Below the pieces are notes generated by a model. The model saw only the letters and a list, made by a program, of their open reading frames with translations. It was not told the DNA's origin and ran no database searches. From Nitratidesulfovibrio sp. SRB-5 (lineage in GTDB: Bacteria > Desulfobacterota > Desulfovibrionia > Desulfovibrionales > Desulfovibrionaceae): a stretch of 64,000 nt of DNA. Below, piece after piece: positions 1 through 64,000 of this stretch. The DNA lies in assembly GCF_019931275.1 (NCBI RefSeq), contig NZ_JAIOTY010000002.1:826131-890130 (forward strand), given 5' to 3'. Made by a program: the position numbers and the translations under genes. Position 1 is the stretch's first letter; each line of letters begins with the position of its first letter.

Positions 1-1295
1 TGCGCCGCTACGAAAAGAACTACCTGTTCTACCGCGACGCGGGCAGCCTGACGGAAAGCCTGGCCTACCTGGAACGCATCGACGCCCTGACCGCCGAACT
101 GGCCGACGACATGGCCGTGGTTGCCGGGCAGGCCGAACTGGTGCGCTTTCGCGACCTGCTGGCCCGGTACGGCCATTCGGTGCGCACTCTGGTGCAGGGC
201 GGCACGGCCAATCAGGAAGAGTTGCGCACCCTTGGCAAATCGCTCATCGACGAGGCCGACGCCCTGCGCAAACAGAAGCGCGAGCGGGCGCACAAGGCGC
301 TGGAACGCACGCTGGTGCTGCCCCTGGCCTTTCTGGCGGTGTTCCTGCTGCTCATGGTGCTGGTCATCAAGCTCATTTCCACAGGTTTGCTGCGCCCCTT
401 GGACATGGTGGCAGCCACCACGGGCCGGGTGGGGCGCGGCGACTTCAGCCCCATTGCCACCGGGGCGGAGCAACTGAGCGAGATCGCCAGCTTCATCCAC
501 GCCTTCAACCGCATGGCGCACGAATTGGCCGTGAATCAGGAGCACCTGTTGCAGGCCCGCAAGATGGCGGCGCTGGGCACCTTTACCGCGGGCATTGCCC
601 ACGAGCTGAACAACCCCATCAACAACGTGCTGCTGAGCGCCGAAGGTCTGCGCGAGGACTATGGCGATGCCATAGACGCCGACGGGCAGGAGATGATCGG
701 TGACATCATGCAGCAGGCGGAACGGGCCTCCGACATAGTGCGCAACCTGCTGGACTTTTCGCGCACCGAGCATCCCACCTTCACGGCGCTGCACCCGGTG
801 GACGTCATAGGGTCCACGGTCAGCCTGCTGAAGAATCAGGTGATGTTGTCGGGCATCAGTCTTGCGGTGCACGTGCCCGCCGACCTGCCCATGGTGCGCG
901 GCGACCTGCGCAGCCTGCAGCAGGTGTTCATGAACCTCCTGCTCAACGGCATACAGGCCACGCCGCGCGGCGGCGCGGTGGCCGTGGTGGCCATGGGCGT
1001 GCCGCCGGGGCACGTGGCCTTCGAGGTGCGCGATTCCGGCCCGGGCATACCCGAGGAGATTCGCGAGCATATCTTCGAGCCGTTTTTTTCGACCAAGGAG
1101 GTGGGCAAGGGCACCGGCCTTGGTCTGGCCGTCACCTACGCGCTGGTCCACAGGCACGAGGGCCGCATAGAAGTGCATGGCGGCGAGGGCAGGGGGGCGG
1201 TGTTCACGGTGCTGCTGCCCGTGGCCCGGCCCGGAGGAGACAGGGAGAGCGGCGGCATGATTGACGATACTGCGTTTGAAGAGGGGGATGCCTGA
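1..1295 (+). CDS. Sensor histidine kinase, 5' end outside the window
   Basis: This is the signalling half of a two-component pair. The frame is open from the first complete codon (base 3), so the sensor amino terminus is missing here. The visible order is a helical input segment, one hydrophobic membrane span encoded at about 310-380, a HAMP linker, a HisKA dimer domain with the H-box [12 protein letters not shown], and an HATPase with the N-box [20 protein letters not shown] and GTGLGLAV. The H-box style is that of kinases that drive NtrC-type regulators. The stop overlaps the start of the next gene (TGATG), so the two are translationally coupled. The ligand cannot be told from this fragment. 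Confidence 0.93.
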
Positions 1296-2641
1296 TGCTG
1301 TTGTTGCGCGTCGCCATCGTTGACGACGAACCCGTGGTTTGCAAACGCCTCAGCCACGCCCTGTTCAAGGAAGGCTACGAGGTGGAGGCGTTCATGAGCG
1401 CCCGTTCGTTTCTGGAGGCCATGATCGACCGGCCCTTCGACGTGGTGTTCTCGGACATGCGCCTGCCCGACATGGACGGGCTGGAACTGCTGCCCAAGAT
1501 CAAGGCCCTGCGGCCCGAGACCGAAGTGGTCATTGTCACCGGGTACGGCAGTATCCAGACTGCCATAGAGGCCATGCGCGAGGGGGCCTTCCATTACGTG
1601 ACCAAGCCGGTGAACTTCACCGAGATCCGGGCCATTGCCAGGCGGGCGCAGGAAAAGATCGGCATGCGCATGGAAAACGCCCGCCTGCGCGAGGCGCTGC
1701 TGGGCAGTTCCGGCCTGTCGTCCATCGTGGGCAACAGCCCGGCCATTCAGGATCTGTTCGCGCTTGTGCGCAAGGTGGCCCCGGTGGACTGCAACGTGCT
1801 GATCCAGGGCGAAAGCGGCACCGGCAAGGCGCTGGTGGCGCTGGCCCTGCACCACCTTTCCCCGCGCAAGAACCAGCCGTTCGTCACCTTCAACTGCGGC
1901 GGCTTTACCGAGGAACTCATCAGCAGCGAGTTGTTCGGGTACGAGAAGGGGGCCTTCACCGGGGCCAGCGCCAGCAAGGTGGGCCTGCTGGAGGCGGCCA
2001 GCGGGGGCACGGTGTTTCTGGACGAGGTGGGCGAGATGCCCCTGTCCATGCAGGTGCGCCTGCTGCATGTGCTGCAGGAGCGGCGCATCCTGCGGGTGGG
2101 CGGGACAAAGCCGGTGGAACTGGACATCCGGGTCATCGCCGCCACCAACCGCGACCTGAAGGCGGAGGTGGAAAAGGGCACCTTCCGCGAGGACCTGTTC
2201 TTCCGGCTCAACGTGGTCAGCACCACCTTGCCGCGCCTGGCCGACCGGCGCGAGGACATCCCCCTGCTGGTGCGCCATTTCATCGACAAGTACGGCCTGG
2301 CCTTCCGCAAGTCGGTGCATGGCATCGACGAGCAGGCCCTGGCTGCCCTGCAGGGGTACAGCTTTCCCGGCAACGTGCGCGAACTGGAAAACATCATCGA
2401 ACGTGCCGTAGCCCTTACCGACGGCCAGACCATCGGCCTGCTGGATCTGCCGGAGGACATTCGTAATCTGGAGTTCGACACGCTGGAGGGCGACGGCCTG
2501 CCTACCTTGGCCGAGGTGGAACGCCGCTACGTGATCAAGATTCTGGAAAAGACGGGCTACAACAAGCGCCTTGCCGCGCAGGTGCTGGGCGTGCCGCGCA
2601 CCACGCTGTGGCGCAAGTTGAAGGAGTACGGGGTGGAGTAA
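1295..2641 (+). CDS. Sigma-54-dependent response regulator, NtrC family
   Basis: A 448-residue enhancer-binding activator partnered with the kinase whose stop codon it overlaps. It has a receiver domain at about 5-120 with phosphoacceptor Asp54 (FSDMRLP). The central AAA+ domain at about 145-380 has the Walker A GESGTGK, the sigma-54 contact loop GAFTGA and a Walker B-like LDEVGEMP. A Fis-type helix-turn-helix lies at the carboxy end (RLAAQVLGVPRTTLWRKL). Family knowledge: phosphorylation allows ATP-driven opening of sigma-54 promoters. The target genes cannot be identified; the gene downstream is a dead nuclease on the other strand. Confidence 0.95.
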   Translation: MLLLRVAIVDDEPVVCKRLSHALFKEGYEVEAFMSARSFLEAMIDRPFDVVFSDMRLPDMDGLELLPKIKALRPETEVVIVTGYGSIQTAIEAMREGAFHYVTKPVNFTEIRAIARRAQEKIGMRMENARLREALLGSSGLSSIVGNSPAIQDLFALVRKVAPVDCNVLIQGESGTGKALVALALHHLSPRKNQPFVTFNCGGFTEELISSELFGYEKGAFTGASASKVGLLEAASGGTVFLDEVGEMPLSMQVRLLHVLQERRILRVGGTKPVELDIRVIAATNRDLKAEVEKGTFREDLFFRLNVVSTTLPRLADRREDIPLLVRHFIDKYGLAFRKSVHGIDEQALAALQGYSFPGNVRELENIIERAVALTDGQTIGLLDLPEDIRNLEFDTLEGDGLPTLAEVERRYVIKILEKTGYNKRLAAQVLGVPRTTLWRKLKEYGVE

Positions 2642-2690
2642 AGGATATGCTGGCGAGCTACAGTCCACTCCTGCCCTCCCTCCTTCCCCA

Positions 2691-3252
2691 TCACTTCCCC
2701 AGCAGCTCCTGCACCAGCGCGCCATCCACCGTGCCTTCCATCCGGTCTTCCACGTCGTCCGGCAGGGTCCAGAAGAAGTCCAGCCCGGCGCGCTGTTCCA
2801 CATCGCGCACGGATACGGCATCGCTTGCGGCGGGCTTTCGTCCCGGCGTCTCCTGAGCGAAGATGAACGCGGCCACCCGGATGGGGGCGGCGCTGCCCTG
2901 CGGCGCGGGAACGGCGATGATGCGCCAGTATCCGCTGGGGATGGTGTGTTCCTCGTCCGCCCCGGGCAGCTTGGGCATTTCGCGCTCGTACAGGGGGCCG
3001 GTAAGCACGAAGACGCGCTTGCCGGTCTTCACCACGTAATCGCGTTCCGCCTCTTCCGGCAGTGGCCATGACTGCTGGTTAAGCAGCTACTTCTGCGGGG
3101 TGATGTTGCTCATCGCGTTGGTGTCGGCCCAGTGCGACGTGGTGACCGCCATCTGCTTGGTAAAGTCCTGGCCTGAGCGGTGACGACATGAGCAGGGCCA
3201 CGGCGGCAAGCAGCCAACTGTCCATCCGGAAGCTGCGTGGCATCGGGCACAT
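2691..3252 (-). pseudogene. Remnant of a secreted DNA/RNA non-specific endonuclease (NUC1/EndoG family)
   Basis: Three pieces of one family are left in different frames. A signal-peptide-like start (MPRSFRMDSWLLAAVALL) lies at 3243-3180. A middle block FTKQMAVTTSHWADTNAM...ITPQK matches the region just after the catalytic DRGH motif of these nucleases, but the DRGH itself is gone. An in-frame TAG lies at 3087-3089, and then the frame resumes with LNQQSWPLPEEAERDYVVKT and the conserved FVLTGPLYE block, running to the stop at 2691. The signal peptide and the middle block are in different frames, which fits a deletion that removed the catalytic core. A 114-residue open stretch (2691-3035) might be annotated as a gene but would lack the active site. 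Confidence 0.75.
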
Positions 3253-3356
3253 CTTACTGTTGCGGTGGAAAGGCAAGTATTTCACATCGCAAACGGGGTG
3301 CGGTGCCATTATTTTGCGCCTGTCCCTTCGTGGGTGGTCGTGCGCCCCGGCTGCGA

Positions 3357-3380
3357 ACTGTGTGCATGGGCGCACACAGT
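3357..3380. promoter_or_regulatory. Perfect 9-bp inverted repeat upstream of the MucR-like gene
   Basis: ACTGTGTGC and GCACACAGT are separated by six bases, about 55 bp before the start of the MucR-like reading frame. It could be an operator or the base of a hairpin. No T-run follows, so a terminator is unlikely. Confidence 0.35.
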
Positions 3381-3435
3381 GCCAGCCATAGTGTGAACAT
3401 TCGTGCAGAATGTTGGCTGGTTGGCGCAACAATGT

Positions 3436-3681
3436 ATGTGCCTAGAAAATATGCTTAAGGAAACACTGGAACTGGTGAAGGCACAGACAACTGTCCGTGC
3501 GATGACTGCTGATGAAATGACAGTCATGGTGAATACGTTGTCCAAAAAACTGCAAGTTTTGTTACAGCCCGTTGCGAAGGCATCCGATGACGCGCCTTCC
3601 GCCATTGCGAAGGCAGGTGGTGCGAAGTCCATAGCAACAGCCACTATCAGAAGTGCCGGGCACGTTCCGGTTGGTGCGTGA
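3436..3681 (+). CDS. Truncated MucR/Ros-like small protein
   Basis: An 81-residue protein whose first half (ETLELVKAQTTVRAMTADEM) resembles the amino-terminal oligomerisation region of the MucR/Ros regulators that are abundant in Desulfovibrio. The second half is Ala/Ser/Lys-rich and lacks the Cys2-His2 zinc finger that would bind DNA. The start could be Met at 3436 or at 3451. Base composition is visibly less GC-rich than in the neighbours, which suggests acquisition or decay. It may be a gene remnant or a dominant-negative partner of full-length MucR proteins; the sequence does not decide between them. Confidence 0.45.
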   Translation: MCLENMLKETLELVKAQTTVRAMTADEMTVMVNTLSKKLQVLLQPVAKASDDAPSAIAKAGGAKSIATATIRSAGHVPVGA

Positions 3682-3689
3682 GCCCGGCA
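3654..3689 (-). terminator. Weak candidate terminator hairpin after the NtrC-type regulator
   Basis: TGCCGGGC and GCCCGGCA form a perfect 8-bp stem just downstream of the regulator stop on the minus strand. The loop is 20 bases and there is no strong U-run, so function is uncertain. Confidence 0.3.
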
Positions 3690-3704
3690 ACCTCCCCGGC
3701 GGTT

Positions 3705-5063
3705 CTACAACTTGATGTCCAACTCCTTGAGCTTGAGCCAGAGTTGTTTCCGGGTGATGCCCAGAAGCTCCGCAGCCCGAATTCTTCGCCCCCCCGTTTT
3801 TTCCAGCGCCTCAAGGATGCGCTTTTTCTCGAACTGGGCCACCCCGTCGGCCAGATGGACAAATCGGGTTTCCTCCGGTTGCTGCTCCTGGCTTGCCTGC
3901 GTGGCGTCGCGGATGCGCTTGGGCAGGTGCCCCACGTGGATCTTGTCTTCGGCGCACAGGATAACCGCGCGTTCAATGGCGTTTCGCAGTTCCCGCACGT
4001 TGCCGGGGTAGTCGTAGGCCAGAAGGGCGTTGCGGGCCTGTTCCGAAAACGTGACCTGCCTGTCGTGCTGGGCGCAGAAGCGCCGCAGGAAGCGCTCCGC
4101 CAGGAGAGCCACGTCGCCGCCGCGCTCGCGCAGGGGCGGCAGGGTCACGGGCACCACGTTTATGCGATAGTAGAGATCCTCGCGGAAGGTTCCTGCCTCT
4201 ATGGCCTCCTCAAGGTCGCGGGCCGTGGCGAACACGGTGCGCACATCAACCTTGCGGGGCATGTTGCCCCCTACCGGGGTCACTTCCTGATCCTCCAGCA
4301 CGCGCAAGAGCTTGGCCTGCACGGCAAGCGGCATCTCTCCCGCCTCGTCGAAAAAGAGCGTTCCCCCGTCGGCGGCCTCGAACTTGCCCTTGCGGGCCTG
4401 CTGCGCCCCGGTGAACGCGCCCTTCTCGTGCCCGAAGAGTTCGCTCTCCAGAAGATGCTCCGGCAAGGCCGCGCAGTTTATCTTGATGAAGGGCTTGTCG
4501 CGCCGTTTGCTCAGGCGGTGCAGCGCACCGGCCACCAGTTCCTTGCCGGAACCGCTGGGGCCAAGCACCAGCACCGGCACGCAGGATCCGGCGATTGCCC
4601 GGATGCGTTCGAACACCTTGAGCATCATCGGGCTTTCGCCGATGAACTCGCCCTCGTCGCGTTCGCCGCGAAGCCTCGCGTTTTCCCGCTTGAGGTCAAG
4701 AAACCGGAAGTAGCGCTCAACCGCGATAAGCAGTCCGTCGCGCGGGAAGGGCTTGCACAGAAAGTCGAAGGCCCCGGCCTTGATGGCCTGCACCGCCAGT
4801 TCCACCTCCGGAAAGGCGGTGATGAGGATGACCCCCGTGCCGGGATAAAGCTCGCAGATGCCCTCCAGAAGCTCCATTCCGCTCATGCCCGGAAGCCTCA
4901 GGTCCGTGATGACCAGGTCGAAGGGGCGTTGCCGCAACAGTTGCTGGGCTTTTTCGGCATCACCAGCGGTGGCTACCTCGTAGCCCGCCTGGGAGAGGGC
5001 GTGCTGCATGCCGAGGAGCATGGAGAGTTCGTCTTCGACAAGAAGTACCGAATGCTTGGTCAT
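3705..5063 (-). CDS. Sigma-54-dependent response regulator of the PhnD-coupled system
   Basis: A 452-residue NtrC-family activator. It has a receiver domain with phosphoacceptor Asp54 (VITDLRLPG), an AAA+ domain with Walker A GPSGSGKE and the GAFTGA sigma-54 loop (HEKGAFTGAQQ), LFFDEAGEMP as Walker B, and a Fis-type helix-turn-helix at the end (RIRAAELLGITRKQLWLKL). Its ATG overlaps the stop of the upstream kinase (ATGA), so binding protein, kinase and regulator form one coupled unit. It is expected to activate sigma-54 promoters when the kinase is stimulated. The targets are not evident. Confidence 0.95.
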   Translation of the reverse strand: MTKHSVLLVEDELSMLLGMQHALSQAGYEVATAGDAEKAQQLLRQRPFDLVITDLRLPGMSGMELLEGICELYPGTGVILITAFPEVELAVQAIKAGAFDFLCKPFPRDGLLIAVERYFRFLDLKRENARLRGERDEGEFIGESPMMLKVFERIRAIAGSCVPVLVLGPSGSGKELVAGALHRLSKRRDKPFIKINCAALPEHLLESELFGHEKGAFTGAQQARKGKFEAADGGTLFFDEAGEMPLAVQAKLLRVLEDQEVTPVGGNMPRKVDVRTVFATARDLEEAIEAGTFREDLYYRINVVPVTLPPLRERGGDVALLAERFLRRFCAQHDRQVTFSEQARNALLAYDYPGNVRELRNAIERAVILCAEDKIHVGHLPKRIRDATQASQEQQPEETRFVHLADGVAQFEKKRILEALEKTGGRRIRAAELLGITRKQLWLKLKELDIKL

Positions 5064-6583
5064 GGAATGTCCCTTGCGAGAGGCAGGCGGATGACGAAGG
5101 TTGCGCCGGTGCTTGAAGCGGGCGTTGCGACGCCCTCTTCCTCGGTCGTGTCCGGTTCCGGTTGGTCCTGAGGCGCAAGCGTCAGCGTGCCGCCATGCCG
5201 GGAGACGATGGCAGTGGACACGGCAAGCCCCAGCCCCGTGCCGCTTCCCGAGGGTTTGGTGGTGAAGAACGGATCGAAGATGCGTTCGCGGTGCTCGGGC
5301 GCCACGCCCGGTCCCGTGTCGGACACGGTAATGCGCACCTCGTTTTCGACGATCCTGGCGTCCAGGGTCAGGGTTCCCCCGGCGGGCATGGCGTCGGCGC
5401 CATTGAGCACCAGATTCAAGATCACCTGCCCCATCTTGTCCGGGTCGATGAAAAGCGGCGGCACGTCCGGTGCCACGTGGCTCACAAGAGCCACGCCTTT
5501 CCTCTGAAGGGTGAACTCCACAAGGGCCCGGGAGCTGGCGAACAGGTCCTCGATGCGCGTCTCGCTCACGGCAAGGGGCGAGGGCCGGGCGTAATGCATG
5601 AGCTCGCCCACGATGCGTCGAATCTTCTCCAGGCCGTCGTCGATCACCTTCTCATGCTGGCGTCTGGCATCTTCGTCCATGCCGCCAGCGGTGAGGTTGC
5701 GAAAGCACAGGATCACCCCGCCCAGGGGGTTGTTGATCTCGTGGGCCACTCCCGAGGCCAGTTGGCCGATGCTGGCCAGCTTCTCGGCCTGGTGCATGCC
5801 CTCGATGCTGCGCAGGCGCTCGCGCTCCGCGTCGCGCAGGCGCGCAACCATCCACAGGAAGCTGGCCTGCAGGGCGCCAATCTCGTCCTCTCGGGCCGGC
5901 AACTCGCGTATGGGAGCGGTAAGGTCGCCGCGCGCGGTGATGTCGTTCATTGTCCGGGTGAGCGCCGTGAGCGGCCTAGAGAAATGCCTGCCCGCATACC
6001 ATACCAGGGCCAGCGCCACCAGAAGCATTGCGCCGCTTATGCCCAGCACCTCCGAGCGCAGCGTGCGCAAGCCCTGGTACATGACGTTCAGCGAATAGCC
6101 GATGCGGCACGCCCCCCAGCGTTTCGAGCCGATGGTCAGGGGGACCGCGATGTCCAGATGAGGTCCGAGGTCCGCGTTGTCCTTTAGCGTGATGAGCGGT
6201 TCGGTCGCGCCAAGGGCGGCCACGGTGGCCTTGTCCGAATGGATTTTGCCGTATTCGCGCAGGTTGTTGTGGGCGATGACGCGTCCTTCGGTGTCGAACA
6301 CCATGAAGTAGACGATGCGCGCATCCAGCCGCATCACGTCGGCCACGAAATAGTCCAGGTAGTCGGTCATGCCGGTGGAATCCACCATGCCCAGGCTCTC
6401 GTAGATGCTGGCGTTGGTGAACAGGACAGATGAAATGCGAGCGATTCCGAGCCCCTGTTGGGTGACGTCGTGCAGAAGAAGGTCCTCTTCGCGCTGTATG
6501 GTCACGAAGCTTATGACGCCAATGAACACCGCGATGCAGGGCACGGCGAACAGGATGAACTTGGCCTGCATGCCCATCTTCAC
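5060..6583 (-). CDS. Membrane sensor histidine kinase of the PhnD-coupled system
   Basis: A 507-residue kinase. I chose GTG at 6583 because GGAGG lies seven bases upstream; ATG at 6577 or 6571 is possible. Order: membrane span (about 7-29), an extracytoplasmic Cache-like sensor (about 45-185), a second span (about 187-207), HAMP, HisKA with H-box GVAHEINNPLGG, and HATPase with NLVLNGADAM, DTGPGVAPE and GTGLGLAV. The start overlaps the stop of the binding-protein gene by a GTGA junction and its own stop overlaps the regulator start. Inference: the binding protein presents a ligand to the sensor domain, or the two report on the same ligand. Confidence 0.93.
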   Translation of the reverse strand: MKMGMQAKFILFAVPCIAVFIGVISFVTIQREEDLLLHDVTQQGLGIARISSVLFTNASIYESLGMVDSTGMTDYLDYFVADVMRLDARIVYFMVFDTEGRVIAHNNLREYGKIHSDKATVAALGATEPLITLKDNADLGPHLDIAVPLTIGSKRWGACRIGYSLNVMYQGLRTLRSEVLGISGAMLLVALALVWYAGRHFSRPLTALTRTMNDITARGDLTAPIRELPAREDEIGALQASFLWMVARLRDAERERLRSIEGMHQAEKLASIGQLASGVAHEINNPLGGVILCFRNLTAGGMDEDARRQHEKVIDDGLEKIRRIVGELMHYARPSPLAVSETRIEDLFASSRALVEFTLQRKGVALVSHVAPDVPPLFIDPDKMGQVILNLVLNGADAMPAGGTLTLDARIVENEVRITVSDTGPGVAPEHRERIFDPFFTTKPSGSGTGLGLAVSTAIVSRHGGTLTLAPQDQPEPDTTEEEGVATPASSTGATFVIRLPLARDIP

Positions 6584-7494
6584 GGTTTTTCCTCCGTCCC
6601 CGGCTGTTCCTGGGAAGGCAGCCCCAAGCGCGTCTCCATGGCCCGGAAGGCTTCGTACACCGAGGTGTCGACCGTAACGAATCCGTGGCGCAGCACCTCG
6701 TTCCATCCGGTGGAGCGGGCGGCCACCTCGGGCGATGCGGGGTCGATGGCCAGCAGGGTCTTGCGAAGGGCTTCCCGCACGGGCTCGGGCACGGCGGCCC
6801 GGGCAACTATGATGAAGCCCGGAAACGGCGGCGTGGCCGCCAGCATGCGAAGCCCGGAGCCCAGGTAGCGCATGGCCATGGGTTCGCCCACGGCCCCGGC
6901 GTCGTACTCGCCCCGCAGCACGGCTCGGGCAACGGCGTCGTGGGTGCCCAGATTGTTCCAGCGCGAGAAGGAGCCGAGGGTAATGCCATGCTGCTTCAGA
7001 TAATCCAGCGGAATGAGATAGCTTGCGGTGGAGTCCGGCGAGCCGAAGGCGAAGCGCTTGTCGGCAAGGTCGGCCACGGTGCGGATGTCCTCGCGATCAT
7101 CGCGCACCACGATGAGGCTGCGGATGGTGGGGGTGCCGTCCACGCCCGTCACGGCGCATATGGGCTCGAGCGGCGTGCGTTCGCGCGCCTGCAGGAAGGT
7201 GCGGCCAGCCAGCAGGGCAATGTCCAGGGTACCGGCCTGGAGGCGGTCGACGATGGCCGAGTAGCGCTGCTCCAGTACCAGCTCAAAGCGCCACGGCTGG
7301 CGCTCGGAAAGGTAGTCGAGGAAGGGCTGGTACTGCTGGTAGATGACCAGGGGATGGTTCAGCGTGATCACGCCGAACCTGAAAACGCGTCCGGGGGGGG
7401 AGTCGTCCGCCAGGGCGCCCGGCGCCGAAAGGCAGAGGGCAAGACAGAGAGAGAGGACGACCAGCGGCGTGGTGAGCATATGGCCCATGGTCAA
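6580..7494 (-). CDS. PhnD-like periplasmic substrate-binding protein
   Basis: A 304-residue exported protein with a signal peptide (VVLSLCLALCLSAPGALA) followed by a phosphate/phosphonate/TauT-type binding fold: FRFGVITLNHPLVIYQQY at the mature start, then DIALLAGRTFLQA and KRFAFGSPDSTASYLIP, which are typical of the PhnD family. No permease or ATPase gene is nearby. It is instead the first gene of a coupled unit with a kinase and a sigma-54 regulator, so a sensing role is more likely than transport. The ligand is unknown; the family binds phosphonates, phosphite, phosphate and other oxyanions. Confidence 0.9.
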   Translation of the reverse strand: MTMGHMLTTPLVVLSLCLALCLSAPGALADDSPPGRVFRFGVITLNHPLVIYQQYQPFLDYLSERQPWRFELVLEQRYSAIVDRLQAGTLDIALLAGRTFLQARERTPLEPICAVTGVDGTPTIRSLIVVRDDREDIRTVADLADKRFAFGSPDSTASYLIPLDYLKQHGITLGSFSRWNNLGTHDAVARAVLRGEYDAGAVGEPMAMRYLGSGLRMLAATPPFPGFIIVARAAVPEPVREALRKTLLAIDPASPEVAARSTGWNEVLRHGFVTVDTSVYEAFRAMETRLGLPSQEQPGTEEKP

Positions 7495-7991
7495 CTCCGG
7501 CCCGCGGCGTCGGCGCTGGCCATCAGGTTAGGTTTGAAGGCGGTTGCGGCAGGTCCGGAGGGCCACGCCAGCGCCCTTCATATCTCCCGCGTGCTGACCG
7601 CTGAACCCCGCAAGATGTCCGGGCAGGCTCACCCGGGCGCTGAATTCTCCTTCAGGGGCTTCATCGCGAGGGCATTGGTTCTCTGCCACACGCACCACCA
7701 GCCCGTTCCTGTGCATGGTGTACCACGCGCTGTCCGAAGCGGGAAAGCAAGGCCGCCATCCCCCTGCATGCGGCCTGACCAGCCATGGACTCATCTGATA
7801 TTTCGCCGCCAGAATGATGTCCATCCAAAAGGCCCGGGGACTTCGGTGCAGTTGGCGCCATGCTGAATGAACAGGCAGCCCTCTTGCCCAGGAGGCATCA
7901 CCCGCATTTGGGGCGACGGCATTTCTCTGCCCTGGACGAACCTCTCACCGCAGGCATGGAAAACTCCGGCCAGCGGCCCTGGCGCGAGCCA
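7495..7991. other. Gap of about 500 bp with no convincing gene
   Basis: A 98-codon minus-strand frame at 7528-7824 and a 127-codon plus-strand frame starting at 7867 exist. Neither has a Shine-Dalgarno sequence or recognisable family features. No clear terminator or repeat is seen. Confidence 0.5.
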
Positions 7992-8435
7992 TCATGCCAG
8001 TACGGTAACCTTGCTCGGGCATGAGCTGTTCACGGCTTCGGCAAGACGCGCGCCGGTAAATTCCCTGCCCCAGCAGCGTGGGGGCAGGAACACCTCGTCC
8101 ACGCGGTTTTCGGTGGCGGCTGCCAGTATTTCGCCGAGCGGTTCGCCCCAGCGAACCATCAGCGTGACGTCCACCCCCTGCTCGCGAGCGCGCTGGCGAA
8201 ACTTCCCGAGCCGGTCCAGGCATTCGCGCTCACCCAGTTCGCGAACGTAGCGCACGAAGCCTTCCTTGTCGCCCTGGGTGGCCAGATGGTCAACCATTCC
8301 ATAATGCATGAGGTCTTTCTCCACAACATGCACAGCCAAAATGCTGCCACCGTCGTCGTGCGCCAGGGAGATCACGTGGTCCTCCGCCTGCCTTGCCTGC
8401 TCCGATCCGTCGCTGCCAAGTAAAATGCGCCTCAT
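7992..8435 (-). CDS. Universal stress protein (UspA-type)
   Basis: A 147-residue cytoplasmic protein starting MRRILLGSDGSEQARQAED, the usual first beta strand and helix of the UspA fold, with VDVTLMVRWGEPLGEILAAA and a terminal strand PSKVTVLA. The start has a good Shine-Dalgarno (AAGGAG). The normal nucleotide loop G-x2-G-x9-G-S/T is replaced by CWGREFTGARLAEAV, so ATP binding is doubtful. It lies downstream of, and is oriented with, a small membrane protein and a YeiH-type transporter, with a strong hairpin before it. Confidence 0.85.
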   Translation of the reverse strand: MRRILLGSDGSEQARQAEDHVISLAHDDGGSILAVHVVEKDLMHYGMVDHLATQGDKEGFVRYVRELGERECLDRLGKFRQRAREQGVDVTLMVRWGEPLGEILAAATENRVDEVFLPPRCWGREFTGARLAEAVNSSCPSKVTVLA

Positions 8436-8455
8436 TTCATTCTCCTTGAAAAGGC

Positions 8456-8485
8456 GCGGCCGCCGGACGCTCGTCCGGCGGCCGC
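8456..8485 (-). terminator. Strong GC hairpin between the small membrane protein and the Usp gene
   Basis: Arms GCGGCCGCCGGAC and GTCCGGCGGCCGC form a perfect 13-bp stem with a 4-base loop. On the minus strand it is followed by GCCTTTTC, a modest T-run, then the Usp ribosome binding site. It probably acts as a partial terminator or processing site that uncouples Usp from the transporter. Confidence 0.5.
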
Positions 8486-8502
8486 CTGGATGAAGGCATG
8501 AA

Positions 8503-8601
8503 CTAGGCGATAACCTTGCACAGCGCGATGACCGCGAACCCGAGAAGGACGACGATGGAATCCTGACGGCGAGACTTGGAAATGGACTTGAAGAAAGACA
8601 T
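8503..8601 (-). CDS. 32-residue single-span membrane protein
   Basis: The frame reads MSFFKSISKSRRQDSIVV and then a hydrophobic stretch LLGFAVIALCKVIA to the stop. A strong Shine-Dalgarno (AAAGGAGCCAATC) precedes the ATG, and the gene starts 16 bp after the YeiH stop. The layout is a basic amphipathic amino terminus followed by one membrane helix, typical of small transporter-associated subunits. I do not recognise the family. Its position suggests a partner of the transporter. Confidence 0.7.
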   Translation of the reverse strand: MSFFKSISKSRRQDSIVVLLGFAVIALCKVIA

Positions 8602-8617
8602 GATTGGCTCCTTTTGA

Positions 8618-9700
8618 TTATTTCATGAAGTAGAGGACGGCGACCAGAGCCAGCACGGCTTTCAGGCCCGCGACGCCAAATCCGAACAGGAAGCCCTTGA
8701 GGCCTGCGGCGCGCAGGTCGGAAAGGCGGGTGGTCAGGCCGATGCTGGCAAAGCCCAGAAGGAAGGCCCATTCCATGAACACCTTGGCCACCTTGATCTC
8801 GGCCTTGCTCAGCATGCCCATGGTGTTCATGCACACGATGGCGATGAAGCCCAGGATGAACAGGGGGAACTTGTCGCGGATCATCTGCAGCTTGTTGATC
8901 TTGACCACTTCGTTGCCCTGCTTGGCCTCCTGCGCCGCGGCCATCAGGGCCAGCATCAGCACCACGAAAGGCAAAAAGATCACCCGGCCGATGTTGTAGA
9001 TGCCAGCCACCTTCCCGGCTTCCGGGCTGTAGCCGAACCCGGCGGCGAGCACCTGCGCGGAGTTGATGATGCCCACGCCCGCGAAGGCGCCGAACTGCTC
9101 GGCGGTCAGGTTGAACAGCCTGCCCACCAGAGGGAATGCCACCAGGGCCAGCAGGCCGAACATCAGGACCACCGCGATGGCATAGGCCATGTCCTCGTTC
9201 TTGGCTTTCACCGCCGGGGAGATGGCGATGGTGGCGGAAACGCCGCACACCGACATGCCCGCCGCCAGGCAGGCGCCAAGCGAAGAGGACATGCCAAGCC
9301 TGTTGCAGAGCCACATCATGATCAGGGCGGTGCCGAACAGGAACACCGCGATGAACACCAGGGCCTGGCCGCCAACCGACACCAGACCGGCCAGCGAATA
9401 GCTGGACCCCATGACCACGATGCCGGTCTTGGTCATGATGGTGGAATAGCGCAGACCCGGCTGGAACACGGCGGGCACGCCCACGGTGTTGCGGATCGCG
9501 ATGCCTATGATGATGGCCAGGATGAAGTCCTTGAGCGAGAGGTAGGTCTTGAACAGGGGATAGGTTTCAAGAATCGGGGCCACGAAGTTGGCCACAAGGG
9601 CCACCGCCGTGATCAGCATCAAGCCGGGCAGGCTTTCGAATATGGCTTGGGCGAATGCCTGCTGCTTTTCAAAGGGTTGCGAAATGACGTTCTCCGACAC
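8618..9700 (-). CDS. yeiH: YeiH/UPF0324-type putative sulfate-exporter family membrane protein
   Basis: A 360-residue polytopic membrane protein with about ten hydrophobic helices. Family marks include LKDFILAIIIGIAIRNT, MSVCGVSATIAISPAVKA and GVGIINSAQVLAAG. The GTG at 9700 is chosen because AGGAGGATCC sits directly upstream; an ATG at 9760 has no such signal. NCBI calls the family 'putative sulfate exporter', but direct biochemical support is thin. In a sulfate reducer a sulfur oxyanion or organosulfonate role would make sense, but this is inference. The genes for the 32-residue membrane protein and Usp follow on the same strand. Confidence 0.88.
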   Translation of the reverse strand: MSENVISQPFEKQQAFAQAIFESLPGLMLITAVALVANFVAPILETYPLFKTYLSLKDFILAIIIGIAIRNTVGVPAVFQPGLRYSTIMTKTGIVVMGSSYSLAGLVSVGGQALVFIAVFLFGTALIMMWLCNRLGMSSSLGACLAAGMSVCGVSATIAISPAVKAKNEDMAYAIAVVLMFGLLALVAFPLVGRLFNLTAEQFGAFAGVGIINSAQVLAAGFGYSPEAGKVAGIYNIGRVIFLPFVVLMLALMAAAQEAKQGNEVVKINKLQMIRDKFPLFILGFIAIVCMNTMGMLSKAEIKVAKVFMEWAFLLGFASIGLTTRLSDLRAAGLKGFLFGFGVAGLKAVLALVAVLYFMK

Positions 9701-9839
9701 GGGATCCTCCTGCGTGCTGTGGTATCCCCACCCTAGGCAAGAGTAGTGCCAGAAGGTCATGCGCCGTGATGTCGGATGGTTATGCTGGAGACTTCCCGTG
9801 TTGTCCGGCTTTGATGGGCCGAAGGGGAACGCATTGGCA

Positions 9840-9867
9840 GTTCATGTTCCCATTCGGGAACATGAAC
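9840..9867. promoter_or_regulatory. Perfect 12-bp inverted repeat between yeiH and the eut region
   Basis: GTTCATGTTCCC, a 4-base spacer, then GGGAACATGAAC. It lies about 140 bp upstream of yeiH and about 350 bp upstream of eutB, with no T-run. The size and symmetry suit an operator for a dimeric repressor, or a strong hairpin in a leader. Which gene it serves is not clear. Confidence 0.45.
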
Positions 9868-10074
9868 TGGTGCTTGCGACAAGAGGAGGATGCGATTTCC
9901 CCGGAAGGCCCGCAGCTGGACCGGGGATGCCGAGGAATCTCGACCCTCGGGGGGCGCGGTCCGCTCCATCGGGTGGGGCAGCGCGTCAACGAAGACCCGT
10001 ACAGGAGGTGTGGCGACAAGCTGCGGAGAATATCGAAAGGCCCCCTACCATTTCCACAACATCCTGATGAGGCC

Positions 10075-10209
10075 ATGGCGCCCAAGGGCGTTACCCCCGG
10101 CGACATATACAGCTCCATCGTCCCCATGGTACTCCTCATGCGCATAGGTCTGGTGCCGGTCATGGTCTTCCCGTGCATCGCCATGTTCCTGCCCCGGGTG
10201 TTCCTGTAA
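10075..10209 (+). pseudogene. C-terminal remnant of a TRAP transporter large permease (DctM-like)
   Basis: The last 44 codons read KGVTPGDIYSSIVPMVLLM, then a hydrophobic segment with PVMVFPCIAMFLP. That is the usual end of DctM subunits (V-x-DIYRG-VPF, helix, FP-x4-WLP). Nothing matching the rest of the permease is found upstream before yeiH. It is probably what is left after deletion of a transporter formerly next to eutBC. Confidence 0.5.
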
Positions 10210-10221
10210 AGCGAGGCTCCC

Positions 10222-11580
10222 ATGAACGTTCACAGTCCGCTGCGTGAACTTCTGGCCAAGGCGTCCCCCCTGCGTTCGGGGGATGTCCTGGCCGGGGTGG
10301 CCGCAGCCAGCGACGAAGAGCGCGTGTGCGCCCAGATGCTGTTGGCCGACGTGCCGCTGAAGCGCTTTCTCGACGAGGCGGTGATCCCCTACGAGGACGA
10401 CGAGATCACCCGGCTTATCATGGACAGCCACGACGCAGCGGCCTTTGCCCCAGTACGCTCGTATACCGTGGGCCAGTTCCGCGACTGGCTGCTTACCGAC
10501 GCGGCGAACCATGCCAGCCTGGCCGCGCTTGCCCCCGGCCTGACGCCGGAAATGGTGGCGGCGGCCAGCAAGCTGATGCGCCTGCAGGACCTGGTGCTGG
10601 TGGCCTCCAGGTGCCGGGTGGTCACCCGGTTCCGCAACACCATCGGGCTGCCGGGCCACTTTTCTGCCCGCCTGCAACCCAATCACCCCACCGACGACGC
10701 GCGCGGCATCCTGGCCTCCACCATCGACGGGCTGTACTACGGCTCGGGCGATGCAGTCATCGGCATCAACCCGGCTTCGGACAGCCTGGATAACATCGCC
10801 CGGCTGATGCACCTGCTGGACGAACTCATCGCCCGGTACGAGATACCCACCCAAGGCTGCGTGCTCACCCACGTGACCAGCGCCATGGAGCTCATTCGGC
10901 GGGGCGCGCCGCTGGACCTGTGCTTCCAGTCCATCGCCGGGACGGAAAAGGCCAACGCCAGCTTCGGCATCAGCCTGGGCCTGCTGGACGAGGCGTGGCA
11001 GGCCACGCTGGAATTGCAGCGCGGCACGCTGGGCGACAACGTGATGTACTTCGAGACGGGGCAGGGCAGCGCGCTTTCGGCCAACGCCCATCACGGCGTG
11101 GACCAGCAGACCGTGGAATGCCGGGCCTATGCCGTGGCGCGCCGCTACCGCCCGCTGCTGGTGAACACGGTGGTGGGGTTCATCGGGCCGGAATACCTGT
11201 ACAACGGCAAGCAGATCATCCGGGCCGGGCTGGAGGACCACTGCTGCGGCAAGTTGCTGGGCCTGCCCATGGGGGTGGACATCTGCTACACCAACCACGC
11301 CGACGCGGACCAGGACGACATGGACGCGCTGCTGACCCTGCTGGGCACGGCAGGCTGCAATTTCATCATGGGCGTGCCGGGCGCGGACGACATCATGCTC
11401 AACTACCAGTCCACCTCGTTTCACGACGCTGCCTACCTGCGCAAGCTGCTGGGCAGGCGTCCCGCCCCGGAATTCGAGGCCTGGCTGGAACGCATGGGCA
11501 TCCACGACCGGGACGGCAACCTGCTGCCCCCCGGCGGCGCCCTGCTGGGGCTTGAACAGCGCGTGCGGCAGGACGCCTGA
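10222..11580 (+). CDS. eutB: Ethanolamine ammonia-lyase large subunit EutB
   Basis: A 452-residue catalytic subunit, the usual full length. With EutC and adenosylcobalamin it converts ethanolamine to acetaldehyde and ammonia. Recognisable blocks include GLPGHFSARLQPNHPTDD, FQSIAGTEKANASFG and YFETGQGSALSANAHHGVDQ, all typical of EutB. It starts 12 bp after the transporter remnant and is followed by eutC after 11 bp. No reactivase (EutA), aldehyde dehydrogenase or microcompartment shell gene is present in the window, so this looks like a minimal ethanolamine module supplying ammonia and acetaldehyde. Confidence 0.97.
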   Translation: MNVHSPLRELLAKASPLRSGDVLAGVAAASDEERVCAQMLLADVPLKRFLDEAVIPYEDDEITRLIMDSHDAAAFAPVRSYTVGQFRDWLLTDAANHASLAALAPGLTPEMVAAASKLMRLQDLVLVASRCRVVTRFRNTIGLPGHFSARLQPNHPTDDARGILASTIDGLYYGSGDAVIGINPASDSLDNIARLMHLLDELIARYEIPTQGCVLTHVTSAMELIRRGAPLDLCFQSIAGTEKANASFGISLGLLDEAWQATLELQRGTLGDNVMYFETGQGSALSANAHHGVDQQTVECRAYAVARRYRPLLVNTVVGFIGPEYLYNGKQIIRAGLEDHCCGKLLGLPMGVDICYTNHADADQDDMDALLTLLGTAGCNFIMGVPGADDIMLNYQSTSFHDAAYLRKLLGRRPAPEFEAWLERMGIHDRDGNLLPPGGALLGLEQRVRQDA

Positions 11581-11591
11581 GGAGGGACGCC

Positions 11592-12434
11592 ATGGACAGG
11601 GCACGAGACGACGACCTTGCGGCGCGGCCCGCCCCGGTGACCGACGACACCTGGAGCGACCTGCGCCGCCACACCGATGCCCGCATTGCCCTGGGTCGTT
11701 GCGGCATCAGCCTGCCGCACGGCCGGTGGCTGGATTTCCGCATGGCTCACGCCAGGGCGCGCGACGCGGTGCTGACCCCCTTCGACATGGCGGGCGTGCG
11801 CGCCGCCCTGGAACGGGGCGGCGTACAGTGCCTGGAACTGCACAGCGCGGCGGCGGACACGGCGGAATTCCTGGCCCGACCGGACAAGGGCCGCCAGCTT
11901 TCCGATGCCTCGCGGGGCATCCTGCGCGAGGCATCGGCTGGGCAGGCAAAGGGCGCTTCGGACGCAAAAGGGGCGGACATCTGCGTGGTGGTCAGCAGCG
12001 GGCTTTCCGCCCGCGCCGTGCACGAGAACGCCGCCCCCTTCGCCCTGCGGTTTCTGGAGCAGGCCCGCGCGGCGGGCTACACCGCCACGCCCGTGGCGCT
12101 GGTGGACCACGGGCGCGTGGCCGTGGCCGACGAGGTGGCCCACCTGCTGGGCGCGCGGCTGGTGGTGATGCTGATCGGCGAGCGGCCCGGCCTCAGCTCG
12201 CCCAATTCGCTGGGCGTCTACCTGACCCATGCGCCCGTGCCCGGCTGCACGGACGAGGCCCGCAACTGCATCTCCAACGTGCGTCCCGGCGGCCTTGCCA
12301 TCGAAGAAGGCGTGCGCAAGCTGTGCTATCTGGTGCAGGGGGCCTTTGCCGCCGGGCTTACCGGCGTGAACCTGAAGGACGACATGCCGGGCGACTACCT
12401 GCCCTTTGCCCCGGTGCACGCTCTGAAGGACTGA
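11592..12434 (+). CDS. eutC: Ethanolamine ammonia-lyase small subunit EutC
   Basis: A 280-residue partner of EutB. Conserved EutC blocks are present: DICVVVSSGLSARAVHENA, VALVDHGRVAVADEVA, and ERPGLSSPNSLGVYLTHAPVP followed by CTDEARNCISNVRPGG. A GGAGGGACGCC Shine-Dalgarno precedes the ATG. The middle contains a short low-complexity insert (SAGQAKGASDAKG) not expected in EutC. It ends convergently with the hybrid kinase gene; no clear terminator is seen in the 120 bp between them. Confidence 0.96.
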   Translation: MDRARDDDLAARPAPVTDDTWSDLRRHTDARIALGRCGISLPHGRWLDFRMAHARARDAVLTPFDMAGVRAALERGGVQCLELHSAAADTAEFLARPDKGRQLSDASRGILREASAGQAKGASDAKGADICVVVSSGLSARAVHENAAPFALRFLEQARAAGYTATPVALVDHGRVAVADEVAHLLGARLVVMLIGERPGLSSPNSLGVYLTHAPVPGCTDEARNCISNVRPGGLAIEEGVRKLCYLVQGAFAAGLTGVNLKDDMPGDYLPFAPVHALKD

Positions 12435-12555
12435 GCTTCCGCCCGTTTTCGCGCGCACCAGCCGGTGCCGCGTCTACCGGATGCCGTGCCCACCGGGTGT
12501 CGTGTCCACCAGATGCCGTGCCGGCGCATTCCGCCCGTACGGCCTTGCGGCCCGG

Positions 12556-15500
12556 CTATCCTTGCCGTGTTGTCTGTCCCTGCCCGCACAGGCGGCCAAT
12601 GACCGCATGCAGCGTATCCATGTCCGTGGGCTTGGTGGCGTAGGCGTCCATGCCTGCGCCCATGAATCGTTCCCGGTCACCCTCCATGGCGTAGGCGGTC
12701 AGGGCCACGACGGGAATGCCTGCCCTGTCCGGCCCGGCCTCCCCCTTGCGAATGCGGGCAACGGCCTCCATGCCGTCCATGATGGGCATCTGGATGTCCA
12801 TGAGCACCATGTCGAACGAGCCGCCAGCCAACGCGTGCAGGCCAGCGCGCCCGTCTCCCGCCACGGTGACGGTATGCCCCGCCTTTTCCAGCATCCGTCG
12901 CACGGCCAGCTGGGTTACCGTGTCGTCTTCCACCAGCAGGATCCGGCAGGGCGATGCCGCATCTGGGCGGGGGGCCGGTGCCGCGCCCCGCGCGCCAGGC
13001 ATGCCGGGCACGCCAGCCACGCCGGGCACATCGGGAAGGTCAGGCGCATTCGCCGTATCCGGCGCCTCCGTTCTTTCGCCGGTATCGGGCACTAGGGTGA
13101 AGGGCAGACTGACGCAGGCCGTGGTGCCCGCGCCTTCCTGGCTTTCGATGGTGATTTCCCCGCCCATCAGGTGCACCAGCCGCTTGCAGATGGAAAGCCC
13201 CAGCCCGGCGCCCTGGTGCGAGCGGCGCATTCCGTTGCTGGCCTGGGTGAACGGCTCGAACAGTTCGCCCAGCTTGTCTTCCGGAATGCCGCACCCCGTG
13301 TCCGAAATGGTGAACAGCACCCGGCAGGCGGGGCCGTGCGGCGGGGGCAGGCGGTGGACCGCCAGGGTGATGCCGCCGCTTCTGGTGAACTTGAAGGAAT
13401 TGCCCAGCAGGTTGGTGAGCACCTGCTGCACCCGCACGATGTCGCCAAGCAGGGTTTCGGGGGTGGCCGGGTCCATGCGCACGTCGAGCCGTATCCCCGC
13501 TTGCAGCGAAATGGGCAGGAACAGTTCCACCACCTGCTGCACCGCTGCCGCAAGCCGGAAGGGCACGTGGCGGATATCCAGCTTGCCCGATTCGATGCGC
13601 GACAGGTCCAGCATGTCGGAAAGCAGCCGCGCCAGCCGCCTGCCGGACTGGATGGCGATGTTCGCATAGTCCGCCTGCTCGGCACCCAGCCGGGTGGTGT
13701 GCATGAGCTGGAGCATGCCCAGGATGCCGTTGAGCGGGGTGCGTATCTCGTGGCTCATGTTGGCCAGGAATTCGCTCTTGGCCTTGCTGGCGGCCTCTGC
13801 CCGCAGCTTGGCGTTGAGCAGTTCGATTTCCGCCGTCTTGCGTTCGGTGATGTCCTGAAGCGTGCCCAGGATGAGCTGCTCCCCGTGCTCTTCCACGCAG
13901 CCCACCGCGCGCAGGTGGGTCCACTTGCGGGTGCTCCTGCTGGTGACGACCTCGCATTCCATATCCACGGGGGTGCCGTCGCGGGCCACGGTTCGCAGCA
14001 TCTGCCACACCCCGGGCCGGTATTCCGGCGCGTAGAGCGAAATGCTCTCGGCAAGCCCCGGCTTGTAGTTCGGCGGCACCTCGAGGATGCGGTTGACCTC
14101 GTCGGTCCAGACCAGCCTGTCGGACCGGGTGCCCGCCTTCCATCCGCCCACGCGGGTGATGCGCTGGGTTTCCAGCAGGAACATTTCGCGTTCGCGCAGG
14201 GTGTCTTCCGCCCGGCGGCGTTCGGTGAGGTCTTCCGCCATTATCAGGCCGTACAGGTGTCTGCCGCCCGGCGCGAAGATGCACTTGAGAATGCAGCTGA
14301 CCAGCGTGGTCTTGCGGCCCGCCACCGAGGTGTAGCTGCCCTCGTAACGGCCTATGCCGCCTTCGAAGGCGGTGCGCACGGCCCGCAGCATTTCGGGGTC
14401 GCGCACGTCGTGCAGCATGTTCAGCCCCAGCACCTTGTGGCGCGGCGCCCCCACGATTTCCTGGAACTTGGCGTTCAGGGCAATGATGCCGCCTTCGCCG
14501 TCGAAGTGGGCGATGCCCACGGGCGACTGGTCGAACAGGATGCGGTAGCGTTCCTCGCTGTGGCGGATGTCCGTTCTGGCCTGGCGCAGGCGGATGACGT
14601 GAAAGATCAGGAAGAGCGTCAGAGCCAGGATGACCACCAGCGCCGCCGCCGCCACCCGCAGTTCGCGCCGGTAGACCACCCACGGCGACGAGGGGGCGTT
14701 GAGGATGCGGCTGCCCGGCGGCAGTTGGCTTTCCGCGATGCCGAAGCGCGCCAGCACCTGATGGTCGAAGATGTACCTGTTGGCCGCGTCGCCCTCGATC
14801 ACGGGGATGTCGCCGGGGGATGCGCCGTTCATGATGCGCAGGGCCAGTTGCGCCGCGATGCGCCCCTGCTCGAAGTGCGAAATGACCTTGCCGCCCGCCA
14901 GCCCCTTGCCCAGGCCGTGCTCCCACAGGTGGAACACCGGCGCGTCGGCGTGGCGCAGGATGAAGGCCAGGCTTTCCTCGAACGGTCTGGGTGCGCCCGC
15001 CGCGTCTTCGTACGCCGAAAGCAGCAGGATGGCGTCGGTGTCGGGCAGGGCGGCCACGCGGCGGGCCAGGTCGTCCCAGGTCAGGTTTTCCAGCGACAGT
15101 TCCCGGCTGGGGGCCGGGACGTTGCGGGCCGCCAACTCGCGAAAGGTCAGCATGTCCGCCCGGCCGGACAATGTGGCGTCCGAGATGGCGTGAATGGTGC
15201 CGCGCGGGCGCAACTGGCGGATCAGGTCCAGCGTTTCCTGCATGGAAACGGCCTCGATGACCCCGGCAAAGGCGGGGGAACCGCTCAGGCCCTGGGCCAG
15301 CGCCACGTTGTTGACCCCGCAGAAGACCACGGGCGTGGCGGGGAACAGGGCATCCCGGTGTTCCAGGGCAAGGTTCAGCGCGTTGTCGTCCGAGGTGATG
15401 ATGACGTCGTACGGGGCCACGCGGGACAACTTGTAGCGTAGGTGGTCGAGAAAGTGGGCCTGGTTGCGCGGGTCGTTGAAGCGCTTGCTGTCCATGAATT

Positions 15501-15837
15501 CCACGTCCAGGGCCACGCCCGCCGGGTCCAGTTCCGAGCGGATGCCGTCGATCTGCTGGAAGAAGGTGGGGAAAGCCGGGTGGTAGGAACTGATCAGCAG
15601 GGCCCGTTGCGGCGCGGCAAGGCCGGGAGCGGGCCACGCGGCCAGCAGGAACGCACACGCGGCAATGGACAGCAGGGCGGAGGTCAGGGTGGATGTCAGG
15701 GCGGATATCGGGCCGGATGCTGGGCCGGATGCTGTGGCGGACGGCAGGCGCAAGGCGGTGCGTGCGGCAGGGGGGCGCGGCGTGGCGATGCCGGTGGAGC
15801 GGGGAGAGAAGGAGGGACAGGCGGTCCGGGTGCTCAT
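12556..15837 (-). CDS. Hybrid histidine kinase with an ABC-type substrate-binding sensor domain
   Basis: About 1093 residues from the ATG at 15837, the first start in front of the signal-anchor ([20 protein letters not shown]). Order: a periplasmic ABC_sub_bind-type domain ([35 protein letters not shown]), a membrane span ([15 protein letters not shown]), two PAS domains with PAC motifs, HisKA with H-box [16 protein letters not shown], HATPase ([25 protein letters not shown]), a low-complexity Pro/Gly/Ala linker, and a receiver domain ([15 protein letters not shown]). The sensor fold is the same type as the free binding protein at 26 kb. No partner output protein lies next to it; a diguanylate cyclase is 1 kb upstream. 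Confidence 0.92.
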
Positions 15838-16116
15838 GGAGGTGTCCGATCTGCTGCGGCGCGGCGGCAGGCCGCCGTGCGTTGCCCGTTGGAAAAGGCG
15901 GCATGCCGCCGCGCATGGGGATACGCGGGACTCCGGAGTCGGGTGTGCGCCCAAGCACCAATGTAGTGTATCCTTGCCGGGTATGCAGTCCCTGATTTTT
16001 TCAGGGGGTGGTGCGGCATGCGGAGAAGGCGAGACAATGAGGAGAAGCGGAGAGACGGCGGGCACAAGGCCAGTGCCCTGCGCCCCATGAGGAGAGGATG
16101 GCAGGAATCGGGTCGG

Positions 16117-16713
16117 CTATTGCCCCTGCTTGACGGCCAGCGGAGTGCCCGCCTGCCCGGCGTAGAAGACGATGATTTCTGCGGGCTCGCTGCCGGGGTT
16201 GAAGCCCTGATGCGGGTTGTTCACCACCTCCACGATGGGGTCGCCCGCCGCGAGGCGCAGTTCCTTGCCGTCCGACGTGGTGACCAGCAACTGGCCGCGT
16301 GTCAGCACCCCGGCGTTGATTACCGGGTGATGATGCAGGGGCAGCCGCGCCCCGGCGGGAATGGTGATGCGCAGGATGGTGACCTGCGGCTGGCCCTGCG
16401 GATACGCGGGCAGCGTGGCGCCGTCCCAACTGCGCTCCGACTGGACGAGCTGGACGGAACTGACGGCCTGCGAAGCTGGCTGGAGGGGGCGCTGGCCCGC
16501 AGTCTGGTCGGCGGACTGGAGGGCGGCGGGCGCGCTCGGGTGCCGGGCCGCACAACCGCCTGACAGCGTGAGGGCGCCCAGCATCAGGGAGCCCAGCATC
16601 AGGGCGGCCAGCACGCCGGATGGCGCCAGTCGGCAGGCCGGAAGTCTGGGGGTATGGTCGGCGAGGCCGGGGAAGCAGGCGTTGCCGGGGCAGAAGATGG
16701 TGGATGTGCGCAT
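16117..16713 (-). CDS. Cupin-domain lipoprotein
   Basis: A 198-residue protein starting at 16713, behind GGGGAG. A signal peptide with a lipobox-like LTLSGGC places it on the outer face of a membrane. A Ser/Gln/Ala linker follows, then a single cupin domain: ITIPAGARLPLHHHPVIN with the metal-binding His cluster, GQLLVTTSDGKELRLAAGD, and the second motif HQGFNPGSEPAEIIVFY. Substrate and reaction are not predictable. It is oriented with the hybrid kinase downstream, and a role in sensing or in modifying an extracellular metabolite is only a guess. Confidence 0.8.
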   Translation of the reverse strand: MRTSTIFCPGNACFPGLADHTPRLPACRLAPSGVLAALMLGSLMLGALTLSGGCAARHPSAPAALQSADQTAGQRPLQPASQAVSSVQLVQSERSWDGATLPAYPQGQPQVTILRITIPAGARLPLHHHPVINAGVLTRGQLLVTTSDGKELRLAAGDPIVEVVNNPHQGFNPGSEPAEIIVFYAGQAGTPLAVKQGQ

Positions 16714-16883
16714 GCTGCTCCCCAAGGTGTGTTCAGGTGCGGGACCGCGACTGGGAACCGGCGGCAGGGCGCCCGCCATGCCTGGGCCGGGAGGGGGGGG
16801 CCTGGACGATGCGGAAAGGTGCCGGGCCGACCGGGCGTGGTCAGGGTGACAGCCGGGCGACGTCAGGCGGGAACGGGCGCCGC

Positions 16884-18035
16884 TCAGTGGGCGGTGGCGT
16901 CTGCCTTGATGTGCTTCTGGCGTTTGCGGTCGTACATCAGCGTATCGCACCGCTTCAGCAGGGCGTCAACGCATTCGCCGTCGCGCGAGCAGGCCAGCCC
17001 GTAGCTGAAGGCCACGCGGTACGGCCTGCCGAAGGCGGCATCCTGTTCCGCCAGGTCGTTTTCAAGGGTGCAGAGCCGTTCGTAGATGGCGGCGGGGTCG
17101 TTGTCGAACTGGACAACGGCGAATTCGTCGCCGCCAAAGCGCATCACGCTGAACCTTTCGTCAAAGGTTTTCCGCAGCCCTTCGGCAAGCGCCAGCAATG
17201 CATGGTCTCCGGCGGCATGCCCGTACCTGTCGTTGATGGCTTTCAGGCCGTCCATGTCCAGCAGGGCCACGCACATCTTCAGTTCGCGCATGCGGCGGGC
17301 CTTGGTGATGGCGTTGCGATAGGCGGTCCTGTTGGCCAGCTTGGTCAGTTCGTCGCGCTCGGACGAATTGATGAACACGGTCACCAGCAGGATGATGCAC
17401 GAGATGGCCCAACTGCTCCAGATGGTCAGAAAGGTGAAGTAGTGCAGCTGGATGGCCGCGGTGATGGCGGGCAAGACCAACGCCAGGGCGAACAGGGCCG
17501 CTTCCTCCGCCCGCAGCCGGGCGCGCTGGCGGACCAGGACGCTTACCGCCAGGGTTTGGTAGCCGTAGAATATGGCCGGGGATATGACGAACCACGGCCC
17601 GCGCGAGTAGGTGTTGTCGGGGGCGACGGAAAACAGCAGTCCCTCGTTGTAGCTGAGTATGGCCAGTGCCGCGTTGCAGGCAAGGGGAAGCGTCCAGAAC
17701 AGGATGGCAGGTGCGGCAAGGCGCACGCCGGTCCAATGGTGCAGGAAGGTCCACGTCAGAAAGGCGGGCGCGGGCACCAGCAGGAAGCCGATGCTGTTGA
17801 CCAGCTTGCCGAGGGGGACAAGCTGCACGTTGTCGCGGATGGTGGCGTTGAAGTTGGCATCCAGAGCCACGCTGCATGCTTCAAGCACAAGCAGGATGAA
17901 GACGCACACCATGATTGATATGAGATGCCGGTGCGCGGGAATGCTTCTGTCGAGCTTGATGGCAGCCACTGCAATGGCTGGCAGCAAGGCGAGACACATG
18001 AGAATATCGACGTGGATCGTGGACAGGTATGTCAT
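16884..18035 (-). CDS. Membrane diguanylate cyclase (GGDEF)
   Basis: About 383 residues. Several hydrophobic helices make up the first 220 residues, then a GGDEF domain makes cyclic di-GMP: DELTKLANRTAYRN, LLDMDGLKAINDRYGHAAGD and the catalytic loop MRFGGDEFAVV. The ATG at 18035 is chosen because the first membrane helix follows at once; a GTG at 18083 would add 16 residues, and neither has a good Shine-Dalgarno. The amino-terminal helices form an integral-membrane sensor of unknown ligand. No EAL or PilZ partner is nearby. Confidence 0.9.
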   Translation of the reverse strand: MTYLSTIHVDILMCLALLPAIAVAAIKLDRSIPAHRHLISIMVCVFILLVLEACSVALDANFNATIRDNVQLVPLGKLVNSIGFLLVPAPAFLTWTFLHHWTGVRLAAPAILFWTLPLACNAALAILSYNEGLLFSVAPDNTYSRGPWFVISPAIFYGYQTLAVSVLVRQRARLRAEEAALFALALVLPAITAAIQLHYFTFLTIWSSWAISCIILLVTVFINSSERDELTKLANRTAYRNAITKARRMRELKMCVALLDMDGLKAINDRYGHAAGDHALLALAEGLRKTFDERFSVMRFGGDEFAVVQFDNDPAAIYERLCTLENDLAEQDAAFGRPYRVAFSYGLACSRDGECVDALLKRCDTLMYDRKRQKHIKADATAH

Positions 18036-18235
18036 GAAGTGTGTCTGCTGGGTGTGCGGGGCTACATGCTGTTGCAGTTGCACATCGCGGGTGTCACAAG
18101 GCCGACTGTTCTTGCGAAAGCGGGCCGTTGTCTCCGTCGTGTCGTCTCCGTTATCGTGTCCGCGTCAGTAGAGCGTACCGGAACTGTTCCGTCAAGGGGC
18201 GGAGTAATGGGGGGGCGGTGGCCGGGAAGCGTCCC

Positions 18236-19870
18236 CTACACCCGCACCTTCTTTTCGTACAGGTCCGGCAGGTCGTTTTCCAGCAGCACGGCGTCGCCGG
18301 GGCCGATGTTGGCGGCCAGCCAGGCGCGGGCGGCGGCAAAGTCCGCGCATTCCACCACCAGTTGATCCGGCCCTGCGGCGGCGCGGAAGGCATCCACCAG
18401 CGTGGGGATGCGGGCCGGGGCCACGGCCAGCAGCACGTCGGCGCAGGCCGCGGCGCGCGCGCCGAGTTCCGCGTGGGCGCTGTCGTGCAGCGTGCCCAGT
18501 TCCACCATGCCGGGGGTCACCAGCACGCCGCGCTGCCCGGACTTGCGGTACAGGTCCAGCAGGTCGAGGGCGGAGGCGAAGCCGGAGGGGTTGGAGTTGT
18601 AGGCATCGTCGATGAGCACGGAACCGTCGGGCTGGGGCTTTACCTCCAGCCGGTGGGCGATTTGCGGCAGGCTGCGCAGGGCGCTGACCACCCGCTGCGG
18701 CTCCACGCCCACGCCGCACGCGGCGGCAAAGGCCAGGGCCACGTTGTCCACGTGGTGCATGCCGTGGATGGGCGCGCGCACCTCGTATTCCTGCCCCCGG
18801 TACAGCAGGCGCGCATGGATGCCGGAAAGGTCCTGCCCGGCGTCCAGCACGCGCACCGAAGGTTCCGCCACGCCCGCTCCGCCTGCGTCCGCGTTCACGT
18901 CCGCGCCAGCGCACAGCAGTACCGCGCCCGCGTTGGCGGCTGCAAAGTCGCGCGCGTGGTCGTACGCCAGCAGGGCGGCGGGCAGCACCACCCGGCCCCC
19001 ACGGGCCACGGTGGCGTGCGCCAGTTCGAACTTGGCCCGCACCACGGTGGCCAGATCCTTGAAGCGTTCGTAGTGCGCCGGGCCCACGTTGGTGATGATG
19101 GCGAAATCGGGCGGTGCCAGCCTGCACAGCCGTTCGATGGAGCCGATGCCGTAGGCGCCCATTTCCGCGATGAAGAAGCGGTGCGCGTCGGTCAGCCGTT
19201 CCCGGATGATGCGCGAAATGCCCATGGGCGTGTTGATGCTGCCCGGCGTCATCAGCGTGGGGTGGTAGCAGCCCAGCACATGGGCCAGGATGTGCTTCAC
19301 GCTGGTCTTGCCGTACGATCCGGTGACCGCGATCACCGTGGGAGCAAGGCGCAGCAGCTTTTCGTGAGCCTCGTTCCAGAAGCCCTGCTGGATGCGCGCC
19401 TCCACCGGGGCCAGCGATGCGTTGGCCGCAACCAGCGCCAGCGGCAGCGCCTGCACCCCGAGTATCCAGAACGGCAGCAGCGCAGCGGGTGCGGCGGGGC
19501 ACAGGGCCAGCGCCACGGCGTACACCGCCGTCAGCCCCAGCGCCACGGACAGGATGCGCTTGACCCGCGCGGTGAGCACCAGCTTTTTCTTGGCGGCCTT
19601 GAGGGGGTTGTCTTCCACGGCGGCCACGGCCAGCAGCACGAATCCCGCCGCCCATTTGGCGTACGGTGCGGACTCCGGCGCGGCCAGTGCCGCGCCCCAG
19701 CAGGCCAGCAGGGGCAGGGTGGCGCGCTTGTCGAAGGCGCGGGCGGCGGCCATCCAGCGCAAGAAACGCGGGCCGTCGTATTCTTCCTGCTGAAAGATGT
19801 GCAGCCAGGTCAGGCCGCGCCGCACGGCGAACGCAAGAAACGCCGCGCCCAGAAACAGAGAGCTAGCCAC
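18236..19870 (-). CDS. Mur ligase family protein (MurF-like) with an N-terminal membrane region
   Basis: A 544-residue protein starting at GTG 19870, with AGGAA upstream and an 8-bp overlap with the hydrolase gene. The first 150 residues hold several hydrophobic segments (AGFVLLAVAAVED, LSVALGLTAVYAVALAL) that normal MurF lacks. Then come a Mur ligase ATP-binding domain (VIAVTGSYGKTSVKHIL, GSINTPMGISRIIRERL) and the middle and C-terminal blocks MHHVDNVALAFA and IDDAYNSNPSGF. MurF joins D-Ala-D-Ala to a muramyl-tripeptide. Here the enzyme is membrane-tethered and grouped with a D-Ala-D-Ala ligase and a hydrolase, so a related amino-acid ligation at the membrane is likely. The exact substrate is unknown. 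Confidence 0.85.
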   Translation of the reverse strand: MASSLFLGAAFLAFAVRRGLTWLHIFQQEEYDGPRFLRWMAAARAFDKRATLPLLACWGAALAAPESAPYAKWAAGFVLLAVAAVEDNPLKAAKKKLVLTARVKRILSVALGLTAVYAVALALCPAAPAALLPFWILGVQALPLALVAANASLAPVEARIQQGFWNEAHEKLLRLAPTVIAVTGSYGKTSVKHILAHVLGCYHPTLMTPGSINTPMGISRIIRERLTDAHRFFIAEMGAYGIGSIERLCRLAPPDFAIITNVGPAHYERFKDLATVVRAKFELAHATVARGGRVVLPAALLAYDHARDFAAANAGAVLLCAGADVNADAGGAGVAEPSVRVLDAGQDLSGIHARLLYRGQEYEVRAPIHGMHHVDNVALAFAAACGVGVEPQRVVSALRSLPQIAHRLEVKPQPDGSVLIDDAYNSNPSGFASALDLLDLYRKSGQRGVLVTPGMVELGTLHDSAHAELGARAAACADVLLAVAPARIPTLVDAFRAAAGPDQLVVECADFAAARAWLAANIGPGDAVLLENDLPDLYEKKVRV

Positions 19871-20783
19871 CGAAGATTTCCTCGCAGAAGGTGTCCAGGG
19901 CGTACACGGCCTGATGGCCGCCCGCCGTCAGAATATCCAGATGCCCGAAGCGCGGCAGCACCTGCAGGTGCGCGTGCGGCAGCAGCCGGGCAAAGTCCTG
20001 CCCCATGGAGGGCGGGGTTTCCGTGTCGTTTTCTCCGTACAGCAGGTGCACGGGGCAGGCCACGCGGGCGGCCACGTCGGACAGGTTCTCGTTGACCACG
20101 CTGACGAACACGGGCCGCAGGGCGCCCGCGTTGGCGTAGTCCGCGCTGCCGAAGAAGCGGCGCACCCGCTCCGCGCCGAGGCCCAGCCAGTTGAGGTGCT
20201 TCAGCGTCTTGAACGCGGCGATGCGGCACCCGCGCGTGAATCTTTCCGTGGGGGTGCGGCGGCGGGGCAGCCCGGCGGCGGCCATCAGGAACAGGCCGTC
20301 CAGCAGGTCCGGATGGCGGGCCGCCAGTTGCAGGCCCACCCGGCAGCCGAAGGAATGCCCCACCCAGATGCGCCTGCCGCGCGGCAGGGTGCGCAGCCAT
20401 GCGGCGGCGTGGTCGGCGTAGTCCTGCGTGCCCCAGGTGGCGGGCGGCATGCCGGAGCGGCCGAAGCCGGGCATGTCCAGCAGGTAGTTGTCCCGCCCGT
20501 GGGTGCAGGTGTTGGCCAGCGGCAGCAGGTTGGCGTGGGTGTGCATCCAGCCGTGCGCCCAAATGATCTGCGGGACAATCCGGGGGACTATTTGCGGGGC
20601 GGGGGTGCCCGCGTCCGCAGGGGCCGTGTCCGGGGCGTTGGCCGACTTTCGGCGGACGGGCGCGGCATTGGGCAGGTGCACCACGTGCAGGTATGGCCCC
20701 CCGTTTGCCACGGTTGAGGAAGTGGAGGAAGCGGCGGCGGAGGTGGCCGCGTCTGCGGCGGTCTGCGGGGTGGCGGAATCCAT
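19863..20783 (-). CDS. Alpha/beta hydrolase
   Basis: A 306-residue alpha/beta-fold hydrolase from the ATG at 20783 (GAGG upstream). After a Ser/Ala/Thr-rich amino-terminal stretch come IIWAHGWMHTHANLLPLA (oxyanion HG), the nucleophile elbow VGHSFGCRVGLQLAARHP (Ser in GHSFG), YGENDTETPP (acid) and FGHLDILTAGG (His), so the catalytic triad looks intact. Coupling to the Mur ligase gene by overlap implies a joint function, perhaps cleavage or transfer of an ester or amide on a cell-wall intermediate. No secretion signal is evident. Confidence 0.85.
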   Translation of the reverse strand: MDSATPQTAADAATSAAASSTSSTVANGGPYLHVVHLPNAAPVRRKSANAPDTAPADAGTPAPQIVPRIVPQIIWAHGWMHTHANLLPLANTCTHGRDNYLLDMPGFGRSGMPPATWGTQDYADHAAAWLRTLPRGRRIWVGHSFGCRVGLQLAARHPDLLDGLFLMAAAGLPRRRTPTERFTRGCRIAAFKTLKHLNWLGLGAERVRRFFGSADYANAGALRPVFVSVVNENLSDVAARVACPVHLLYGENDTETPPSMGQDFARLLPHAHLQVLPRFGHLDILTAGGHQAVYALDTFCEEIFGG

Positions 20784-21158
20784 GCTGGCCTCAGGATGGT
20801 GTGTTCGGCGTGGCGGCCATTGCCCCTGTGCGTAAAGGCACGCGGGCGACAATGATGAGGGCGGGGCAAACGGCGTGGCGCGCCCCGTGGTGTACACCGG
20901 GGGCCCGCGAAGGGGCAAGGGGCGGGCGTATGGGGGCCCAACGGGCTGGGCCCGGACAGGTTGAGGCAGACAGGCTGGGGCCGGACAGGCTGAGACAGGC
21001 AGGTTGGGGGCAACACACTGGGCAAGGCTGCGGGCAGGGAGAAGCCCTTTGCCAGTGTTGCCCGCGCGAGGGCGACAAAACAAACGCGCGCCATCCGGCG
21101 GGGACGGCGCGCGTTGCATGCGAAAGAGGCAGGGGGACACGTATGTCCCCGGCAGTGA
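20784..21158. other. Non-coding gap between ddl and the hydrolase gene
   Basis: It contains two hairpins behind ddl (21133-21150 with arms GGGGACA/TGTCCCC, and the terminator at 21084-21114) and an imperfect GC-rich repeat tract near 20955-21010 (units like GACAGGCTGGGGCCG). No gene is supported. Confidence 0.5.
21078..21114 (-). terminator. Rho-independent terminator after ddl
   Basis: ACGCGCGCC and GGCGCGCGT form a perfect 9-bp stem. On the minus strand it runs into TTGTTTTGTC. It would separate ddl from the hydrolase/Mur ligase pair. Confidence 0.6.
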
Positions 21159-22385
21159 CTACCGGCGGGGGAACAGCCGGGCGGCCTCGGGGGTCGGGTC
21201 CTCCGGGCAGGCGGTGTGCCGGGCCATGGCCCGCGCCTCGTCGATCATCAGCGAGAGCAGCCGGGTGAAGCGTATCGGGCTTTCCGCCGCTTCCCACAGG
21301 AAAAACGCGAACGAACCGGGGATGGGGTTCACCTCGTTCAGCCACACCTCGTCGCGGGTGGCGTCGTACATGAAGTCCATGCGCGGCGCGCCGGTGCCGC
21401 CAAAGGCCGCGTAGGTGCGCACCGCAAAGTCGCGGATGCGGCCTTCCAGGCTTTCGGGAAGGTCGGGGTTGATCTCTCGCGTCAGCGAAAGCATGCCCGC
21501 GCTGCCGGAATCGCCCGCGCTCTTGGTGCCGCCCATTCCGCCGGTCTTGCTGCCGGTCTTTCCGCCCGACGAAAGGTACTTCTGGCGAAAGTCCAGCAGT
21601 TCGCTGTCGCGCTTGGGCCGCTCGATGGCCGAGGTGGCGTGCCCCTCGCCGTCGCGCCGCACCGAAATGTTGTACTCCACGCAGCCGTCCAGATACGGCT
21701 CCACGATGGCCACGGTGTCGTTCCTGAACAGGCCGGGCAGCACCGCTTCGATGTCCTCGATGGAATCCACCTTGGCCACGCCGATGCTGCTGCCAAGGTG
21801 CGCGGGCTTCAGGCAGCCGGGCAGGGTGATGCCCGCCAGCGCGGCCTCGATGTCGGCGCGCGGGGGCAGCAGGCCGCCCACGGGCTTGCGCAGCACCGCG
21901 CAGGGCAACATGGGAATGCCGGTGCCGGCCAGGGCCTGCTTGGTGGCCGCCTTGTCCATGAAGATGGCGGAAGCCAGCACGCGCATGCCGGTGTAGGGAA
22001 TGCCAACGGCCTCGAACAGGCCCTGCATGTCGCCGTCTTCGCCGTAGGGACCGTGGAAGGCGGGGATGGCCACGTCGAAGGGAATGCGCCTGGGCTTGCC
22101 GAACAGCCTGGAGGTCTGCTCCACCAGCATGCCGCCCTTGCCGGGGGCGATTTCCAGCGACACGGCGGGCAGGCCGTCGGCCTCGCGGGCGGGGATGTAG
22201 GTGGCGCGGTCCAGCAGTTTTTCGCCGGTGCGCCAGACGCCGCAGCGGTCCACGTAGACGGGCACGGGTTCGTACTGCGCGGCGTCCAGGGCCTGGATGA
22301 CCTGCAAGCCGGTGACGATGCTGACGTCATGCTCGGGCGAACGCCCGCCGAAAAAGACCGCGACGCGGATTTTGCCGTTGGACAT
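21159..22385 (-). CDS. ddl: D-alanine--D-alanine ligase
   Basis: A 408-residue ATP-grasp enzyme starting MSNGKIRVAVFFGGRSPEHDVS, with AGGAAG upstream of the ATG. Family marks: HGPYGEDGDMQGLFEAVGIPYTG, MDKAATKQALAGTGIP, LKPAHLGSSIGVAKVDS and MDFMYDATRDEVWLNEVNPIPG. It joins two D-alanines for peptidoglycan precursors. An unusual Gly/Ser/Thr/Lys-rich insert of about 30 residues sits near 320 (GGKTGSKTGGMGGTKSAGD), and the protein is longer than the usual 310-370. It is oriented with the hydrolase and Mur ligase, which suggests an accessory cell-wall pathway separate from the main dcw cluster. Confidence 0.9.
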   Translation of the reverse strand: MSNGKIRVAVFFGGRSPEHDVSIVTGLQVIQALDAAQYEPVPVYVDRCGVWRTGEKLLDRATYIPAREADGLPAVSLEIAPGKGGMLVEQTSRLFGKPRRIPFDVAIPAFHGPYGEDGDMQGLFEAVGIPYTGMRVLASAIFMDKAATKQALAGTGIPMLPCAVLRKPVGGLLPPRADIEAALAGITLPGCLKPAHLGSSIGVAKVDSIEDIEAVLPGLFRNDTVAIVEPYLDGCVEYNISVRRDGEGHATSAIERPKRDSELLDFRQKYLSSGGKTGSKTGGMGGTKSAGDSGSAGMLSLTREINPDLPESLEGRIRDFAVRTYAAFGGTGAPRMDFMYDATRDEVWLNEVNPIPGSFAFFLWEAAESPIRFTRLLSLMIDEARAMARHTACPEDPTPEAARLFPRR

Positions 22386-22959
22386 GATGGCTTCCTGTAT
22401 GGTTTGCGGGCGCGGCGCGGGGCCGTGCGGCCCGCCATGTGGCGGTGGCGGGGTGACCTGCCGCGCGGCGCTGGCCTTCCGGAATGCGGGAGACGGCGCG
22501 CGGCGGGTGCCAGCCTGTGGCACCCTTGCCCCATGGCGCCGTGGGTGTCAATTGGCAGGTGGGCGGCGCGGGGCGCCCGGACGGGTGCGGCGGAACGGAC
22601 GGAAGTGCCCGGCGCGGGGGCGGTGCCGTCATGGTTGTAGCGCCGGGGCGTCCCCTGCACAAGGGCCGGTTGGGGCCGGGTGCAGACCGGACGTGGACCG
22701 GACGTGGACCGGACGTGGACCGGACGCGGGCCGGGCTGGCGACGGGGCGGGTGACGGGGCTGGTGACGGGGCGGGTGACGGATGCTTGCCGGAGTGGGCC
22801 GGACGGGTGGAGACCACGTGGCGGTCACGCCGAGGGCACGGGGCCGCTTGCCGCGCCGGGGCGGCTGTGCCATGAACGGGACTACGGGCGTGCGGGCAGG
22901 GCTCGTCCTTTCCGGCCTGCGGGCCGCCATCCGGGGTTGCGCCACGGGATGGAAACGAC
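22386..22959. other. Divergent intergenic region rich in short tandem repeats
   Basis: 575 bp between divergent ddl and the molybdopterin fusion gene. It holds two tandem tracts: 22685-22730, about four copies of an 11-12-bp unit (CCGGACGTGGA), and 22738-22781, about three copies of a 13-bp unit (GGGCGGGTGACGG type). Both promoters must lie here, but no convincing -35/-10 pair is visible. Confidence 0.5.
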
Positions 22960-25779
22960 ATGCGCAGCACATCGGCCCATGCTCCCCATGGGGCAGAAGC
23001 GGACTCCGGCCACTCTTCCGGCCACTCTTCCGGCCACGCGGCAGGCCACGCCTGCATCGAACAACGCATCATCACCAGTTGCACCCGCGACTGCCCCAAC
23101 AGCTGCGGGCTTGTGGCCACCGTGCGAGATGGCCGCCTGGTGCGGCTGGCGGGCGACCCGGACCACCCGCTGACGCGCGGCAAGGCCTGCGTCAAGGCGC
23201 AGCGCTACGTGAAGCGGGTGTACAGCCCGGAGCGCATCACGCACCCGCTGCTGCGCGACCACCGCCACCAGCCCTGGCGCCGCGCCACCTGGGACGAGGC
23301 GCTGGACCGCATCGCCGCGCGCATGACCACCATCCGCGACGAATCCGGCACGGAAGCCATCCTGTACTATCAGGGCTATGGCGAACGCACCGCGCTGAAG
23401 CTGCTGAACCGCTACTTCTTCAACCTGTTCGGCGGGGTGACCACCCTGCGCGGCTCGTTGTGCGGCGGGGCGGGGCAGGGGGCGCAGAACCTCGACTTCG
23501 GCCAGCGCGTCTCGCACGACCCGCTGGACCACTGCAACAGCAACTCGCTCATCCTGTGGGGCCGCAACCCGGCGTCCACCCAGATCAGTCTGGTGCCCAT
23601 CCTGCGCGGCATCCGCAAGCGGGGGGGCACGGTGGTGCTGGTGGACCCGGTCCGCAACCGTTCGGCCCCGCTGGCCGACCGGCACATCGCCCCGCGCGCG
23701 GGCACCGACGCCTTTCTGGCCATGGCCGTGACCAAACTCATTGTGCGCGCGGGGGGCGAGGACCGTGAATTCATGGCGCGCCACGCCGAGGGCGCGGCGG
23801 AATACCTGCGCATACTTGACCGGTACACGGTGGACGACCTGTGCGCCCGCTGCGGCGTGGACGTGGCCGACGCGGAATTTCTGGCGGACATGATGCTGCG
23901 CCAGCGGCCCACGTCCATCCTGCTGGGCTGGGGCATGCACCGGCACGAGGCGGCGCACCTGTCCATCCGCGCCGTGGATGCGCTGGGGGCCATCAGCGGC
24001 AACATCGGCGTGCCGGGCGGCGGCGTGAGCCAGGGCTTCGAGGAATACGGCCCCTACGACCAGCAGTACTGGGGCGACGGGTTGAACCCGCCCCGGCGCA
24101 CCCTGTTGCTGCCCGAGATCGGCCGCGAGATTCTGGACGCGCGCGACCCGGAAATCCGCATGCTCATGGTCACGGCGGGCAACCCGGCCTGCATGGCGGC
24201 CGATGCCGGGGCCGTTGCCCGCGCCTTCCGCACGGCGGAATTCGTGGTCTATTCCGGCCACTTCATGGACGACACGGCGGACCTTGCCCACGTCTTCCTG
24301 CCCGCCACCACCTTTCTGGAAGAAGACGACGCCATGGCCAGCTACGGCCACAACTACGTGGGGCCGGTGAACAGGGCCATCGAGCCGGTGGGCGAGTGCC
24401 GCTCGGAATTCATGATGTTCCACGACCTTGCGGCGCGCTTTCCCTTTGCTGACCGCTTCCGGCGCGGCGTGGACGAATGGCTGCGCGACCTGTGCGCGCC
24501 CATGTGGGAACAGGACTGCACGCCGGAGCGGCTGCGCGCCGGGGCCTTCCGGCTGGATGCGCCCATGGTGCCCTACGCGGACAGGACCTTTCCAACGCCG
24601 TCCGGCAGGTTCCGGTTCATGGCCGACTTCGACCCGGCCGGGCTCGGCGCGGTGGACCCCGACTATCCCTACCGCCTGCTGACCATCGCCCCGCACGGGT
24701 ACATCTGCTCCGAACGCACCATGGCCGAGCACGACGCCCTGACCGAGGTGGCGCTGGCCACGGAAGAGGCCGCACGGCTGGGCCTGCCCGACGGCGCGGT
24801 GGTGCGGGTGGAAAGCAGCGTGGGCGCGGTGAAGGCCATCCTGCGCACCGCAGACGGCCAGCGTCCGGACATCCTGGTGGCCGAGCGGGGCGGCTGGAAC
24901 AAGGCCGGGCACGGGCTGAACCTGCTCACCCGCGCCCTGTCCAGCCGGGTGGGGCGCGGCACGCCGTACTACGAAACCTGCGTGCGGGTAACCCCGTGGC
25001 CCAACGACGGCGTCACCGGGCTGCGCGTGTTGGTGGTGCGGCCCGGCAACGACGCCCCCGGCGGCAGCTTCTGCAAGGAACTGGCACGCTGCGGCGCGGC
25101 GCTGACCACCCTGCGGCCGGGGCGCGGAGACGCGCTGCCGTCCCGCGACGAGGCCCTGTCCGGGTACGACGCGCTGGTGGTGTTGGGCGGGGCGCAGCAC
25201 CGCCGGGACAACGAAGGTTCGCCCCATTTCCCGCACCTGATGGACCTGCTGCGCGCCTTCGGCGCGGCGGGCAGGCCGGTGGCGGGGATCTGCCTGGGGG
25301 CGCAGCTGCTGGCCCGCGCCCACGGCGGCAGACCGTGGGCCATGGGCGCGCTGGAGTTCGGCTTCGTGCCCCTTGCCCCCACCGAGGCGGGCCTGACTGA
25401 TTCCGTGCTGGGGCCCGCATTGTCCGGCGCGTTGCCCCTGCCGCACCTGATGTCCTTCCATGAAGACACCTTCGACCTGCCGCAAGGGGCCACCCTGCTG
25501 GTGCAGGGCGCCCGGTGCCGCAACCAGTGCTTTCGCGTGGGCAACGCCTCGTACGGTTTCCAGTTCCATCTGGAAGTGGATGCCGCCATCGTGCAGGACT
25601 GGGTGGACATGTTCCGCAAGGGGCGCATGAGCGAATACGCCGCCTGCCGCGAGAAGTTCGACGACGCGTACTTCGACGAACTGGCCCGCGACATGCCCCT
25701 GCTGGCGGAAGCCTCGGAGGCGTTCTGCCGCAAGGTGGCGGCGGCGTGGCTGGGGCTTGCCCGGCAGCGGGGGGATTGA
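22960..25779 (+). CDS. Molybdopterin oxidoreductase fused to a class I glutamine amidotransferase domain
   Basis: A 939-residue protein. A His/Ser/Gly-rich start (repeats of SSGH) is followed by the [4Fe-4S] motif CTRDCPNSC with Cys77 as the fourth ligand, then the molybdopterin domains (YYQGYGERTALKLLN, GSLCGGAGQG, LWGRNPASTQ, GNIGVPGGGVSQG) and the dinucleotide-binding domain (APHGYICSERTMAEHD), about residues 35-690. The last 230 residues are a GATase-1 fold with nucleophile Cys in AGICLGAQLLARAHGG and the His/Glu of GFQFHLEVD. No Tat signal is seen, so it is probably cytoplasmic. No electron-transfer subunit is adjacent. The electron acceptor or substrate and the reason for the amidotransferase are unknown. 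Confidence 0.88.
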   Translation: MRSTSAHAPHGAEADSGHSSGHSSGHAAGHACIEQRIITSCTRDCPNSCGLVATVRDGRLVRLAGDPDHPLTRGKACVKAQRYVKRVYSPERITHPLLRDHRHQPWRRATWDEALDRIAARMTTIRDESGTEAILYYQGYGERTALKLLNRYFFNLFGGVTTLRGSLCGGAGQGAQNLDFGQRVSHDPLDHCNSNSLILWGRNPASTQISLVPILRGIRKRGGTVVLVDPVRNRSAPLADRHIAPRAGTDAFLAMAVTKLIVRAGGEDREFMARHAEGAAEYLRILDRYTVDDLCARCGVDVADAEFLADMMLRQRPTSILLGWGMHRHEAAHLSIRAVDALGAISGNIGVPGGGVSQGFEEYGPYDQQYWGDGLNPPRRTLLLPEIGREILDARDPEIRMLMVTAGNPACMAADAGAVARAFRTAEFVVYSGHFMDDTADLAHVFLPATTFLEEDDAMASYGHNYVGPVNRAIEPVGECRSEFMMFHDLAARFPFADRFRRGVDEWLRDLCAPMWEQDCTPERLRAGAFRLDAPMVPYADRTFPTPSGRFRFMADFDPAGLGAVDPDYPYRLLTIAPHGYICSERTMAEHDALTEVALATEEAARLGLPDGAVVRVESSVGAVKAILRTADGQRPDILVAERGGWNKAGHGLNLLTRALSSRVGRGTPYYETCVRVTPWPNDGVTGLRVLVVRPGNDAPGGSFCKELARCGAALTTLRPGRGDALPSRDEALSGYDALVVLGGAQHRRDNEGSPHFPHLMDLLRAFGAAGRPVAGICLGAQLLARAHGGRPWAMGALEFGFVPLAPTEAGLTDSVLGPALSGALPLPHLMSFHEDTFDLPQGATLLVQGARCRNQCFRVGNASYGFQFHLEVDAAIVQDWVDMFRKGRMSEYAACREKFDDAYFDELARDMPLLAEASEAFCRKVAAAWLGLARQRGD

Positions 25780-25992
25780 ACCCGCCCGCAGGCACCGCCT
25801 GCGCATGCAGGCGAAACTTTGGCCCCGCGCCGGGTTTTTCCGTGCGCGCCAGCGGCGGACGACAGTGGCTTTGGCGCAGTCCCGGGCCTGTGGCACTGAT
25901 GGACATGGCGGCGACTTTGTTCCATGATGCAAAATGGCGGGTGCCGCTGTTACGGTTGCGGCATCCGGCCACGGACTCGTCATGGGGGTGCC

Positions 25993-27042
25993 ATGGTACG
26001 CCGTTTCCGTTTCATCCTGCTGTTGGCGGCGCTGCTGCCGATCATGCTTGCCGGGGGCGCGGCGTTTTCGCAGGCCGCCCCGGCGCGCACTGCGTTGACG
26101 CGGGTGTGCGTGGTGCAGAGTTACCATTCAGACTATATATGGTGTCGGAACATCAATGAAGGCATCCGCGACGCATTGCGGGACGCGGGGGTCGTCATCG
26201 AGGTGTTCTATCTGGACGCCAAGCGCAATCCTTCGCCCGACCATCTGCGCGCCGCCGCGCGGAGCATTGCCGCCCGCATCGCGGAACTGGAACCCAGGGT
26301 GGTGATAACCGTGGACGATGCGGCACAGCTGTACCTGGCCGTGCCGTACCTGATGGGCAAGGGCGTGGACGGCCGAGGGCCGCAGGTGGTGTTCTGCGGG
26401 GTCAACGCCCCGTTGGGCAGCTATGGGTATCCGGCATCCGACGTTACCGGCGTGCGCGAACGCTGGCACTTTCGCGAAGGGTTCGACCTGCTGCGCAAGA
26501 TAGACCCCCGCATCAGGAACGTGGCGGTGCTGCTGGATGATTCGGAATCCGCCGGGTACGTGCTGGCCGACATGCGCGACGACATGACCCGCAACGGTCC
26601 CTTTGCCCTGCAACTGTCCGACGTGGCCATGGTGCGCACCTTTCAGGAATGGAAACGGGCGGTGCTTTCCGCTCAGGAGCATGCCGATGCCCTGGCGCTG
26701 GGCCTGTACCATTCGCTGGTGGATGCCTCCACAGGCAAGACGGTGCCCGCCGAAACCGTGCGCGACTGGAACCTTTCCGTGTTGCGCAAGCCCACGCTGG
26801 GCTTCAGCGATGCCACGCGCGACCATGGCCACCTGTGCGGCATACTGGAGTCTGCCCACGAGCAGGGCCTGCTGGCGGGCCGCATGGTGCGCCATCTGGT
26901 GCTGCGCGGGGGGCGGGCGGGCGACCTGCCCGTGGCCATCAACCAGCAGGGTCTGGTGTTCGTCAACCTGAAGACGGCGGAGCGTCTGGGGCTGGTCATT
27001 CCCTACGAGATCATCAAGGCGGCGGATCTGGTCATCCAATGA
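25993..27042 (+). CDS. ABC-type substrate-binding protein, sensor partner of the next kinase
   Basis: A 349-residue exported protein starting MVRRFRFILLLAALLPIML, a signal peptide with likely cleavage after AAFSQA. The mature part is an ABC_sub_bind/TrpX-like fold (VCVVQSYHSDYIWCRNINEG, VVFCGVNAPLGSYG, KIDPRIRNVAVLLDDSESAG). The ATG at 25993 is preferred over upstream in-frame starts because it is followed directly by the signal peptide. Its stop overlaps the kinase start (ATGA). No permease is present, so it is likely a soluble ligand receptor for the kinase. The fold matches the domain fused into the 12.5-15.8 kb hybrid kinase. Confidence 0.88.
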   Translation: MVRRFRFILLLAALLPIMLAGGAAFSQAAPARTALTRVCVVQSYHSDYIWCRNINEGIRDALRDAGVVIEVFYLDAKRNPSPDHLRAAARSIAARIAELEPRVVITVDDAAQLYLAVPYLMGKGVDGRGPQVVFCGVNAPLGSYGYPASDVTGVRERWHFREGFDLLRKIDPRIRNVAVLLDDSESAGYVLADMRDDMTRNGPFALQLSDVAMVRTFQEWKRAVLSAQEHADALALGLYHSLVDASTGKTVPAETVRDWNLSVLRKPTLGFSDATRDHGHLCGILESAHEQGLLAGRMVRHLVLRGGRAGDLPVAINQQGLVFVNLKTAERLGLVIPYEIIKAADLVIQ

Positions 27043-29429
27043 ATTCCCCCGATCAGCAAAGCCAGCCAAACCAGCCAGGCCATTCGGACACGCCCGCCAG
27101 GCCCGTCAGGCCCGTCAGGCCAGACCGGCCAGACCGGCCAGACCGGCCAGAGCGGCCAGATCGGGCAGACGGGTCAGCCCCGCACGCGTCGGGCAGCCCC
27201 CGGATATGGGGCATGCCCGAGCGGTTCATCGCCACGGCGCTCACTGCGGTGTTCATCGGGGTGCTGGTCATTTCCGGCGTGGCCTATCGCTATACCCGCG
27301 GCGCGGCAGAGGAAATGGCCGGTGCGCAGATGGTGCAGGCGCTGGAGTTGCTGGACCGCGACGTATCCGGGCGGGTGCGCGACATCGCGCGGCGTACTGT
27401 CCTTGTCAGCCAGGAAGAGGTGCTGCAACTGGCGCTGGAGGATTCGTACCTGGGGCGCTCCGCGCGGGTGTCGGCCCAGCGCAGGTTGGATGCCTTCGTG
27501 CAGGTTGGCGGGTTCAGCCATCTGCTGCTGGCCGATCGGGCAGGAATGGTGGTGTTGGCCACCCTGCCACTGGACGGGGACCGGATGAATATTTCCGGTC
27601 GCGATACGTTCCGGTCGGCCATGCGGGGTGTCTCTGCCCTGGAACTGGTGGAGAAATCGCGGCTTACCGGGGGGGCGGTGCTGGTCACCGCAGAACCCGT
27701 GCGAGGTTCCGATGGCGAGGTGGCGGGCATTGTGGCGGCCATTACCGCCATGGATGTCTTTGCGCGGGACATTCTGGACAGCGTGCATCTGGGCGCGGCG
27801 GGCGGTGCGTACATCCTGAGCGGTACGGGGCGGCTGCTGGCACGCCCCGCGTGGGCCGGGCCCGAGGATTTTTCGCCCGACGCACGACTGCTGGAAATGC
27901 TGCTCGCGGGTGACGGCGCGGTGCCGGGCGCCAACCTGGCCCCCCAGGCGGTGCGGAGGGCGGGACGGCAACACTTGATCACGTTCCGGCGCAACGCGGC
28001 CACCGACTGGTTTCTGGTGGTCGAGGCGGACGAAGGGGACATCCTGGCCCCGGCGCGCCGTCTGGCTGCGGCCAGCGGGGGCATATCGCTGGTCACGCTG
28101 GCCTGCGTGGCGCTGGCGCTGGGCGCGCTGCAACGGGCCATGGCCCGGTTGCGCCGGTCCGAGGACCGTTTTTCCAGCCTGTTCCGCCTTTCGCCGGACA
28201 GCGTTCTGCTGGTGGCGCCGGAGAGCGGCGTGGTGGAAGACGTCAACGATGCCGCTGCCGCCGCGTTCGGCCTGTCTCGCCAGGCCGTGGCGGGCCGCAG
28301 GGTGGGGGATCTGGGCATTTTTCCCGACGATTCCGTGCGGCAAGGCGTGTGGGCGCGGCTGAAGGACGAAGGAACCATCCGCAACGTGGAAGTGGCGGGG
28401 CGCGCCCCGGATGAGGGGGACGGGCCAGATGGGGCAGGCGGGCCAGATGGGGCAGGCGGGCGGGAAGTGTTCCATTCCCTCTCCGGCCAGGCCATGGACA
28501 TCGGCGGCAGATCCCTGTTCATGCTGGTGCTGCGCGACGTGACCGAACTGAAGAAGATGCAGGCGGTGATGATCCAGACCGAGAAGATGATTTCGGTGGG
28601 GGGCATTGCGGCGGGCATCGCCCACGAGATCAACAACCCTCTCGGCGCCATCATGCAGGCTTCGCAGAACATGCAGCAGCGCATGAACACCGTGCTGCCC
28701 GCCAATATCGCCGCGGCGCAGGAGGTGGGGCTGGACCTTGATGCCCTGCAACGCTACCTGCGGATACGCAAGGTCGACCGGTTCATCGAGGACATCCGGG
28801 CGGCGGGCATTCGTGCCGCGTCCATCATCCGGCACATGCTGGACTTCAGCCGTGGCAGCGCCGCACGCAGCACCGCCTGCGACCTGCGGGGGCTGATGGA
28901 CCGCGCCGTGAACCTTGCGGCCAGCGACTACGACCTGAAGAAGAACTACGATTTCAGAAAGATCCGCATAGACATTCACGTGGCGGATAACCTGCCCCCG
29001 GTGCCCTGCGTGGAGACGGAGGTGGAACAGGTGCTGTTGAATCTGCTGCGCAACGCGGCGCAGGCACTGGCGGGCATGGACCCGCGCCGCGACGACCCGC
29101 GCATCGTGCTGCGCGCCTTTGCGCTGGAGGGGTGGCTGCGCCTGGAGGTGGAGGACAACGGCCCCGGCATGACGCCGGAGGTGCAGCGCCGCATCTTCGA
29201 GCCGTTCTATACCACCAAGCCGCCCGGGGTGGGCACGGGGCTTGGCCTGTCGGTGTCGTACTTCATCATTACCAAGGGGCACGAGGGGCGCATGGACGTG
29301 GAGTCGCGCCCTGGCGAGGGCAGCGTGTTCCGCGTCGACCTGCCCTTGGACGGGCTGTCCACGGGGGCAGGGCCTTCCCGGCGTGAAGACGGCGGGGATG
29401 CCCCTCCGGACGATACAGCCCTGTCCTGA
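27039..29429 (+). CDS. Sensor histidine kinase with Cache and PAS domains and an Arg/Pro repeat head
   Basis: A 796-residue kinase. The first 45 residues carry an unusual Arg-Pro-Asp repeat encoded by 9-bp DNA repeats. Then come a membrane span (IATALTAVFIGVLVISGVAY), a double-Cache-like periplasmic sensor (about 75-340), a second span, a PAS domain (FSSLFRLSPDSVLLVAPES), HisKA with H-box GIAAGIAHEINNPLGAI, and HATPase (LLRNAAQAL, DNGPGMTPEV, GTGLGLSVSYFI). No receiver domain or regulator gene is adjacent, so its output partner is elsewhere. A well-formed terminator follows. Confidence 0.92.
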   Translation: MNSPDQQSQPNQPGHSDTPARPVRPVRPDRPDRPDRPERPDRADGSAPHASGSPRIWGMPERFIATALTAVFIGVLVISGVAYRYTRGAAEEMAGAQMVQALELLDRDVSGRVRDIARRTVLVSQEEVLQLALEDSYLGRSARVSAQRRLDAFVQVGGFSHLLLADRAGMVVLATLPLDGDRMNISGRDTFRSAMRGVSALELVEKSRLTGGAVLVTAEPVRGSDGEVAGIVAAITAMDVFARDILDSVHLGAAGGAYILSGTGRLLARPAWAGPEDFSPDARLLEMLLAGDGAVPGANLAPQAVRRAGRQHLITFRRNAATDWFLVVEADEGDILAPARRLAAASGGISLVTLACVALALGALQRAMARLRRSEDRFSSLFRLSPDSVLLVAPESGVVEDVNDAAAAAFGLSRQAVAGRRVGDLGIFPDDSVRQGVWARLKDEGTIRNVEVAGRAPDEGDGPDGAGGPDGAGGREVFHSLSGQAMDIGGRSLFMLVLRDVTELKKMQAVMIQTEKMISVGGIAAGIAHEINNPLGAIMQASQNMQQRMNTVLPANIAAAQEVGLDLDALQRYLRIRKVDRFIEDIRAAGIRAASIIRHMLDFSRGSAARSTACDLRGLMDRAVNLAASDYDLKKNYDFRKIRIDIHVADNLPPVPCVETEVEQVLLNLLRNAAQALAGMDPRRDDPRIVLRAFALEGWLRLEVEDNGPGMTPEVQRRIFEPFYTTKPPGVGTGLGLSVSYFIITKGHEGRMDVESRPGEGSVFRVDLPLDGLSTGAGPSRREDGGDAPPDDTALS

Positions 29430-29469
29430 ACGGACGGCTTCAGTCCCTGCCCCATGACATGACGCACAA

Positions 29470-29499
29470 GGCCCCCGGCGTGACGCCGGGGGCCTTTCC
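29470..29499 (+). terminator. Rho-independent terminator after the 27-29.4 kb kinase
   Basis: GGCCCCCGGCG, TGA loop, CGCCGGGGGCC, then TTTCC: an 11-bp perfect stem with a short T-run, 40 bp past the stop. Confidence 0.75.
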
Positions 29500-29684
29500 G
29501 CGTGGCCGTGCAGGGGGGGCCCGCAGACAGCAGGATGCATCAAGGAACGGATGCATCACGGGGGGTCCGCCGGGCATCCCGCCAGATGCGGGGTGCAGCC
29601 CGCGTTGCCGGAATGCCGGAGCGGAAGATTGGGCGGCGAGGGGGCGGCGGGCGGTTCCGCTGGGGATGCCCGCCGCCGGTGGCG

Positions 29685-31127
29685 CTACATCTTCAGGCCC
29701 AGGGCCTTGGCCACGCCCGCGCCATAGGCCGGGTCGGCCTTGGCGCAGTTGCCCACGTGGCGGCGCTTGATCTCTTCCGGCGCATCGCCCATGGCCCGCG
29801 CGGTGTTCTGGAACAGCTCGTCCTGCTGCTGCGGGGTCATCAGGCGGAACAGGCGTCCGGGCTGGTCGTAGTAGTCGGCGTCGTCCTCGCGGAAGTTCCA
29901 GTGCGCGGCATCGCCCTTGATGGCCAGGGGCGGCTCCGCGAAGTCGGGCTGCTCCTGCCATTCGCCGTAGCTGTTGGGCTCGTAGGCCAGGGTGCTGCCG
30001 TGGTTGCCGTCAACGCGCATGGCCCCGTCGCGGTGATAGCTGTGCACCGGGCAGCGCGCGGCGTTGACCGGGATCAGGTGGTGGTTCACGCCTAGGCGGT
30101 AACGGTGCGCGTCGCCGTAGGAGAACAGGCGGCCCTGCAACATCTTGTCGGGCGAAAAACTGATGCCCGGCACGACGTTGGCGGGGTTGAACGCGGCCTG
30201 TTCCACTTCGGCGAAGTAGTTTTCCGGGTTGCGGTTCAGTTCCAGCACGCCCACCTCGATGAGCGGGTAGTCCTTGTGGAACCACACCTTGGTCAGGTCG
30301 AAGGGGTGGTAGGGCAGCTTTTCCGCGTCCTTTTCGGGCATGACCTGCACGTACATGGTCCACTTGGGGAAGTCGCCGCGTTCGATGCTGTCGTACAGGT
30401 CGCGCTGGTGGCTTTCGCGGTCCCTGGCCACGATGGCCTCGGCCTCGGCGTCGGTCAGGTTCCTGATGCCCTGCTGGGTGCGCAGGTGGAACTTTACCCA
30501 GTAGCGCTGGTTGTCCGGGCTGATGAAGCTGAAGGTGTGGCTGCCGAATCCGTGCATGTGCCGGTAGCTGGCGGGAATGCCCCGGTCGCTCATGACCACG
30601 GTGACCTGGTGCAGCGCCTCGGGCAGGGATGTCCAGAAGTCCCAGTTGTTCTTCGCGCTGCGCATGTTGGTGCGCGGGTCGCGCTTCACGGCGTGGTTCA
30701 GGTCGGGGAATTTCAGCGGGTCGCGCAGGAAGAAGACCGGGGTATTGTTGCCCACCAGGTCCCAGTTGCCCTGTTCAGTGTAGAACTTGATGGCGAAGCC
30801 CCGGATGTCGCGTTCCGCGTCGGCGGCGCCGCGCTCGCCCGCCACGGTGGAGAAGCGCACGAACAGATCGGTCTTCTTGCCGATTTTCGAGAACAGGGCG
30901 GCCTTGGTGTACCTGGTGATGTCGTGGGTGACGGTGAAGGTGCCGTACGCGCCGGACCCCTTGGCATGCATGCGCCGCTCGGGGATCACCTCGCGGTCGA
31001 AGTGGGCCAGTTTTTCCAGAAACCACACGTCTTGCAGCAGCATGGGGCCGCGCGGCCCGGCGGTCATGGCGTTCTGGTTGTCGGGTACCGGGGCGCCTGC
31101 GTTGGTGGTGAGCTTGTGCTTCGTCAT
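29685..31127 (-). CDS. katA: Monofunctional heme catalase
   Basis: A 480-residue clade-3-size catalase that splits hydrogen peroxide. It begins at 31127 behind AGGAGG. The active-site segment [17 protein letters not shown] carries the catalytic His54. The conserved Asn segment [14 protein letters not shown] and the heme-ligand Tyr motif [14 protein letters not shown] are intact. No export signal is present, so it is cytoplasmic. It follows perR on the same strand, with a PerR-box-like operator in the 300 bp between. A 10-bp GC hairpin (29643-29677) lies directly after the stop but has no T-run. In a strict anaerobe this is an oxygen-defence enzyme. Confidence 0.97.
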
Positions 31128-31212
31128 GGGTTCCTCCTGTTGGGGGTGACTGATGGGTGTCAGCCGGGGGGGATAGGGTGCCAGTCGGGTGCCAGTCCGG
31201 TGAGACGGCGCT

Positions 31213-31252
31213 ATAGTAGATGATAAAAATAGCTTTGTAATAATTATTATCC
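31213..31252 (-). promoter_or_regulatory. Catalase promoter with an overlapping PerR/Fur-type box
   Basis: On the minus strand a -35-like TTACAA (31240-31235), a 16-bp spacer and a -10-like TACTAT (31218-31213) are seen. The perfect palindrome TAATAATTATTA (31238-31249) overlaps the -35. It closely resembles the PerR consensus TTATAATNATTATAA. This AT-rich patch stands out in GC-rich DNA. The expected effect is repression by PerR, relieved by peroxide. Confidence 0.65.
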
Positions 31253-31428
31253 ACAAGCGGGAGCAGCTGTCAACGAAAAATGAAAAGGCCCGGCGGACCG
31301 GGCCTGGGTTGGGCATGGGTGGGCGCGGATCAGGCCCGTGTCAGGTTCGGATCAGGTTCGGGTCTGGTCTGACGTCGTGCGGAGTGCCCTGTCGCGGCAG
31401 GGTGTTGTGTGCTTCGGCGTGCGGGCGC

Positions 31429-31926
31429 TCAGCCCCGGAGGGGGGGCGTGTCGGCTGGCGTGTCGGGCTGGGTGTCCGTATTGGCTGGGTGGGCAGCCCC
31501 CCGGCAGGCAGGGCACAGCCCGAACATGTCGAATCGGTGGCTGGTCACGGCAAAGCCCGTTGCGGCGGCCATGCGCGCCACCAGTTCGTCCAGTTCCTGC
31601 AACGAATAGTCGGCGATGGCCCCGCAGCGGGTGCAGATCAGGTGGGGGTGCGGTTCCGGGTGCCTGCCGTCGTAGCGGCTGCCCAGTTCGCCAAAGCCCA
31701 GTTCCAGCACCTCGCCGTCTTCCTTCAACAGGGCGATGGTCTTGTACACCGTGGCCAGGCTGGTGGTGGGAAAGTCCGGCAGGATGGACTGGTGCAGTTG
31801 TTCCACCGTGGGGTGGCCGTCGTGTTCGATCAGGGCGCGGACGATGGCCACCCGCTGGGGGGTGAGCCGGTGTCCGTTGTCGCGCAGGCGTTCCAGCAGG
31901 GAGGCGAGGCGGGTGCGGGTATCCAT
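31429..31926 (-). CDS. perR: Fur-family peroxide-responsive repressor (PerR-like)
   Basis: A 165-residue metalloregulator. It has a winged-helix domain (LTPQRVAIVRALIEHDGHPT, TTSLATVYKTIALLKEDGEV), then the dimer domain with the metal segment HPHLICTRCGAIADY and the structural-zinc pair CPAC near the end. A Pro/Thr/Asp-rich tail follows (NTDTQPDTPADTPP). The ATG at 31926 is chosen because the conserved fold begins there, although its Shine-Dalgarno is poor. The neighbouring catalase and PerR-like box support a peroxide-sensing rather than iron role. The regulatory residues cannot be assigned with certainty by eye. Confidence 0.85.
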   Translation of the reverse strand: MDTRTRLASLLERLRDNGHRLTPQRVAIVRALIEHDGHPTVEQLHQSILPDFPTTSLATVYKTIALLKEDGEVLELGFGELGSRYDGRHPEPHPHLICTRCGAIADYSLQELDELVARMAAATGFAVTSHRFDMFGLCPACRGAAHPANTDTQPDTPADTPPLRG

Positions 31927-32010
31927 GGGGGTGCCGGTGCATTCCGGAGCCGGGGCGGTTGTCGAGGATGCGTCGTTGTGGCCCGTCGGACCAGTTCCGA
32001 TCAGTTCGCG

Positions 32011-32090
32011 CAGTCGTGTCCAGTGGTGTGCAGGCGCGTGCCGTCGTGTGCCGTCGTGTGCCGTCGTGTCCAGTCGTGTCCAGTCGCGAC
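32011..32090. repeat. 10-bp tandem repeat upstream of perR
   Basis: Eight roughly 10-bp units in register, of the type CCGTCGTGTG / CAGTCGTGTC, in the perR leader region between terC and perR. Confidence 0.7.
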
Positions 32091-32183
32091 TGCCCCGCCA
32101 GTGCAGCCCCCCTGGGGTGCAACTGCGGGGCAGACGGGGAACAGTTGTTTCCGGATAAAGAATATTCCGTGGCAATAGGGGTG

Positions 32184-33200
32184 TCAACGCGGGGTCTTGC
32201 CGGTGTTGTCGGTAGACCGTTCATTTTTGCGCGGGGTGCCCGGCACCCAACCCAGGGGCGGAGCGGCCTGTGCCGCCGCGCCCGCGCCGCGTGTCTTTAC
32301 CATGGAAATCAGCATGGACCCGGCGATTATGCCGAAGGTCACCAGCAGGGCCGCGCCAGTGGAAATGATCTTGGCGTCGAAGGCGGCGTTGACGATCATC
32401 TTGGCACCGATGAACACCAGCACCAGCGACAGGCCGTACTTGAGATAGCGGAAGCGGTGGATGACCCCCGCCAGGGCGAAGTACAGCGCCCGCAGGCCCA
32501 GGATGGCGAACACGTTGGAGGTGTAGACGATGAACGGGTCGGTGGACACGGCGAAGATGGCGGGGATGGAATCCAGCGCGAAGACCAGGTCGGAGAATTC
32601 TATGATTACAAGCACCACCAGCAGCGGGGTGGCGTGCAGCAGGCCGTTCTTGCGCACCACGAAATGCCCGCCCTCGTATCCTTCCGTCAGGCGGAAGTGG
32701 CGGCGGAACAACCGCACCACCCGGTTGCCGGAAAGGTCCGGCTCGCTGTCGGCCGCCAGCAGCATCTTGATGCCGGTGATGACCAGAAACCCGCCGAACA
32801 CGTAGATCACCCAGTGGAAGGCATTCAGGATGGCCGCCCCGGCCAGGATAAGCCCGGCGCGCATGGCCAGCGCCCCCAGAATCCCCCAGAACAGCACCCG
32901 GTACTGCAAGGCGGCGGGCACCGCGAAATGGGTGAACACCAGCACGAACACGAATATGTTGTCCACGCTCAGGCTTTTTTCGATGAGGTAGCCGGTGATG
33001 TATTCCAGCCCCTTCTGCTCGCCCATGAACATGAACACGCCGCCGCCGAAGGCCAGCGCCAGCGCGAAATAGGCAAGGCTCATCCACAGCGCGCCGGACA
33101 GGGACATCTCCTTGTCCTTGCGGTGCAGCACGCCAAGGTCGAAGGCCAGCAGAACGAGCACGAAGAGGTTGAAGCCGCCCCAAAGCATGTAGCCGGACAT
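32184..33200 (-). CDS. terC: TerC/Alx-family membrane protein
   Basis: A 338-residue integral membrane protein with about nine helices. Marker segments are LAFDLGVLHRKDKEMS, LIEKSLSVDNIFVFVLVF (acidic intramembrane Asp), IIEFSDLVFALDSIPAIFAV and VFIGAKMIVNA. The ATG at 33200 (GGGAG upstream) is preferred to 33218. Family members are implicated in tellurium resistance, Mn2+ export and metal loading of exported proteins. Next to perR and catalase, a Mn/oxidative-stress link is reasonable. I looked for a yybP-ykoY Mn riboswitch upstream and did not find one; that region is a tandem repeat. Confidence 0.92.
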   Translation of the reverse strand: MSGYMLWGGFNLFVLVLLAFDLGVLHRKDKEMSLSGALWMSLAYFALALAFGGGVFMFMGEQKGLEYITGYLIEKSLSVDNIFVFVLVFTHFAVPAALQYRVLFWGILGALAMRAGLILAGAAILNAFHWVIYVFGGFLVITGIKMLLAADSEPDLSGNRVVRLFRRHFRLTEGYEGGHFVVRKNGLLHATPLLVVLVIIEFSDLVFALDSIPAIFAVSTDPFIVYTSNVFAILGLRALYFALAGVIHRFRYLKYGLSLVLVFIGAKMIVNAAFDAKIISTGAALLVTFGIIAGSMLISMVKTRGAGAAAQAAPPLGWVPGTPRKNERSTDNTGKTPR

Positions 33201-33260
33201 GAAGGTTCTCCCTGTCATGGTAGGTAGAGTGGTGTCCCACGGGGTGACGTGGAGCGAAAC

Positions 33261-33420
33261 CGCGCGCCCGACCCGTGCGCCTGACCTGCGCGCCTGACCC
33301 GTGCGCCTGACCTGCGCGCCCGACCCGTGCGCCTGACCTGCGCGCCCGACCCGTGCGCCTGACCTGCGCGCCCGACCCGCGCGCCCGACCCGTGCGCCTG
33401 ACCTGCGCGCCTGACCGCGC
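33261..33420. repeat. 26-bp tandem repeat built from 13-bp half units, upstream of terC
   Basis: About six copies of GCGCGCCCGACCC + GTGCGCCTGACCT with few changes, between 60 and 220 bp upstream of the terC start. Confidence 0.85.
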
Positions 33421-33752
33421 CATGCGGCTGCTGTCGGGCGGGTACGCTTTTCGATGTTCGCAATCTAGCAGGATGACGGCACGGAAGCAACTCGGCAGCC
33501 GGAGGAGGCGTCGGCAGCCTTGCCGGGTGGTGTGCCCGCCATCGCAAGGGGCAGGGGGTCCGGCAACGGATTGACGCGTGGCCATCACGCCGTTGCGCAA
33601 TGTTTTGCACCGTGCGGAAAAGAAACGCATTTTGGCTTGCGCGACGGACCATCCCGGACTATAGCGCATGCAACGGGGACCGCATTGCGCAGGCAGGCGC
33701 CCAGGGCGCCGTACCTCGCCACCTTCAACCGTCGCAGAAGGATGTCCGTTAG
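33421..33752. other. Gap with no supported gene
   Basis: 332 bp between the repeat tract and the small secreted protein. No frame has a convincing start signal. The promoters for terC (leftward) and the 41-residue ORF (rightward) should be here. Confidence 0.4.
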
Positions 33753-33878
33753 ATGAGGTACTTGTTGCTGGCCATCATCATTCTCACTTCGGCCCTGTTC
33801 ACATTCGTCCATGCGCAGAACGAGGTAGCGCGCGGTGCCGCGGCATCCGCGCCCTTTGAAGCCACGCAGGACCGCTGA
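33753..33878 (+). CDS. 41-residue small secreted or membrane protein
   Basis: The frame reads MRYLLLAIIILTSALFTFVHA, a clear signal peptide or single membrane span, then QNEVARGAAASAPFEATQDR and stop. AAGGATG lies about 10 bp upstream of the ATG, and a very strong terminator begins 27 bp after the stop. I do not recognise a family. The presence of its own terminator argues that this short unit is transcribed. Confidence 0.55.
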   Translation: MRYLLLAIIILTSALFTFVHAQNEVARGAAASAPFEATQDR

Positions 33879-33904
33879 GCCAATCCGGCGCACCACGCCG
33901 GGCG

Positions 33905-33950
33905 AACGCGCCGACCAGTCTCCGGGCTGGTCGGCGCGTTCCGTTTTTTT
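33905..33950 (+). terminator. Strong rho-independent terminator
   Basis: AACGCGCCGACCAG and CTGGTCGGCGCGTT form a perfect 14-bp stem, followed by CCG and seven T residues. Confidence 0.92.
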
Positions 33951-34210
33951 CGGGCGCCCGGCCCCGGATGCTCCAATCCCCGGCCCGGCGACGCCCCGAT
34001 TTCCGGTACCCCTGAACACGAACAGGCCGAATGCTGGCAACAGCTGTTGTGGCCCGTCCCGGCTGCGGCCCGCTCCGGCTGCGGTCCCGGCCCTGTGGGG
34101 CAGAACGCTGCGGGCGGCGTGCTGTCCGCGTCGAACGCAAGATAATTCATGGTGTTGTGCAGTGCCGGTGCAGCGTGGCGCGAAGCGTGGAACAGGTGGC
34201 GCAGCAGGGC

Positions 34211-34238
34211 TTGCATTGGGCGCGGGATGATGTATAGT
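34211..34238 (+). promoter_or_regulatory. Candidate sigma-70 promoter
   Basis: TTGCAT and TATAGT with a 16-bp spacer, about 75 bp upstream of a 33-codon frame and 210 bp upstream of a strong terminator. Confidence 0.5.
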
Positions 34239-34314
34239 AAGGCCGTTGCGTCCGAAACAGTTCTTTCGCGAAGCACACGGAATTTATCCTCACAAGGCCA
34301 GCAAGGAATATCCC

Positions 34315-34416
34315 ATGCGTTTCATTTCCCTTTCCGTCCGCGCCACCGCATTCACCGGTTCCGACCGGTTCTTTGCCCGTGGTGAACGCGTCACCGGGAC
34401 AGGGGGGGGCGCATAG
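34315..34416 (+). CDS. 33-residue ORF, possible leader peptide
   Basis: It starts ATG CGT TTC ATT behind AAGGA and encodes MRFISLSVRATAFTGSDRF, then a Gly/Thr/Arg-rich end. It is enclosed between a plausible promoter and a strong terminator, 166 bp before the DksA-type gene. It could be a true microprotein, or a leader peptide whose translation controls readthrough into the next gene. The coding evidence is only the start signal and context. Confidence 0.4.
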   Translation: MRFISLSVRATAFTGSDRFFARGERVTGTGGGA

Positions 34417-34445
34417 CGGCATTCTGCACGCACACGCAACACGCG

Positions 34446-34482
34446 GCCCCGTCCACCACCTTGGTAGACGGGGCTTTTTTTT
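34446..34482 (+). terminator. Strong rho-independent terminator or attenuator
   Basis: GCCCCGTC and GACGGGGC (inner ACC/GGT pairs extend it) followed by eight T residues. It ends about 100 bp before the DksA-type gene, so it may attenuate that gene. Confidence 0.88.
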
Positions 34483-34582
34483 CACCCCACCCGACAAACT
34501 TGCCCCAAGGGGCACCCGGCGCCTGGCCGCCCCCCCGCGCATTGCGCGGGCAGGGCCTGGGCCGCGCCGAAGGAGGAACGAC

Positions 34583-34942
34583 ATGCGCGAAGAAACCATT
34601 GCCGTGGTACGGCGCAGGCTGAAGCAGGAAATCCGCGACCTGCGCGAGGCCCTGGACCGCTGGCGCGGCTTGCAGGGCGTGGAGGATGCGAGCGACCCCG
34701 AGCGGATGCCCGACGTGGAAGGCATGACCTACCGGTCGTGGAAGCAGCGTACCGAAACACGCTTGCAGGTGCTGCGCGCCACGCTGGAGAGGCTGGACGA
34801 CGAGGACTTCGGCTACTGCGACGACTGCGGCAACGAGATTCCCGCCGCGCGGCTGCTGGCCGTGCCCACCACCACCCGCTGCGTGCACTGCATGTCCGCG
34901 CGCGAAGAGCGCGGGGCGCAGGCCCGGCCCATGGTGTTTTGA
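34583..34942 (+). CDS. DksA/TraR-type zinc-finger protein
   Basis: A 119-residue protein with an ideal Shine-Dalgarno (AAGGAGGAACGAC). A long helical hairpin makes up the first 75 residues, then a C4 zinc finger: Cys79 and Cys82 (GYCDDCGNEIPAARL) with Cys100 and Cys103 (RCVHCMSAREE). Family members enter the secondary channel of RNA polymerase and modulate transcription with ppGpp. The acidic pair at the hairpin tip expected in DksA is not obvious, so it may be a TraR/YbiI-like variant. The upstream terminator may control it. Confidence 0.88.
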   Translation: MREETIAVVRRRLKQEIRDLREALDRWRGLQGVEDASDPERMPDVEGMTYRSWKQRTETRLQVLRATLERLDDEDFGYCDDCGNEIPAARLLAVPTTTRCVHCMSAREERGAQARPMVF

Positions 34943-34946
34943 CAAG

Positions 34947-34974
34947 GGGGCTCCGCATTGGCGGAGCCCCTTTT
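34947..34974 (+). terminator. Rho-independent terminator after the DksA-type gene
   Basis: GGGGCTCCGC, ATTG loop, GCGGAGCCCC, then TTTTG, beginning five bases after the stop. Confidence 0.9.
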
Positions 34975-35335
34975 GCGTGCCCGACCGTGCCCGCACTTGT
35001 GGCGGCAGGCGCGTTGCTTTATGCCCCGATGCGAAGGCCGTCGTGCCCGGTGCCGACCGCGAAATCGCTTCGGTCCGCCATGCTCCGCCGCGCAGCGGAG
35101 ACGCGAAAGGGATGTGGCGTACCCCTGCCGGGCACGGCGACCTTCCCTTTCATGTACGGGGCAACGCCTCGCACGACCGTGCGCGACCGCGCACGGCCGG
35201 CCTGTTTATCCGCCAGTCCCCGCCCTTTCCGCCGCCGCCCCGTTGCCTCGCCGCCCCGCCCCCTGATACAGCAAGAGCACGGCATCCCCCCGCATTCTCT
35301 CTCTTCCCCCATTCCCCGTTCCCGCAGGAGGCCCC
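34975..35335. other. Gap of 360 bp with no supported feature
   Basis: No convincing gene, hairpin with T-run, or promoter could be picked out. The promoter of the following membrane fusion gene should lie here. Confidence 0.4.
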
Positions 35336-36928
35336 ATGCTCGACGCGATCATGTTCCTGTCCGGCACCATGGTCATGGTGCTCGAAATGGTGGGGGCGCG
35401 CCTGCTGGCCCCGCACCTTGGCACCTCGGTCATCGTCTGGACCAGCCTCATCGGCGTGGTGCTGGCCAGCCTGAGCGCGGGCTACTGGCTGGGCGGGCGC
35501 CTGGCCGACCGCACCCTGTCGCGGCGCACCCTGTCGCGTATCCTGGCCGGGGCCGCGCTGTCCGTGCTGGCCGTGGCCCTGGCGCATGGCCGGGTGGTGG
35601 GCTGGGTGGCCGGGGCGCTGGATTCGCTGCATGTGGCCGCCGTTGTGGCCGCCGTGCTGCTGTTCGCCGTGCCGGGCGTGCTGTGCGGCATGGTGTCGCC
35701 CTACGTGGTGCGCCTGGCCCTGTCGGACATGGACACCTCTGGCGCGGTGGTGGGGCGGCTGTACGCCGTGTCCACCACGGGCAGCATCCTGGGTACCTTT
35801 CTGGGTGGCATGGTGCTGGTTTCGTGGTTCGGCAGCACGCTGATCCTGCACGGGGTGGCCGCCTGCCTGCTGGGGGCCTCGCTGCTGGCGCACCCCCGCG
35901 CGCCGCTGGCCCGGCTGGCGCTGCTGGCCGGGGTGGGCGCGCTGGCCTGGGCCTCGCACGCCTATGCCGCCTTTGCCGAACGCTACTACGGGGTGCGGGT
36001 GACCGAGACGCCGTACAACCACATCCGGGTCTACGACGCCACCCAGGCCGGGCGGCCCCTGCGCCTGCTGGCCACCGATCCGGGGCGTTACCAGTCCGCC
36101 GCCTATCCCGACGACATGGCCGAACTGGCCCTGCCGTACACCCGCTTCTACGCGCTGGGCCCGGCGCTGGTGCCCGGCGCGCGCCGGGTGCTCATGCTGG
36201 GCGGCGGCGGGTATTCCGTGCCCAAGTGGCTGCTTTCCGGGCGGGCCGGGCTGAACGCGGATACGCTGCGGGTGGACGTGGTGGAACTGGACCCCGGCAT
36301 GACCGGGGTGGCCCGCCAGCACTTCGGCCTGGCGGACGACGCGCGGCTGCGCATCTTTCACGAGGACGCGCGGGCCTTCCTGAACCGGCGGGCGCAGGCC
36401 CGGGCCGGGCAGGGTGCCGGTGCGGCCAGTACGGCAGAGGCAGGCGTCTCCGGGGATGGGGGCGCCTTGGGGGATGGGAGCGGCGCGGCCCGCTACGACC
36501 TGATCTTCACCGACATCTTCAATTCGTACTATTCCGTGCCGTTCCATGTGGGCACGGTGGAGGCGGCCCGCCGCATGCGCGCGCTGCTGGCCGACGACGG
36601 GGCCGTGGTCATGAACATCATCTCCGCCGCAGGGGGCGAGGACGGGCGGCTGTTCCGGGCCATCCGCGCGGCGTTCGCCGCCTCGTTCGCGGATGTGCGG
36701 GTGTATGCCGTGGCCACCGCCGATTCCGTGGACTACGTGCAGAACCTGATGCTGGTGGCTCGCCCGACAGGAGGGCCGTCGGAGGTGCCCGCCGCCGCCC
36801 TGACACCCGAGGTGCGCGAGATGCTGGCCCGTAGGCTGGAACTGCCCGCCAGCGACGACGTGCCCCCGCTGACCGACGAATACGCCCCGGTGGAGCGGTA
36901 TGCGCTGGGACTGGTGCGCTGGCGATAG
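35336..36928 (+). CDS. Membrane-fused spermidine synthase-like methyltransferase-fold protein
   Basis: A 530-residue protein. Six or so membrane helices fill the first 220 residues (MFLSGTMVMVLEMVGARLLAP, the usual start of the 'fused MFS/spermidine synthase' group). A cytosolic Rossmann-like domain follows: TPYNHIRVYDA, RVLMLGGGGYSVPKWLL, VDVVELDPGMTGVARQHF and YDLIFTDIFNSYYSVPFH. The GGGG-Y loop and ELD acid correspond to the nucleotide-binding site of spermidine synthases. A repeat-like Gly/Ala insert sits near residue 370. Substrate specificity is unproven in this family. It is monocistronic by spacing. Confidence 0.88.
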   Translation: MLDAIMFLSGTMVMVLEMVGARLLAPHLGTSVIVWTSLIGVVLASLSAGYWLGGRLADRTLSRRTLSRILAGAALSVLAVALAHGRVVGWVAGALDSLHVAAVVAAVLLFAVPGVLCGMVSPYVVRLALSDMDTSGAVVGRLYAVSTTGSILGTFLGGMVLVSWFGSTLILHGVAACLLGASLLAHPRAPLARLALLAGVGALAWASHAYAAFAERYYGVRVTETPYNHIRVYDATQAGRPLRLLATDPGRYQSAAYPDDMAELALPYTRFYALGPALVPGARRVLMLGGGGYSVPKWLLSGRAGLNADTLRVDVVELDPGMTGVARQHFGLADDARLRIFHEDARAFLNRRAQARAGQGAGAASTAEAGVSGDGGALGDGSGAARYDLIFTDIFNSYYSVPFHVGTVEAARRMRALLADDGAVVMNIISAAGGEDGRLFRAIRAAFAASFADVRVYAVATADSVDYVQNLMLVARPTGGPSEVPAAALTPEVREMLARRLELPASDDVPPLTDEYAPVERYALGLVRWR

Positions 36929-37025
36929 GCGCTTGCCGCCATTCCAGCCTTGCATAGTCCGCGCGATGCGTTATCCTGAAAGCTGGTTGCGTTCATCCGA
37001 CGTCACGAAGCCCAAGGAGCACCCC

Positions 37026-37565
37026 ATGCATCTCCGTACCCGCACCGCCCGCCCCCGCGCCGTGGCCCTTGCCGCCGCCCGCGACGACACCTTTTTCGCT
37101 GCCCTGCTGGCCTCCGTCGTGCTGCTTCTGCTGCTGGCCATGCTGGCCCTTGCCGCGCCCGCGCGCGCCGACGACAGCGAGGTGGGCTGCGTGACCACCG
37201 AATGGAAGCTGCTGGGCGCCAACCATCAGGTGTGCGTCTTCGCCTTCCAGGATCCGCGCATTCCCGGCGTGTCGTGCTTCATCAGCCAGGCCAAGACCGG
37301 CGGCATCAGCGGCAGCCTGGGCCTGGCGGAAGACCCGTCCAACTTCTCCGTTTCGTGCAGCCAGACCGGCCCCATCACCATTCCGGACAAGCTGCCCGCC
37401 AAGGAAAACGTGTTCAAGGAATCGACCTCGGTGTTCTTCAAGGCCACGCGGGTAACCCGATTGTGGGACAAGGACCGCAACACCCTGGTCTACCTGGCGG
37501 TAAGCCGCAAGATCATCGACGGATCCCCGTACAACTCGGTGTCCACGGTGCCGGTGCGTCCGTAG
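37026..37565 (+). CDS. creA: CreA family exported protein
   Basis: A 179-residue protein with an amino-terminal signal (LLASVVLLLLLAMLALAAPARA). The mature part has the CreA pattern: GCVTTEWKLLGANHQVCVFAF, PGVSCFISQAKTGGISG, AEDPSNFSVSCSQTGPI and FKATRVTRLWDKDRNTLVYL. Four Cys residues could make two disulfides. The start at 37026 follows AAGGAGCACCCC. The function of CreA is not established. It is downstream of the membrane fusion gene by about 100 bp and followed by a modest terminator. Confidence 0.9.
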   Translation: MHLRTRTARPRAVALAAARDDTFFAALLASVVLLLLLAMLALAAPARADDSEVGCVTTEWKLLGANHQVCVFAFQDPRIPGVSCFISQAKTGGISGSLGLAEDPSNFSVSCSQTGPITIPDKLPAKENVFKESTSVFFKATRVTRLWDKDRNTLVYLAVSRKIIDGSPYNSVSTVPVRP

Positions 37566-37647
37566 ATGGCACGCAGGAGGCACGCCAGCGCCTTCGGCGT
37601 ACCTCCCGGCGTTCCCGTCCCGTTTTTCTGCCCGGCATGACTGCACG

Positions 37648-37673
37648 GCCCGTCGCAATCGCGGCGGGCCTTT
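37648..37673 (+). terminator. Candidate terminator after creA
   Basis: GCCCGTCGC, AATC loop, GCGGCGGGC (9 pairs, one G-U), then CTTTG. The T-run is short. Confidence 0.5.
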
Positions 37674-37678
37674 GTGCT

Positions 37679-37734
37679 GCCAGAAGCTGTCTGCCAGAAG
37701 CTTTGTGCCAGAAGCGTTGTGGCGAAAGCTGTCC
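37679..37734. repeat. 14-bp tandem repeat, four copies
   Basis: Units GCCAGAAGCTGTCT, GCCAGAAGCTTTGT, GCCAGAAGCGTTGT and GGCGAAAGCTGTCC lie head to tail between creA and the DUF4412-type gene. Confidence 0.85.
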
Positions 37735-37870
37735 GGCAGGGACTGTCCGGGCATGCCTGGCCCCGGGGGCGAATCAGGGTTTGCCCATGGCGCTGTGGGT
37801 GCGCTATGCTGCGTGGCGGGGAAGGCCGAATCACGCCCGGTGCCGCGTGCACGGGCACGGAGGTAGCCGG

Positions 37871-38629
37871 ATGCAGGACATGTACGGGATGCGGGCCGCG
37901 TCGAGGAAGGCGTTGATCGTGTCGTGCCTTGCCGTGGCGGTCCTTTGGTGGGCCGTGGAGGCGCGGGCGGGCAGCGTCAGTGACTATGCCGGGGACATGG
38001 TGTCGCTGGACGCGGCAGGCAAGGTGGAGAACACCAGCCGCCTGTTCTTCTCCGGCGGCAAGGCGCGCGTGGAGATACCCGCGCAGGAAGACATGGGGCC
38101 CATGGTGATCATCGTGCGGCCCGACCGCAAGGTGCAATGGATGATCGACGTGAAGGCCAGAACATACTTCGAGCAGCCGCTGGACGAGAAGGCACTGGCC
38201 GGCATGAACCGGGGCGGTGCGCCTGCCATGCCCATGGGCGAGAGCACCGTGAAGGAAGAGCCGCTGGGCAGCGAAAAGGTGAACGGCTACGACACGCGCA
38301 AGAAGCGGGTTACCGTTACCTCCAGAATGATGGGCCATGCCCGGACCTCGGTATCCACGGTGTGGACGGCCGACGAGTTCGACGTGCCCCTGCGGGAGCG
38401 CGGCGAAACGGGCGAGACCGAGGAATTCCGCAATATCAAGGTGGGGGCGCAACCCGCCGCGTTGTTCGAGGTGCCCCAAGGGTACACCCGGAGCAAGAAC
38501 ATGCCCGGCATGCCGGATATGTCGGGTATGCCTGACATGAAGGACATGCCGGGCATGCCAGATATGAAGGACATGAAGGCGCTGGAAGGCATGGGAATGC
38601 CGCCGGGCATGAAGCTGCCGGGGCAGTAG
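37871..38629 (+). CDS. Exported DUF4412-type protein with a Met-rich C-terminal tail
   Basis: A 252-residue protein starting at 37871 behind GGAGGTAGCC. It has a signal sequence (LIVSCLAVAVLWWAVEARA), then a DUF4412-like beta domain (KVENTSRLFFSGGKARVEIP, IIVRPDRKVQWMIDVKARTY, VNGYDTRKKRVTVT, FRNIKVGAQPAALFEVPQGY). The last 45 residues are a run of MPGMPDM / MKDM repeats encoded by repetitive DNA. Such tails could bind copper or act as a methionine-oxidation sink; this is inference. An exported MsrB is encoded 0.5 kb away, which would fit periplasmic methionine repair. Confidence 0.8.
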   Translation: MQDMYGMRAASRKALIVSCLAVAVLWWAVEARAGSVSDYAGDMVSLDAAGKVENTSRLFFSGGKARVEIPAQEDMGPMVIIVRPDRKVQWMIDVKARTYFEQPLDEKALAGMNRGGAPAMPMGESTVKEEPLGSEKVNGYDTRKKRVTVTSRMMGHARTSVSTVWTADEFDVPLRERGETGETEEFRNIKVGAQPAALFEVPQGYTRSKNMPGMPDMSGMPDMKDMPGMPDMKDMKALEGMGMPPGMKLPGQ

Positions 38630-38658
38630 CCGCAAGCGGCAGAGAGAAGGCAACACAA

Positions 38659-38684
38659 GGGCCGGGCATGAAAATGCCCGGCCC
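38659..38684. terminator. Strong hairpin between convergent genes
   Basis: GGGCCGGGCAT, GAAA loop, ATGCCCGGCCC: an 11-bp perfect stem. There is no T-run on the plus strand; the minus strand has CTTGTGTTG after it. It may serve both convergent genes. Confidence 0.6.
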
Positions 38685-38763
38685 GCGTGGTGTATGGCGG
38701 TGGGGAGCCCATTGCAGGCGCCCCGTGGTGCGTCCAGGGGATAACCCTGCGGACGGATGCGCC

Positions 38764-39063
38764 CTAGCGGGCTTCCATCACCAGGATGCGCGTGCGCCCG
38801 GTGTCGGACTCGCGCACCGTGAGTTCCACGGTGCGGGCGTTGTTCTTCACGGCGTCCACCATCAGCGTGGCTGTCTCCTTGGTGTCGCAGTCGAACACGT
38901 CGACGATCTCGCCGCGCATGGGCACGGCGTCCACGTCGACTTCCACGAGATGGCCCGATTCGGTGTCAAAGCCGTCCCACGCCATGGCGGCGCAGGGCAG
39001 GGTCAGGGACAGCAAAGCGGCCAAGGCGAACGGTCGGACGAGCGGGCGGATGGTGTGCTTCAT
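38764..39063 (-). CDS. Small exported DUF5334-type protein
   Basis: A 99-residue protein with a signal peptide (ALAALLSLTLPCAAMA) and a mature part starting WDGFDTESGHLVEVDVDAVP. The pattern W-D-G-x-D, then REIVDVFD-like GEIVDVFDCDTKET and short beta segments to the end, is that of DUF5334. The start at 39063 is chosen because the signal peptide begins there; the Shine-Dalgarno is weak. Function is unknown. It lies downstream of msrB on the same strand, 55 bp away, so it may be cotranscribed. Confidence 0.75.
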   Translation of the reverse strand: MKHTIRPLVRPFALAALLSLTLPCAAMAWDGFDTESGHLVEVDVDAVPMRGEIVDVFDCDTKETATLMVDAVKNNARTVELTVRESDTGRTRILVMEAR

Positions 39064-39118
39064 CCGGCCCGTGTAGCAGAGCCGGAAGGGGGCGGCAAGT
39101 GCGTATTTTGTCGGCTGG

Positions 39119-39991
39119 TTACGGCAGCATCCCGAGGAATTCCCCGTAGCCCTCGGCCTGCATGGCCTCTTGCGGGACAAAGCGCAGCGCGGCGGAATTC
39201 ATGCAGTAGCGTTGCCCCGTGGGGGCCGGGCCGTCGGGAAACACGTGCCCCAGGTGCGACCCGGCAATGCGGCTGCGCACTTCGGTGCGCACCATCCACA
39301 GGGTGCGGTCCACGTGCTCGGTCACCGCGTCCGGGGCCACGGGCCGGGTGAAGCTGGGCCAGCCGGTGCCCGAATCGTACTTGTCGGACGAAAGGAACAG
39401 CGGCTCGCCCGACACCACGTCCACGTAGATGCCCTGGCGCTTTTCGTCCCAGTATTCGTTGTGGAAGGCGCGTTCGGTGCCTTCCTTCTGGGTGACCTCG
39501 TATTGCAGGGGGGTGAGGCGGGCGCGCAGTTCCTTGTCTGCGGGCTTGGAAAAGCGCTGCCATGGTGCGGATGTGGTCATGGGAATGTCTCCCTTGATCC
39601 CGGATGCGTCGTGTCTGGCGTCTGGCGCGGTATGGGGCGCGATGTCCGGCGCGGCGTTCGGGGCGTGTGTCGGAAGGGGGGCGGCATCGGATGCGGCCAT
39701 GCCGGGCACCGTTGCGCCGGATGCCGATGTGGGCTGCTGCGCCGCCACGCCCGGCTGGCCTGCCAGCAGGGCGAACAGCAATACGGCCAGCAACAGCCAG
39801 AGCAGGTCGGGCAGGCCTTCGCGCGTGCGGATGCGGCCATGGGCGGGGAGAGACCCGGCGGCGTCCGCCGGTTCCCGGCCGGGACGATGGTGCCGGGCGC
39901 GCGTCAGGCGGGCGGCAACGCGCGAGAGCAGGCGCGGCCTGGCGCCCGGAGAGCGGCGGGTGGGACGTGCCGTGGAGTGGGTAGCGAACAT
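39119..39991 (-). CDS. msrB: Exported peptide-methionine (R)-S-oxide reductase MsrB
   Basis: A 290-residue protein starting at 39991 behind GGGAGG. A basic head and a hydrophobic segment ([22 protein letters not shown]) near 65-85 act as a membrane anchor or signal, then an Ala/Pro/His linker, then the MsrB domain: [48 protein letters not shown] and the catalytic Cys in [12 protein letters not shown]. The two CxxC zinc pairs of E. coli MsrB are absent (SGEPLF and SRIAGSHL at those places), so it is the zinc-free type. It probably repairs oxidised periplasmic proteins. Confidence 0.92.
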
Positions 39992-40456
39992 GCGTGCCTC
40001 CCGGCGGTGCTTTTGCGCCGCCTTGCCGTGGCCCTTGCCCGATCCCGCGCGTTCTGGAGTGGCGTTCCGGGCGAGGCTGGCTTCTTTTACACAGGTAGAG
40101 CCTGCCGGGACGGTGTCAAGGCGGGTGCCGGGCGGAGGGGAGATGGGCCGACCGGAGGGGAAGTGGGCCGGACCGGAGGGGAAGTGGGCCGGACCGGAGG
40201 GGAAATGCGCCGGTATGGTTCACAGAGGCGCGGAACATGGTTACCGTAACATCCCGGCCCGGAGACGGACCGCCCGAAACGGCACCGGTCCGGTGCAAGA
40301 CCTTGCGCAGGAGCCTCTGCCATTGAACGGGTTCGCCAAGGGCTGTAGGGTGCTTGTCAGGGTGTGTCCGCAACAGGCACGGCCTGCCGGAAAATCGTGA
40401 CCGGCAGGGCCGCCTGCCGAGGCCGTACCCCATCCACGTTCCACCCAGGAGAACGC
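39992..40456. other. Intergenic region between msrB and fdhE
   Basis: 465 bp between divergent genes with no supported ORF. It contains the 21-bp tandem repeat at 40132-40212. A T-rich patch near 40083-40090 (CTTCTTTTACACAGG) might belong to the msrB promoter. Confidence 0.4.
40132..40212. repeat. 21-bp tandem repeat, about 3.5 copies
   Basis: Unit AAGTGGGCCGGACCGGAGG plus GG, with nearly identical copies, in the divergent msrB/fdhE gap. Confidence 0.85.
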
Positions 40457-41368
40457 ATGACCTTCGATTTCGACCGTGAGCTGCAACGCCTTGAAGGCAA
40501 GCTGAAAGCCCTGCGCAGCAAGGAATACATCCCCGATGCCCTGCTGGAGATCGTGGCGCGCACCGCCGCCATCCAGTTGGAGGCCCGCGCCGCCGCACAG
40601 GCAGGCCCGCTGCCGGAACTGGCCACGCCCGAGGCCCACGCCCAGGGCGCGCCGCTGCTCCCGCGCGACGCCTTCCCCTACGACAGGGCGCGCACGGCGG
40701 CCACCTTCGGTCGCCTGCTGGCCATGATGCGCGCCGCCGGGGGCAGCCTTGGCGCCGCCGCCGAGGTGGTGCGCGAGGCCATGGAAAAGGGCGAGCTTGC
40801 CGTGGAGGACGCCTGCGACGCGGCCCTGCGCGACGATTCTGCCTGGTTCGACGCCTGGGCCCTGCGCCTGAACGATGCCCCCAGCCTGGTGCGCTTCCTG
40901 GCCATGGGCAGCGTTGTGCCTTCGGTGGAAGTGCTGGCCCAGGCGGTGGCGGCGGAACAGGCCCGCCGCACCGGCGCGGACCAGCCGGGCGCCACCCCGG
41001 TGGTCTGGCAGCACGGCCACTGTCCGGTGTGCGGCAGCGCGCCGCTGGTGGGCCGCCTGGTGGGCAAGGAAGGGGCGTTGCACCATACCTGCTCGTTCTG
41101 CCGCCACGAATACCGCGCCAAGCGGTTGCAGTGCCCGTTCTGCCTGGAGAACGAATCGAAGAATCTCGAATACTTCACCGCCGACGGCGAACCCGGCTTT
41201 CAGGTGCACGTCTGCACGTCGTGCAAGGGGTATATCAAGGTGGCGGACTTCCGCGAATTCGACCGCATCTCCATCCCGGTGTTGGACGACCTGGAGTCGC
41301 TGGCGCTGGACATCGTGGCGCGCCAGCAGGGTTACGCGCGGCCCACGGCGTCGGCCTGGGGGTTCTGA
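40457..41368 (+). CDS. fdhE: Formate dehydrogenase accessory protein FdhE
   Basis: A 303-residue cytosolic maturation factor starting at 40457 behind AGGAGAACGC. The carboxy half carries the rubredoxin-like Cys pairs of FdhE: HCPVCGSAPLVGRL, HTCSFCRHEYRAKRLQCPFC and VHVCTSCKGYIKVADF, four CxxC in all. FdhE binds the formate dehydrogenase catalytic subunit before export. Its stop overlaps the fdhD start (TGATG), giving a coupled fdhE-fdhD-mobA-moaA unit that should serve the selenoenzyme encoded at 58-61 kb. Confidence 0.95.
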   Translation: MTFDFDRELQRLEGKLKALRSKEYIPDALLEIVARTAAIQLEARAAAQAGPLPELATPEAHAQGAPLLPRDAFPYDRARTAATFGRLLAMMRAAGGSLGAAAEVVREAMEKGELAVEDACDAALRDDSAWFDAWALRLNDAPSLVRFLAMGSVVPSVEVLAQAVAAEQARRTGADQPGATPVVWQHGHCPVCGSAPLVGRLVGKEGALHHTCSFCRHEYRAKRLQCPFCLENESKNLEYFTADGEPGFQVHVCTSCKGYIKVADFREFDRISIPVLDDLESLALDIVARQQGYARPTASAWGF

Positions 41369-42201
41369 TGGCCGGGCGCGACGCGACGCAACTGCCAGCA
41401 GGGGCCGTTCCGCGCCAGGTTTCCGTGCGCCGGTACAAGGACGCGGCCTGGGGCGACATGGACGATGTGTTGAGCCGTGAAGTGCCGGTGCGCGTTGAAT
41501 GGGGGCCGGAACCCTCGGACGCGGGCGCGGCGGGCACAATGGGCATTGTCGCCGGGTCCACCCGGCTGTGGGCCTGGCCGCACGGCCTGGCCGACCTGGC
41601 CCTTGGCCACGTGCTGCTGGACCGGGTGCACCCCGCCGTGACCGGGAGCGAGCCGGGGGCCTGGGGCATCCGCCACGCGGGCACGGTGACCGACATGAGC
41701 CGGGACGCGGGCGATGGCGACAACCTTGCCTTTGCCGTGAGCCTGCGCGCCGCACCGGTCGCGGGCGTGCCGCAACCCCCCGCCCCCATGCGGGCCGCCG
41801 TCCTGCTGGCCGCCATGCGCGCCTTCATGGGCGAGGAAGGGCTGTGGGACGGCACCGGCTGCTTTCACCGCGCGGGCGTGTACGACCCCGTACAGGGCCG
41901 CCTGCTGCGCCGGGCCGAGGACATTGGCCGCCACAACTGCATCGACCGCCTGGCCGGATGGGCCGCACGCGAAGGGGTGGACCTGGCCCCCCGGCTGCTG
42001 CTGGTTTCCGCGCGGGTGACGGCCAGCCTGTTCGCCAAGGCGCGCCGGGCGGGGTTTTCGTTCGTCGTCAGCCGTTCCGCCGTGACCACTGCCTCGGTGG
42101 ACATGGCCACGGAACAGGGCGTGACCCTGGTGGGCTTTGCGCGTGACCGCGAGGAACGCTTTACCGTGTTTGCCGATGCCGGGGGCAGGGTGCTGGAATG
42201 A
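41368..42201 (+). CDS. fdhD: Formate dehydrogenase sulfurtransferase FdhD, lacking the CxxC pair
   Basis: A 277-residue FdhD-family protein. Conserved parts: EVPVRVEWGPEP, GLADLALGHVLL, GTGCFHRAGVYD (equivalent to the TGCTHAAA motif), RRAEDIGRHNCIDRLAGW, LVSARVTASLFAKA and SRSAVTTASVDMA. FdhD passes sulfur from IscS to the molybdenum cofactor. The loop that in E. coli holds Cys121 and Cys124 (GCGVCG) is missing: the region between AVSLRAAPVAGVP and APMRAAVLLAA has no Cys at all. Only two Cys are seen in the whole protein. Either sulfur transfer uses a different residue or the protein has another role. Confidence 0.88.
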   Translation: MAGRDATQLPAGAVPRQVSVRRYKDAAWGDMDDVLSREVPVRVEWGPEPSDAGAAGTMGIVAGSTRLWAWPHGLADLALGHVLLDRVHPAVTGSEPGAWGIRHAGTVTDMSRDAGDGDNLAFAVSLRAAPVAGVPQPPAPMRAAVLLAAMRAFMGEEGLWDGTGCFHRAGVYDPVQGRLLRRAEDIGRHNCIDRLAGWAAREGVDLAPRLLLVSARVTASLFAKARRAGFSFVVSRSAVTTASVDMATEQGVTLVGFARDREERFTVFADAGGRVLE

Positions 42202-43052
42202 ACCGCCACCGGGGCACGGAACACGCGGCGGACATGCCGGGGGAAGGGGCGGACGCCGCCCCCGGCGCTGGTGTCGGCGTGGCGCTGGCCCCCGCGCCGG
42301 AAGGCTCGCCGGTTCGTGACGCCGCGACGGTCCGTGAGGATTCCCCAGTCCGTGATGATTCTCCAATCCGGGGGGACTCCCCAGTCCGGCGCGACGCCAC
42401 CGCCTGCAATGACGCCCCCGTCTGTCATGACGCGCACGGCATTGTCGGCGTGGTGCTGGCGGGCGGGCTGTCCACCCGGCTGGGGCAGGACAAGACCCGG
42501 CTGCACCTGCACGGCGAATCCTCGCCGGGCCTGCTGGCCCGCACGGCGGCGCTGCTGCATTCTGTCACCGGCGAGGTCTGGATTTCCTGCCGGGGCAACC
42601 GCCCCTGCCCGGTATCCGAAACGGGCGTTGACGGCCCCTACTACCGCCTGAACGACGAGGTGGAGGGCATGGGGCCGTTCGGCGGGGTGATCACCGCCCT
42701 GCGCGTGGCGCAGGGGCCGGTGCTGGTGCTGTCGTGCGACCTGCCGTTCATGGAGCGGGCCGTGCTGGAGCGGCTGCTGGCCCAGCGGGCCGTGCGCAGG
42801 CCGGGCACGGTGATGACCACCTTCCGGCAGGTGGAGACCGGCTTCATCGAATCGCTGGTGGCCGTGTACGAGTTCGAGGCCCTGCCGCTGTTCCGGCAGG
42901 CGCTGGAGGACGGAGAACGCAAGCTGAGCCGGGTGGTGCCGCCGGACCTGCGCGAGCACATTCCCTACGCGGTGCGCGAAGCCCTGCCGTTCTTCAACAT
43001 AAACTACCCCGCCGACCTCGAAATGGCCCGGCGGATCATCGGCGCGCTGTAG
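42198..43052 (+). CDS. mobA: Molybdenum cofactor guanylyltransferase MobA with a repeat-bearing head
   Basis: A 284-residue protein whose ATG overlaps the fdhD stop (ATGA). The nucleotidyltransferase domain begins near residue 82 with GVVLAGGLSTRLGQDKT and continues with RLNDEVEGMGPFGGVITAL, VLVLSCDLPFMERAVLERLL and INYPADLEMARRI. MobA attaches GMP to molybdopterin to make the bis-MGD cofactor of formate dehydrogenase. The first 80 residues are not part of the family and include four in-frame six-residue repeats (VREDSP, VRDDSP, IRGDSP, VRRDAT) from an 18-bp DNA repeat. Confidence 0.93.
   Translation: MNRHRGTEHAADMPGEGADAAPGAGVGVALAPAPEGSPVRDAATVREDSPVRDDSPIRGDSPVRRDATACNDAPVCHDAHGIVGVVLAGGLSTRLGQDKTRLHLHGESSPGLLARTAALLHSVTGEVWISCRGNRPCPVSETGVDGPYYRLNDEVEGMGPFGGVITALRVAQGPVLVLSCDLPFMERAVLERLLAQRAVRRPGTVMTTFRQVETGFIESLVAVYEFEALPLFRQALEDGERKLSRVVPPDLREHIPYAVREALPFFNINYPADLEMARRIIGAL
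42330..42401 (+). repeat. 18-bp in-frame tandem repeat within mobA
   Basis: Four 18-bp units of the type GTCCGTGAGGATTCCCCA, encoding six-residue repeats in the MobA amino-terminal extension. Confidence 0.85.
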
Positions 43053-43102
43053 CAGGCATGCCGCACGGGCAGAAGCCCCCGCATCGGCTTCGCGGAAACG
43101 CC

Positions 43103-44242
43103 ATGACCAGAACCGTCGTCCTTGCCAGAGATGGAGCCGCTCCCGAAGGGGATGCCGGGGCAGCGGACACCGCGCCCGACAGGGCCACCCTGACCGACAC
43201 CCATGGCCGCAAGGTGCGCTACCTGCGCCTGTCCGTCACCGACCGCTGCAACCTGCGCTGCTCGTACTGTTGGGGCTGCTCCGAAATGCGCTTCATCCCC
43301 CACGACGACGTGCTGCGCTACGAGGAAATGGCGCGCATCGTCGACGTGGCCGTGGAAGAGGGCGTGGAAAAGGTGCGCCTGACCGGGGGCGAGCCCTTCG
43401 TGCGCAAGGGGCTGACCGGCTTTCTGGACATGCTGCACCGCCGCCATCCGGCGCTGGACATCCGCATCACCACCAACGGCACCCTGTTGGCCCCGCACGC
43501 CGCCGCACTGCGCGGCCTTGGCGTGAGCACGGTGAACATCTCGCTGGATACCTTCCGGCGCGACCGCTTTGCCGCCACCACCGGGCGCGACATGCTGCCC
43601 CAGGTGCTGGAAGGCATCCACGCCGCGCTGGACGCGGGCCTGGCCGTGAAGATCAACGCCGTGGCCCTGAAGGGCGTCAACGATGACGAACTGGCCACCT
43701 TCCTCGACTTCGCGCGCCGGAATCCCGTTGACGTGCGGTTCATCGAATTCATGCCCATGGGCGGCGGCACCAGCTGGACCGAAGACCAGTTCTGGGGCGC
43801 GCCGGACATCCTGTCGGCGGCGGAGCGACTGGCGGAACTCGTTCCCCTGGCCCCCGGCGAACGGCGCAAGGGCCCGGCCAAGCTGTGGGGCATTGCCGGG
43901 GGACTGGGCCGCTTCGGGCTCATCACGCCCCTGTCCGACCACTTCTGCGGCGACTGCAACCGCCTGCGCGTGACCCCCGACGGACGGCTGCGCACCTGCC
44001 TGTTCTCCGACCGCGAATACCGGCTGCGCCCGTTGCTGCGCCATGCGAAACTGGGCATGGACGCGGTGCGCAAGGTGCTGCGCCTGGCCAATCGCCGCAA
44101 GCCCCTGGGCTACCAGTTGCTGGCCAGGGTGCGCGCGGGCCAGCTGGCCGAACTGCGGGGGGCGGGGCAGGATTTGCCCAACGCCCCGTGCGAGGGCGGC
44201 ACCGCCGTGGCCAACCGCCGGATGAGCGCCATCGGCGGCTAG
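43103..44242 (+). CDS. moaA: GTP 3',8-cyclase MoaA (radical SAM)
   Basis: A 379-residue enzyme for the first step of molybdopterin synthesis. An amino-terminal extension of about 40 residues precedes the radical SAM motif RCNLRCSYCWGCSEM (C-x3-C-x2-C) and VRLTGGEPFVRKGL. The second [4Fe-4S] site is DHFCGDCNRLRVTPDGRLRTC, and the essential Gly-Gly carboxy terminus is present (MSAIGG then stop). It is the last gene of the fdhE-fdhD-mobA-moaA unit, 50 bp after mobA. The 3' end, including the stop, is duplicated in tandem downstream. Confidence 0.96.
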   Translation: MTRTVVLARDGAAPEGDAGAADTAPDRATLTDTHGRKVRYLRLSVTDRCNLRCSYCWGCSEMRFIPHDDVLRYEEMARIVDVAVEEGVEKVRLTGGEPFVRKGLTGFLDMLHRRHPALDIRITTNGTLLAPHAAALRGLGVSTVNISLDTFRRDRFAATTGRDMLPQVLEGIHAALDAGLAVKINAVALKGVNDDELATFLDFARRNPVDVRFIEFMPMGGGTSWTEDQFWGAPDILSAAERLAELVPLAPGERRKGPAKLWGIAGGLGRFGLITPLSDHFCGDCNRLRVTPDGRLRTCLFSDREYRLRPLLRHAKLGMDAVRKVLRLANRRKPLGYQLLARVRAGQLAELRGAGQDLPNAPCEGGTAVANRRMSAIGG

Positions 44243-44302
44243 GCGGAGCGCCATTTTTCCACGGATGAGCGCCATCGGCGGGTAGGCGGAGCGCCATTTT
44301 TT
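44219..44302 (+). repeat. 43-bp tandem duplication of the moaA 3' end
   Basis: Copy 1 (from 44219) holds the last moaA codons, stop, and GGCGGAGCGCCATTTTT. Copy 2 (from 44262) repeats it with one base change, so MSAIGG-stop and the short hairpin with T-run occur twice. The doubled GGCGGAGCGCC/T-run may work as a weak tandem terminator. Confidence 0.85.
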
Positions 44303-44361
44303 CTTCCTCCGTCCGGCAGGTTCCGGACGACGCCCGATAGAACAGACAGTGCAGGCAACGA

Positions 44362-44390
44362 GAAGGCGGGGTCCGGTGGACCCCGCCTTC
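44362..44390 (+). terminator. Strong hairpin downstream of moaA
   Basis: GAAGGCGGGGTCC, GGT loop, GGACCCCGCCTTC: a 13-bp perfect stem with no T-run. Probable 3' end of the fdhE-moaA transcript. Confidence 0.6.
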
Positions 44391-44870
44391 GTGCGTTCAT
44401 GCCGGGCGCACCCGGTGGCGTTCATGCGCCGTGCATCCGGTGTGCCTTCCACCGATATGCGGTTGCGCCGGGGATGCCGCGAAGGCCTTGCGCGTGGACA
44501 GAAACAGCCGGAGCGACACCACGGGCACGGTGCTGTTCGACGATGCACCCACGGGCGAAGCATCCGACCCTGAGTGCTGCGGGACTGCGCAGAAAATGCA
44601 TGGCTGGTGGCCTTTCCGTGTTCCTTTTGCCGGAAGCCCGCAGTGCCGTTTGCATTCGATTGGCGTGAATCGCTTTCCGGAAAAGAGGGGTGCTCGCGCC
44701 AGGCGGAAAAAAAGCGCCGCCCGGCATGTTTCCGGGCGGCGCAAGGGGTATGCGGGGGAGGGGCTCCGCCGTGGGTTTCCCGGGCGGTTCCCCGGGGGGC
44801 GGATGCCGTGCGGTCTCGGGGTGCACGCGACGACCGCGGGCTGCCGCCCCCCTCGTGGTCCGGGTGTCAG
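44391..44870. other. Convergent intergenic region, moaA to cstA
   Basis: 480 bp without a supported gene. It holds the cstA terminator at 44707-44742. The rest contains only overlapping open frames without start signals. Confidence 0.45.
44707..44742 (-). terminator. Rho-independent terminator for cstA
   Basis: GCGCCGCCCGG and CCGGGCGGCGC form a perfect 11-bp stem; on the minus strand it is followed by seven or more T residues. Confidence 0.92.
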
Positions 44871-46682
44871 CTATTCGGTGACCACCTGGAGCACTTCCTC
44901 GCCGTCCTCGTCGGTCACGGTCTTCTGGATGGCCAGCAACTGCATCCAGCGCTTCACCGTGCCCACGATGACCACCGCCATCAGGCACATGACGATGATG
45001 GCCAGCGAGGAGAGCAGGTACAGGCCCTTGGGCAGGTAGTTGTTCATCACGTTCAGGTAGCCGGCCCAGAAGGTGATGACCACCATGGACAGGCCGGGGA
45101 TGGCGGTCATCCACGCGTACTTGGCCTTGTTCATGCGGATGATCATGGTGGTGCCGATCAGCAGGCCCACGGCTGCCAGCAACTGGTTGGACATGCCGAA
45201 CAGGGGCCAGATGGTCGAGATGTCACCGGTGTACACCAGGTAACCCCACGACGCGGTGAACAGCGCGCTGGTGATCAGGATGCCGGGCATCCAGCGCTTT
45301 TCTGCGAACTTGGGAACCACAGTGCCGATCATTTCCTGCAGGAAGAAACGGCCCACGCGGGTGCCGGTGTCCACGGCGGTGAGGATGAACACCGCTTCGA
45401 ACATGATGGCGAAGTGGTACCAGTACGACATCAGGTGTTCCATGAACGGGATGGACGAGAAGATGTGCGCCATGCCCACGGCCAGCGAAACCGCGCCGCC
45501 GGGACGGCCCTGGATGTTTTCGCCCACGGCCTGGGCCAGGTGGGGCAGGTCCACGGGGGTCATGCCCAGCTTGGCGTACACGGCCGGGGCGGAGTTGATG
45601 GCGAAGTAGTCGGCGGGCACCAGCACGCAGGCGGCGATCAGGGCCATGATGGCCACGAAGCCTTCGGTGAGCATGGCGCCGTAGCCCACGAAGAGCAGGT
45701 CGCGTTCGTTGCCGATCATCTTGGGGGTGGTGCCGGTGGCGATGATGGCGTGGAAGCCGGACAGCGCGCCGCAGGCGATGGTGATGAACAGGAACGGGAA
45801 CACCGCGCCGGGGATGATGGGGCCGCCGCCGTTCACGAACGGGGTGATGGCTTCCATCTGCAGGGTGGGATGCACCCAGAAGATGCCCACGGCCAGCGCC
45901 GCGATGGTGCCGATCTTCAGGTAGGTGGACAGGTAGTCGCGCGGGCACAGCAGCAGCCACACCGGCAGTACCGACGCGGCGAAGCCGTACACCGGGATGG
46001 ACAGCGCGATGGTGTGGCGCGACATGTTGAACCACGAGGACAGCACCGGATGTTCCACCACGTACGGGCCGGCCAGGATGGCCAGGGCCAGCAGCACCAC
46101 GCCGATGATGGAGGCGCCCTTCACGTCGCCGTCGCGCCACACGTGCAGGTACACGCCCATCAGCAGCGCGATGGGAATGGTGGCGAACACGGTGAAGGTG
46201 CCCCAGGCGCTGTCGTGCATGGCGTTGACCACGGCGATGGACAGGCCCGCCAGGGTCAGGATGAGGATGAACAGCACCGCGAACGAGGCCACCGAGCCGG
46301 TGAACTTGTCGATTTCCTTGGAGGCGATGTAGGCGAGGCTCTGGCCCTTGTGGCGCACCGAGGCGAACAGCACCACGGTGTCATGCACCGCGCCAGCCAC
46401 CACGCAGCCCACAAGGATCCACAGGGTGCCCGGCAGGTAGCCGAACTGTGCGGCCAGCACCGGGCCAAGCAGCGGCCCTGCCGCCGCGATGGCGGCAAAA
46501 TGGTGCCCGAAGAGCACGTATTTGTTGGTTTCCACGTAATCGTGTCCGTCGGCCATGCGTACCGCCGGGGTCGGCCTGCCGGGTTTTACCCCCAGGACCG
46601 TGCGGGTCAGGAAAAGCCCGTAGAAGCGATAGGCGATGGCGAAGACGCATAGTGCAGCGAAAACGAGCGTCAAAGCGTTCAT
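44871..46682 (-). CDS. cstA: CstA/BtsT-family membrane transporter
   Basis: A 603-residue polytopic protein with about sixteen helices. Signatures: ADGHDYVETNKYVLFGHHFA, AGPLLGPVLAAQFGYLPG, AGAVHDTVVLFASVRHKG, FHAIIATGTTPKMIGNERD and FGMSNQLLAAVGLLIG. Members take up pyruvate (BtsT, YjiY) or peptides (CstA). The start at 46682 follows GGAGGAACACG. A LytS/LytTR two-component pair upstream on the same strand makes the BtsSR-BtsT pyruvate system the best model. Pyruvate is a major carbon source for sulfate reducers, so this fits. Confidence 0.95.
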   Translation of the reverse strand: MNALTLVFAALCVFAIAYRFYGLFLTRTVLGVKPGRPTPAVRMADGHDYVETNKYVLFGHHFAAIAAAGPLLGPVLAAQFGYLPGTLWILVGCVVAGAVHDTVVLFASVRHKGQSLAYIASKEIDKFTGSVASFAVLFILILTLAGLSIAVVNAMHDSAWGTFTVFATIPIALLMGVYLHVWRDGDVKGASIIGVVLLALAILAGPYVVEHPVLSSWFNMSRHTIALSIPVYGFAASVLPVWLLLCPRDYLSTYLKIGTIAALAVGIFWVHPTLQMEAITPFVNGGGPIIPGAVFPFLFITIACGALSGFHAIIATGTTPKMIGNERDLLFVGYGAMLTEGFVAIMALIAACVLVPADYFAINSAPAVYAKLGMTPVDLPHLAQAVGENIQGRPGGAVSLAVGMAHIFSSIPFMEHLMSYWYHFAIMFEAVFILTAVDTGTRVGRFFLQEMIGTVVPKFAEKRWMPGILITSALFTASWGYLVYTGDISTIWPLFGMSNQLLAAVGLLIGTTMIIRMNKAKYAWMTAIPGLSMVVITFWAGYLNVMNNYLPKGLYLLSSLAIIVMCLMAVVIVGTVKRWMQLLAIQKTVTDEDGEEVLQVVTE

Positions 46683-46710
46683 CGTGTTCCTCCGTTGATG
46701 CTGTCGGTTT

Positions 46711-46733
46711 GCCAGTGTTCATGGAACACTGGC
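46711..46733. promoter_or_regulatory. Perfect 10-bp inverted repeat in the cstA leader
   Basis: GCCAGTGTTC, ATG, GAACACTGGC, centred about 40 bp upstream of the cstA start. It could be a regulator-binding site or a leader hairpin near the ribosome binding site. Confidence 0.5.
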
Positions 46734-47251
46734 GGGTGCCCTGTGTGCAGTTTCCAGTTCTTGGGCGAATATTCGGAGGAAAACACGGTTCCTGGCAATG
46801 CACCTTGTTGCGATGTGCACTTTTTCATGTGTGGGATGCAGGAAAGAAGGTCCGAAATGCCTTGGCGCGCGGGGAACGGCTTTTTTCATGGCGAAAGAGT
46901 GCGCGACCGAGGTGTGCATTCCGAGCGCGTATTTTTATAATACACTTGAAGTAAAGGATATTTTCCGGGGCATGGTCTGCTCCGGGCAAGGCAGGGCGTG
47001 TGCGGGCGGGTCCGGGCTTGCTGGGCGGCAAGGGGCGTAACGGCAGGGAGGGGGGCGGGTTGCGCGGGAGGCGTGCGGGGAGGGGAGAAAGGCGGCCTGC
47101 AATCCGACGGGTTTCGGATGCAGGGCCATGCCCGGGGTAGACCGGATCAGCGCCAGCACCACCCCCGCCAGCGAGAAGACCTGCATGAGGCGACCGTAAA
47201 GAAAATGGCGGCAGGCAGGCGCGGCAACGCGGCGGGCCGCTTTGCCCCGTG
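46734..47251. other. AT-richer regulatory region upstream of cstA
   Basis: About 500 bp between lytS-type and cstA genes. It includes unusually AT-rich DNA at 46928-46965 with TATAAT at 46936-46941, and repeated TGTGCAC/GTGCA-like words near 46797-46830. The cstA promoter and regulator sites are expected here. No gene is supported. Confidence 0.45.
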
Positions 47252-49063
47252 CTACTGCAACTGCTGGCGCGGAATGCGGAACGAGATGCGCGTGCCCCTG
47301 CCCGGCTCGCTGTCTATGCGCATGGCGTACGAAGGGCCGTACATCTGCATCAGCCGCTGGTTGCAGTTGCGCGCGCCTATCCCGTCACGCAGGCTTTCGA
47401 CCATGGTGTCGGAGCAGGTCTGCCCGGGCTGGGCCTCGTACGGCGGCTCGTTGCGGGCTTCGACGTACATGTGGGGCGAAAGGTCGCTGGCGTCCGGGGC
47501 CAGGATGGCGTTGCGGGTGTCGTCGTCCATGCCCGCGCCGTCGTCCTCCACGGTCACCAGCAGGTGGTCGCCGTCCGCATGGGCCGAAAGGCGCACCAGC
47601 CCGCCTTCCTCGCGGGCCAGGATGCCGTGGCGCACGCTGTTTTCCACCAGCGGCTGGATGAGCAGCGGGGGAATCAGCCAGTCGGCGGTGCCGGGGGCAA
47701 GGTCGATGTCGGCGCGAATGCGGTCGCCGAAGCGGGCCTGCTCGATGACCAGGTACGAGCGCACCTGCTCCAGTTCCTCGGACAGGCGGATGGCCCCCCG
47801 GCTGGAATCGAGGTTGCGGCGCATGTACCGGGCAAGGTCCAGGATCAGGTCGCGGGCCTGGCCGGGCGCGGTGCGGCAGAACGAAGCCACCGTGTTCAGC
47901 GAGTTGAACAGGAAGTGCGGGTTGATCTGGGCTTGCAGGCGCCGGATTTCGGCGCGGGCGATGAGTTGGTTCTTGATGCCGATCTCTTCCAGTTCGATCT
48001 GGGTGGAGAACAGGTCGGCCAGCCCCTTGGCCAGTTCGAAGCGGGTCTGGTCCAGCGGGCGGTTCTTGGTTCCGTACAGCTTCAGGCACCCCAGAATCTG
48101 GCCACCCTTGCGCAGTGGCACGATGATGGCGTCCGTCAGCGGGCAGCCGGGCTGGCGGCAGCCGATGGAATCGCGGTCGCGCACGAACAGCGGCTCGCCC
48201 GTTTCCGCCACCCGCCGTGTGGCCATGGTGCGTACCTGAAATCCGGACATGTGGTGATCGTCACCGGCGCCCACGTGGGCCAGCACCAGATCGCCCCCGG
48301 TCAGGGCCACGGCGGCCACGTGGGTCTCGTCCAGGATGATTTCCGCCGTGGCCTGGGCGGATGCGCGCGTCAGGCCCGAGCGCAGGTGAGACAGGGTCCG
48401 GTTGGCGATGGACAGGATCTGCCGGGCCTGGGTGGAGTCGCGCAGGTCGCGGAAGTGCAGTTGCATGCGCAGGGCCTGCACGAACAGCGCCGCGCCCATG
48501 GCGTTGATGAGGATCATGGGCAGGCTGATTACCCGCACCAGTTCCACGGCCTCGGTGAACGGTTCGGCCAGCCACAGCACGAGGCCCATGTGGTAGGTCT
48601 CGCCGATCAGGCCCAGGGTCAGGGCCGTGGCCCAGTCCAGCCGCCGTTCCGGAAAGCGCCACGCCACCAGACCGGCCAGTATCCCCTCGCTCAGGGTGGC
48701 AAGGCCGCACGGCAGCGCGCTGAAGCCGCCCACGTCGATGAGGTAGCGGTGCCCGGCGGCGATGATGCCCGCCCCTGCTCCCACCACCGGCCCGCCGAAC
48801 AGCCCGGCGGTGATCACGCCCATGGCCCGCAGGTTGGCGAAGGACTGGAACACGAAGTTGCCGGTGTAGGTGCCCAGGATGCCGAACATGCCGAACATGG
48901 CCACCAGCAGGGCAGTGGCCCACAACGGGCGCGAGCGCCCGGGCCCCACCTTGTCCAGCGGGGCGACGGTCATGATGGCGAAGCCCCCGGCCAGCAGCAG
49001 GCCGAAGCGCTGGGTCAGGGTAATGAACAGTTCCGGTACGTGGGGGGAAAGTATCGGGTCCAT
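47252..49063 (-). CDS. LytS/BtsS-type sensor histidine kinase
   Basis: A 603-residue kinase starting at 49063 (GAAGAGGG upstream). Five or six membrane helices of the 5TMR-LYT type (FANLRAMGVITAGLFGGPVV, GAGAGIIAAGHRYLIDVGGFS), a GAF-like domain (AVALTGGDLVLAHVGAG, GCLKLYGTKNRPLDQTRFE), the His_kinase domain with RRLQAQINPHFLFNSLNTV, and HATPase (PPLLIQPLVENSVRHGI, VEDDGAGMDDDT). LytS-type kinases pair with LytTR regulators, as here. By analogy to E. coli BtsS it may sense extracellular pyruvate to control the adjacent cstA. Confidence 0.93.
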   Translation of the reverse strand: MDPILSPHVPELFITLTQRFGLLLAGGFAIMTVAPLDKVGPGRSRPLWATALLVAMFGMFGILGTYTGNFVFQSFANLRAMGVITAGLFGGPVVGAGAGIIAAGHRYLIDVGGFSALPCGLATLSEGILAGLVAWRFPERRLDWATALTLGLIGETYHMGLVLWLAEPFTEAVELVRVISLPMILINAMGAALFVQALRMQLHFRDLRDSTQARQILSIANRTLSHLRSGLTRASAQATAEIILDETHVAAVALTGGDLVLAHVGAGDDHHMSGFQVRTMATRRVAETGEPLFVRDRDSIGCRQPGCPLTDAIIVPLRKGGQILGCLKLYGTKNRPLDQTRFELAKGLADLFSTQIELEEIGIKNQLIARAEIRRLQAQINPHFLFNSLNTVASFCRTAPGQARDLILDLARYMRRNLDSSRGAIRLSEELEQVRSYLVIEQARFGDRIRADIDLAPGTADWLIPPLLIQPLVENSVRHGILAREEGGLVRLSAHADGDHLLVTVEDDGAGMDDDTRNAILAPDASDLSPHMYVEARNEPPYEAQPGQTCSDTMVESLRDGIGARNCNQRLMQMYGPSYAMRIDSEPGRGTRISFRIPRQQLQ

Positions 49064-49196
49064 GCGGCCCTCTTCTGGAACATGTTGCGCGCGCACCCGC
49101 CGCCGCACGGCGGGCAAGGCCCGCCTGCAAGGGGTGCGCGGCAGGGTCTGGCGGTCAAGGCCCTGCGGCAGTGCGCGGCATTTGCCGTTGTAGTGC

Positions 49197-49979
49197 CTAG
49201 ACGCCCAGCCGGGCGCGAAAATCCCGCGCGCGGTTGCGGCTGACGGTGACCTCGGTGCGGTCCGGGTCGTTCATGACCAGGTGGTACTTGCCGTTGATCC
49301 ACGGCGAAAATTCGGCAATGCGCTCCAGGTTTACCAGCACGGCGCGGTTCACCCGAAAGAACGGCAGCCCGGCCAGGCGTTCTTCCGCCCTGGCCAGCGT
49401 GTTCATGTTGTGGCAGGGCAGGCGCCCTTCGTCGGTAACGGCCACGATGCGCTTTTCCTCGGCCTCTATCATCACCACGTCGCGCGTGGGGATGAGGCTG
49501 ATGCGCCCGCCCTGTTCGATGGCCAGGCGTTCCACCGGCTTGGAGTGCCCCAGCGCGCCCAGCAGGGTGGCCATGGCGTTCTGCAACGGCCGCGTCCCGT
49601 CGGTGGCAAGGCGGCCACGCACCCGGTCCAGGCAGCGGGCCAGCCGGGCCGGGACCACGGGCTTCAGCAGGTAGTCGAGGGCGTTTTCCTCGAAGGCGCG
49701 AATGGCGTGCTCGTCGAAGGCGGTGACGAAGACGAACAGCGGTCCGGCCTCGCCCGGCTGGGCCTGCGCCTGCGCCTCGCGCTGCACGTGGAAGCCGTCG
49801 TGCCCCGGCATCTGGATGTCCTGGAAGACCAGGTCGAACCTTTCTTCCGCCAGCTTGCGCAATGCCTCGCTGGCCGATGCCGCCTCGGCGGCCTCCACGT
49901 CCGGGTAGGCCGAGAGCAGGTAGGCCAGTTCGTCCCTGGCGGGGCGTTCGTCATCGACAATGAGGGCGCGGATGGTCAT
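49197..49979 (-). CDS. LytTR-family response regulator (BtsR-like)
   Basis: A 260-residue regulator starting MTIRALIVDDERPARDELAY. The receiver domain has Asp54 (LVFQDIQMPGHDGF) and a terminal ENALDYLLKPV block. The carboxy half is a LytTR DNA-binding domain: RISLIPTRDVVMIEAEEKRI, LPCHNMNTLARAEERL, FFRVNRAVLVNLERIAEFSP and VTVSRNRARDFRARLG. It is encoded upstream of its kinase with a 133-bp gap. The likely target is cstA. LytTR proteins bind two short direct repeats, which should be sought in the 46.7-47.2 kb region. Confidence 0.94.
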   Translation of the reverse strand: MTIRALIVDDERPARDELAYLLSAYPDVEAAEAASASEALRKLAEERFDLVFQDIQMPGHDGFHVQREAQAQAQPGEAGPLFVFVTAFDEHAIRAFEENALDYLLKPVVPARLARCLDRVRGRLATDGTRPLQNAMATLLGALGHSKPVERLAIEQGGRISLIPTRDVVMIEAEEKRIVAVTDEGRLPCHNMNTLARAEERLAGLPFFRVNRAVLVNLERIAEFSPWINGKYHLVMNDPDRTEVTVSRNRARDFRARLGV

Positions 49980-50080
49980 GGCGAGCCTTTTTGTGGGGAC
50001 GGACCGTTCCGGAAAGAGGACCGCTGGGGCGTGCCGGGGCGCGCTGGCCGCATCGGGCAACGTCAGTGCCAGCCTGGGCC

Positions 50081-50140
50081 TGCCCGTGCCCGGCCGTGTC
50101 CGCCCGTGTCCGACCGCGTCCGGCCGCGTCCGGCCGTGTC
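50081..50140. repeat. 10-bp tandem repeat, six copies
   Basis: Six 10-bp units in register (GCCCGTGCCC, GGCCGTGTCC, GCCCGTGTCC and variants) in the leader of the LytTR gene. Confidence 0.85.
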
Positions 50141-50299
50141 AGTCGGACCGCGCGGCGCGCCGACGGTGGCCCCTTTGCGCCTATCTAGCGCCGGGCAGGG
50201 GGGCTGTCCAGAGGGGGGGGAAGGGGCCTGAATGAGCGCCGCGCGGACCTGTGCGGCCGCGCGGCGAAAGAAGTGGTTTCGGCGGCTGCGGGGCTGCGG

Positions 50300-51133
50300 C
50301 TATTCCGTCATCGCCGCCACTTCCACCGTGGCGTTGTGGGCAATGCCCACCACGTCGAACACGGTGGAAAGGTTGGGCGACACCCCGCTGATGCGCACCG
50401 CGCGGCCCAGGCCTCGGGCGTGGCGCACCAGTTCCGCCAGCACGGCGATGCCCGCGCCGTTCACCGAAACGGACGGTTCGAAATCCAGCACCACGGTGGG
50501 CGCGCCGGTCAGCAGCGCTTCTTCGAACACGTGGCGCAGCACCGGTTCCGCCGGGCTGTTCACCGTGCCGCGTATGCGCACCACGGCGGCGCCGTCGTGG
50601 GCCGCGTCGGTTGCTGTCTCCGTCGCGTTCGCGACATCCGTGACACCCGTGACATCCGTGACACCCGTGACATCAGGGGCATCCGGCCCCGCATCGCGTG
50701 CCGCAGCCGCAGCCTGCAAGTCCACGCCCGGCCCGGCCACCAGACGGATTTCCTCTTCCTTGGCGCGCTTCAGGCGGATGCGTTCCTCGGCCCGGGCCAG
50801 GGCGTGTTCCAGCGCCTCGCGCCGTACCGGCTTGTTGATGAAGTCGGTGGCGTCCAGGTGCAGCGCCTCGATGGCCAGTTCCGTGTCGCCGTGGCCGGTG
50901 ATGACGATGACCTCGCTGCGCGGGTCGGCTTCCTTCAGGGCGCGCAGCACGTCCATGCCGTCGATGCCGGGCATCTTGATGTCGGTCAGCACCACGTCGG
51001 GGCGTTCGCGGTCGAAGCGGATCAACCCCTCCTCGCCCGATTCCGCGGCCAGCGGCACGTGCCCCAGCGCTTCCAGCAGCAGGCCGAACATCTTCAGGGT
51101 GGGCACCTCGTCGTCAATCACCAGGATGCGCAT
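50300..51133 (-). CDS. Response regulator fused to a STAS domain
   Basis: A 277-residue protein starting MRILVIDDEVPTLKMFG. The receiver domain has Asp51 (DVVLTDIKMPGIDG) and VIVITGHGDTELAIEAL. A linker of about 60 residues contains VTDVTGV repeats from a 9-bp DNA repeat. The last 95 residues are a STAS (anti-sigma antagonist-type) domain: VRIRGTVNSPAEPVLRHVF, VVLDFEPSVSVNGAGIAVLA and LGRAVRISGVSPNLSTVFDV. The conserved phosphorylatable Ser of SpoIIAA-type STAS falls at SVSVNGAG. There is no DNA-binding domain, so output is by protein contact. It overlaps the kinase gene by 20 bp. Confidence 0.9.
   Translation of the reverse strand: MRILVIDDEVPTLKMFGLLLEALGHVPLAAESGEEGLIRFDRERPDVVLTDIKMPGIDGMDVLRALKEADPRSEVIVITGHGDTELAIEALHLDATDFINKPVRREALEHALARAEERIRLKRAKEEEIRLVAGPGVDLQAAAAARDAGPDAPDVTGVTDVTGVTDVANATETATDAAHDGAAVVRIRGTVNSPAEPVLRHVFEEALLTGAPTVVLDFEPSVSVNGAGIAVLAELVRHARGLGRAVRISGVSPNLSTVFDVVGIAHNATVEVAAMTE
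50633..50677 (-). repeat. 9-bp in-frame tandem repeat in the RR-STAS linker
   Basis: Five units alternating GACATCCGT and GACACCCGT, encoding the VTDVTGV linker repeats. Confidence 0.85.
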
Positions 51134-53174
51134 GGCTGTCGTCCTTTTTGCCGCCGTGGGGCGGGGTATCGCGGTGGGCGGGCAGGCGCACGTGGAACGC
51201 GGTGCCCTTGCCCTCCGTACTTTCGATGCGGATGTCGCCGCCGTAGTCGCGCACGATGCCGTACACGATGGACAGCCCAAGGCCCATGCCCTGGCCCGTG
51301 ACCTTGGTGGTGAAGAACGGCTGGAAAATCTGCTCGCGCAGCGCCTCTGGAATGCCCGCGCCGTTGTCGGACACGGTGGCCACCACGGCGTTGCCGTCGG
51401 CCTCGGCCCGGGTGGCGATGGTTATCACCCCGCGCAGTCCGCCATCCTTGCGGGCGCGGTCCAGGATGGCGTCGCGGGCGTTGGTCACCAGGTTGAAGAA
51501 CACCTGCTGCAAGCGGTTCTCGTGGGCGCGCACCGGGGGCAGCCCCTCGGCCAGGTCCAGCTTCACCTCCACGTTCTGGAGCAGGAACTGGCGCTCCACC
51601 AGCGGCAGCACGGCGCGGGTGGGCCGGTTGATGTCCAGCGGCTCGATGACCGTATCTGCCTTGCGACCGAACGAACGCAGGGTGTTGATGATTTCCGTGG
51701 CGCGGTCCACCTGGGTGCAGATGTCGCGCGCCACCTCGTGCAGGCGCGATTGCGGCACCGGCAGCCCCTGCTCGATGACCAGCGACAGAAAGTCGCTGCC
51801 CATGCGGATGGCGTTGAGCGGCTGGTTCAGTTCGTGGGCCACCCCGGCGGACATTTCGCCCAGCGACTTCATCTTGGCCGCCTGGATGATCTGGGCGTCC
51901 TTGTCCATCATTTCGGAGATGTCGGTGGTGGACACGATGATGGCGGGCCGCCCGCGATAGCTGATGGGGCAGGCGTGCAGGTTGACGTGGAACACGCTGC
52001 CGTCCTTGCGCACCTGCATGGCCTTGGGAATGTTCAGGCAGCCGCCCGCCGCGTCGCCGCCATCGAACACGGTGTCGAACACGGCGCTGCATTCGCGCAT
52101 CACGTCGCCGCCCAGCGCGGTGAGCGGCAGGCCGTTCAGCTCTGCGCGGGTGTAGCCGTACATTTCCACGGCGCGCGGGTTGGCGTCCAGAATGCGCAGG
52201 TCGGTGCAGTCCACCACGAAAATGGGGTCCGGCCCGCTGTCGAACAGCGAGCGGTACTTGCCCTCCGATTCCTGCAACCGCTTGCGGTACAGCCGGATGG
52301 ACCACACCATGTTGCGGAACGAGTCGGCCAGCTGGATCACCTCGTCGCCGCCGCGCTTGCGGTAGAACACGCAGGTGGGGCAGCTGTGCAGCCTTTCCGG
52401 CGCCTGGCGCGGGCCACGCCGCTGCTCGTCGAAGTGCCAGCAAGGCAGGTCGGTGTTGCTGTAGGCGGGGCAGTCGTGGATGTCCCAGCCCGCGTCGGGC
52501 ACGTCGAGGTCCACGGCGGTATTGAAGTTGCCGCGCGAAAGATCGTCGGAAATGCGCGTCAGCCGCGTGACCGGCGCGGTGATGTACCGGGCGAGGTAGT
52601 GGCTGATGAAGAAGGTTATCACCACCACGGCGGTGATGAAGCCCAGAAAGGTCACCCGCAGCTTGCCCACCAGGCTGTCCATGTGGTCCTTGCTGAGGCC
52701 CACGTGCACGTCGCCGATGCGGTACAGCCCCTCCTTCACCGGCACGGCGATGTCGTAGGCCGACACGCCCATCACGTCCACCAGTTCCACGCTTTTGGCC
52801 GCGCCGTCGGGCAGGGGGTTGGCCATGCGCAGGTATTCCGGAAACGGCTTGATGAAGGTGTGGGCCAGCACGGTGCCCTGGGGGTCGGTGACGAAGATGT
52901 AGGCGATGAACTGGTGCCGTTCGCGCAGCTGGGCCTCGTCGAAGATGAGCCCCACCAGCTGGGCCTCGTCGTTGTCCAGTATGTAGCCCGCCCCGCGCGC
53001 CGCCACGCTGTGGGCAATGGCCGCGCCGCGCAGTTCCAGTTCCGCCGTCAGGCCGGATACCAGAATCCACCGGGCCAGCAGGGCGATGGTGCCGCTGATG
53101 GCCATGATGACCACCAGAATGGTGATGAAGAACTTCTGTTGCAGCCCCAGGCGCTGGAAGCGGCGCAGGATCAT
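51114..53174 (-). CDS. Sensor histidine kinase with a Cys-rich insert after HAMP
   Basis: A 686-residue kinase. A membrane span (KFFITILVVIMAISGTIAL), a Cache-like periplasmic sensor (about 40-175), a second span, and HAMP. Then comes an unusual segment, HDCPAYSNTDLPCWHFDEQ followed by HSCPTCVFY, with four Cys in the style of the 'two-CW' motif. Next are a PAS domain (YRSLFDSGPDPIFVVDC), HisKA with H-box GEMSAGVAHELNQPLNAI, and HATPase (FFNLVTNARDAI, DNGAGIPEALRE, GMGLGLSIVYGI). The Cys group may bind a metal or sense redox. Its start overlaps the binding-protein stop and its end overlaps the RR-STAS gene. Confidence 0.93.
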   Translation of the reverse strand: MILRRFQRLGLQQKFFITILVVIMAISGTIALLARWILVSGLTAELELRGAAIAHSVAARGAGYILDNDEAQLVGLIFDEAQLRERHQFIAYIFVTDPQGTVLAHTFIKPFPEYLRMANPLPDGAAKSVELVDVMGVSAYDIAVPVKEGLYRIGDVHVGLSKDHMDSLVGKLRVTFLGFITAVVVITFFISHYLARYITAPVTRLTRISDDLSRGNFNTAVDLDVPDAGWDIHDCPAYSNTDLPCWHFDEQRRGPRQAPERLHSCPTCVFYRKRGGDEVIQLADSFRNMVWSIRLYRKRLQESEGKYRSLFDSGPDPIFVVDCTDLRILDANPRAVEMYGYTRAELNGLPLTALGGDVMRECSAVFDTVFDGGDAAGGCLNIPKAMQVRKDGSVFHVNLHACPISYRGRPAIIVSTTDISEMMDKDAQIIQAAKMKSLGEMSAGVAHELNQPLNAIRMGSDFLSLVIEQGLPVPQSRLHEVARDICTQVDRATEIINTLRSFGRKADTVIEPLDINRPTRAVLPLVERQFLLQNVEVKLDLAEGLPPVRAHENRLQQVFFNLVTNARDAILDRARKDGGLRGVITIATRAEADGNAVVATVSDNGAGIPEALREQIFQPFFTTKVTGQGMGLGLSIVYGIVRDYGGDIRIESTEGKGTAFHVRLPAHRDTPPHGGKKDDSHAHPGD

Positions 53175-54724
53175 GACCGTGCCTCCGCGCTGCCGGGGGT
53201 GGGGGAGGGTGCCGGAGCCGGTACGGAGGAGGCGCTATCCGGACCGGAACCGTTGTCCGGACCGACCGCGCCGCCCGGATCGGGCAGGGGATCCTGTCCG
53301 GCCTCGGGGGCTGGCCCGGGCAGGGGGTGCACCTCGCGGAAGTCGCGGATCAGTTCGAACTGCCCGTCGTGCAGCCGGGTGAAGTACACCTGGTTCATGC
53401 CCTGCCTGCTCTCGGGCGAAAAGGACACGTAGGTGCTGCCGCCCAGCGGGTAGTCGCGCAGCGACTCCAGGGCCCGCATGAAGCTTTCGCGGGTCAGGTC
53501 GCGGCCCGCGCGGCGCAGCCCTTCCACCAGGATGCGCGCGTTGACGTAGCCTTCAAGGCCGATGGTGTTGGGCGTCTCGTCGGGAAAGTAGCGGTGCAGC
53601 AGCTGCACGTAGTCGGCGGCGGCGGTCAGCAGGTCGGGGGTTTCCTTGGCGCGCGGGGGCGGCACCACCTGCGACATGGTCACCGGATTCACCGGCGCAT
53701 TGCCCAGCAGCCGGGCCAGTTCCTCTGCCCCGGTGAACGACAGGCAGTGGAACACCGCGCGCAGGCCCGCCTGTTCCGCCAGACGGATGAACCGGGCCGA
53801 GGGCTCGTAGGTGCCCACCATGACCACGGCCTGGGCGTCGGCGGCCAGGATGCGGCGCAGCCCGTCTTCCACCTTGGTGGTGCCGCGCACGTACGAGCCG
53901 CGCGCCACCGGGGCCAGGCCCAGTTCGCGCAAGGCTATTTCCGTGCCGGTCAGCCCGTCGAAGCCGTAGGCGTCGTACTGGTAGAACACGGCAATGCGCG
54001 TCAGCCCAAGGTCGCGCACCAGATGGCGCACGGCGGCCTTGGTTTCCTGGTAGTACGAGGCGCGCACGTTGAACACGTAGCGGTTGAACGGCTCGCGCAG
54101 GCCGTTGGCCCCGGTGAACATGCCCACCAGCGGGATGCGCGCCTCTTCCACCAGCGGCAGCACCCGCATGGTGGTGGGCGTGCCCACGTAGCTGAACAGG
54201 GCGAACACGTCGCCCTCGATGAGAAACCGCTGGGTGTTGGCAAGGCAGCGGGGCGGATCGTACCCGTCGTCCACGGCGGTGAGCTGGATGCGCCGCCCGT
54301 GCACCCCGCCGGAGTCGTTGATGTGGTGGATGTACGACAGCGCGCCGCGCAGGGTCTGCACGCCAAGGTAGCTGGCATGCCCGGTCAGGGCGAGGGACGA
54401 GGCGAGATGGATGGCGTCGTCGGTGACGCCCGGCGCGGCGGCGTCTTCCTGATGGTGAGGATTGTCGGCGTTGCAGGCGGCCAGCAGGGGGGGCAGGGCC
54501 AGCAGGCACAACAGGTGAAAAAGGGGCAAAAGGGACAGCAATGACCGCAGGCGGGGCCATGCAGAGCGGCGGGGGGTGCGCGGCGGTGCGGCGGGTGGTA
54601 CGGGGACGGGGGGCACGGCAGGAACGGACGCGGTGGCCGATGCGCATCGGCGGATGCTTCCGGCCCGGCCCAGTGGGGCCGGGTGCCGGGCGGCGGCGCG
54701 CGATGCTGCGGTGCGCGTGGTCAC
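53171..54724 (-). CDS. Branched-chain-type substrate-binding lipoprotein, sensor partner
   Basis: A 517-residue protein starting at GTG 54724 (GGGAGAG upstream). A long basic and Pro-rich head precedes a hydrophobic signal and lipobox (PPLLAAC). The mature part is a Peripla_BP_6/LivK-type fold: IHLASSLALTGHASYLGVQT, GALSYIHHINDSGGVHGRRI, DDGYDPPRCLANTQRFLIEG and GTPTTMRVLPLVEEARIPLVG. A Pro/Asp/Ser-rich tail of about 45 residues ends the protein. No permease is nearby. The gene is translationally coupled to the kinase (ATGA), so it is inferred to be the kinase's ligand receptor. It probably detects an amino acid or small organic acid. Confidence 0.9.
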   Translation of the reverse strand: MTTRTAASRAAARHPAPLGRAGSIRRCASATASVPAVPPVPVPPAAPPRTPRRSAWPRLRSLLSLLPLFHLLCLLALPPLLAACNADNPHHQEDAAAPGVTDDAIHLASSLALTGHASYLGVQTLRGALSYIHHINDSGGVHGRRIQLTAVDDGYDPPRCLANTQRFLIEGDVFALFSYVGTPTTMRVLPLVEEARIPLVGMFTGANGLREPFNRYVFNVRASYYQETKAAVRHLVRDLGLTRIAVFYQYDAYGFDGLTGTEIALRELGLAPVARGSYVRGTTKVEDGLRRILAADAQAVVMVGTYEPSARFIRLAEQAGLRAVFHCLSFTGAEELARLLGNAPVNPVTMSQVVPPPRAKETPDLLTAAADYVQLLHRYFPDETPNTIGLEGYVNARILVEGLRRAGRDLTRESFMRALESLRDYPLGGSTYVSFSPESRQGMNQVYFTRLHDGQFELIRDFREVHPLPGPAPEAGQDPLPDPGGAVGPDNGSGPDSASSVPAPAPSPTPGSAEARS

Positions 54725-55045
54725 ACTTGCTCTCCCTGCTCTCGGGCGTTGTCCGGTGGAATCCGGGGCGGATGCGCGCGCAAGGCGCCGCGCCGTGCGG
54801 ACTGTAGCCTGACGACGGCGGAAAGTTCAAGGGTGCGCGAACCCCGGAAAGGAGCGTGCGCGGTATCCGCGTGCGGTGCGGAACCGCCGGGAATGGCTGA
54901 TAAACAAAGCGGATGGCCGGTTTGCGGGCGGCGTGCGGCGATGCCCCGTTGTCAGGAACGTGAAGCGTGGCTACACTTTTCAATGGTGCCACGAGGCGCG
55001 GCCCGGCACCACGCTCCACCTGCCGCGCCATATACGGGAGTGCTG
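54725..55045. other. Divergent intergenic region with no clear elements
   Basis: 321 bp between the binding-lipoprotein gene (leftward) and the thioredoxin-like gene (rightward). Both promoters should be here. I see no repeat, hairpin with T-run or strong -35/-10 pair. Confidence 0.4.
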
Positions 55046-55846
55046 ATGGCATCGGTTTTTTCGCGCAGGGGGCTGTGGATGGACGGAATGTGCGGCGTGC
55101 TCCCGCACGGGGGGGCAAGACGGCGCGCCGTGCCCGCCATGGGACCGGCAACGCGGTTCGGTCGGCTGCATTGCGGCGTGCTGCTGGTTGCGTGCCTGCT
55201 GGCGTTTGTCGCGGCTTCGGTCACCATGGCCCGGGCGGGGCAATCTGCCGTGCCGCTGGAGCAGCCCGGTGCGGTTGCGCATGATGCCGCAACCCCCTGG
55301 CCCGCGGGCGCGCGCTTTCCGGACATCGTCCTTGGCCCCCCTGCGCCCGATTCCGGCTGGACGGGCAGCCCGGACGTGGCCATGCCCGAGCGTGCGCCCG
55401 GTGACCGCGAAGGGCTGCCCGCCCGCCTTTCCGATCTGCGCGGCCAGGTGTTCATCGTGAACCTGTACAGCTGGTTCTGCGCCCCCTGCCAGGAAGAAGC
55501 CCCGGCCCTGCGCGCCCTGCACGCGCGGATCGCGTCCGCCGGCCAGGGTGCATCGGGCAGCCGCGGCGAACTGGCCGGGCGGGTGCGGCTGGTGGGCATT
55601 GCCGCCGGTGACGACTGGAACCTGGTGCAGGCCTTCCGCCAGCGGCACGGGCTGGCCTTTCCCCTGTTCGCAGACCCGGAACTGGCGCTGCACGGCCAGC
55701 TGGGCAACCTGCCGGTGCCGTTCACCTGGGTGCTGCGGCGCGAGGCGGACGGGTTCCGGGTGCTGTTCACCCATGCCGGGGCGCTTTCCGGCACCCCGGC
55801 GGACTTCCTGGACCGCGTGCTGGCGGCGGCGGGGCCGCTTTCGTGA
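55046..55846 (+). CDS. TlpA/ResA-like membrane-anchored thioredoxin
   Basis: A 266-residue protein, start at 55046 behind GGGAG. A hydrophobic signal-anchor (LHCGVLLVACLLAFVAASV) is followed by a periplasmic thioredoxin-like domain of the redoxin type: LRGQVFIVNLYSWFCAPCQE with the redox pair Cys145-Cys148, VRLVGIAAGDDWNLVQAFRQ, GLAFPLFADPELALHG and LPVPFTWVLRRE (cis-Pro). It likely reduces disulfides in exported proteins or apocytochromes, fitting a cytochrome-rich sulfate reducer. Its stop overlaps the start of the transposase-derived gene. Confidence 0.88.
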   Translation: MASVFSRRGLWMDGMCGVLPHGGARRRAVPAMGPATRFGRLHCGVLLVACLLAFVAASVTMARAGQSAVPLEQPGAVAHDAATPWPAGARFPDIVLGPPAPDSGWTGSPDVAMPERAPGDREGLPARLSDLRGQVFIVNLYSWFCAPCQEEAPALRALHARIASAGQGASGSRGELAGRVRLVGIAAGDDWNLVQAFRQRHGLAFPLFADPELALHGQLGNLPVPFTWVLRREADGFRVLFTHAGALSGTPADFLDRVLAAAGPLS

Positions 55847-56904
55847 GCACCACGGGCCGGGACAGGCTGCACGACAAGGTGCGCGACAAGGTGCGCGGCA
55901 AGGTGCGCGACGGGGTGAGCGGGGTTTCGCGGCGAGAAGGCGCATTGCGCGCACGGGGTGACTTGGGCTACCAGAAGGATATGGAATCGTTGCCCGAAGA
56001 GCCGCAGCTTGCCCCGGAAGGACAGCATCCTGTTCCGGACGAGCCGTGCCTTGCCTCGGAAGAGGCGGCCCTTGCCCACCTGCTGGAACACTGCTGGCCG
56101 GGCGGGCGCAGTTTTTGCCCCCGCTGCGGCGGCGGGCGGCTGTACGAACTGTCCGCCGGGCGCTGGCGCTGCGCGGGCTGCAAGTATACCTTCCATCCCT
56201 TTTCCGGTCGCTGGATCAACAACGGCAACCTCACGCCGTTGACCTGGCTGCGCCTGCTGCACATGTACGCGGGCGAGGCCACCGTGCACACCCTGGCCGC
56301 CGAACTGGGCCTTTCGTACAACGCCGCCTACAAGGCCGTGACCACGGCGCGCTTCGCCATCCTGGCCCACGCGCCCGATGCCCGCCAGTTGCTGGGGCCG
56401 GAAACCGGCCTTGGCGGCTACCTGAAGGGCAAAAAGCTGACCGGAGAACCCCGGGGCGGGGGAGGGCAGGTGCCCATTCCCGTGTTCGGCATCCTGGAAC
56501 GCAACGGGTGGGTGTTCATCGACCTTGTCTCCGGCCTGTCCGCCGAGACGGTGTTCCACTTCAACCACAATTTCCACCTGCGCATCGAACGGTCGGGCAA
56601 TCTGGTGCACACCGCGCCCTATCGCCACTACGACGCGCTGGTGCTGTGCGGCGACGATTCGCTGCCCTACGAGTACATCCGGCGGCGGGCCGACGGGCAG
56701 GCGGAACCGAAAAGCGAGTTCTGGAAGTTCGCCGGGGGGCGGCTGCGCGCCTTCAAGGGCGTGTCGCCCCAGCGCTTTCCGCTGTATCTCAAGGAACTGG
56801 AATTCCGCTTCAACCACCGGCGAGAGAACCTGTTCGCCACGCTGGTGCGCTACCTGTGCGACATGGTGCCCGACGTGCCGGAACTGGATGAATCCCGCCC
56901 GTAG
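55843..56904 (+). CDS. IS1595/ISXO2-type transposase-derived protein, probably domesticated
   Basis: About 353 residues from GTG 55843, coupled to the thioredoxin stop; ATG 55981 is an alternative start. The head contains four DKVR-type repeats from a 12-bp DNA repeat. The zinc ribbon FCPRCGGGRLYELSAGRWRC is followed by AGCKYTFHPFSGRW, as in IS1595 transposases. The catalytic stretch DETYVGGK is here PETGLGGYLKGKK, so the first Asp is lost. FWKFAGGRLRAFKGVS and ELEFRFNHRRENL still match the family end. The gene has a complete frame and an operon position, so it may be retained for a non-mobile role. Confidence 0.7.
   Translation: MSTTGRDRLHDKVRDKVRGKVRDGVSGVSRREGALRARGDLGYQKDMESLPEEPQLAPEGQHPVPDEPCLASEEAALAHLLEHCWPGGRSFCPRCGGGRLYELSAGRWRCAGCKYTFHPFSGRWINNGNLTPLTWLRLLHMYAGEATVHTLAAELGLSYNAAYKAVTTARFAILAHAPDARQLLGPETGLGGYLKGKKLTGEPRGGGGQVPIPVFGILERNGWVFIDLVSGLSAETVFHFNHNFHLRIERSGNLVHTAPYRHYDALVLCGDDSLPYEYIRRRADGQAEPKSEFWKFAGGRLRAFKGVSPQRFPLYLKELEFRFNHRRENLFATLVRYLCDMVPDVPELDESRP
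55870..55917 (+). repeat. 12-bp in-frame tandem repeat, four copies
   Basis: CACGACAAGGTG, CGCGACAAGGTG, CGCGGCAAGGTG and CGCGACGGGGTG at the start of the transposase-derived gene. Confidence 0.85.
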
Positions 56905-57222
56905 GGGGGGCTGGATTGTCTTTTCGTCCATTGGCATCCGACCCGAAGGGCGCGAAGCGTGCCCGTTAGGTGAGCGCGTAGCGCGAGTCTTACGGGCATC
57001 GTGCGCAACGCGGTCAAACTTAGCCTGCCATGGCTTTGCTGTCCTTATCCGTAAGACTCTCGCTGCGCGCTCGCCTAATGGCTAAGGCTCGGTCGAATAC
57101 GAGAAGAGCGCGCTGCGGTCCTCATCCGTAAGGCTCGCAAGCTCGCCTAACGGCTGAGGCATACTCCCTCATGGCAGGCTCGTTTTCCTTGCCAATGAAC
57201 GAAGATCCTAATCCAGCCCCCC
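56904..57222. mobile_element. Miniature inverted-repeat element, about 320 bp
   Basis: The left end reads GGGGGGCTGGATTG...CGTCCATTGGCA (56905-56936). The right end, in reverse complement, reads GGGGGGCTGGATTAG...CGTTCATTGGCA (57222-57190), so imperfect terminal inverted repeats of about 32 bp bound the segment. Inside are three related palindromic units (about 56968-56999, 57048-57081 and 57128-57156) of the type CCGTAAG-CTCGC-GCTCGCCTAACGG. There is no coding capacity. It starts at the last base of the transposase-derived gene. No target-site duplication is obvious. Confidence 0.6.
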
Positions 57223-57308
57223 TCCCGGCAATGCCCGGCCAGAGCTTTCCCTCGCGGGTCCCTCCCCTGGCACTTCGTCACCGTTTTACACCCGATTCGT
57301 GATTTTCA

Positions 57309-57348
57309 GGCCCGTGCCCGGTTTTCAGGGGGCGGGCCTTCTCTTTTG
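57309..57348 (+). terminator. Rho-independent terminator upstream of the fdh unit
   Basis: GGCCCG and CGGGCC close a hairpin with inner GCCC/GGGG pairing, followed by TTCTCTTTT. Confidence 0.65.
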
Positions 57349-57634
57349 TATTCCGGCATGTTGCGAGAGTAGCGCTGTCGTGATGTGTGGCGCGGCTTGG
57401 TGTCAAACCGTAATTATATGCTTTCTGACATCATGTAACGGGTGCGAATGATGGCACAAAAAAACCGGCACCGGTGCAGGACCGTGCGCAGGAAAACGCC
57501 CGTTGCCGCCTTGCGTGGTCACGTCTAACACCCTGCTGTAACAGGAAAGATGTCTCGTTTGCGCCGCCGGGAACGGCGCGGAGGGGGCAGGGGCCCGGCA
57601 TGCCGCCGGACCTTTACAGGGAAAGGGGACTACC
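57349..57634. promoter_or_regulatory. AT-rich leader region of the formate dehydrogenase unit
   Basis: The 57405-57440 stretch (GTCAAACCGTAATTATATGC and on) is clearly AT-richer than its surroundings and holds a near-palindrome TGACATCATGTAA at 57426-57438. The fdh promoter and an operator are expected here. I could not fix a -35/-10 or a -24/-12 pair. Confidence 0.4.
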
Positions 57635-57871
57635 ATGTTCGCATACCCTGCAACACATGAGGTGCCGGGGGAAACTCCGCTGCCGTTCTCGGGCCTGGGA
57701 CACGACCTGGCGCCCGTGGCGTCGCGCGCCCGACTGCTGGCATGGATTCCCGTGCGGCGGCCGCGCGATGTCCGGCCGCATGCGGCGTGGAGGCGCGACG
57801 TGGATCGCGCGCCCCGCCGCGCGGGCTATGCGCTGCTGGTGGAACAGGGGCGGGAGATCAGGGGGCGCTGA
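57635..57871 (+). CDS. 78-residue hypothetical protein upstream of fdhA
   Basis: An ATG at 57635 behind AAAGGGGAC begins MFAYPATHEVPGETPLPF. The product is Arg- and Pro-rich, with no membrane segment or known motif, ending VEQGREIRGR. It stops 75 bp before fdhA on the same strand. It may be a real small subunit or assembly protein, or a chance frame in the fdhA leader. I do not recognise it. Confidence 0.4.
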   Translation: MFAYPATHEVPGETPLPFSGLGHDLAPVASRARLLAWIPVRRPRDVRPHAAWRRDVDRAPRRAGYALLVEQGREIRGR

Positions 57872-57945
57872 ACGCGGTGCGCCACCGGCGCATCCGCATC
57901 ACGGCGCCCTGCGGCAACGGTGCAACCGGTACGCAAGGAGGCATG

Positions 57946-60900
57946 ATGACTGTCAATCGCAGGCAATTTCTCAAGCTGAGCGCGGGCGCCACCCTGGCAA
58001 GCGCGTTCGGCGGGCTGGGGATCAGCCTCGCGCCCTCGGTGGCGCGGGCCGAACTCCAGAAGCTTCAGTGGGCAAAGCAGACCACCTCGGTTTGCTGCTA
58101 CTGCGCGGTGGGCTGCGGGCTCATCGTCCATACCGCCAAGAATGGCGAGGGCCGCGCCGTCAACGTGGAAGGCGACCCGGACCATCCGATCAACGAAGGT
58201 TCGCTGTGCCCCAAGGGCGCGTCCATCTTCCAGCTGGGCGAAAATGACGCCCGCTCGCCCAAGCCCCTGTACCGCGCGCCCAACAGCGGCGAGTGGAAGG
58301 AAGTGGAATGGGACTGGGCGCTGACCGAAATCGCCAAGCGCGTTAAGAAGACCCGCGACGAATCCTTCCAGCTGGCCAATGCCGCCGGTGAAAAGGTGAA
58401 CCGGACGGAAGCCATCGCCTCCTTCGGCTCCGCCGCCATGGACAACGAGGAATGCTGGGCCTACCAGGTCATCCTCAGAAGCCTCGGCCTGGTGTTCATC
58501 GAACACCAGGCGCGGATCTGACACAGCCCCACTGTACCGGCTCTGGCAGAGTCGTTCGGTCGCGGTGCTATGACGAATCACTGGAACGATCTTGCGAACA
58601 GTGATTGTGTGTTGATCATGGGCAGCAACGCTGCCGAAAACCACCCCATTTCCTTCAAGTGGGTGCTGCGCGCGCAGGACAAGGGCGCCACGCTTATCCA
58701 CGTGGACCCGCGCTTCACGCGCACTTCCGCCAAGTGTGACATCTACGCCCCCATCCGGTCGGGCGCGGACATCCCCTTCCTTGGCGGCCTCATCAAGTAC
58801 ATCCTCGAGAACAAGCTGTATTTCGAGGAGTACGTGCGCGAGTACACCAACGCCTCGGTCATCGTGGGCGAAAAGTTCTCGTTCAAGGACGGTCTGTTCA
58901 GCGGCTACGACGCGGACAAGCGCAAGTACGACAAGTCGCAGTGGGCCTTCGAACTTGACGAGAACGGCGTGCCCAGGCGCGACCCGTCGCTGAAGCACCC
59001 CCGGTGCGTCATCAACCTGCTGAAGAAGCACTACGAACGCTACACCGTGGACAAGGTGGCCGACATCACCGGCACGCCCAAGGACCTGATCCTGAAGGTC
59101 TACAAGGCCTACGCGGCCACGGGCAAGCCGGACAAGGCGGGCACCATCATGTACGCCATGGGCTGGACGCAGCACTCCGTGGGCGTGCAGAACATCCGCG
59201 CCATGTGCATGATCCAGCTTCTGCTGGGCAACATCGGCGTGGCGGGCGGCGGCGTCAACGCGCTGCGCGGCGAATCCAACGTGCAGGGCTCCACCGACCA
59301 GGGCCTCCTGGCCCACATCTGGCCCGCCTACAACCCCGCGCCCAACAGCAAGCAGACCACGCTCGACGCCTACAATGCGGCCACCCCGCAGTCCAAGGAT
59401 CCCATGAGCGTGAACTGGTGGCAGAACCGGCCCAAGTACATGGCCAGCTACCTGAAGGCGCTGTACCCCGACCTTGCCCCGGCGGACGCCTACGACATCA
59501 TGCCCCGGCTTGATGCGTCCAAGCCCGCCACCTACTACTTCTGGCTGAACATCTTCGACAAGATGGACAAGGGCGACGTGAAGGGCTGCTTCGCGTGGGG
59601 CATGAACCCCGCCTGCGGCGGCGCCAACGCCAACAAGAACCGGCGTGCCCTGGGCAAGCTGGACTGGCTGGTGAACGTCAACATCTTCGAGAACGAAACC
59701 TCTTCGTTCTGGAAGGGCCCGGGCATGAAGCCGGAGGAAATCGGCACGGAAGTGTTCTTCCTGCCGTGCGCCGTGTCCATCGAAAAGGAAGGCTCGGTCG
59801 CCAACTCCGGCCGCTGGATGCAGTGGCGCTATCGCGGGCCGAAGCCATGGGGCCAGACCAAGCCCGACGGCGACATCATGCTGGAAATGATGCACAAGAT
59901 CCGCGACCTGTACGCCAAGGAAGGTGGCGTGCACGCCGACCCCATCCTGAAGCTGAACATCAAGGACTGGGAAGAACACAACGAGTTCTCCCCGGCCAAG
60001 ACCGCCAAGCTGATGAACGGCTACTTCCTGAAGGACACGGAAGTGGGCGGCAAGCAATTCAAGGCCGGGCAGCAGGTGCCCTCGTTCGCCTTCCTGACGG
60101 CGGACGGCTCCACCTGTTCCGGCAACTGGCTGCATGCCGGGTCGTTCACCGATGCGGGCAACATGATGGCCCGCCGCGACACCGCGCAGACGCCGGAACA
60201 GGCGCGCATCGGCCTGTTCCCCAACTGGTCGTTCTGCTGGCCGGTGAACCGGCGCATCATCTACAACCGCGCTTCCGTGGACAAGACCGGCAAGCCGTGG
60301 AACCCGTCCAAGGCCGTCATCGAATGGAAGGACGGCAAGTGGGTGGGCGACGTGGTTGACGGCGGCGGCGACCCCGGCACCAAGCACCCGTTCATCATGC
60401 AGACGCACGGTTTCGGCGCGCTGTACGGCCCCGGGCGCGAGGAAGGCCCCTTCCCCGAGCACTACGAACCGCTGGAGTGCCCGGTTTCCAAGAACCCGTT
60501 CTCGAAGCAGCTGCACAACCCGGTGGCCTTCAAGATCGAGGGCGAAAAGGCGGCGGTGTGCGATCCGAAGTTCCCCTTCATCGGCACCACCTACCGCGTC
60601 ACCGAACACTGGCAGACCGGCCTGATGACCCGCCGTTGCGCCTGGCTGGTGGAAGCGGAGCCCGAGATCTTCGCAGAAGTCAGCAAGGAACTGGCCAAGC
60701 TGCGCGGCATCAAGAACGGCGACCGGGTCAAGGTCTCCAGCCTGCGTGGCTCGCTGGAGGCGGTGGCCATCGTCACCGAGCGCATCAAGCCCTACAAGGT
60801 CATGGGTGCGGAAATCCACATGGTGGGCCTGCCCTGGCATTACGGCTGGATGGTGCCCCGGAACGGCGGCGATACGGCCAACCTGCTCACGCCGTCTGCG

Positions 60901-60972
60901 GGCGACCCGAACACCGGCATCCCCGAGACCAAGGCGTTCATGGTCGATATCCGCAAGGTGGGAGGTAAGTAG
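57946..60972 (+). CDS. fdhA: Formate dehydrogenase catalytic subunit FdhA, selenocysteine-containing
   Basis: 1008 residues read through an in-frame UGA at 58519-58521 as selenocysteine 192 (HQARI-Sec-HSPTVPAL); the same frame continues to 60972. It starts at 57946 (57943 possible) behind AAGGAGG. A Tat signal (NRRQFLKLSAGATLASAF) exports it to the periplasm. Cys residues VCCYCAVGC and SLCPKG bind a [4Fe-4S] cluster. Molybdopterin domains follow (NSDCVLIMGSNAAENHP, HVDPRFTRTSAKCD, GWTQHSVGVQNIRAMCM, LLGNIGVAGGGVNALRGE). It oxidises formate to CO2 with a Mo- or W-bis-MGD centre and passes electrons to FdhB and periplasmic cytochromes c3. It needs FdhE/FdhD/MoaA/MobA encoded at 40-44 kb. Confidence 0.97.
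58519..58560 (+). promoter_or_regulatory. Bacterial SECIS element directly after the UGA
   Basis: Downstream of the UGA the mRNA can form a hairpin with apical stem GGCTCT / AGAGTC (58539-58544 and 58548-58553), a small G-rich loop, and lower ACCG/CGGT pairing. The distance of about 18 bases from UGA to the apical stem suits SelB-dependent decoding. Confidence 0.75.
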
Positions 60973-60974
60973 TC

Positions 60975-61682
60975 ATGGGAAAGCTGTTCTTCATCGACCT
61001 TACCCGCTGCACCGGCTGCCGCGGCTGCCAGATAGCCTGCAAGCAGTGGAAGAACCTGCCCGCCGAGGAAACCCGCAACACCGGTTCGCACCAGAATCCG
61101 CCGGACCTCTCGTACGTCACCCTGAAGACGGTGCGCTTCGAGGAAGGCGTGTTCGACAAGAAGATGGACTGGCTGTTCTTTCCGGAACAGTGCCGCCACT
61201 GCGTCGAGCCGCCCTGCAAGGGGCAGGCGGACGTGGACATGGAAGGCGCCGTGCTGAAGGACGAGGCCACCGGGGCCGTCATCTTCACCGAACTCACCGC
61301 CAAGGTGGATGGTGACATGGTGCGTTCCGCCTGCCCGTACGACATCCCGCGCAAGGACGAGGCCACCGGCCTGCTGTCCAAGTGCGACATGTGCAACGAC
61401 CGCGTGCAGAACGGCCTGCTGCCCGCCTGCGTGAAGACCTGCCCCACCGGGTGCATGAACTTCGGCGACGAGCAGGACATGCTGGATATGGCGAAAAAGC
61501 GCCTGGAGACCGTGAAGAAGAAGTACCCCAACGCCGTCCTGGGCGACCCCGACGACGTGCGCGTGGTGTACCTGTTCCAGCGTGACCCCAAGAGCTACTT
61601 CAAGCACGCGGTGGCGGAACTGGAATCCGGCCCGCTTACCCGCAAGCAGCTGTTCGCGCGGCTGTTCCGGGCGCGCGCGTAG
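60975..61682 (+). CDS. fdhB: Formate dehydrogenase iron-sulfur subunit FdhB
   Basis: A 235-residue electron-transfer subunit, two bases after fdhA, with GGGAGG upstream. It contains ferredoxin-like Cys clusters: DLTRCTGCRGCQIACKQW, EQCRHCVEPPC, SACPYDIPR, and CDMCNDRVQNGLLPACVKTC followed by PTG, enough for several [4Fe-4S] clusters. No signal peptide is seen, so it should be carried across the membrane with FdhA by the Tat route. No membrane or cytochrome subunit follows; a strong terminator does, consistent with the soluble FdhAB type of Desulfovibrio. Confidence 0.96.
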   Translation: MGKLFFIDLTRCTGCRGCQIACKQWKNLPAEETRNTGSHQNPPDLSYVTLKTVRFEEGVFDKKMDWLFFPEQCRHCVEPPCKGQADVDMEGAVLKDEATGAVIFTELTAKVDGDMVRSACPYDIPRKDEATGLLSKCDMCNDRVQNGLLPACVKTCPTGCMNFGDEQDMLDMAKKRLETVKKKYPNAVLGDPDDVRVVYLFQRDPKSYFKHAVAELESGPLTRKQLFARLFRARA

Positions 61683-61701
61683 CACAGAACCGCATTGCAA
61701 C

Positions 61702-61750
61702 CCGGCCCGCCGCGCCGCGTTTTCGACGGTGCGCGGCGGGCCGGTGTTTT
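61702..61750 (+). terminator. Strong terminator after fdhB
   Basis: CCGGCCCGCCGCGC and GCGCGGCGGGCCGG form a perfect 14-bp stem, then TGTTTTCC, 20 bp after the stop. Confidence 0.88.
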
Positions 61751-62056
61751 CCTGTCATCCCTGCCTCCTTGGGCGCGAGGCGGTTTCCCGCCTGTCTCGC
61801 GCCGGGCGGTGCCCGCAGGCTCTGCATGTGGTCATGGGCCATGTGCAGGGTGCCGGACATCGCGCAAGGCGGCATCCCGCGCCGTCCGTGCGTCCGTGTT
61901 CCCGTATCGGGAAACGGGACGCGCGGGCGGCGCTCCTTTTTTCCGCCCCGGCTTGTGCCGGAAGCGGGGCAACGCTAGGATGGAATGCAAAAGGGGCACA
62001 CGCGGAGCAGCGCGCGGGAGCGTGCCGCGCACCGCACCAGCCATACGGAGGACGCC
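61751..62056. other. Gap with no supported gene between fdhB and mobB
   Basis: 306 bp. Open frames cross it but lack start signals. The mobB promoter is presumably within it. Confidence 0.4.
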
Positions 62057-62767
62057 GTGAAGGCAGTAAGCATCATCGGATTCAAGAATTCGGGCAAGAC
62101 CACCTGCACCGCCCTGCTGGCCGACGCGCTGGAGGCGCGCGGCCTGACCGTGGCCGTGGCCAAGCACACCCACCACAACCTGGACAAGGCGGAAACGGAC
62201 ACCGCCCGGTTGATGAAGCCGGGCCGCACGGTCATCGGCATTGCCGAAGGCGAGTGCGCGGTGTTCTGGTCCACCCGGCGGCACCTGGCCGACCTGCTGC
62301 CGCTGGTGTGTGCCGACGTGCTGCTGGTGGAGGGCGGCAAGAGCCTGGGCTGGTTGCCGCGCGTGCTGTGCCTGCGCGAGGCGGGCGAGGCCCAGGCCCT
62401 GGACAGGGGGCTGGCGCTGGCCACCTTCGGCGGGGTGGGCGCGGAAGGACTGCCCCGGTTCGACGCGTCCAGCGTGGACGCGCTGGCGGACCTTGTGGCA
62501 GAGCGCGGCTTCGTGCTGCCGGGGCTGGACTGCGGCGCCTGCGGGCAGCAGGACTGTGCCGGGTTCGCCCGCATGGTGGTGGCCCATCAGGCGGTGCCGG
62601 GCGACTGTTGTTCCATTGACGGGCCGCTTTCGGTGATGGTGAACGGGCACCAGCTGGGGCTGAATCCCTTTGTCGCGCGCATCGTTTCCGGTGCGCTGAA
62701 GGGTATGCTGGCGGAACTGAAGGGCTATTCGCCGGGGGCGGAAGTGGTCATCCGCCTTGCGGAGTAG
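62057..62767 (+). CDS. mobB: MobB with an added Cys-rich C-terminal domain
   Basis: A 236-residue protein starting at GTG 62057 behind GGAGGACGCC. The first 165 residues are a MobB GTPase fold: the P-loop SIIGFKNSGKTTCTALLADA, VAVAKHTHHNLDKAETDTAR, and VLLVEGGKSLGWLPRVLCL. The tail is not part of standard MobB. It holds LDCGACGQQDCAGFARMVV followed by PGDCC, a C-x2-C-x4-C...C pattern like the small [4Fe-4S] domain of Fe-S/corrinoid proteins, then NGHQLGLNPFVARIVSGAL. MobB assists MobA in GDP-cofactor formation. The Fe-S tail may couple this to redox or to metal insertion; that is inference. Confidence 0.9.
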   Translation: MKAVSIIGFKNSGKTTCTALLADALEARGLTVAVAKHTHHNLDKAETDTARLMKPGRTVIGIAEGECAVFWSTRRHLADLLPLVCADVLLVEGGKSLGWLPRVLCLREAGEAQALDRGLALATFGGVGAEGLPRFDASSVDALADLVAERGFVLPGLDCGACGQQDCAGFARMVVAHQAVPGDCCSIDGPLSVMVNGHQLGLNPFVARIVSGALKGMLAELKGYSPGAEVVIRLAE

Positions 62768-62889
62768 GAATTGCCGGAAAAGCATGTGTCCACTCTTGTG
62801 AAAGACAGTGGCTTTCATGCTCTAACAATGTGCAATCGTTCGCTAAAAAAATCACAAAAACCTGTGGTGAAATGCTGGACTCCTGCCGG

Positions 62890-63430
62890 GAACTCGACTA
62901 AGCAGGAATTGTGTCTGGTTGGTTGCACAGTTCAGGTGCCAGCCGGGCACACGCCGCAGCACCTGCCGCATTTGGCCACGAGCCGGAGCGGGTGGCGTTA
63001 CGGCGACCACGACATGGGAACTGCCGCCACGGCGTCCCCATGATGGAGAGACGAGAGTACCCACGCCCCCAACGGCGGGCCGCCGCCCTGCCGGGGGCGA
63101 TTTGAGAGACGAGAACAACGGGGCCAGTGCTCCCGGCCCCGCCGATCATGCCTGTTCGGTTCTCCCTCTTGCCCTGCGGGGCCAGGGACGCCCACACCCC
63201 TGGCCCCACCCTCTCCTCCCTGCCGTTTTCTTGGTGAACGGCGCGTATTTTTCACATCGCCAGCCTCCACACGGCGAATCCGCCCTTGCACGGCCCGGTG
63301 AGTCGGCAGTCCCGGACCGATACGCTACAGGCGGTGCGCGTCCGCCGCTTCCCGGTTCCGCCCCGGCGGAACAGGCGAGACGACGCAGGACAGGCCCGGT
63401 GCCCCGTGCACCGGGCCTGTTGCCTTTTCG
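62890..63430 (+). ncRNA. Candidate structured RNA region, unassigned
   Basis: 540 bp without a gene but dense in pairing. An 11-base motif GAGAGACGAGA occurs at 63046-63056 and 63104-63114. Between the copies is a hairpin with arms CGCCCCC and GGGGGCG (63064-63099). Behind the second copy is GGGGCC/GGCCCC (63120-63140), then GGGGCCAGGG/CCCTGGCCCC (about 63179-63208), and the region ends in a good terminator (63390-63428). It does not look like tmRNA, RNase P, SRP or 6S RNA. It could be a small RNA or a long 5' leader without a downstream gene. Confidence 0.35.
63390..63428 (+). terminator. Strong rho-independent terminator
   Basis: ACAGGCCCGGTG and CACCGGGCCTGT form a perfect 12-bp stem, then TGCCTTTT. 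No coding gene ends within 600 bp on this strand, so it marks the end of a non-coding transcript or a long mobB 3' UTR. Confidence 0.8.
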
Positions 63431-63450
63431 GCTCCCCGGTGCGGGCACGG

Positions 63451-63542
63451 CGCGCGTCAGACGCGCGTCCGGCGCACGTTCAACGCACGTCAGGCGGACG
63501 TCAGGCGGTCGTCAGGCGGTCGTCAGGGGGGGAGCGTCAGGG
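63451..63542. repeat. 11-bp tandem repeat tract
   Basis: Degenerate copies of CGTCAGGCGGT, best preserved at 63488-63526, in the gap between the RNA-like region and the chemoreceptor gene. Confidence 0.75.
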
Positions 63543-63590
63543 GGCGCACTGCAGGGCTTCGCCCCTGCCATACCCATCGTCAGGACGGAA

Positions 63591-63620
63591 ACGGGGCGGG
63601 CACGCATGTGCCCGCCCCGT
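63591..63620 (-). terminator. Hairpin terminator after the chemoreceptor gene
   Basis: ACGGGGCGGGCAC, GCAT loop, GTGCCCGCCCCGT: a perfect 13-bp stem 32 bp past the stop on the minus strand, followed by TTTCCG. Confidence 0.7.
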
Positions 63621-63652
63621 GGTGCGTTTGCGAATGTGGCGTGCGGCAGCGG

Positions 63653-64000
63653 TCAGCGCTTGCCGCCGTCCATCTGCTGGATGATCGCCCGCAGCCGCTG
63701 GGCCATCTGCGCCAGGGCGCGCACGGCCTCGCTTGCCGCCTCCATGCCCCGTGCCGATTCGGTGGCCACGTCGTTGACCTCGGTGACGGCCCGGCTGATC
63801 TGGTCCGACGCCGCCGACTGCTCTTCGCTGGCGGCGGCGATGGACTGCACCTGCCCGGCGGTGTTGTCCGCGAACTGCACGATGCGCCGCAGCGCACCGC
63901 CGGATTCGTCGGCAAGGCCGGTGGCGTCGGCCACGGCCTGGGTGGCCGTGTCCATGTTGTTCACGTTGCGCTGGGCCGCCGTCTGGATGGCCGAGATGCG
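63653..64000 (-). CDS. Methyl-accepting chemotaxis protein, C-terminal part
   Basis: The last 115 codons of a chemoreceptor; the frame is open at the window edge, so the gene continues beyond. The visible part is the end of the cytoplasmic four-helix signalling bundle: alternating Ala/Gln/Glu heptads, IVQFADNTAGQVQSIAAASE and EEQSAASDQISRAVTEVNDV, which is the methylation-helix-type EEQSAASDQI pattern of Desulfovibrio receptors. It ends LRAIIQQMDGGKR with no CheR-tethering pentapeptide. Confidence 0.93.
   Translation of the reverse strand, partial: RISAIQTAAQRNVNNMDTATQAVADATGLADESGGALRRIVQFADNTAGQVQSIAAASEEQSAASDQISRAVTEVNDVATESARGMEAASEAVRALAQMAQRLRAIIQQMDGGKR

Follow-up and report, generated by a model that had tools for sequence, protein, structure and literature searches.

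Why should an oxidoreductase of the molybdopterin type carry a glutamine amidotransferase domain at its C-terminal end? The question is raised by an open reading frame of Nitratidesulfovibrio sp. SRB-5, found in a 64,000-nucleotide stretch of contig NZ_JAIOTY010000002.1 (termed the window; all coordinates refer to it). A first-pass annotation, made from the letters of the sequence, described a molybdopterin oxidoreductase and an intact class I glutamine amidotransferase (GATase) in one uninterrupted frame, and proposed that ammonia or glutamine chemistry is linked to a redox reaction, or that a hydrolase domain has been put to a new use. This interpretation is partly supported by the analysis presented here.

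The fused open reading frame

The frame (positions 22960–25779, plus strand) is open throughout and encodes 939 amino acids from the listed start codon. Its GC content at the three codon positions (0.71/0.51/0.91) is the pattern of a coding frame, and a 1081-aa frame on the minus strand of the same DNA is taken for the usual high-GC shadow. The conserved protein begins at about residue 34. The first 33 residues (positions 22960–23057, plus strand), which read MRST...GHSSGHSSGHAAGH... and include the GHSSGHSSGHAAGH repeat, are a non-conserved N-terminal extension by DNA comparison; similarity to the gene in two operon-bearing species of the same genus (G132 and G143) starts at position 23058. 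Inspection by eye shows no Tat motif at the N-terminus, as the annotation had said.

Four Pfam domains are present, each exceeding its gathering score: Molybdop_Fe4S4 (PF04879, aa positions 38–89), Molybdopterin (PF00384, 92–492), Molydop_binding (PF01568, 593–671) and GATase class I (PF00117, 728–874; 33.5 bits vs. a gathering score of 22.8). The first three, i.e. the Fe4S4, molybdopterin and dinucleotide-binding domains, occupy residues 38–671 (positions 23071–24972, plus strand). In the alignment all four Fe4S4 cysteines, 41, 45, 49 and 77, are present (positions 23080–23190, plus strand). By these three domains and four cysteines, the sequence of this part is assigned to the DMSO reductase (MopB) superfamily. 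Cys168, in the motif RGSLCGG (positions 23461–23463, plus strand), is a candidate Mo ligand from the alignment. It is identical in 38 of 38 other aligned sequences, but phmmer does not place it opposite the selenocysteine of formate dehydrogenase H (1aa6), putting it three residues earlier. The protein scores 206 bits against formate dehydrogenase alpha (TIGR01591), below the curated cut-off of 666.

The GATase domain extends over residues 687–939 (positions 25018–25776, plus strand), on the evidence of Pfam and a structure model. The alignment gives Cys778 in GICLG as the predicted nucleophile (positions 25291–25293, plus strand), and His870 and Glu872 in FQFHLE complete the predicted triad (positions 25567–25575, plus strand). 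Thus the catalytic residues read as intact in the annotation are in place. The domain model (pLDDT 86.7, pTM 0.88) matches GATases and gamma-glutamyl hydrolases: 3m3p with Z 28.3 and rmsd 2.6 over 239 residues, DnfC with Z 27.8, gamma-glutamyl peptidase 1 with Z 23.6 and PuuD with Z 19.4. Triad, domain score and modelled fold together characterize the C-terminal region as a predicted class I glutamine amidotransferase. It gives no match to the PuuD family (NF008471) at E-values up to 1e-5 (E. coli PuuD reaches 574 bits), and it scores 118 bits with the PRK07053 glutamine amidotransferase family (NF005458), below the cut-off of 250. An AlphaFold model of the whole protein (pLDDT 62.8, pTM 0.42; PDB matches at ~14–23 Å rmsd) was too poor to judge active-site placement and was set aside.

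Recurrence of the fusion

Both domains are found in all eight genomes of the genus, the window's included. Of 199 genomes of the order, with up to four candidates scored in each, 24 have both domains; these belong to several genera and families, and in one (G040) contig ends truncate the gene. A genome scan with six short peptides, which sets a lower bound, also finds both domains in named records; beyond the order the search covered a plasmid collection. Because the domains recur in the genus, the order and named records, the fusion is not an assembly join. In G579, of the same genus, the gene is split over two short contigs and the junction lies on one of them.

In the strain NaphS2 the MopB and GATase sequences are separate adjoining genes, one base apart, so that the two halves do exist as neighbours, a point that the annotation had proposed for checking. 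Loss of a stop codon is thus a possible origin of the fusion. This arrangement also lends something to the explanation that the frame is a read-through of unrelated neighbouring genes, or a misassembly, which is exceedingly improbable given the recurrence in several genera and families, the 20 fused sequences with a linker found by motif search, all in frame and with similar linkers, and the purifying selection on the fusion. There is no frameshift at the junction, and homologs do not always lack the second domain. The fusion is therefore confirmed as real. A paralog with a 937-aa open frame (C1:282791) was considered as a second fusion and rejected; its ORF carries a leader at the N-terminus and lacks a GATase.

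The operon in related genomes

In related genomes the fusion is the last gene of an operon. In the 17 loci mapped the order is ligase, C45 enzyme, binding protein, two permeases, two ATPases, radical-SAM protein, fusion; this is a set of ten genes, or nine where MopB and GATase are fused. The operon is complete in 13 genomes of the order. At two loci (L041, L043) the genes from C45 through the fusion are mapped and the sequence stops short of the ligase position; at a third (L042) the radical-SAM gene alone stands beside the fusion before the contig edge. At the NaphS2 locus every gene of the set is present; MopB and GATase are unfused there, and the importer genes are divergent. A second GATase gene, standing alone, lies inside the operon in two of the species of the window's genus that carry it. 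The binding protein is 80%–88% identical between Desulfovibrio relatives and NaphS2 and Rhizobium. Every operon-associated GATase checked, 17 of 17, keeps the triad. G410 has ligase, C45, radical-SAM and MopB genes and no GATase within 20 kb; the GATase is therefore not indispensable to that set. No Rieske dioxygenase was found among the operon proteins scanned or in the fusion. Searches of open-licence papers yielded no account of this operon, and the operon context and the Mo type of the oxidoreductase are new here.

The first gene encodes a glutamine-synthetase-like ligase, which is present in 13 of 199 genomes of the order. All 13 are among the 24 genomes that have the fusion (Fisher test, 3e-14, with relatedness ignored). 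The Glu of the GYEAP motif of true glutamine synthetases is replaced by Phe in seven of seven operon ligases examined; at the same position PuuA has Tyr and IpuC has Trp, and the window species' own glutamine synthetase keeps Glu. Since Glu is replaced as in PuuA and IpuC, the residues suggest that the operon ligase should glutamylate an organic amine. It scores below the curated-family cut-offs. A ligase-like protein in G035 (37% identity, Phe at the key site) lies in a cluster that looks N-methylglutamate synthase-like and was read as part of a different pathway. A phage search with the ligase gave matches of only 30%–32%, in the best five of 16, and was of no use. In Thermomicrobium the ligase adjoins a tungsten-type aldehyde ferredoxin oxidoreductase and a RidA protein.

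The orphan fusion

The window's genome was searched for the ligase, binding protein, C45 and radical-SAM genes, and none of the four was found; the best match to the operon ligase (34% identity) is a glutamine synthetase with Glu. The upstream neighbor of the fusion is a D-Ala-D-Ala ligase (positions 21159–22523, minus strand), outside the system. Downstream are an ABC_sub_bind protein (25924–27042, plus strand) and a dCache/PAS histidine kinase whose start is uncertain (26649–29429, plus strand). None of these neighbors is an electron-transfer gene, in agreement with the annotation. No convincing radical-SAM relic is present upstream (best E-value 0.006, wrong direction), and PADLOC gave no match to a defence system.

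The fusion in the window is a retained orphan under purifying selection. At least 12 genomes, the window's included, have the fusion and lack the binding protein, C45 and ligase; the enzyme therefore has some use outside the operon. Where the operon is missing, as in the window's species, the GATase may be a structural or passenger domain, kept through its joining to a Mo enzyme of general function. Consistent with this, seven operon-less genomes that are closely related (G129 plus six from a single genus) have lost the GATase, the triad is broken in two of the 12, G110 and G188, and an internal deletion following the HxE motif shortens the domain in G184. In addition, within the window's genus the dN/dS of the GATase (0.17–0.47) exceeds that of MopB in 20 of 21 pairs, the remaining pair being equal. 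However, these values are well under 1, and 10 of the 12 operon-less fusions that were checked keep the triad; a passenger or structural role is considered unlikely, though it deserves some weight. The association of operon and intact GATase is not significant given relatedness (three independent pairs, none against). This test used 35 of 53 tree rows; G410, the paralog, 13 distant unfused rows, and G048, G040 and Roe453 were dropped, the last three for an operon state not then determined (G048 later proved operon-bearing).

Proposed pathway

The fusion is proposed to be the oxidising and de-glutamylating enzyme of an oxygen-independent gamma-glutamylation pathway, a reading that we hold to be slightly more probable than improbable. 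From gene content, co-occurrence, residues and the GATase fold, as observed, we infer the reactions, their order and the substrate. In operon-bearing relatives the ABC importer, with its own binding protein, would take up an amide or amine, and the C45 (Ntn-type) enzyme probably strips an acyl group. The glutamine-synthetase-like ligase would then attach glutamate, via its gamma-carboxyl, to the amine so released. The resulting gamma-glutamyl amide would undergo a redox change on the Mo-type enzyme, possibly helped by the radical-SAM protein, and the GATase part of the fusion would cut the gamma-glutamyl bond via Cys-His-Glu. This cleavage may either free the oxidised product, in the manner of PuuD, or reverse excess glutamylation, as reported for AtdA2. 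What the operon suggests is close to the annotation's proposal, in which glutamine chemistry is linked to a redox reaction or a hydrolase is put to a new use. Points that weigh against the pathway are the fusions found outside the operon, the G410 set with no GATase, the below-cut-off scores of the ligase and the missing PuuD-family match of the GATase.

A true amidotransferase has also to be considered, in which the C-terminal domain hydrolyses glutamine and passes ammonia to the Mo enzyme or a partner, like glutamine-dependent synthetases. The class I GATase fold and triad would suit this, as would the near structural match to DnfC (Z 27.8), which acts in a redox nitrogen pathway and is reported to be able to hydrolyse glutamine (PMC11440038). 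On the other hand, Pfam finds no ATP-grasp or other activating synthetase domain in the fusion, and the operon has its own ligase, with the ammonium residue replaced. Mo enzymes are not known to aminate with ammonia. The probability of this explanation is accordingly put low.

For the gamma-glutamylation pathway the wider proposal would be that sulfate reducers import amides or amines, glutamylate them, oxidise them on a Mo (or W) enzyme and remove the glutamate with the same polypeptide, all without oxygen; this is tentative, its chances being somewhat short of even. If true, the dioxygenase and P450 routes would have an anaerobic equivalent, and the substrate class would be new for Mo enzymes. 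The proposal would suggest what an uncharacterised group of molybdopterin enzymes is likely to do, show a possible anaerobic attack on amines that aerobes treat by glutamylation and oxygenases, and offer one protein in which redox chemistry and loss of the glutamyl tag can be examined jointly. The well conserved periplasmic binding protein is a handle for finding the substrate of the gene set by binding tests.

Comparison with known systems

The pairing of COG0518 with the DMSO-reductase family is already in a Table 4 of 2018 (PMC6147048). It is the same domain pair; function, organism and gene context are absent from the part of that account available. The stand-alone class I GATases DnfC, 3m3p, TM1158 and gamma-glutamyl peptidase 1 have the same fold across the whole domain (Z 23–28) but are separate proteins, and no entry examined shows one of them linked to a Mo enzyme.

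A plasmid of Rhizobium sp. ACO-34A (CP021374) has the same importer (binding protein and permeases 79%–80% identical, ATPases about 57%–62%), adjoining a stand-alone GATase and a glutamine-synthetase-like protein. MopB, radical SAM and C45 are absent from this cluster, and an amidase-signature protein, a Fer2 ferredoxin, SHMT, a flavin reductase and an AidB-like protein are found instead. The neighborhood gave nothing decisive on the imported substrate. Importers related to this one at about 41% occur in Phaeobacter and Alisedimentitalea, in stretches where neither a GATase nor a ligase is named.

The annotation held that the two activities are not linked in known pathways, and this is not supported: the domain pair had been listed, and ligase, GATase and oxidoreductase form a known trio in the aniline, putrescine and ipuC systems. 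The E. coli Puu pathway (PuuA–PuuD) has, as here, a ligase in which another residue replaces the ammonium Glu, together with oxidation steps and a gamma-glutamyl hydrolase of class I GATase fold. PuuB and PuuC, however, are of other enzyme classes, and PuuD is of another branch (BLASTP match over 18 residues only, E-value 0.22). In the ipuC cluster of Paenarthrobacter aurescens TC1 (pTC2), an amine ligase, a GATase gene and oxidoreductases are likewise clustered, but the oxidoreductases are annotated as P450 with ferredoxin, short-chain dehydrogenase and others, and the GATase is PuuD-like.

For aniline (AtdA1–A5) and 1-naphthylamine (NpaA1–A5), PMC11335346 describes a glutamine-synthetase-like ligase and a hydrolase resembling class I GATases, with an oxidoreductase for which the gamma-glutamyl amide is the substrate. 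The operon described here adds the C45 enzyme, the radical-SAM protein and the ABC importer. In the Atd and Npa systems, as given there, the oxidoreductase is an O2-dependent Rieske dioxygenase and the GATase is a separate gene, whereas here an oxidoreductase of the Mo type itself bears the GATase domain.

Domain structure of the fusion protein

Window positions 22960–25779 (+) encode a single protein of 939 amino acids. Pfam assigns it the three-domain set of a Mo/W enzyme of the DMSO reductase family (MopB), followed by a class I glutamine amidotransferase (GATase), all above gathering score. Fe4S4 cysteines of the MopB part are at positions 41, 45, 49 and 77, and the predicted GATase triad consists of Cys778, His870 and Glu872. 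Cys168 (RGSLCGG) is identical in all 38 other aligned sequences and is a candidate metal ligand; phmmer places it three residues ahead of the Sec of formate dehydrogenase H. The nearest named records are from Nitratidesulfovibrio and Desulfovibrio sp. A2 (88%–90% identity), and the window probably belongs to Nitratidesulfovibrio. The combination of COG0518 with the DMSO-reductase family is already tabulated among new fusions (PMC6147048, Table 4), the table itself giving no function or context.

The window also carries a formate dehydrogenase alpha gene at 57916–60972 (+), whose product has a Tat-like leader. Residue 202 of the stretch read is encoded by an in-frame TGA (RIUHSP), which makes a selenoprotein probable and causes simple ORF listing to break the gene in pieces. 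Directly 3′ of the formate dehydrogenase genes, positions 61985–62767 (+) show a MobB domain fused to a putative Fe-S cluster domain (PF04060).

Phylogenetic distribution

Both domains are present in all eight genomes of the genus; across the order Desulfovibrionales, 24 of 199 genomes have them, spread over several genera and three families (the copy in genome G040 is cut by contig ends). Seven more genomes of the order, namely G129 and six from another family (one or two genera), have a MopB of 69%–72% identity without the GATase, and remoter MopBs (about 47%–53% identity) are likewise unfused. In strain NaphS2 the MopB gene ends one base ahead of a separate GATase gene (locus L047, 7989–9938 and 9940–10707). 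A 53-row MopB tree, with weak support at some deep forks, requires three changes of the fused (or split) label, consistent with one gain and two losses. Unfused MopB relatives of one genus (about 50% identical; L081, L082, L085, L088) adjoin genes resembling nifD/nifK by eye.

An operon in related genomes

Seventeen mapped loci with fused or split genes display the order: glutamine-synthetase-like ligase, C45 hydrolase/acyltransferase, binding protein, two permeases, two ATPases, radical SAM protein and fusion. The operon is complete in 13 genomes of the order (G015, G036, G048, G049, G068, G088, G093, G094, G132, G143, G183, G194, G198); for several of them the ligase was read from a separate stretch, and a ligase search confirmed the whole set. 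NaphS2 has every operon gene, with a divergent importer. Loci L041 and L043 show C45 through fusion in the stretches examined, and L042 the radical-SAM gene alone before the contig edge. The HMM families are C45_proenzyme (220 bits, cut-off 85), SBP_bac_1, BPD_transp_1 twice, ABC_tran twice and Radical_SAM; the ligase matches models of glutamine synthetase (types I and III) and of gamma-glutamylputrescine synthetase, scoring under the equivalog cut-off in each case. A search of open-licence papers found no account of the operon.

The ligase (E up to 1e-120) occurs in 13 of the 199 genomes, all 13 within the 24 fusion genomes (Fisher p = 3e-14, relatedness ignored), and in none of the seven that lost the GATase domain. 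Twenty loci with unfused MopB (L069–L088) have no operon genes apart from weak ATPase matches. Full searches of 17 genomes found the binding protein and C45 in G068, G132 and G143 only. They are absent from 12 fusion genomes (G000, G122, G083, G577, G578, G076, G020, G010, G035, G110, G184, G188) and from G129 and G024, whose MopB is unfused; none of these 14 has a ligase above 37% identity. The radical-SAM gene was not found in the window's genome, where there are weak matches of 30%–35% over fewer than 100 residues.

Every one of the 17 GATase copies associated with the operon has an intact triad, as do 10 of the 12 operon-less fusions. The two broken triads are those of G110 (Cys replaced by Arg, Glu lost) and G188 (Cys replaced by Ser); G184, among the ten, has an internal deletion past the motif. 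Over 35 tree rows, 16 combine operon and intact GATase and none an operon with a GATase that is not intact; without the operon, 10 are intact and 9 are not (Fisher p = 0.0015, uncorrected). With relatedness considered, only three independent pairs are left, none of them against, which is not significant.

The distant relative G410 has the ligase (55%), C45 (52%), radical SAM (40%) and MopB (45%), and the GATase was not found within the 20 kb examined. This counts against the GATase being strictly required by the gene set. Between its radical SAM and MopB genes are two dynamin-type-GTPase-like genes, identified by eye (L139, 2912–6746, −).

The copy without an operon

DNA similarity of the window to operon-bearing G132 and G143 begins at 23058, within the annotated frame, and operon-less G122, G083 and G577 share sequence with the window farther upstream. 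The operon was probably lost through a deletion ending at 23058, which would have created the odd N-terminus. Positions 22960–23057 encode an N-terminal tandem, GHSSGHSSGHAAGH, beyond the conserved protein. Recombination or repeated events instead of one loss are possible, because the MopB tree pairs operon-less G122 with operon-bearing G143 (100/89).

In 21 pairwise comparisons of species within the genus, dN/dS ranges over 0.09–0.29 for MopB and 0.17–0.47 for the GATase (0.17–0.24 and 0.30–0.47 in pairs including the window). By this measure selection constrains both domains, though it acts less strongly on the GATase; the orphan copy thus has some use, one that lies outside the operon explanation.

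Immediately 3′ of the fusion, at 25924–29429 (+), are an ABC_sub_bind protein and a dCache histidine kinase. DNA similarity places this region also in G132 and G083, and the ABC_sub_bind part has no DNA match in the compared stretches of G122, G143 and G577. The two proteins may sense a pathway ligand.

Other pairings of importer, ligase and GATase

G132 and G143, both from the window's genus, have an additional, unfused GATase gene located between those for C45 and the binding protein, 39%–41% identical to a Rhizobium GATase and 33% to the fused domain. The same importer is found on the Rhizobium plasmid (79%–80% identity for binding protein and permeases, 57%–62% for ATPases), beside a stand-alone GATase (30%–35% to the fused domain) and a glutamine-synthetase-like protein (43%), together with an amidase, Fer2 ferredoxin, SHMT, flavin reductase and AidB-like protein; this cluster has no MopB. 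Importer, GATase, ligase-like protein, amidase and SHMT lie together at L140, 7951–19906. We infer the same substrate with different redox enzymes, and the aerobic pathway of this cluster could disclose the substrate. A Thermomicrobium plasmid (L142, 8158–13344) may hold a further metal-dependent variant: the gene for a related glutamine-synthetase-like protein lies there close to those for an aldehyde ferredoxin oxidoreductase and RidA.

Predicted function and known systems

The operon may encode an O2-independent gamma-glutamylation pathway. The GATase domain predicted alone (pLDDT 86.7, pTM 0.88) has its best VIA-align matches to 3m3p (Z = 28.3), DnfC (27.8), SMU.1228c (27.3), TM1158 (26.4) and MsGATase (25.4), followed by gamma-glutamyl peptidase 1 (23.6), PuuD (19.4) and GMP synthase (about 19); likeness of a predicted fold proves no function. 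An alternative is that the fused GATase would hydrolyse glutamine and hand on ammonia. DnfC has reported hydrolase activity on both glutamine and glutamate gamma-hydroxamate (PMC11440038), which would favour this ammonia-donor role and gamma-glutamylation equally.

True glutamine synthetases have a Glu in the ..GYEAP.. segment, as does the window species' own enzyme. We take this residue to be the ammonium-binding Glu327 of Salmonella glutamine synthetase. A HMMER alignment with solved glutamine synthetases places Phe opposite it in the NaphS2 ligase, and a wider alignment shows Phe in all seven operon ligases examined (out of 14 identified), Cys in the G410 relative, Tyr in the Rhizobium protein and E. 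coli PuuA, and Trp in IpuC. Because this Glu is replaced, the operon ligase is not expected to be a conventional glutamine synthetase.

The known putrescine route has genes for such a ligase, a GATase-like hydrolase and an oxidoreductase, and the ipuC cluster combines such a ligase and hydrolase with a P450. The aniline and 1-naphthylamine systems are described with ligase, GATase-like hydrolase and oxidoreductase as well (PMC11335346); anaerobic aniline degradation in Desulfatiglans anilini is reported to use other enzymes (PMC7500099). The GATase-like protein of the aniline system reportedly undoes the ligation, and NpaA2 is reported to be dispensable for conversion (PMC11335346). By analogy, the fused GATase domain may thus act either in product release or as a safety valve.
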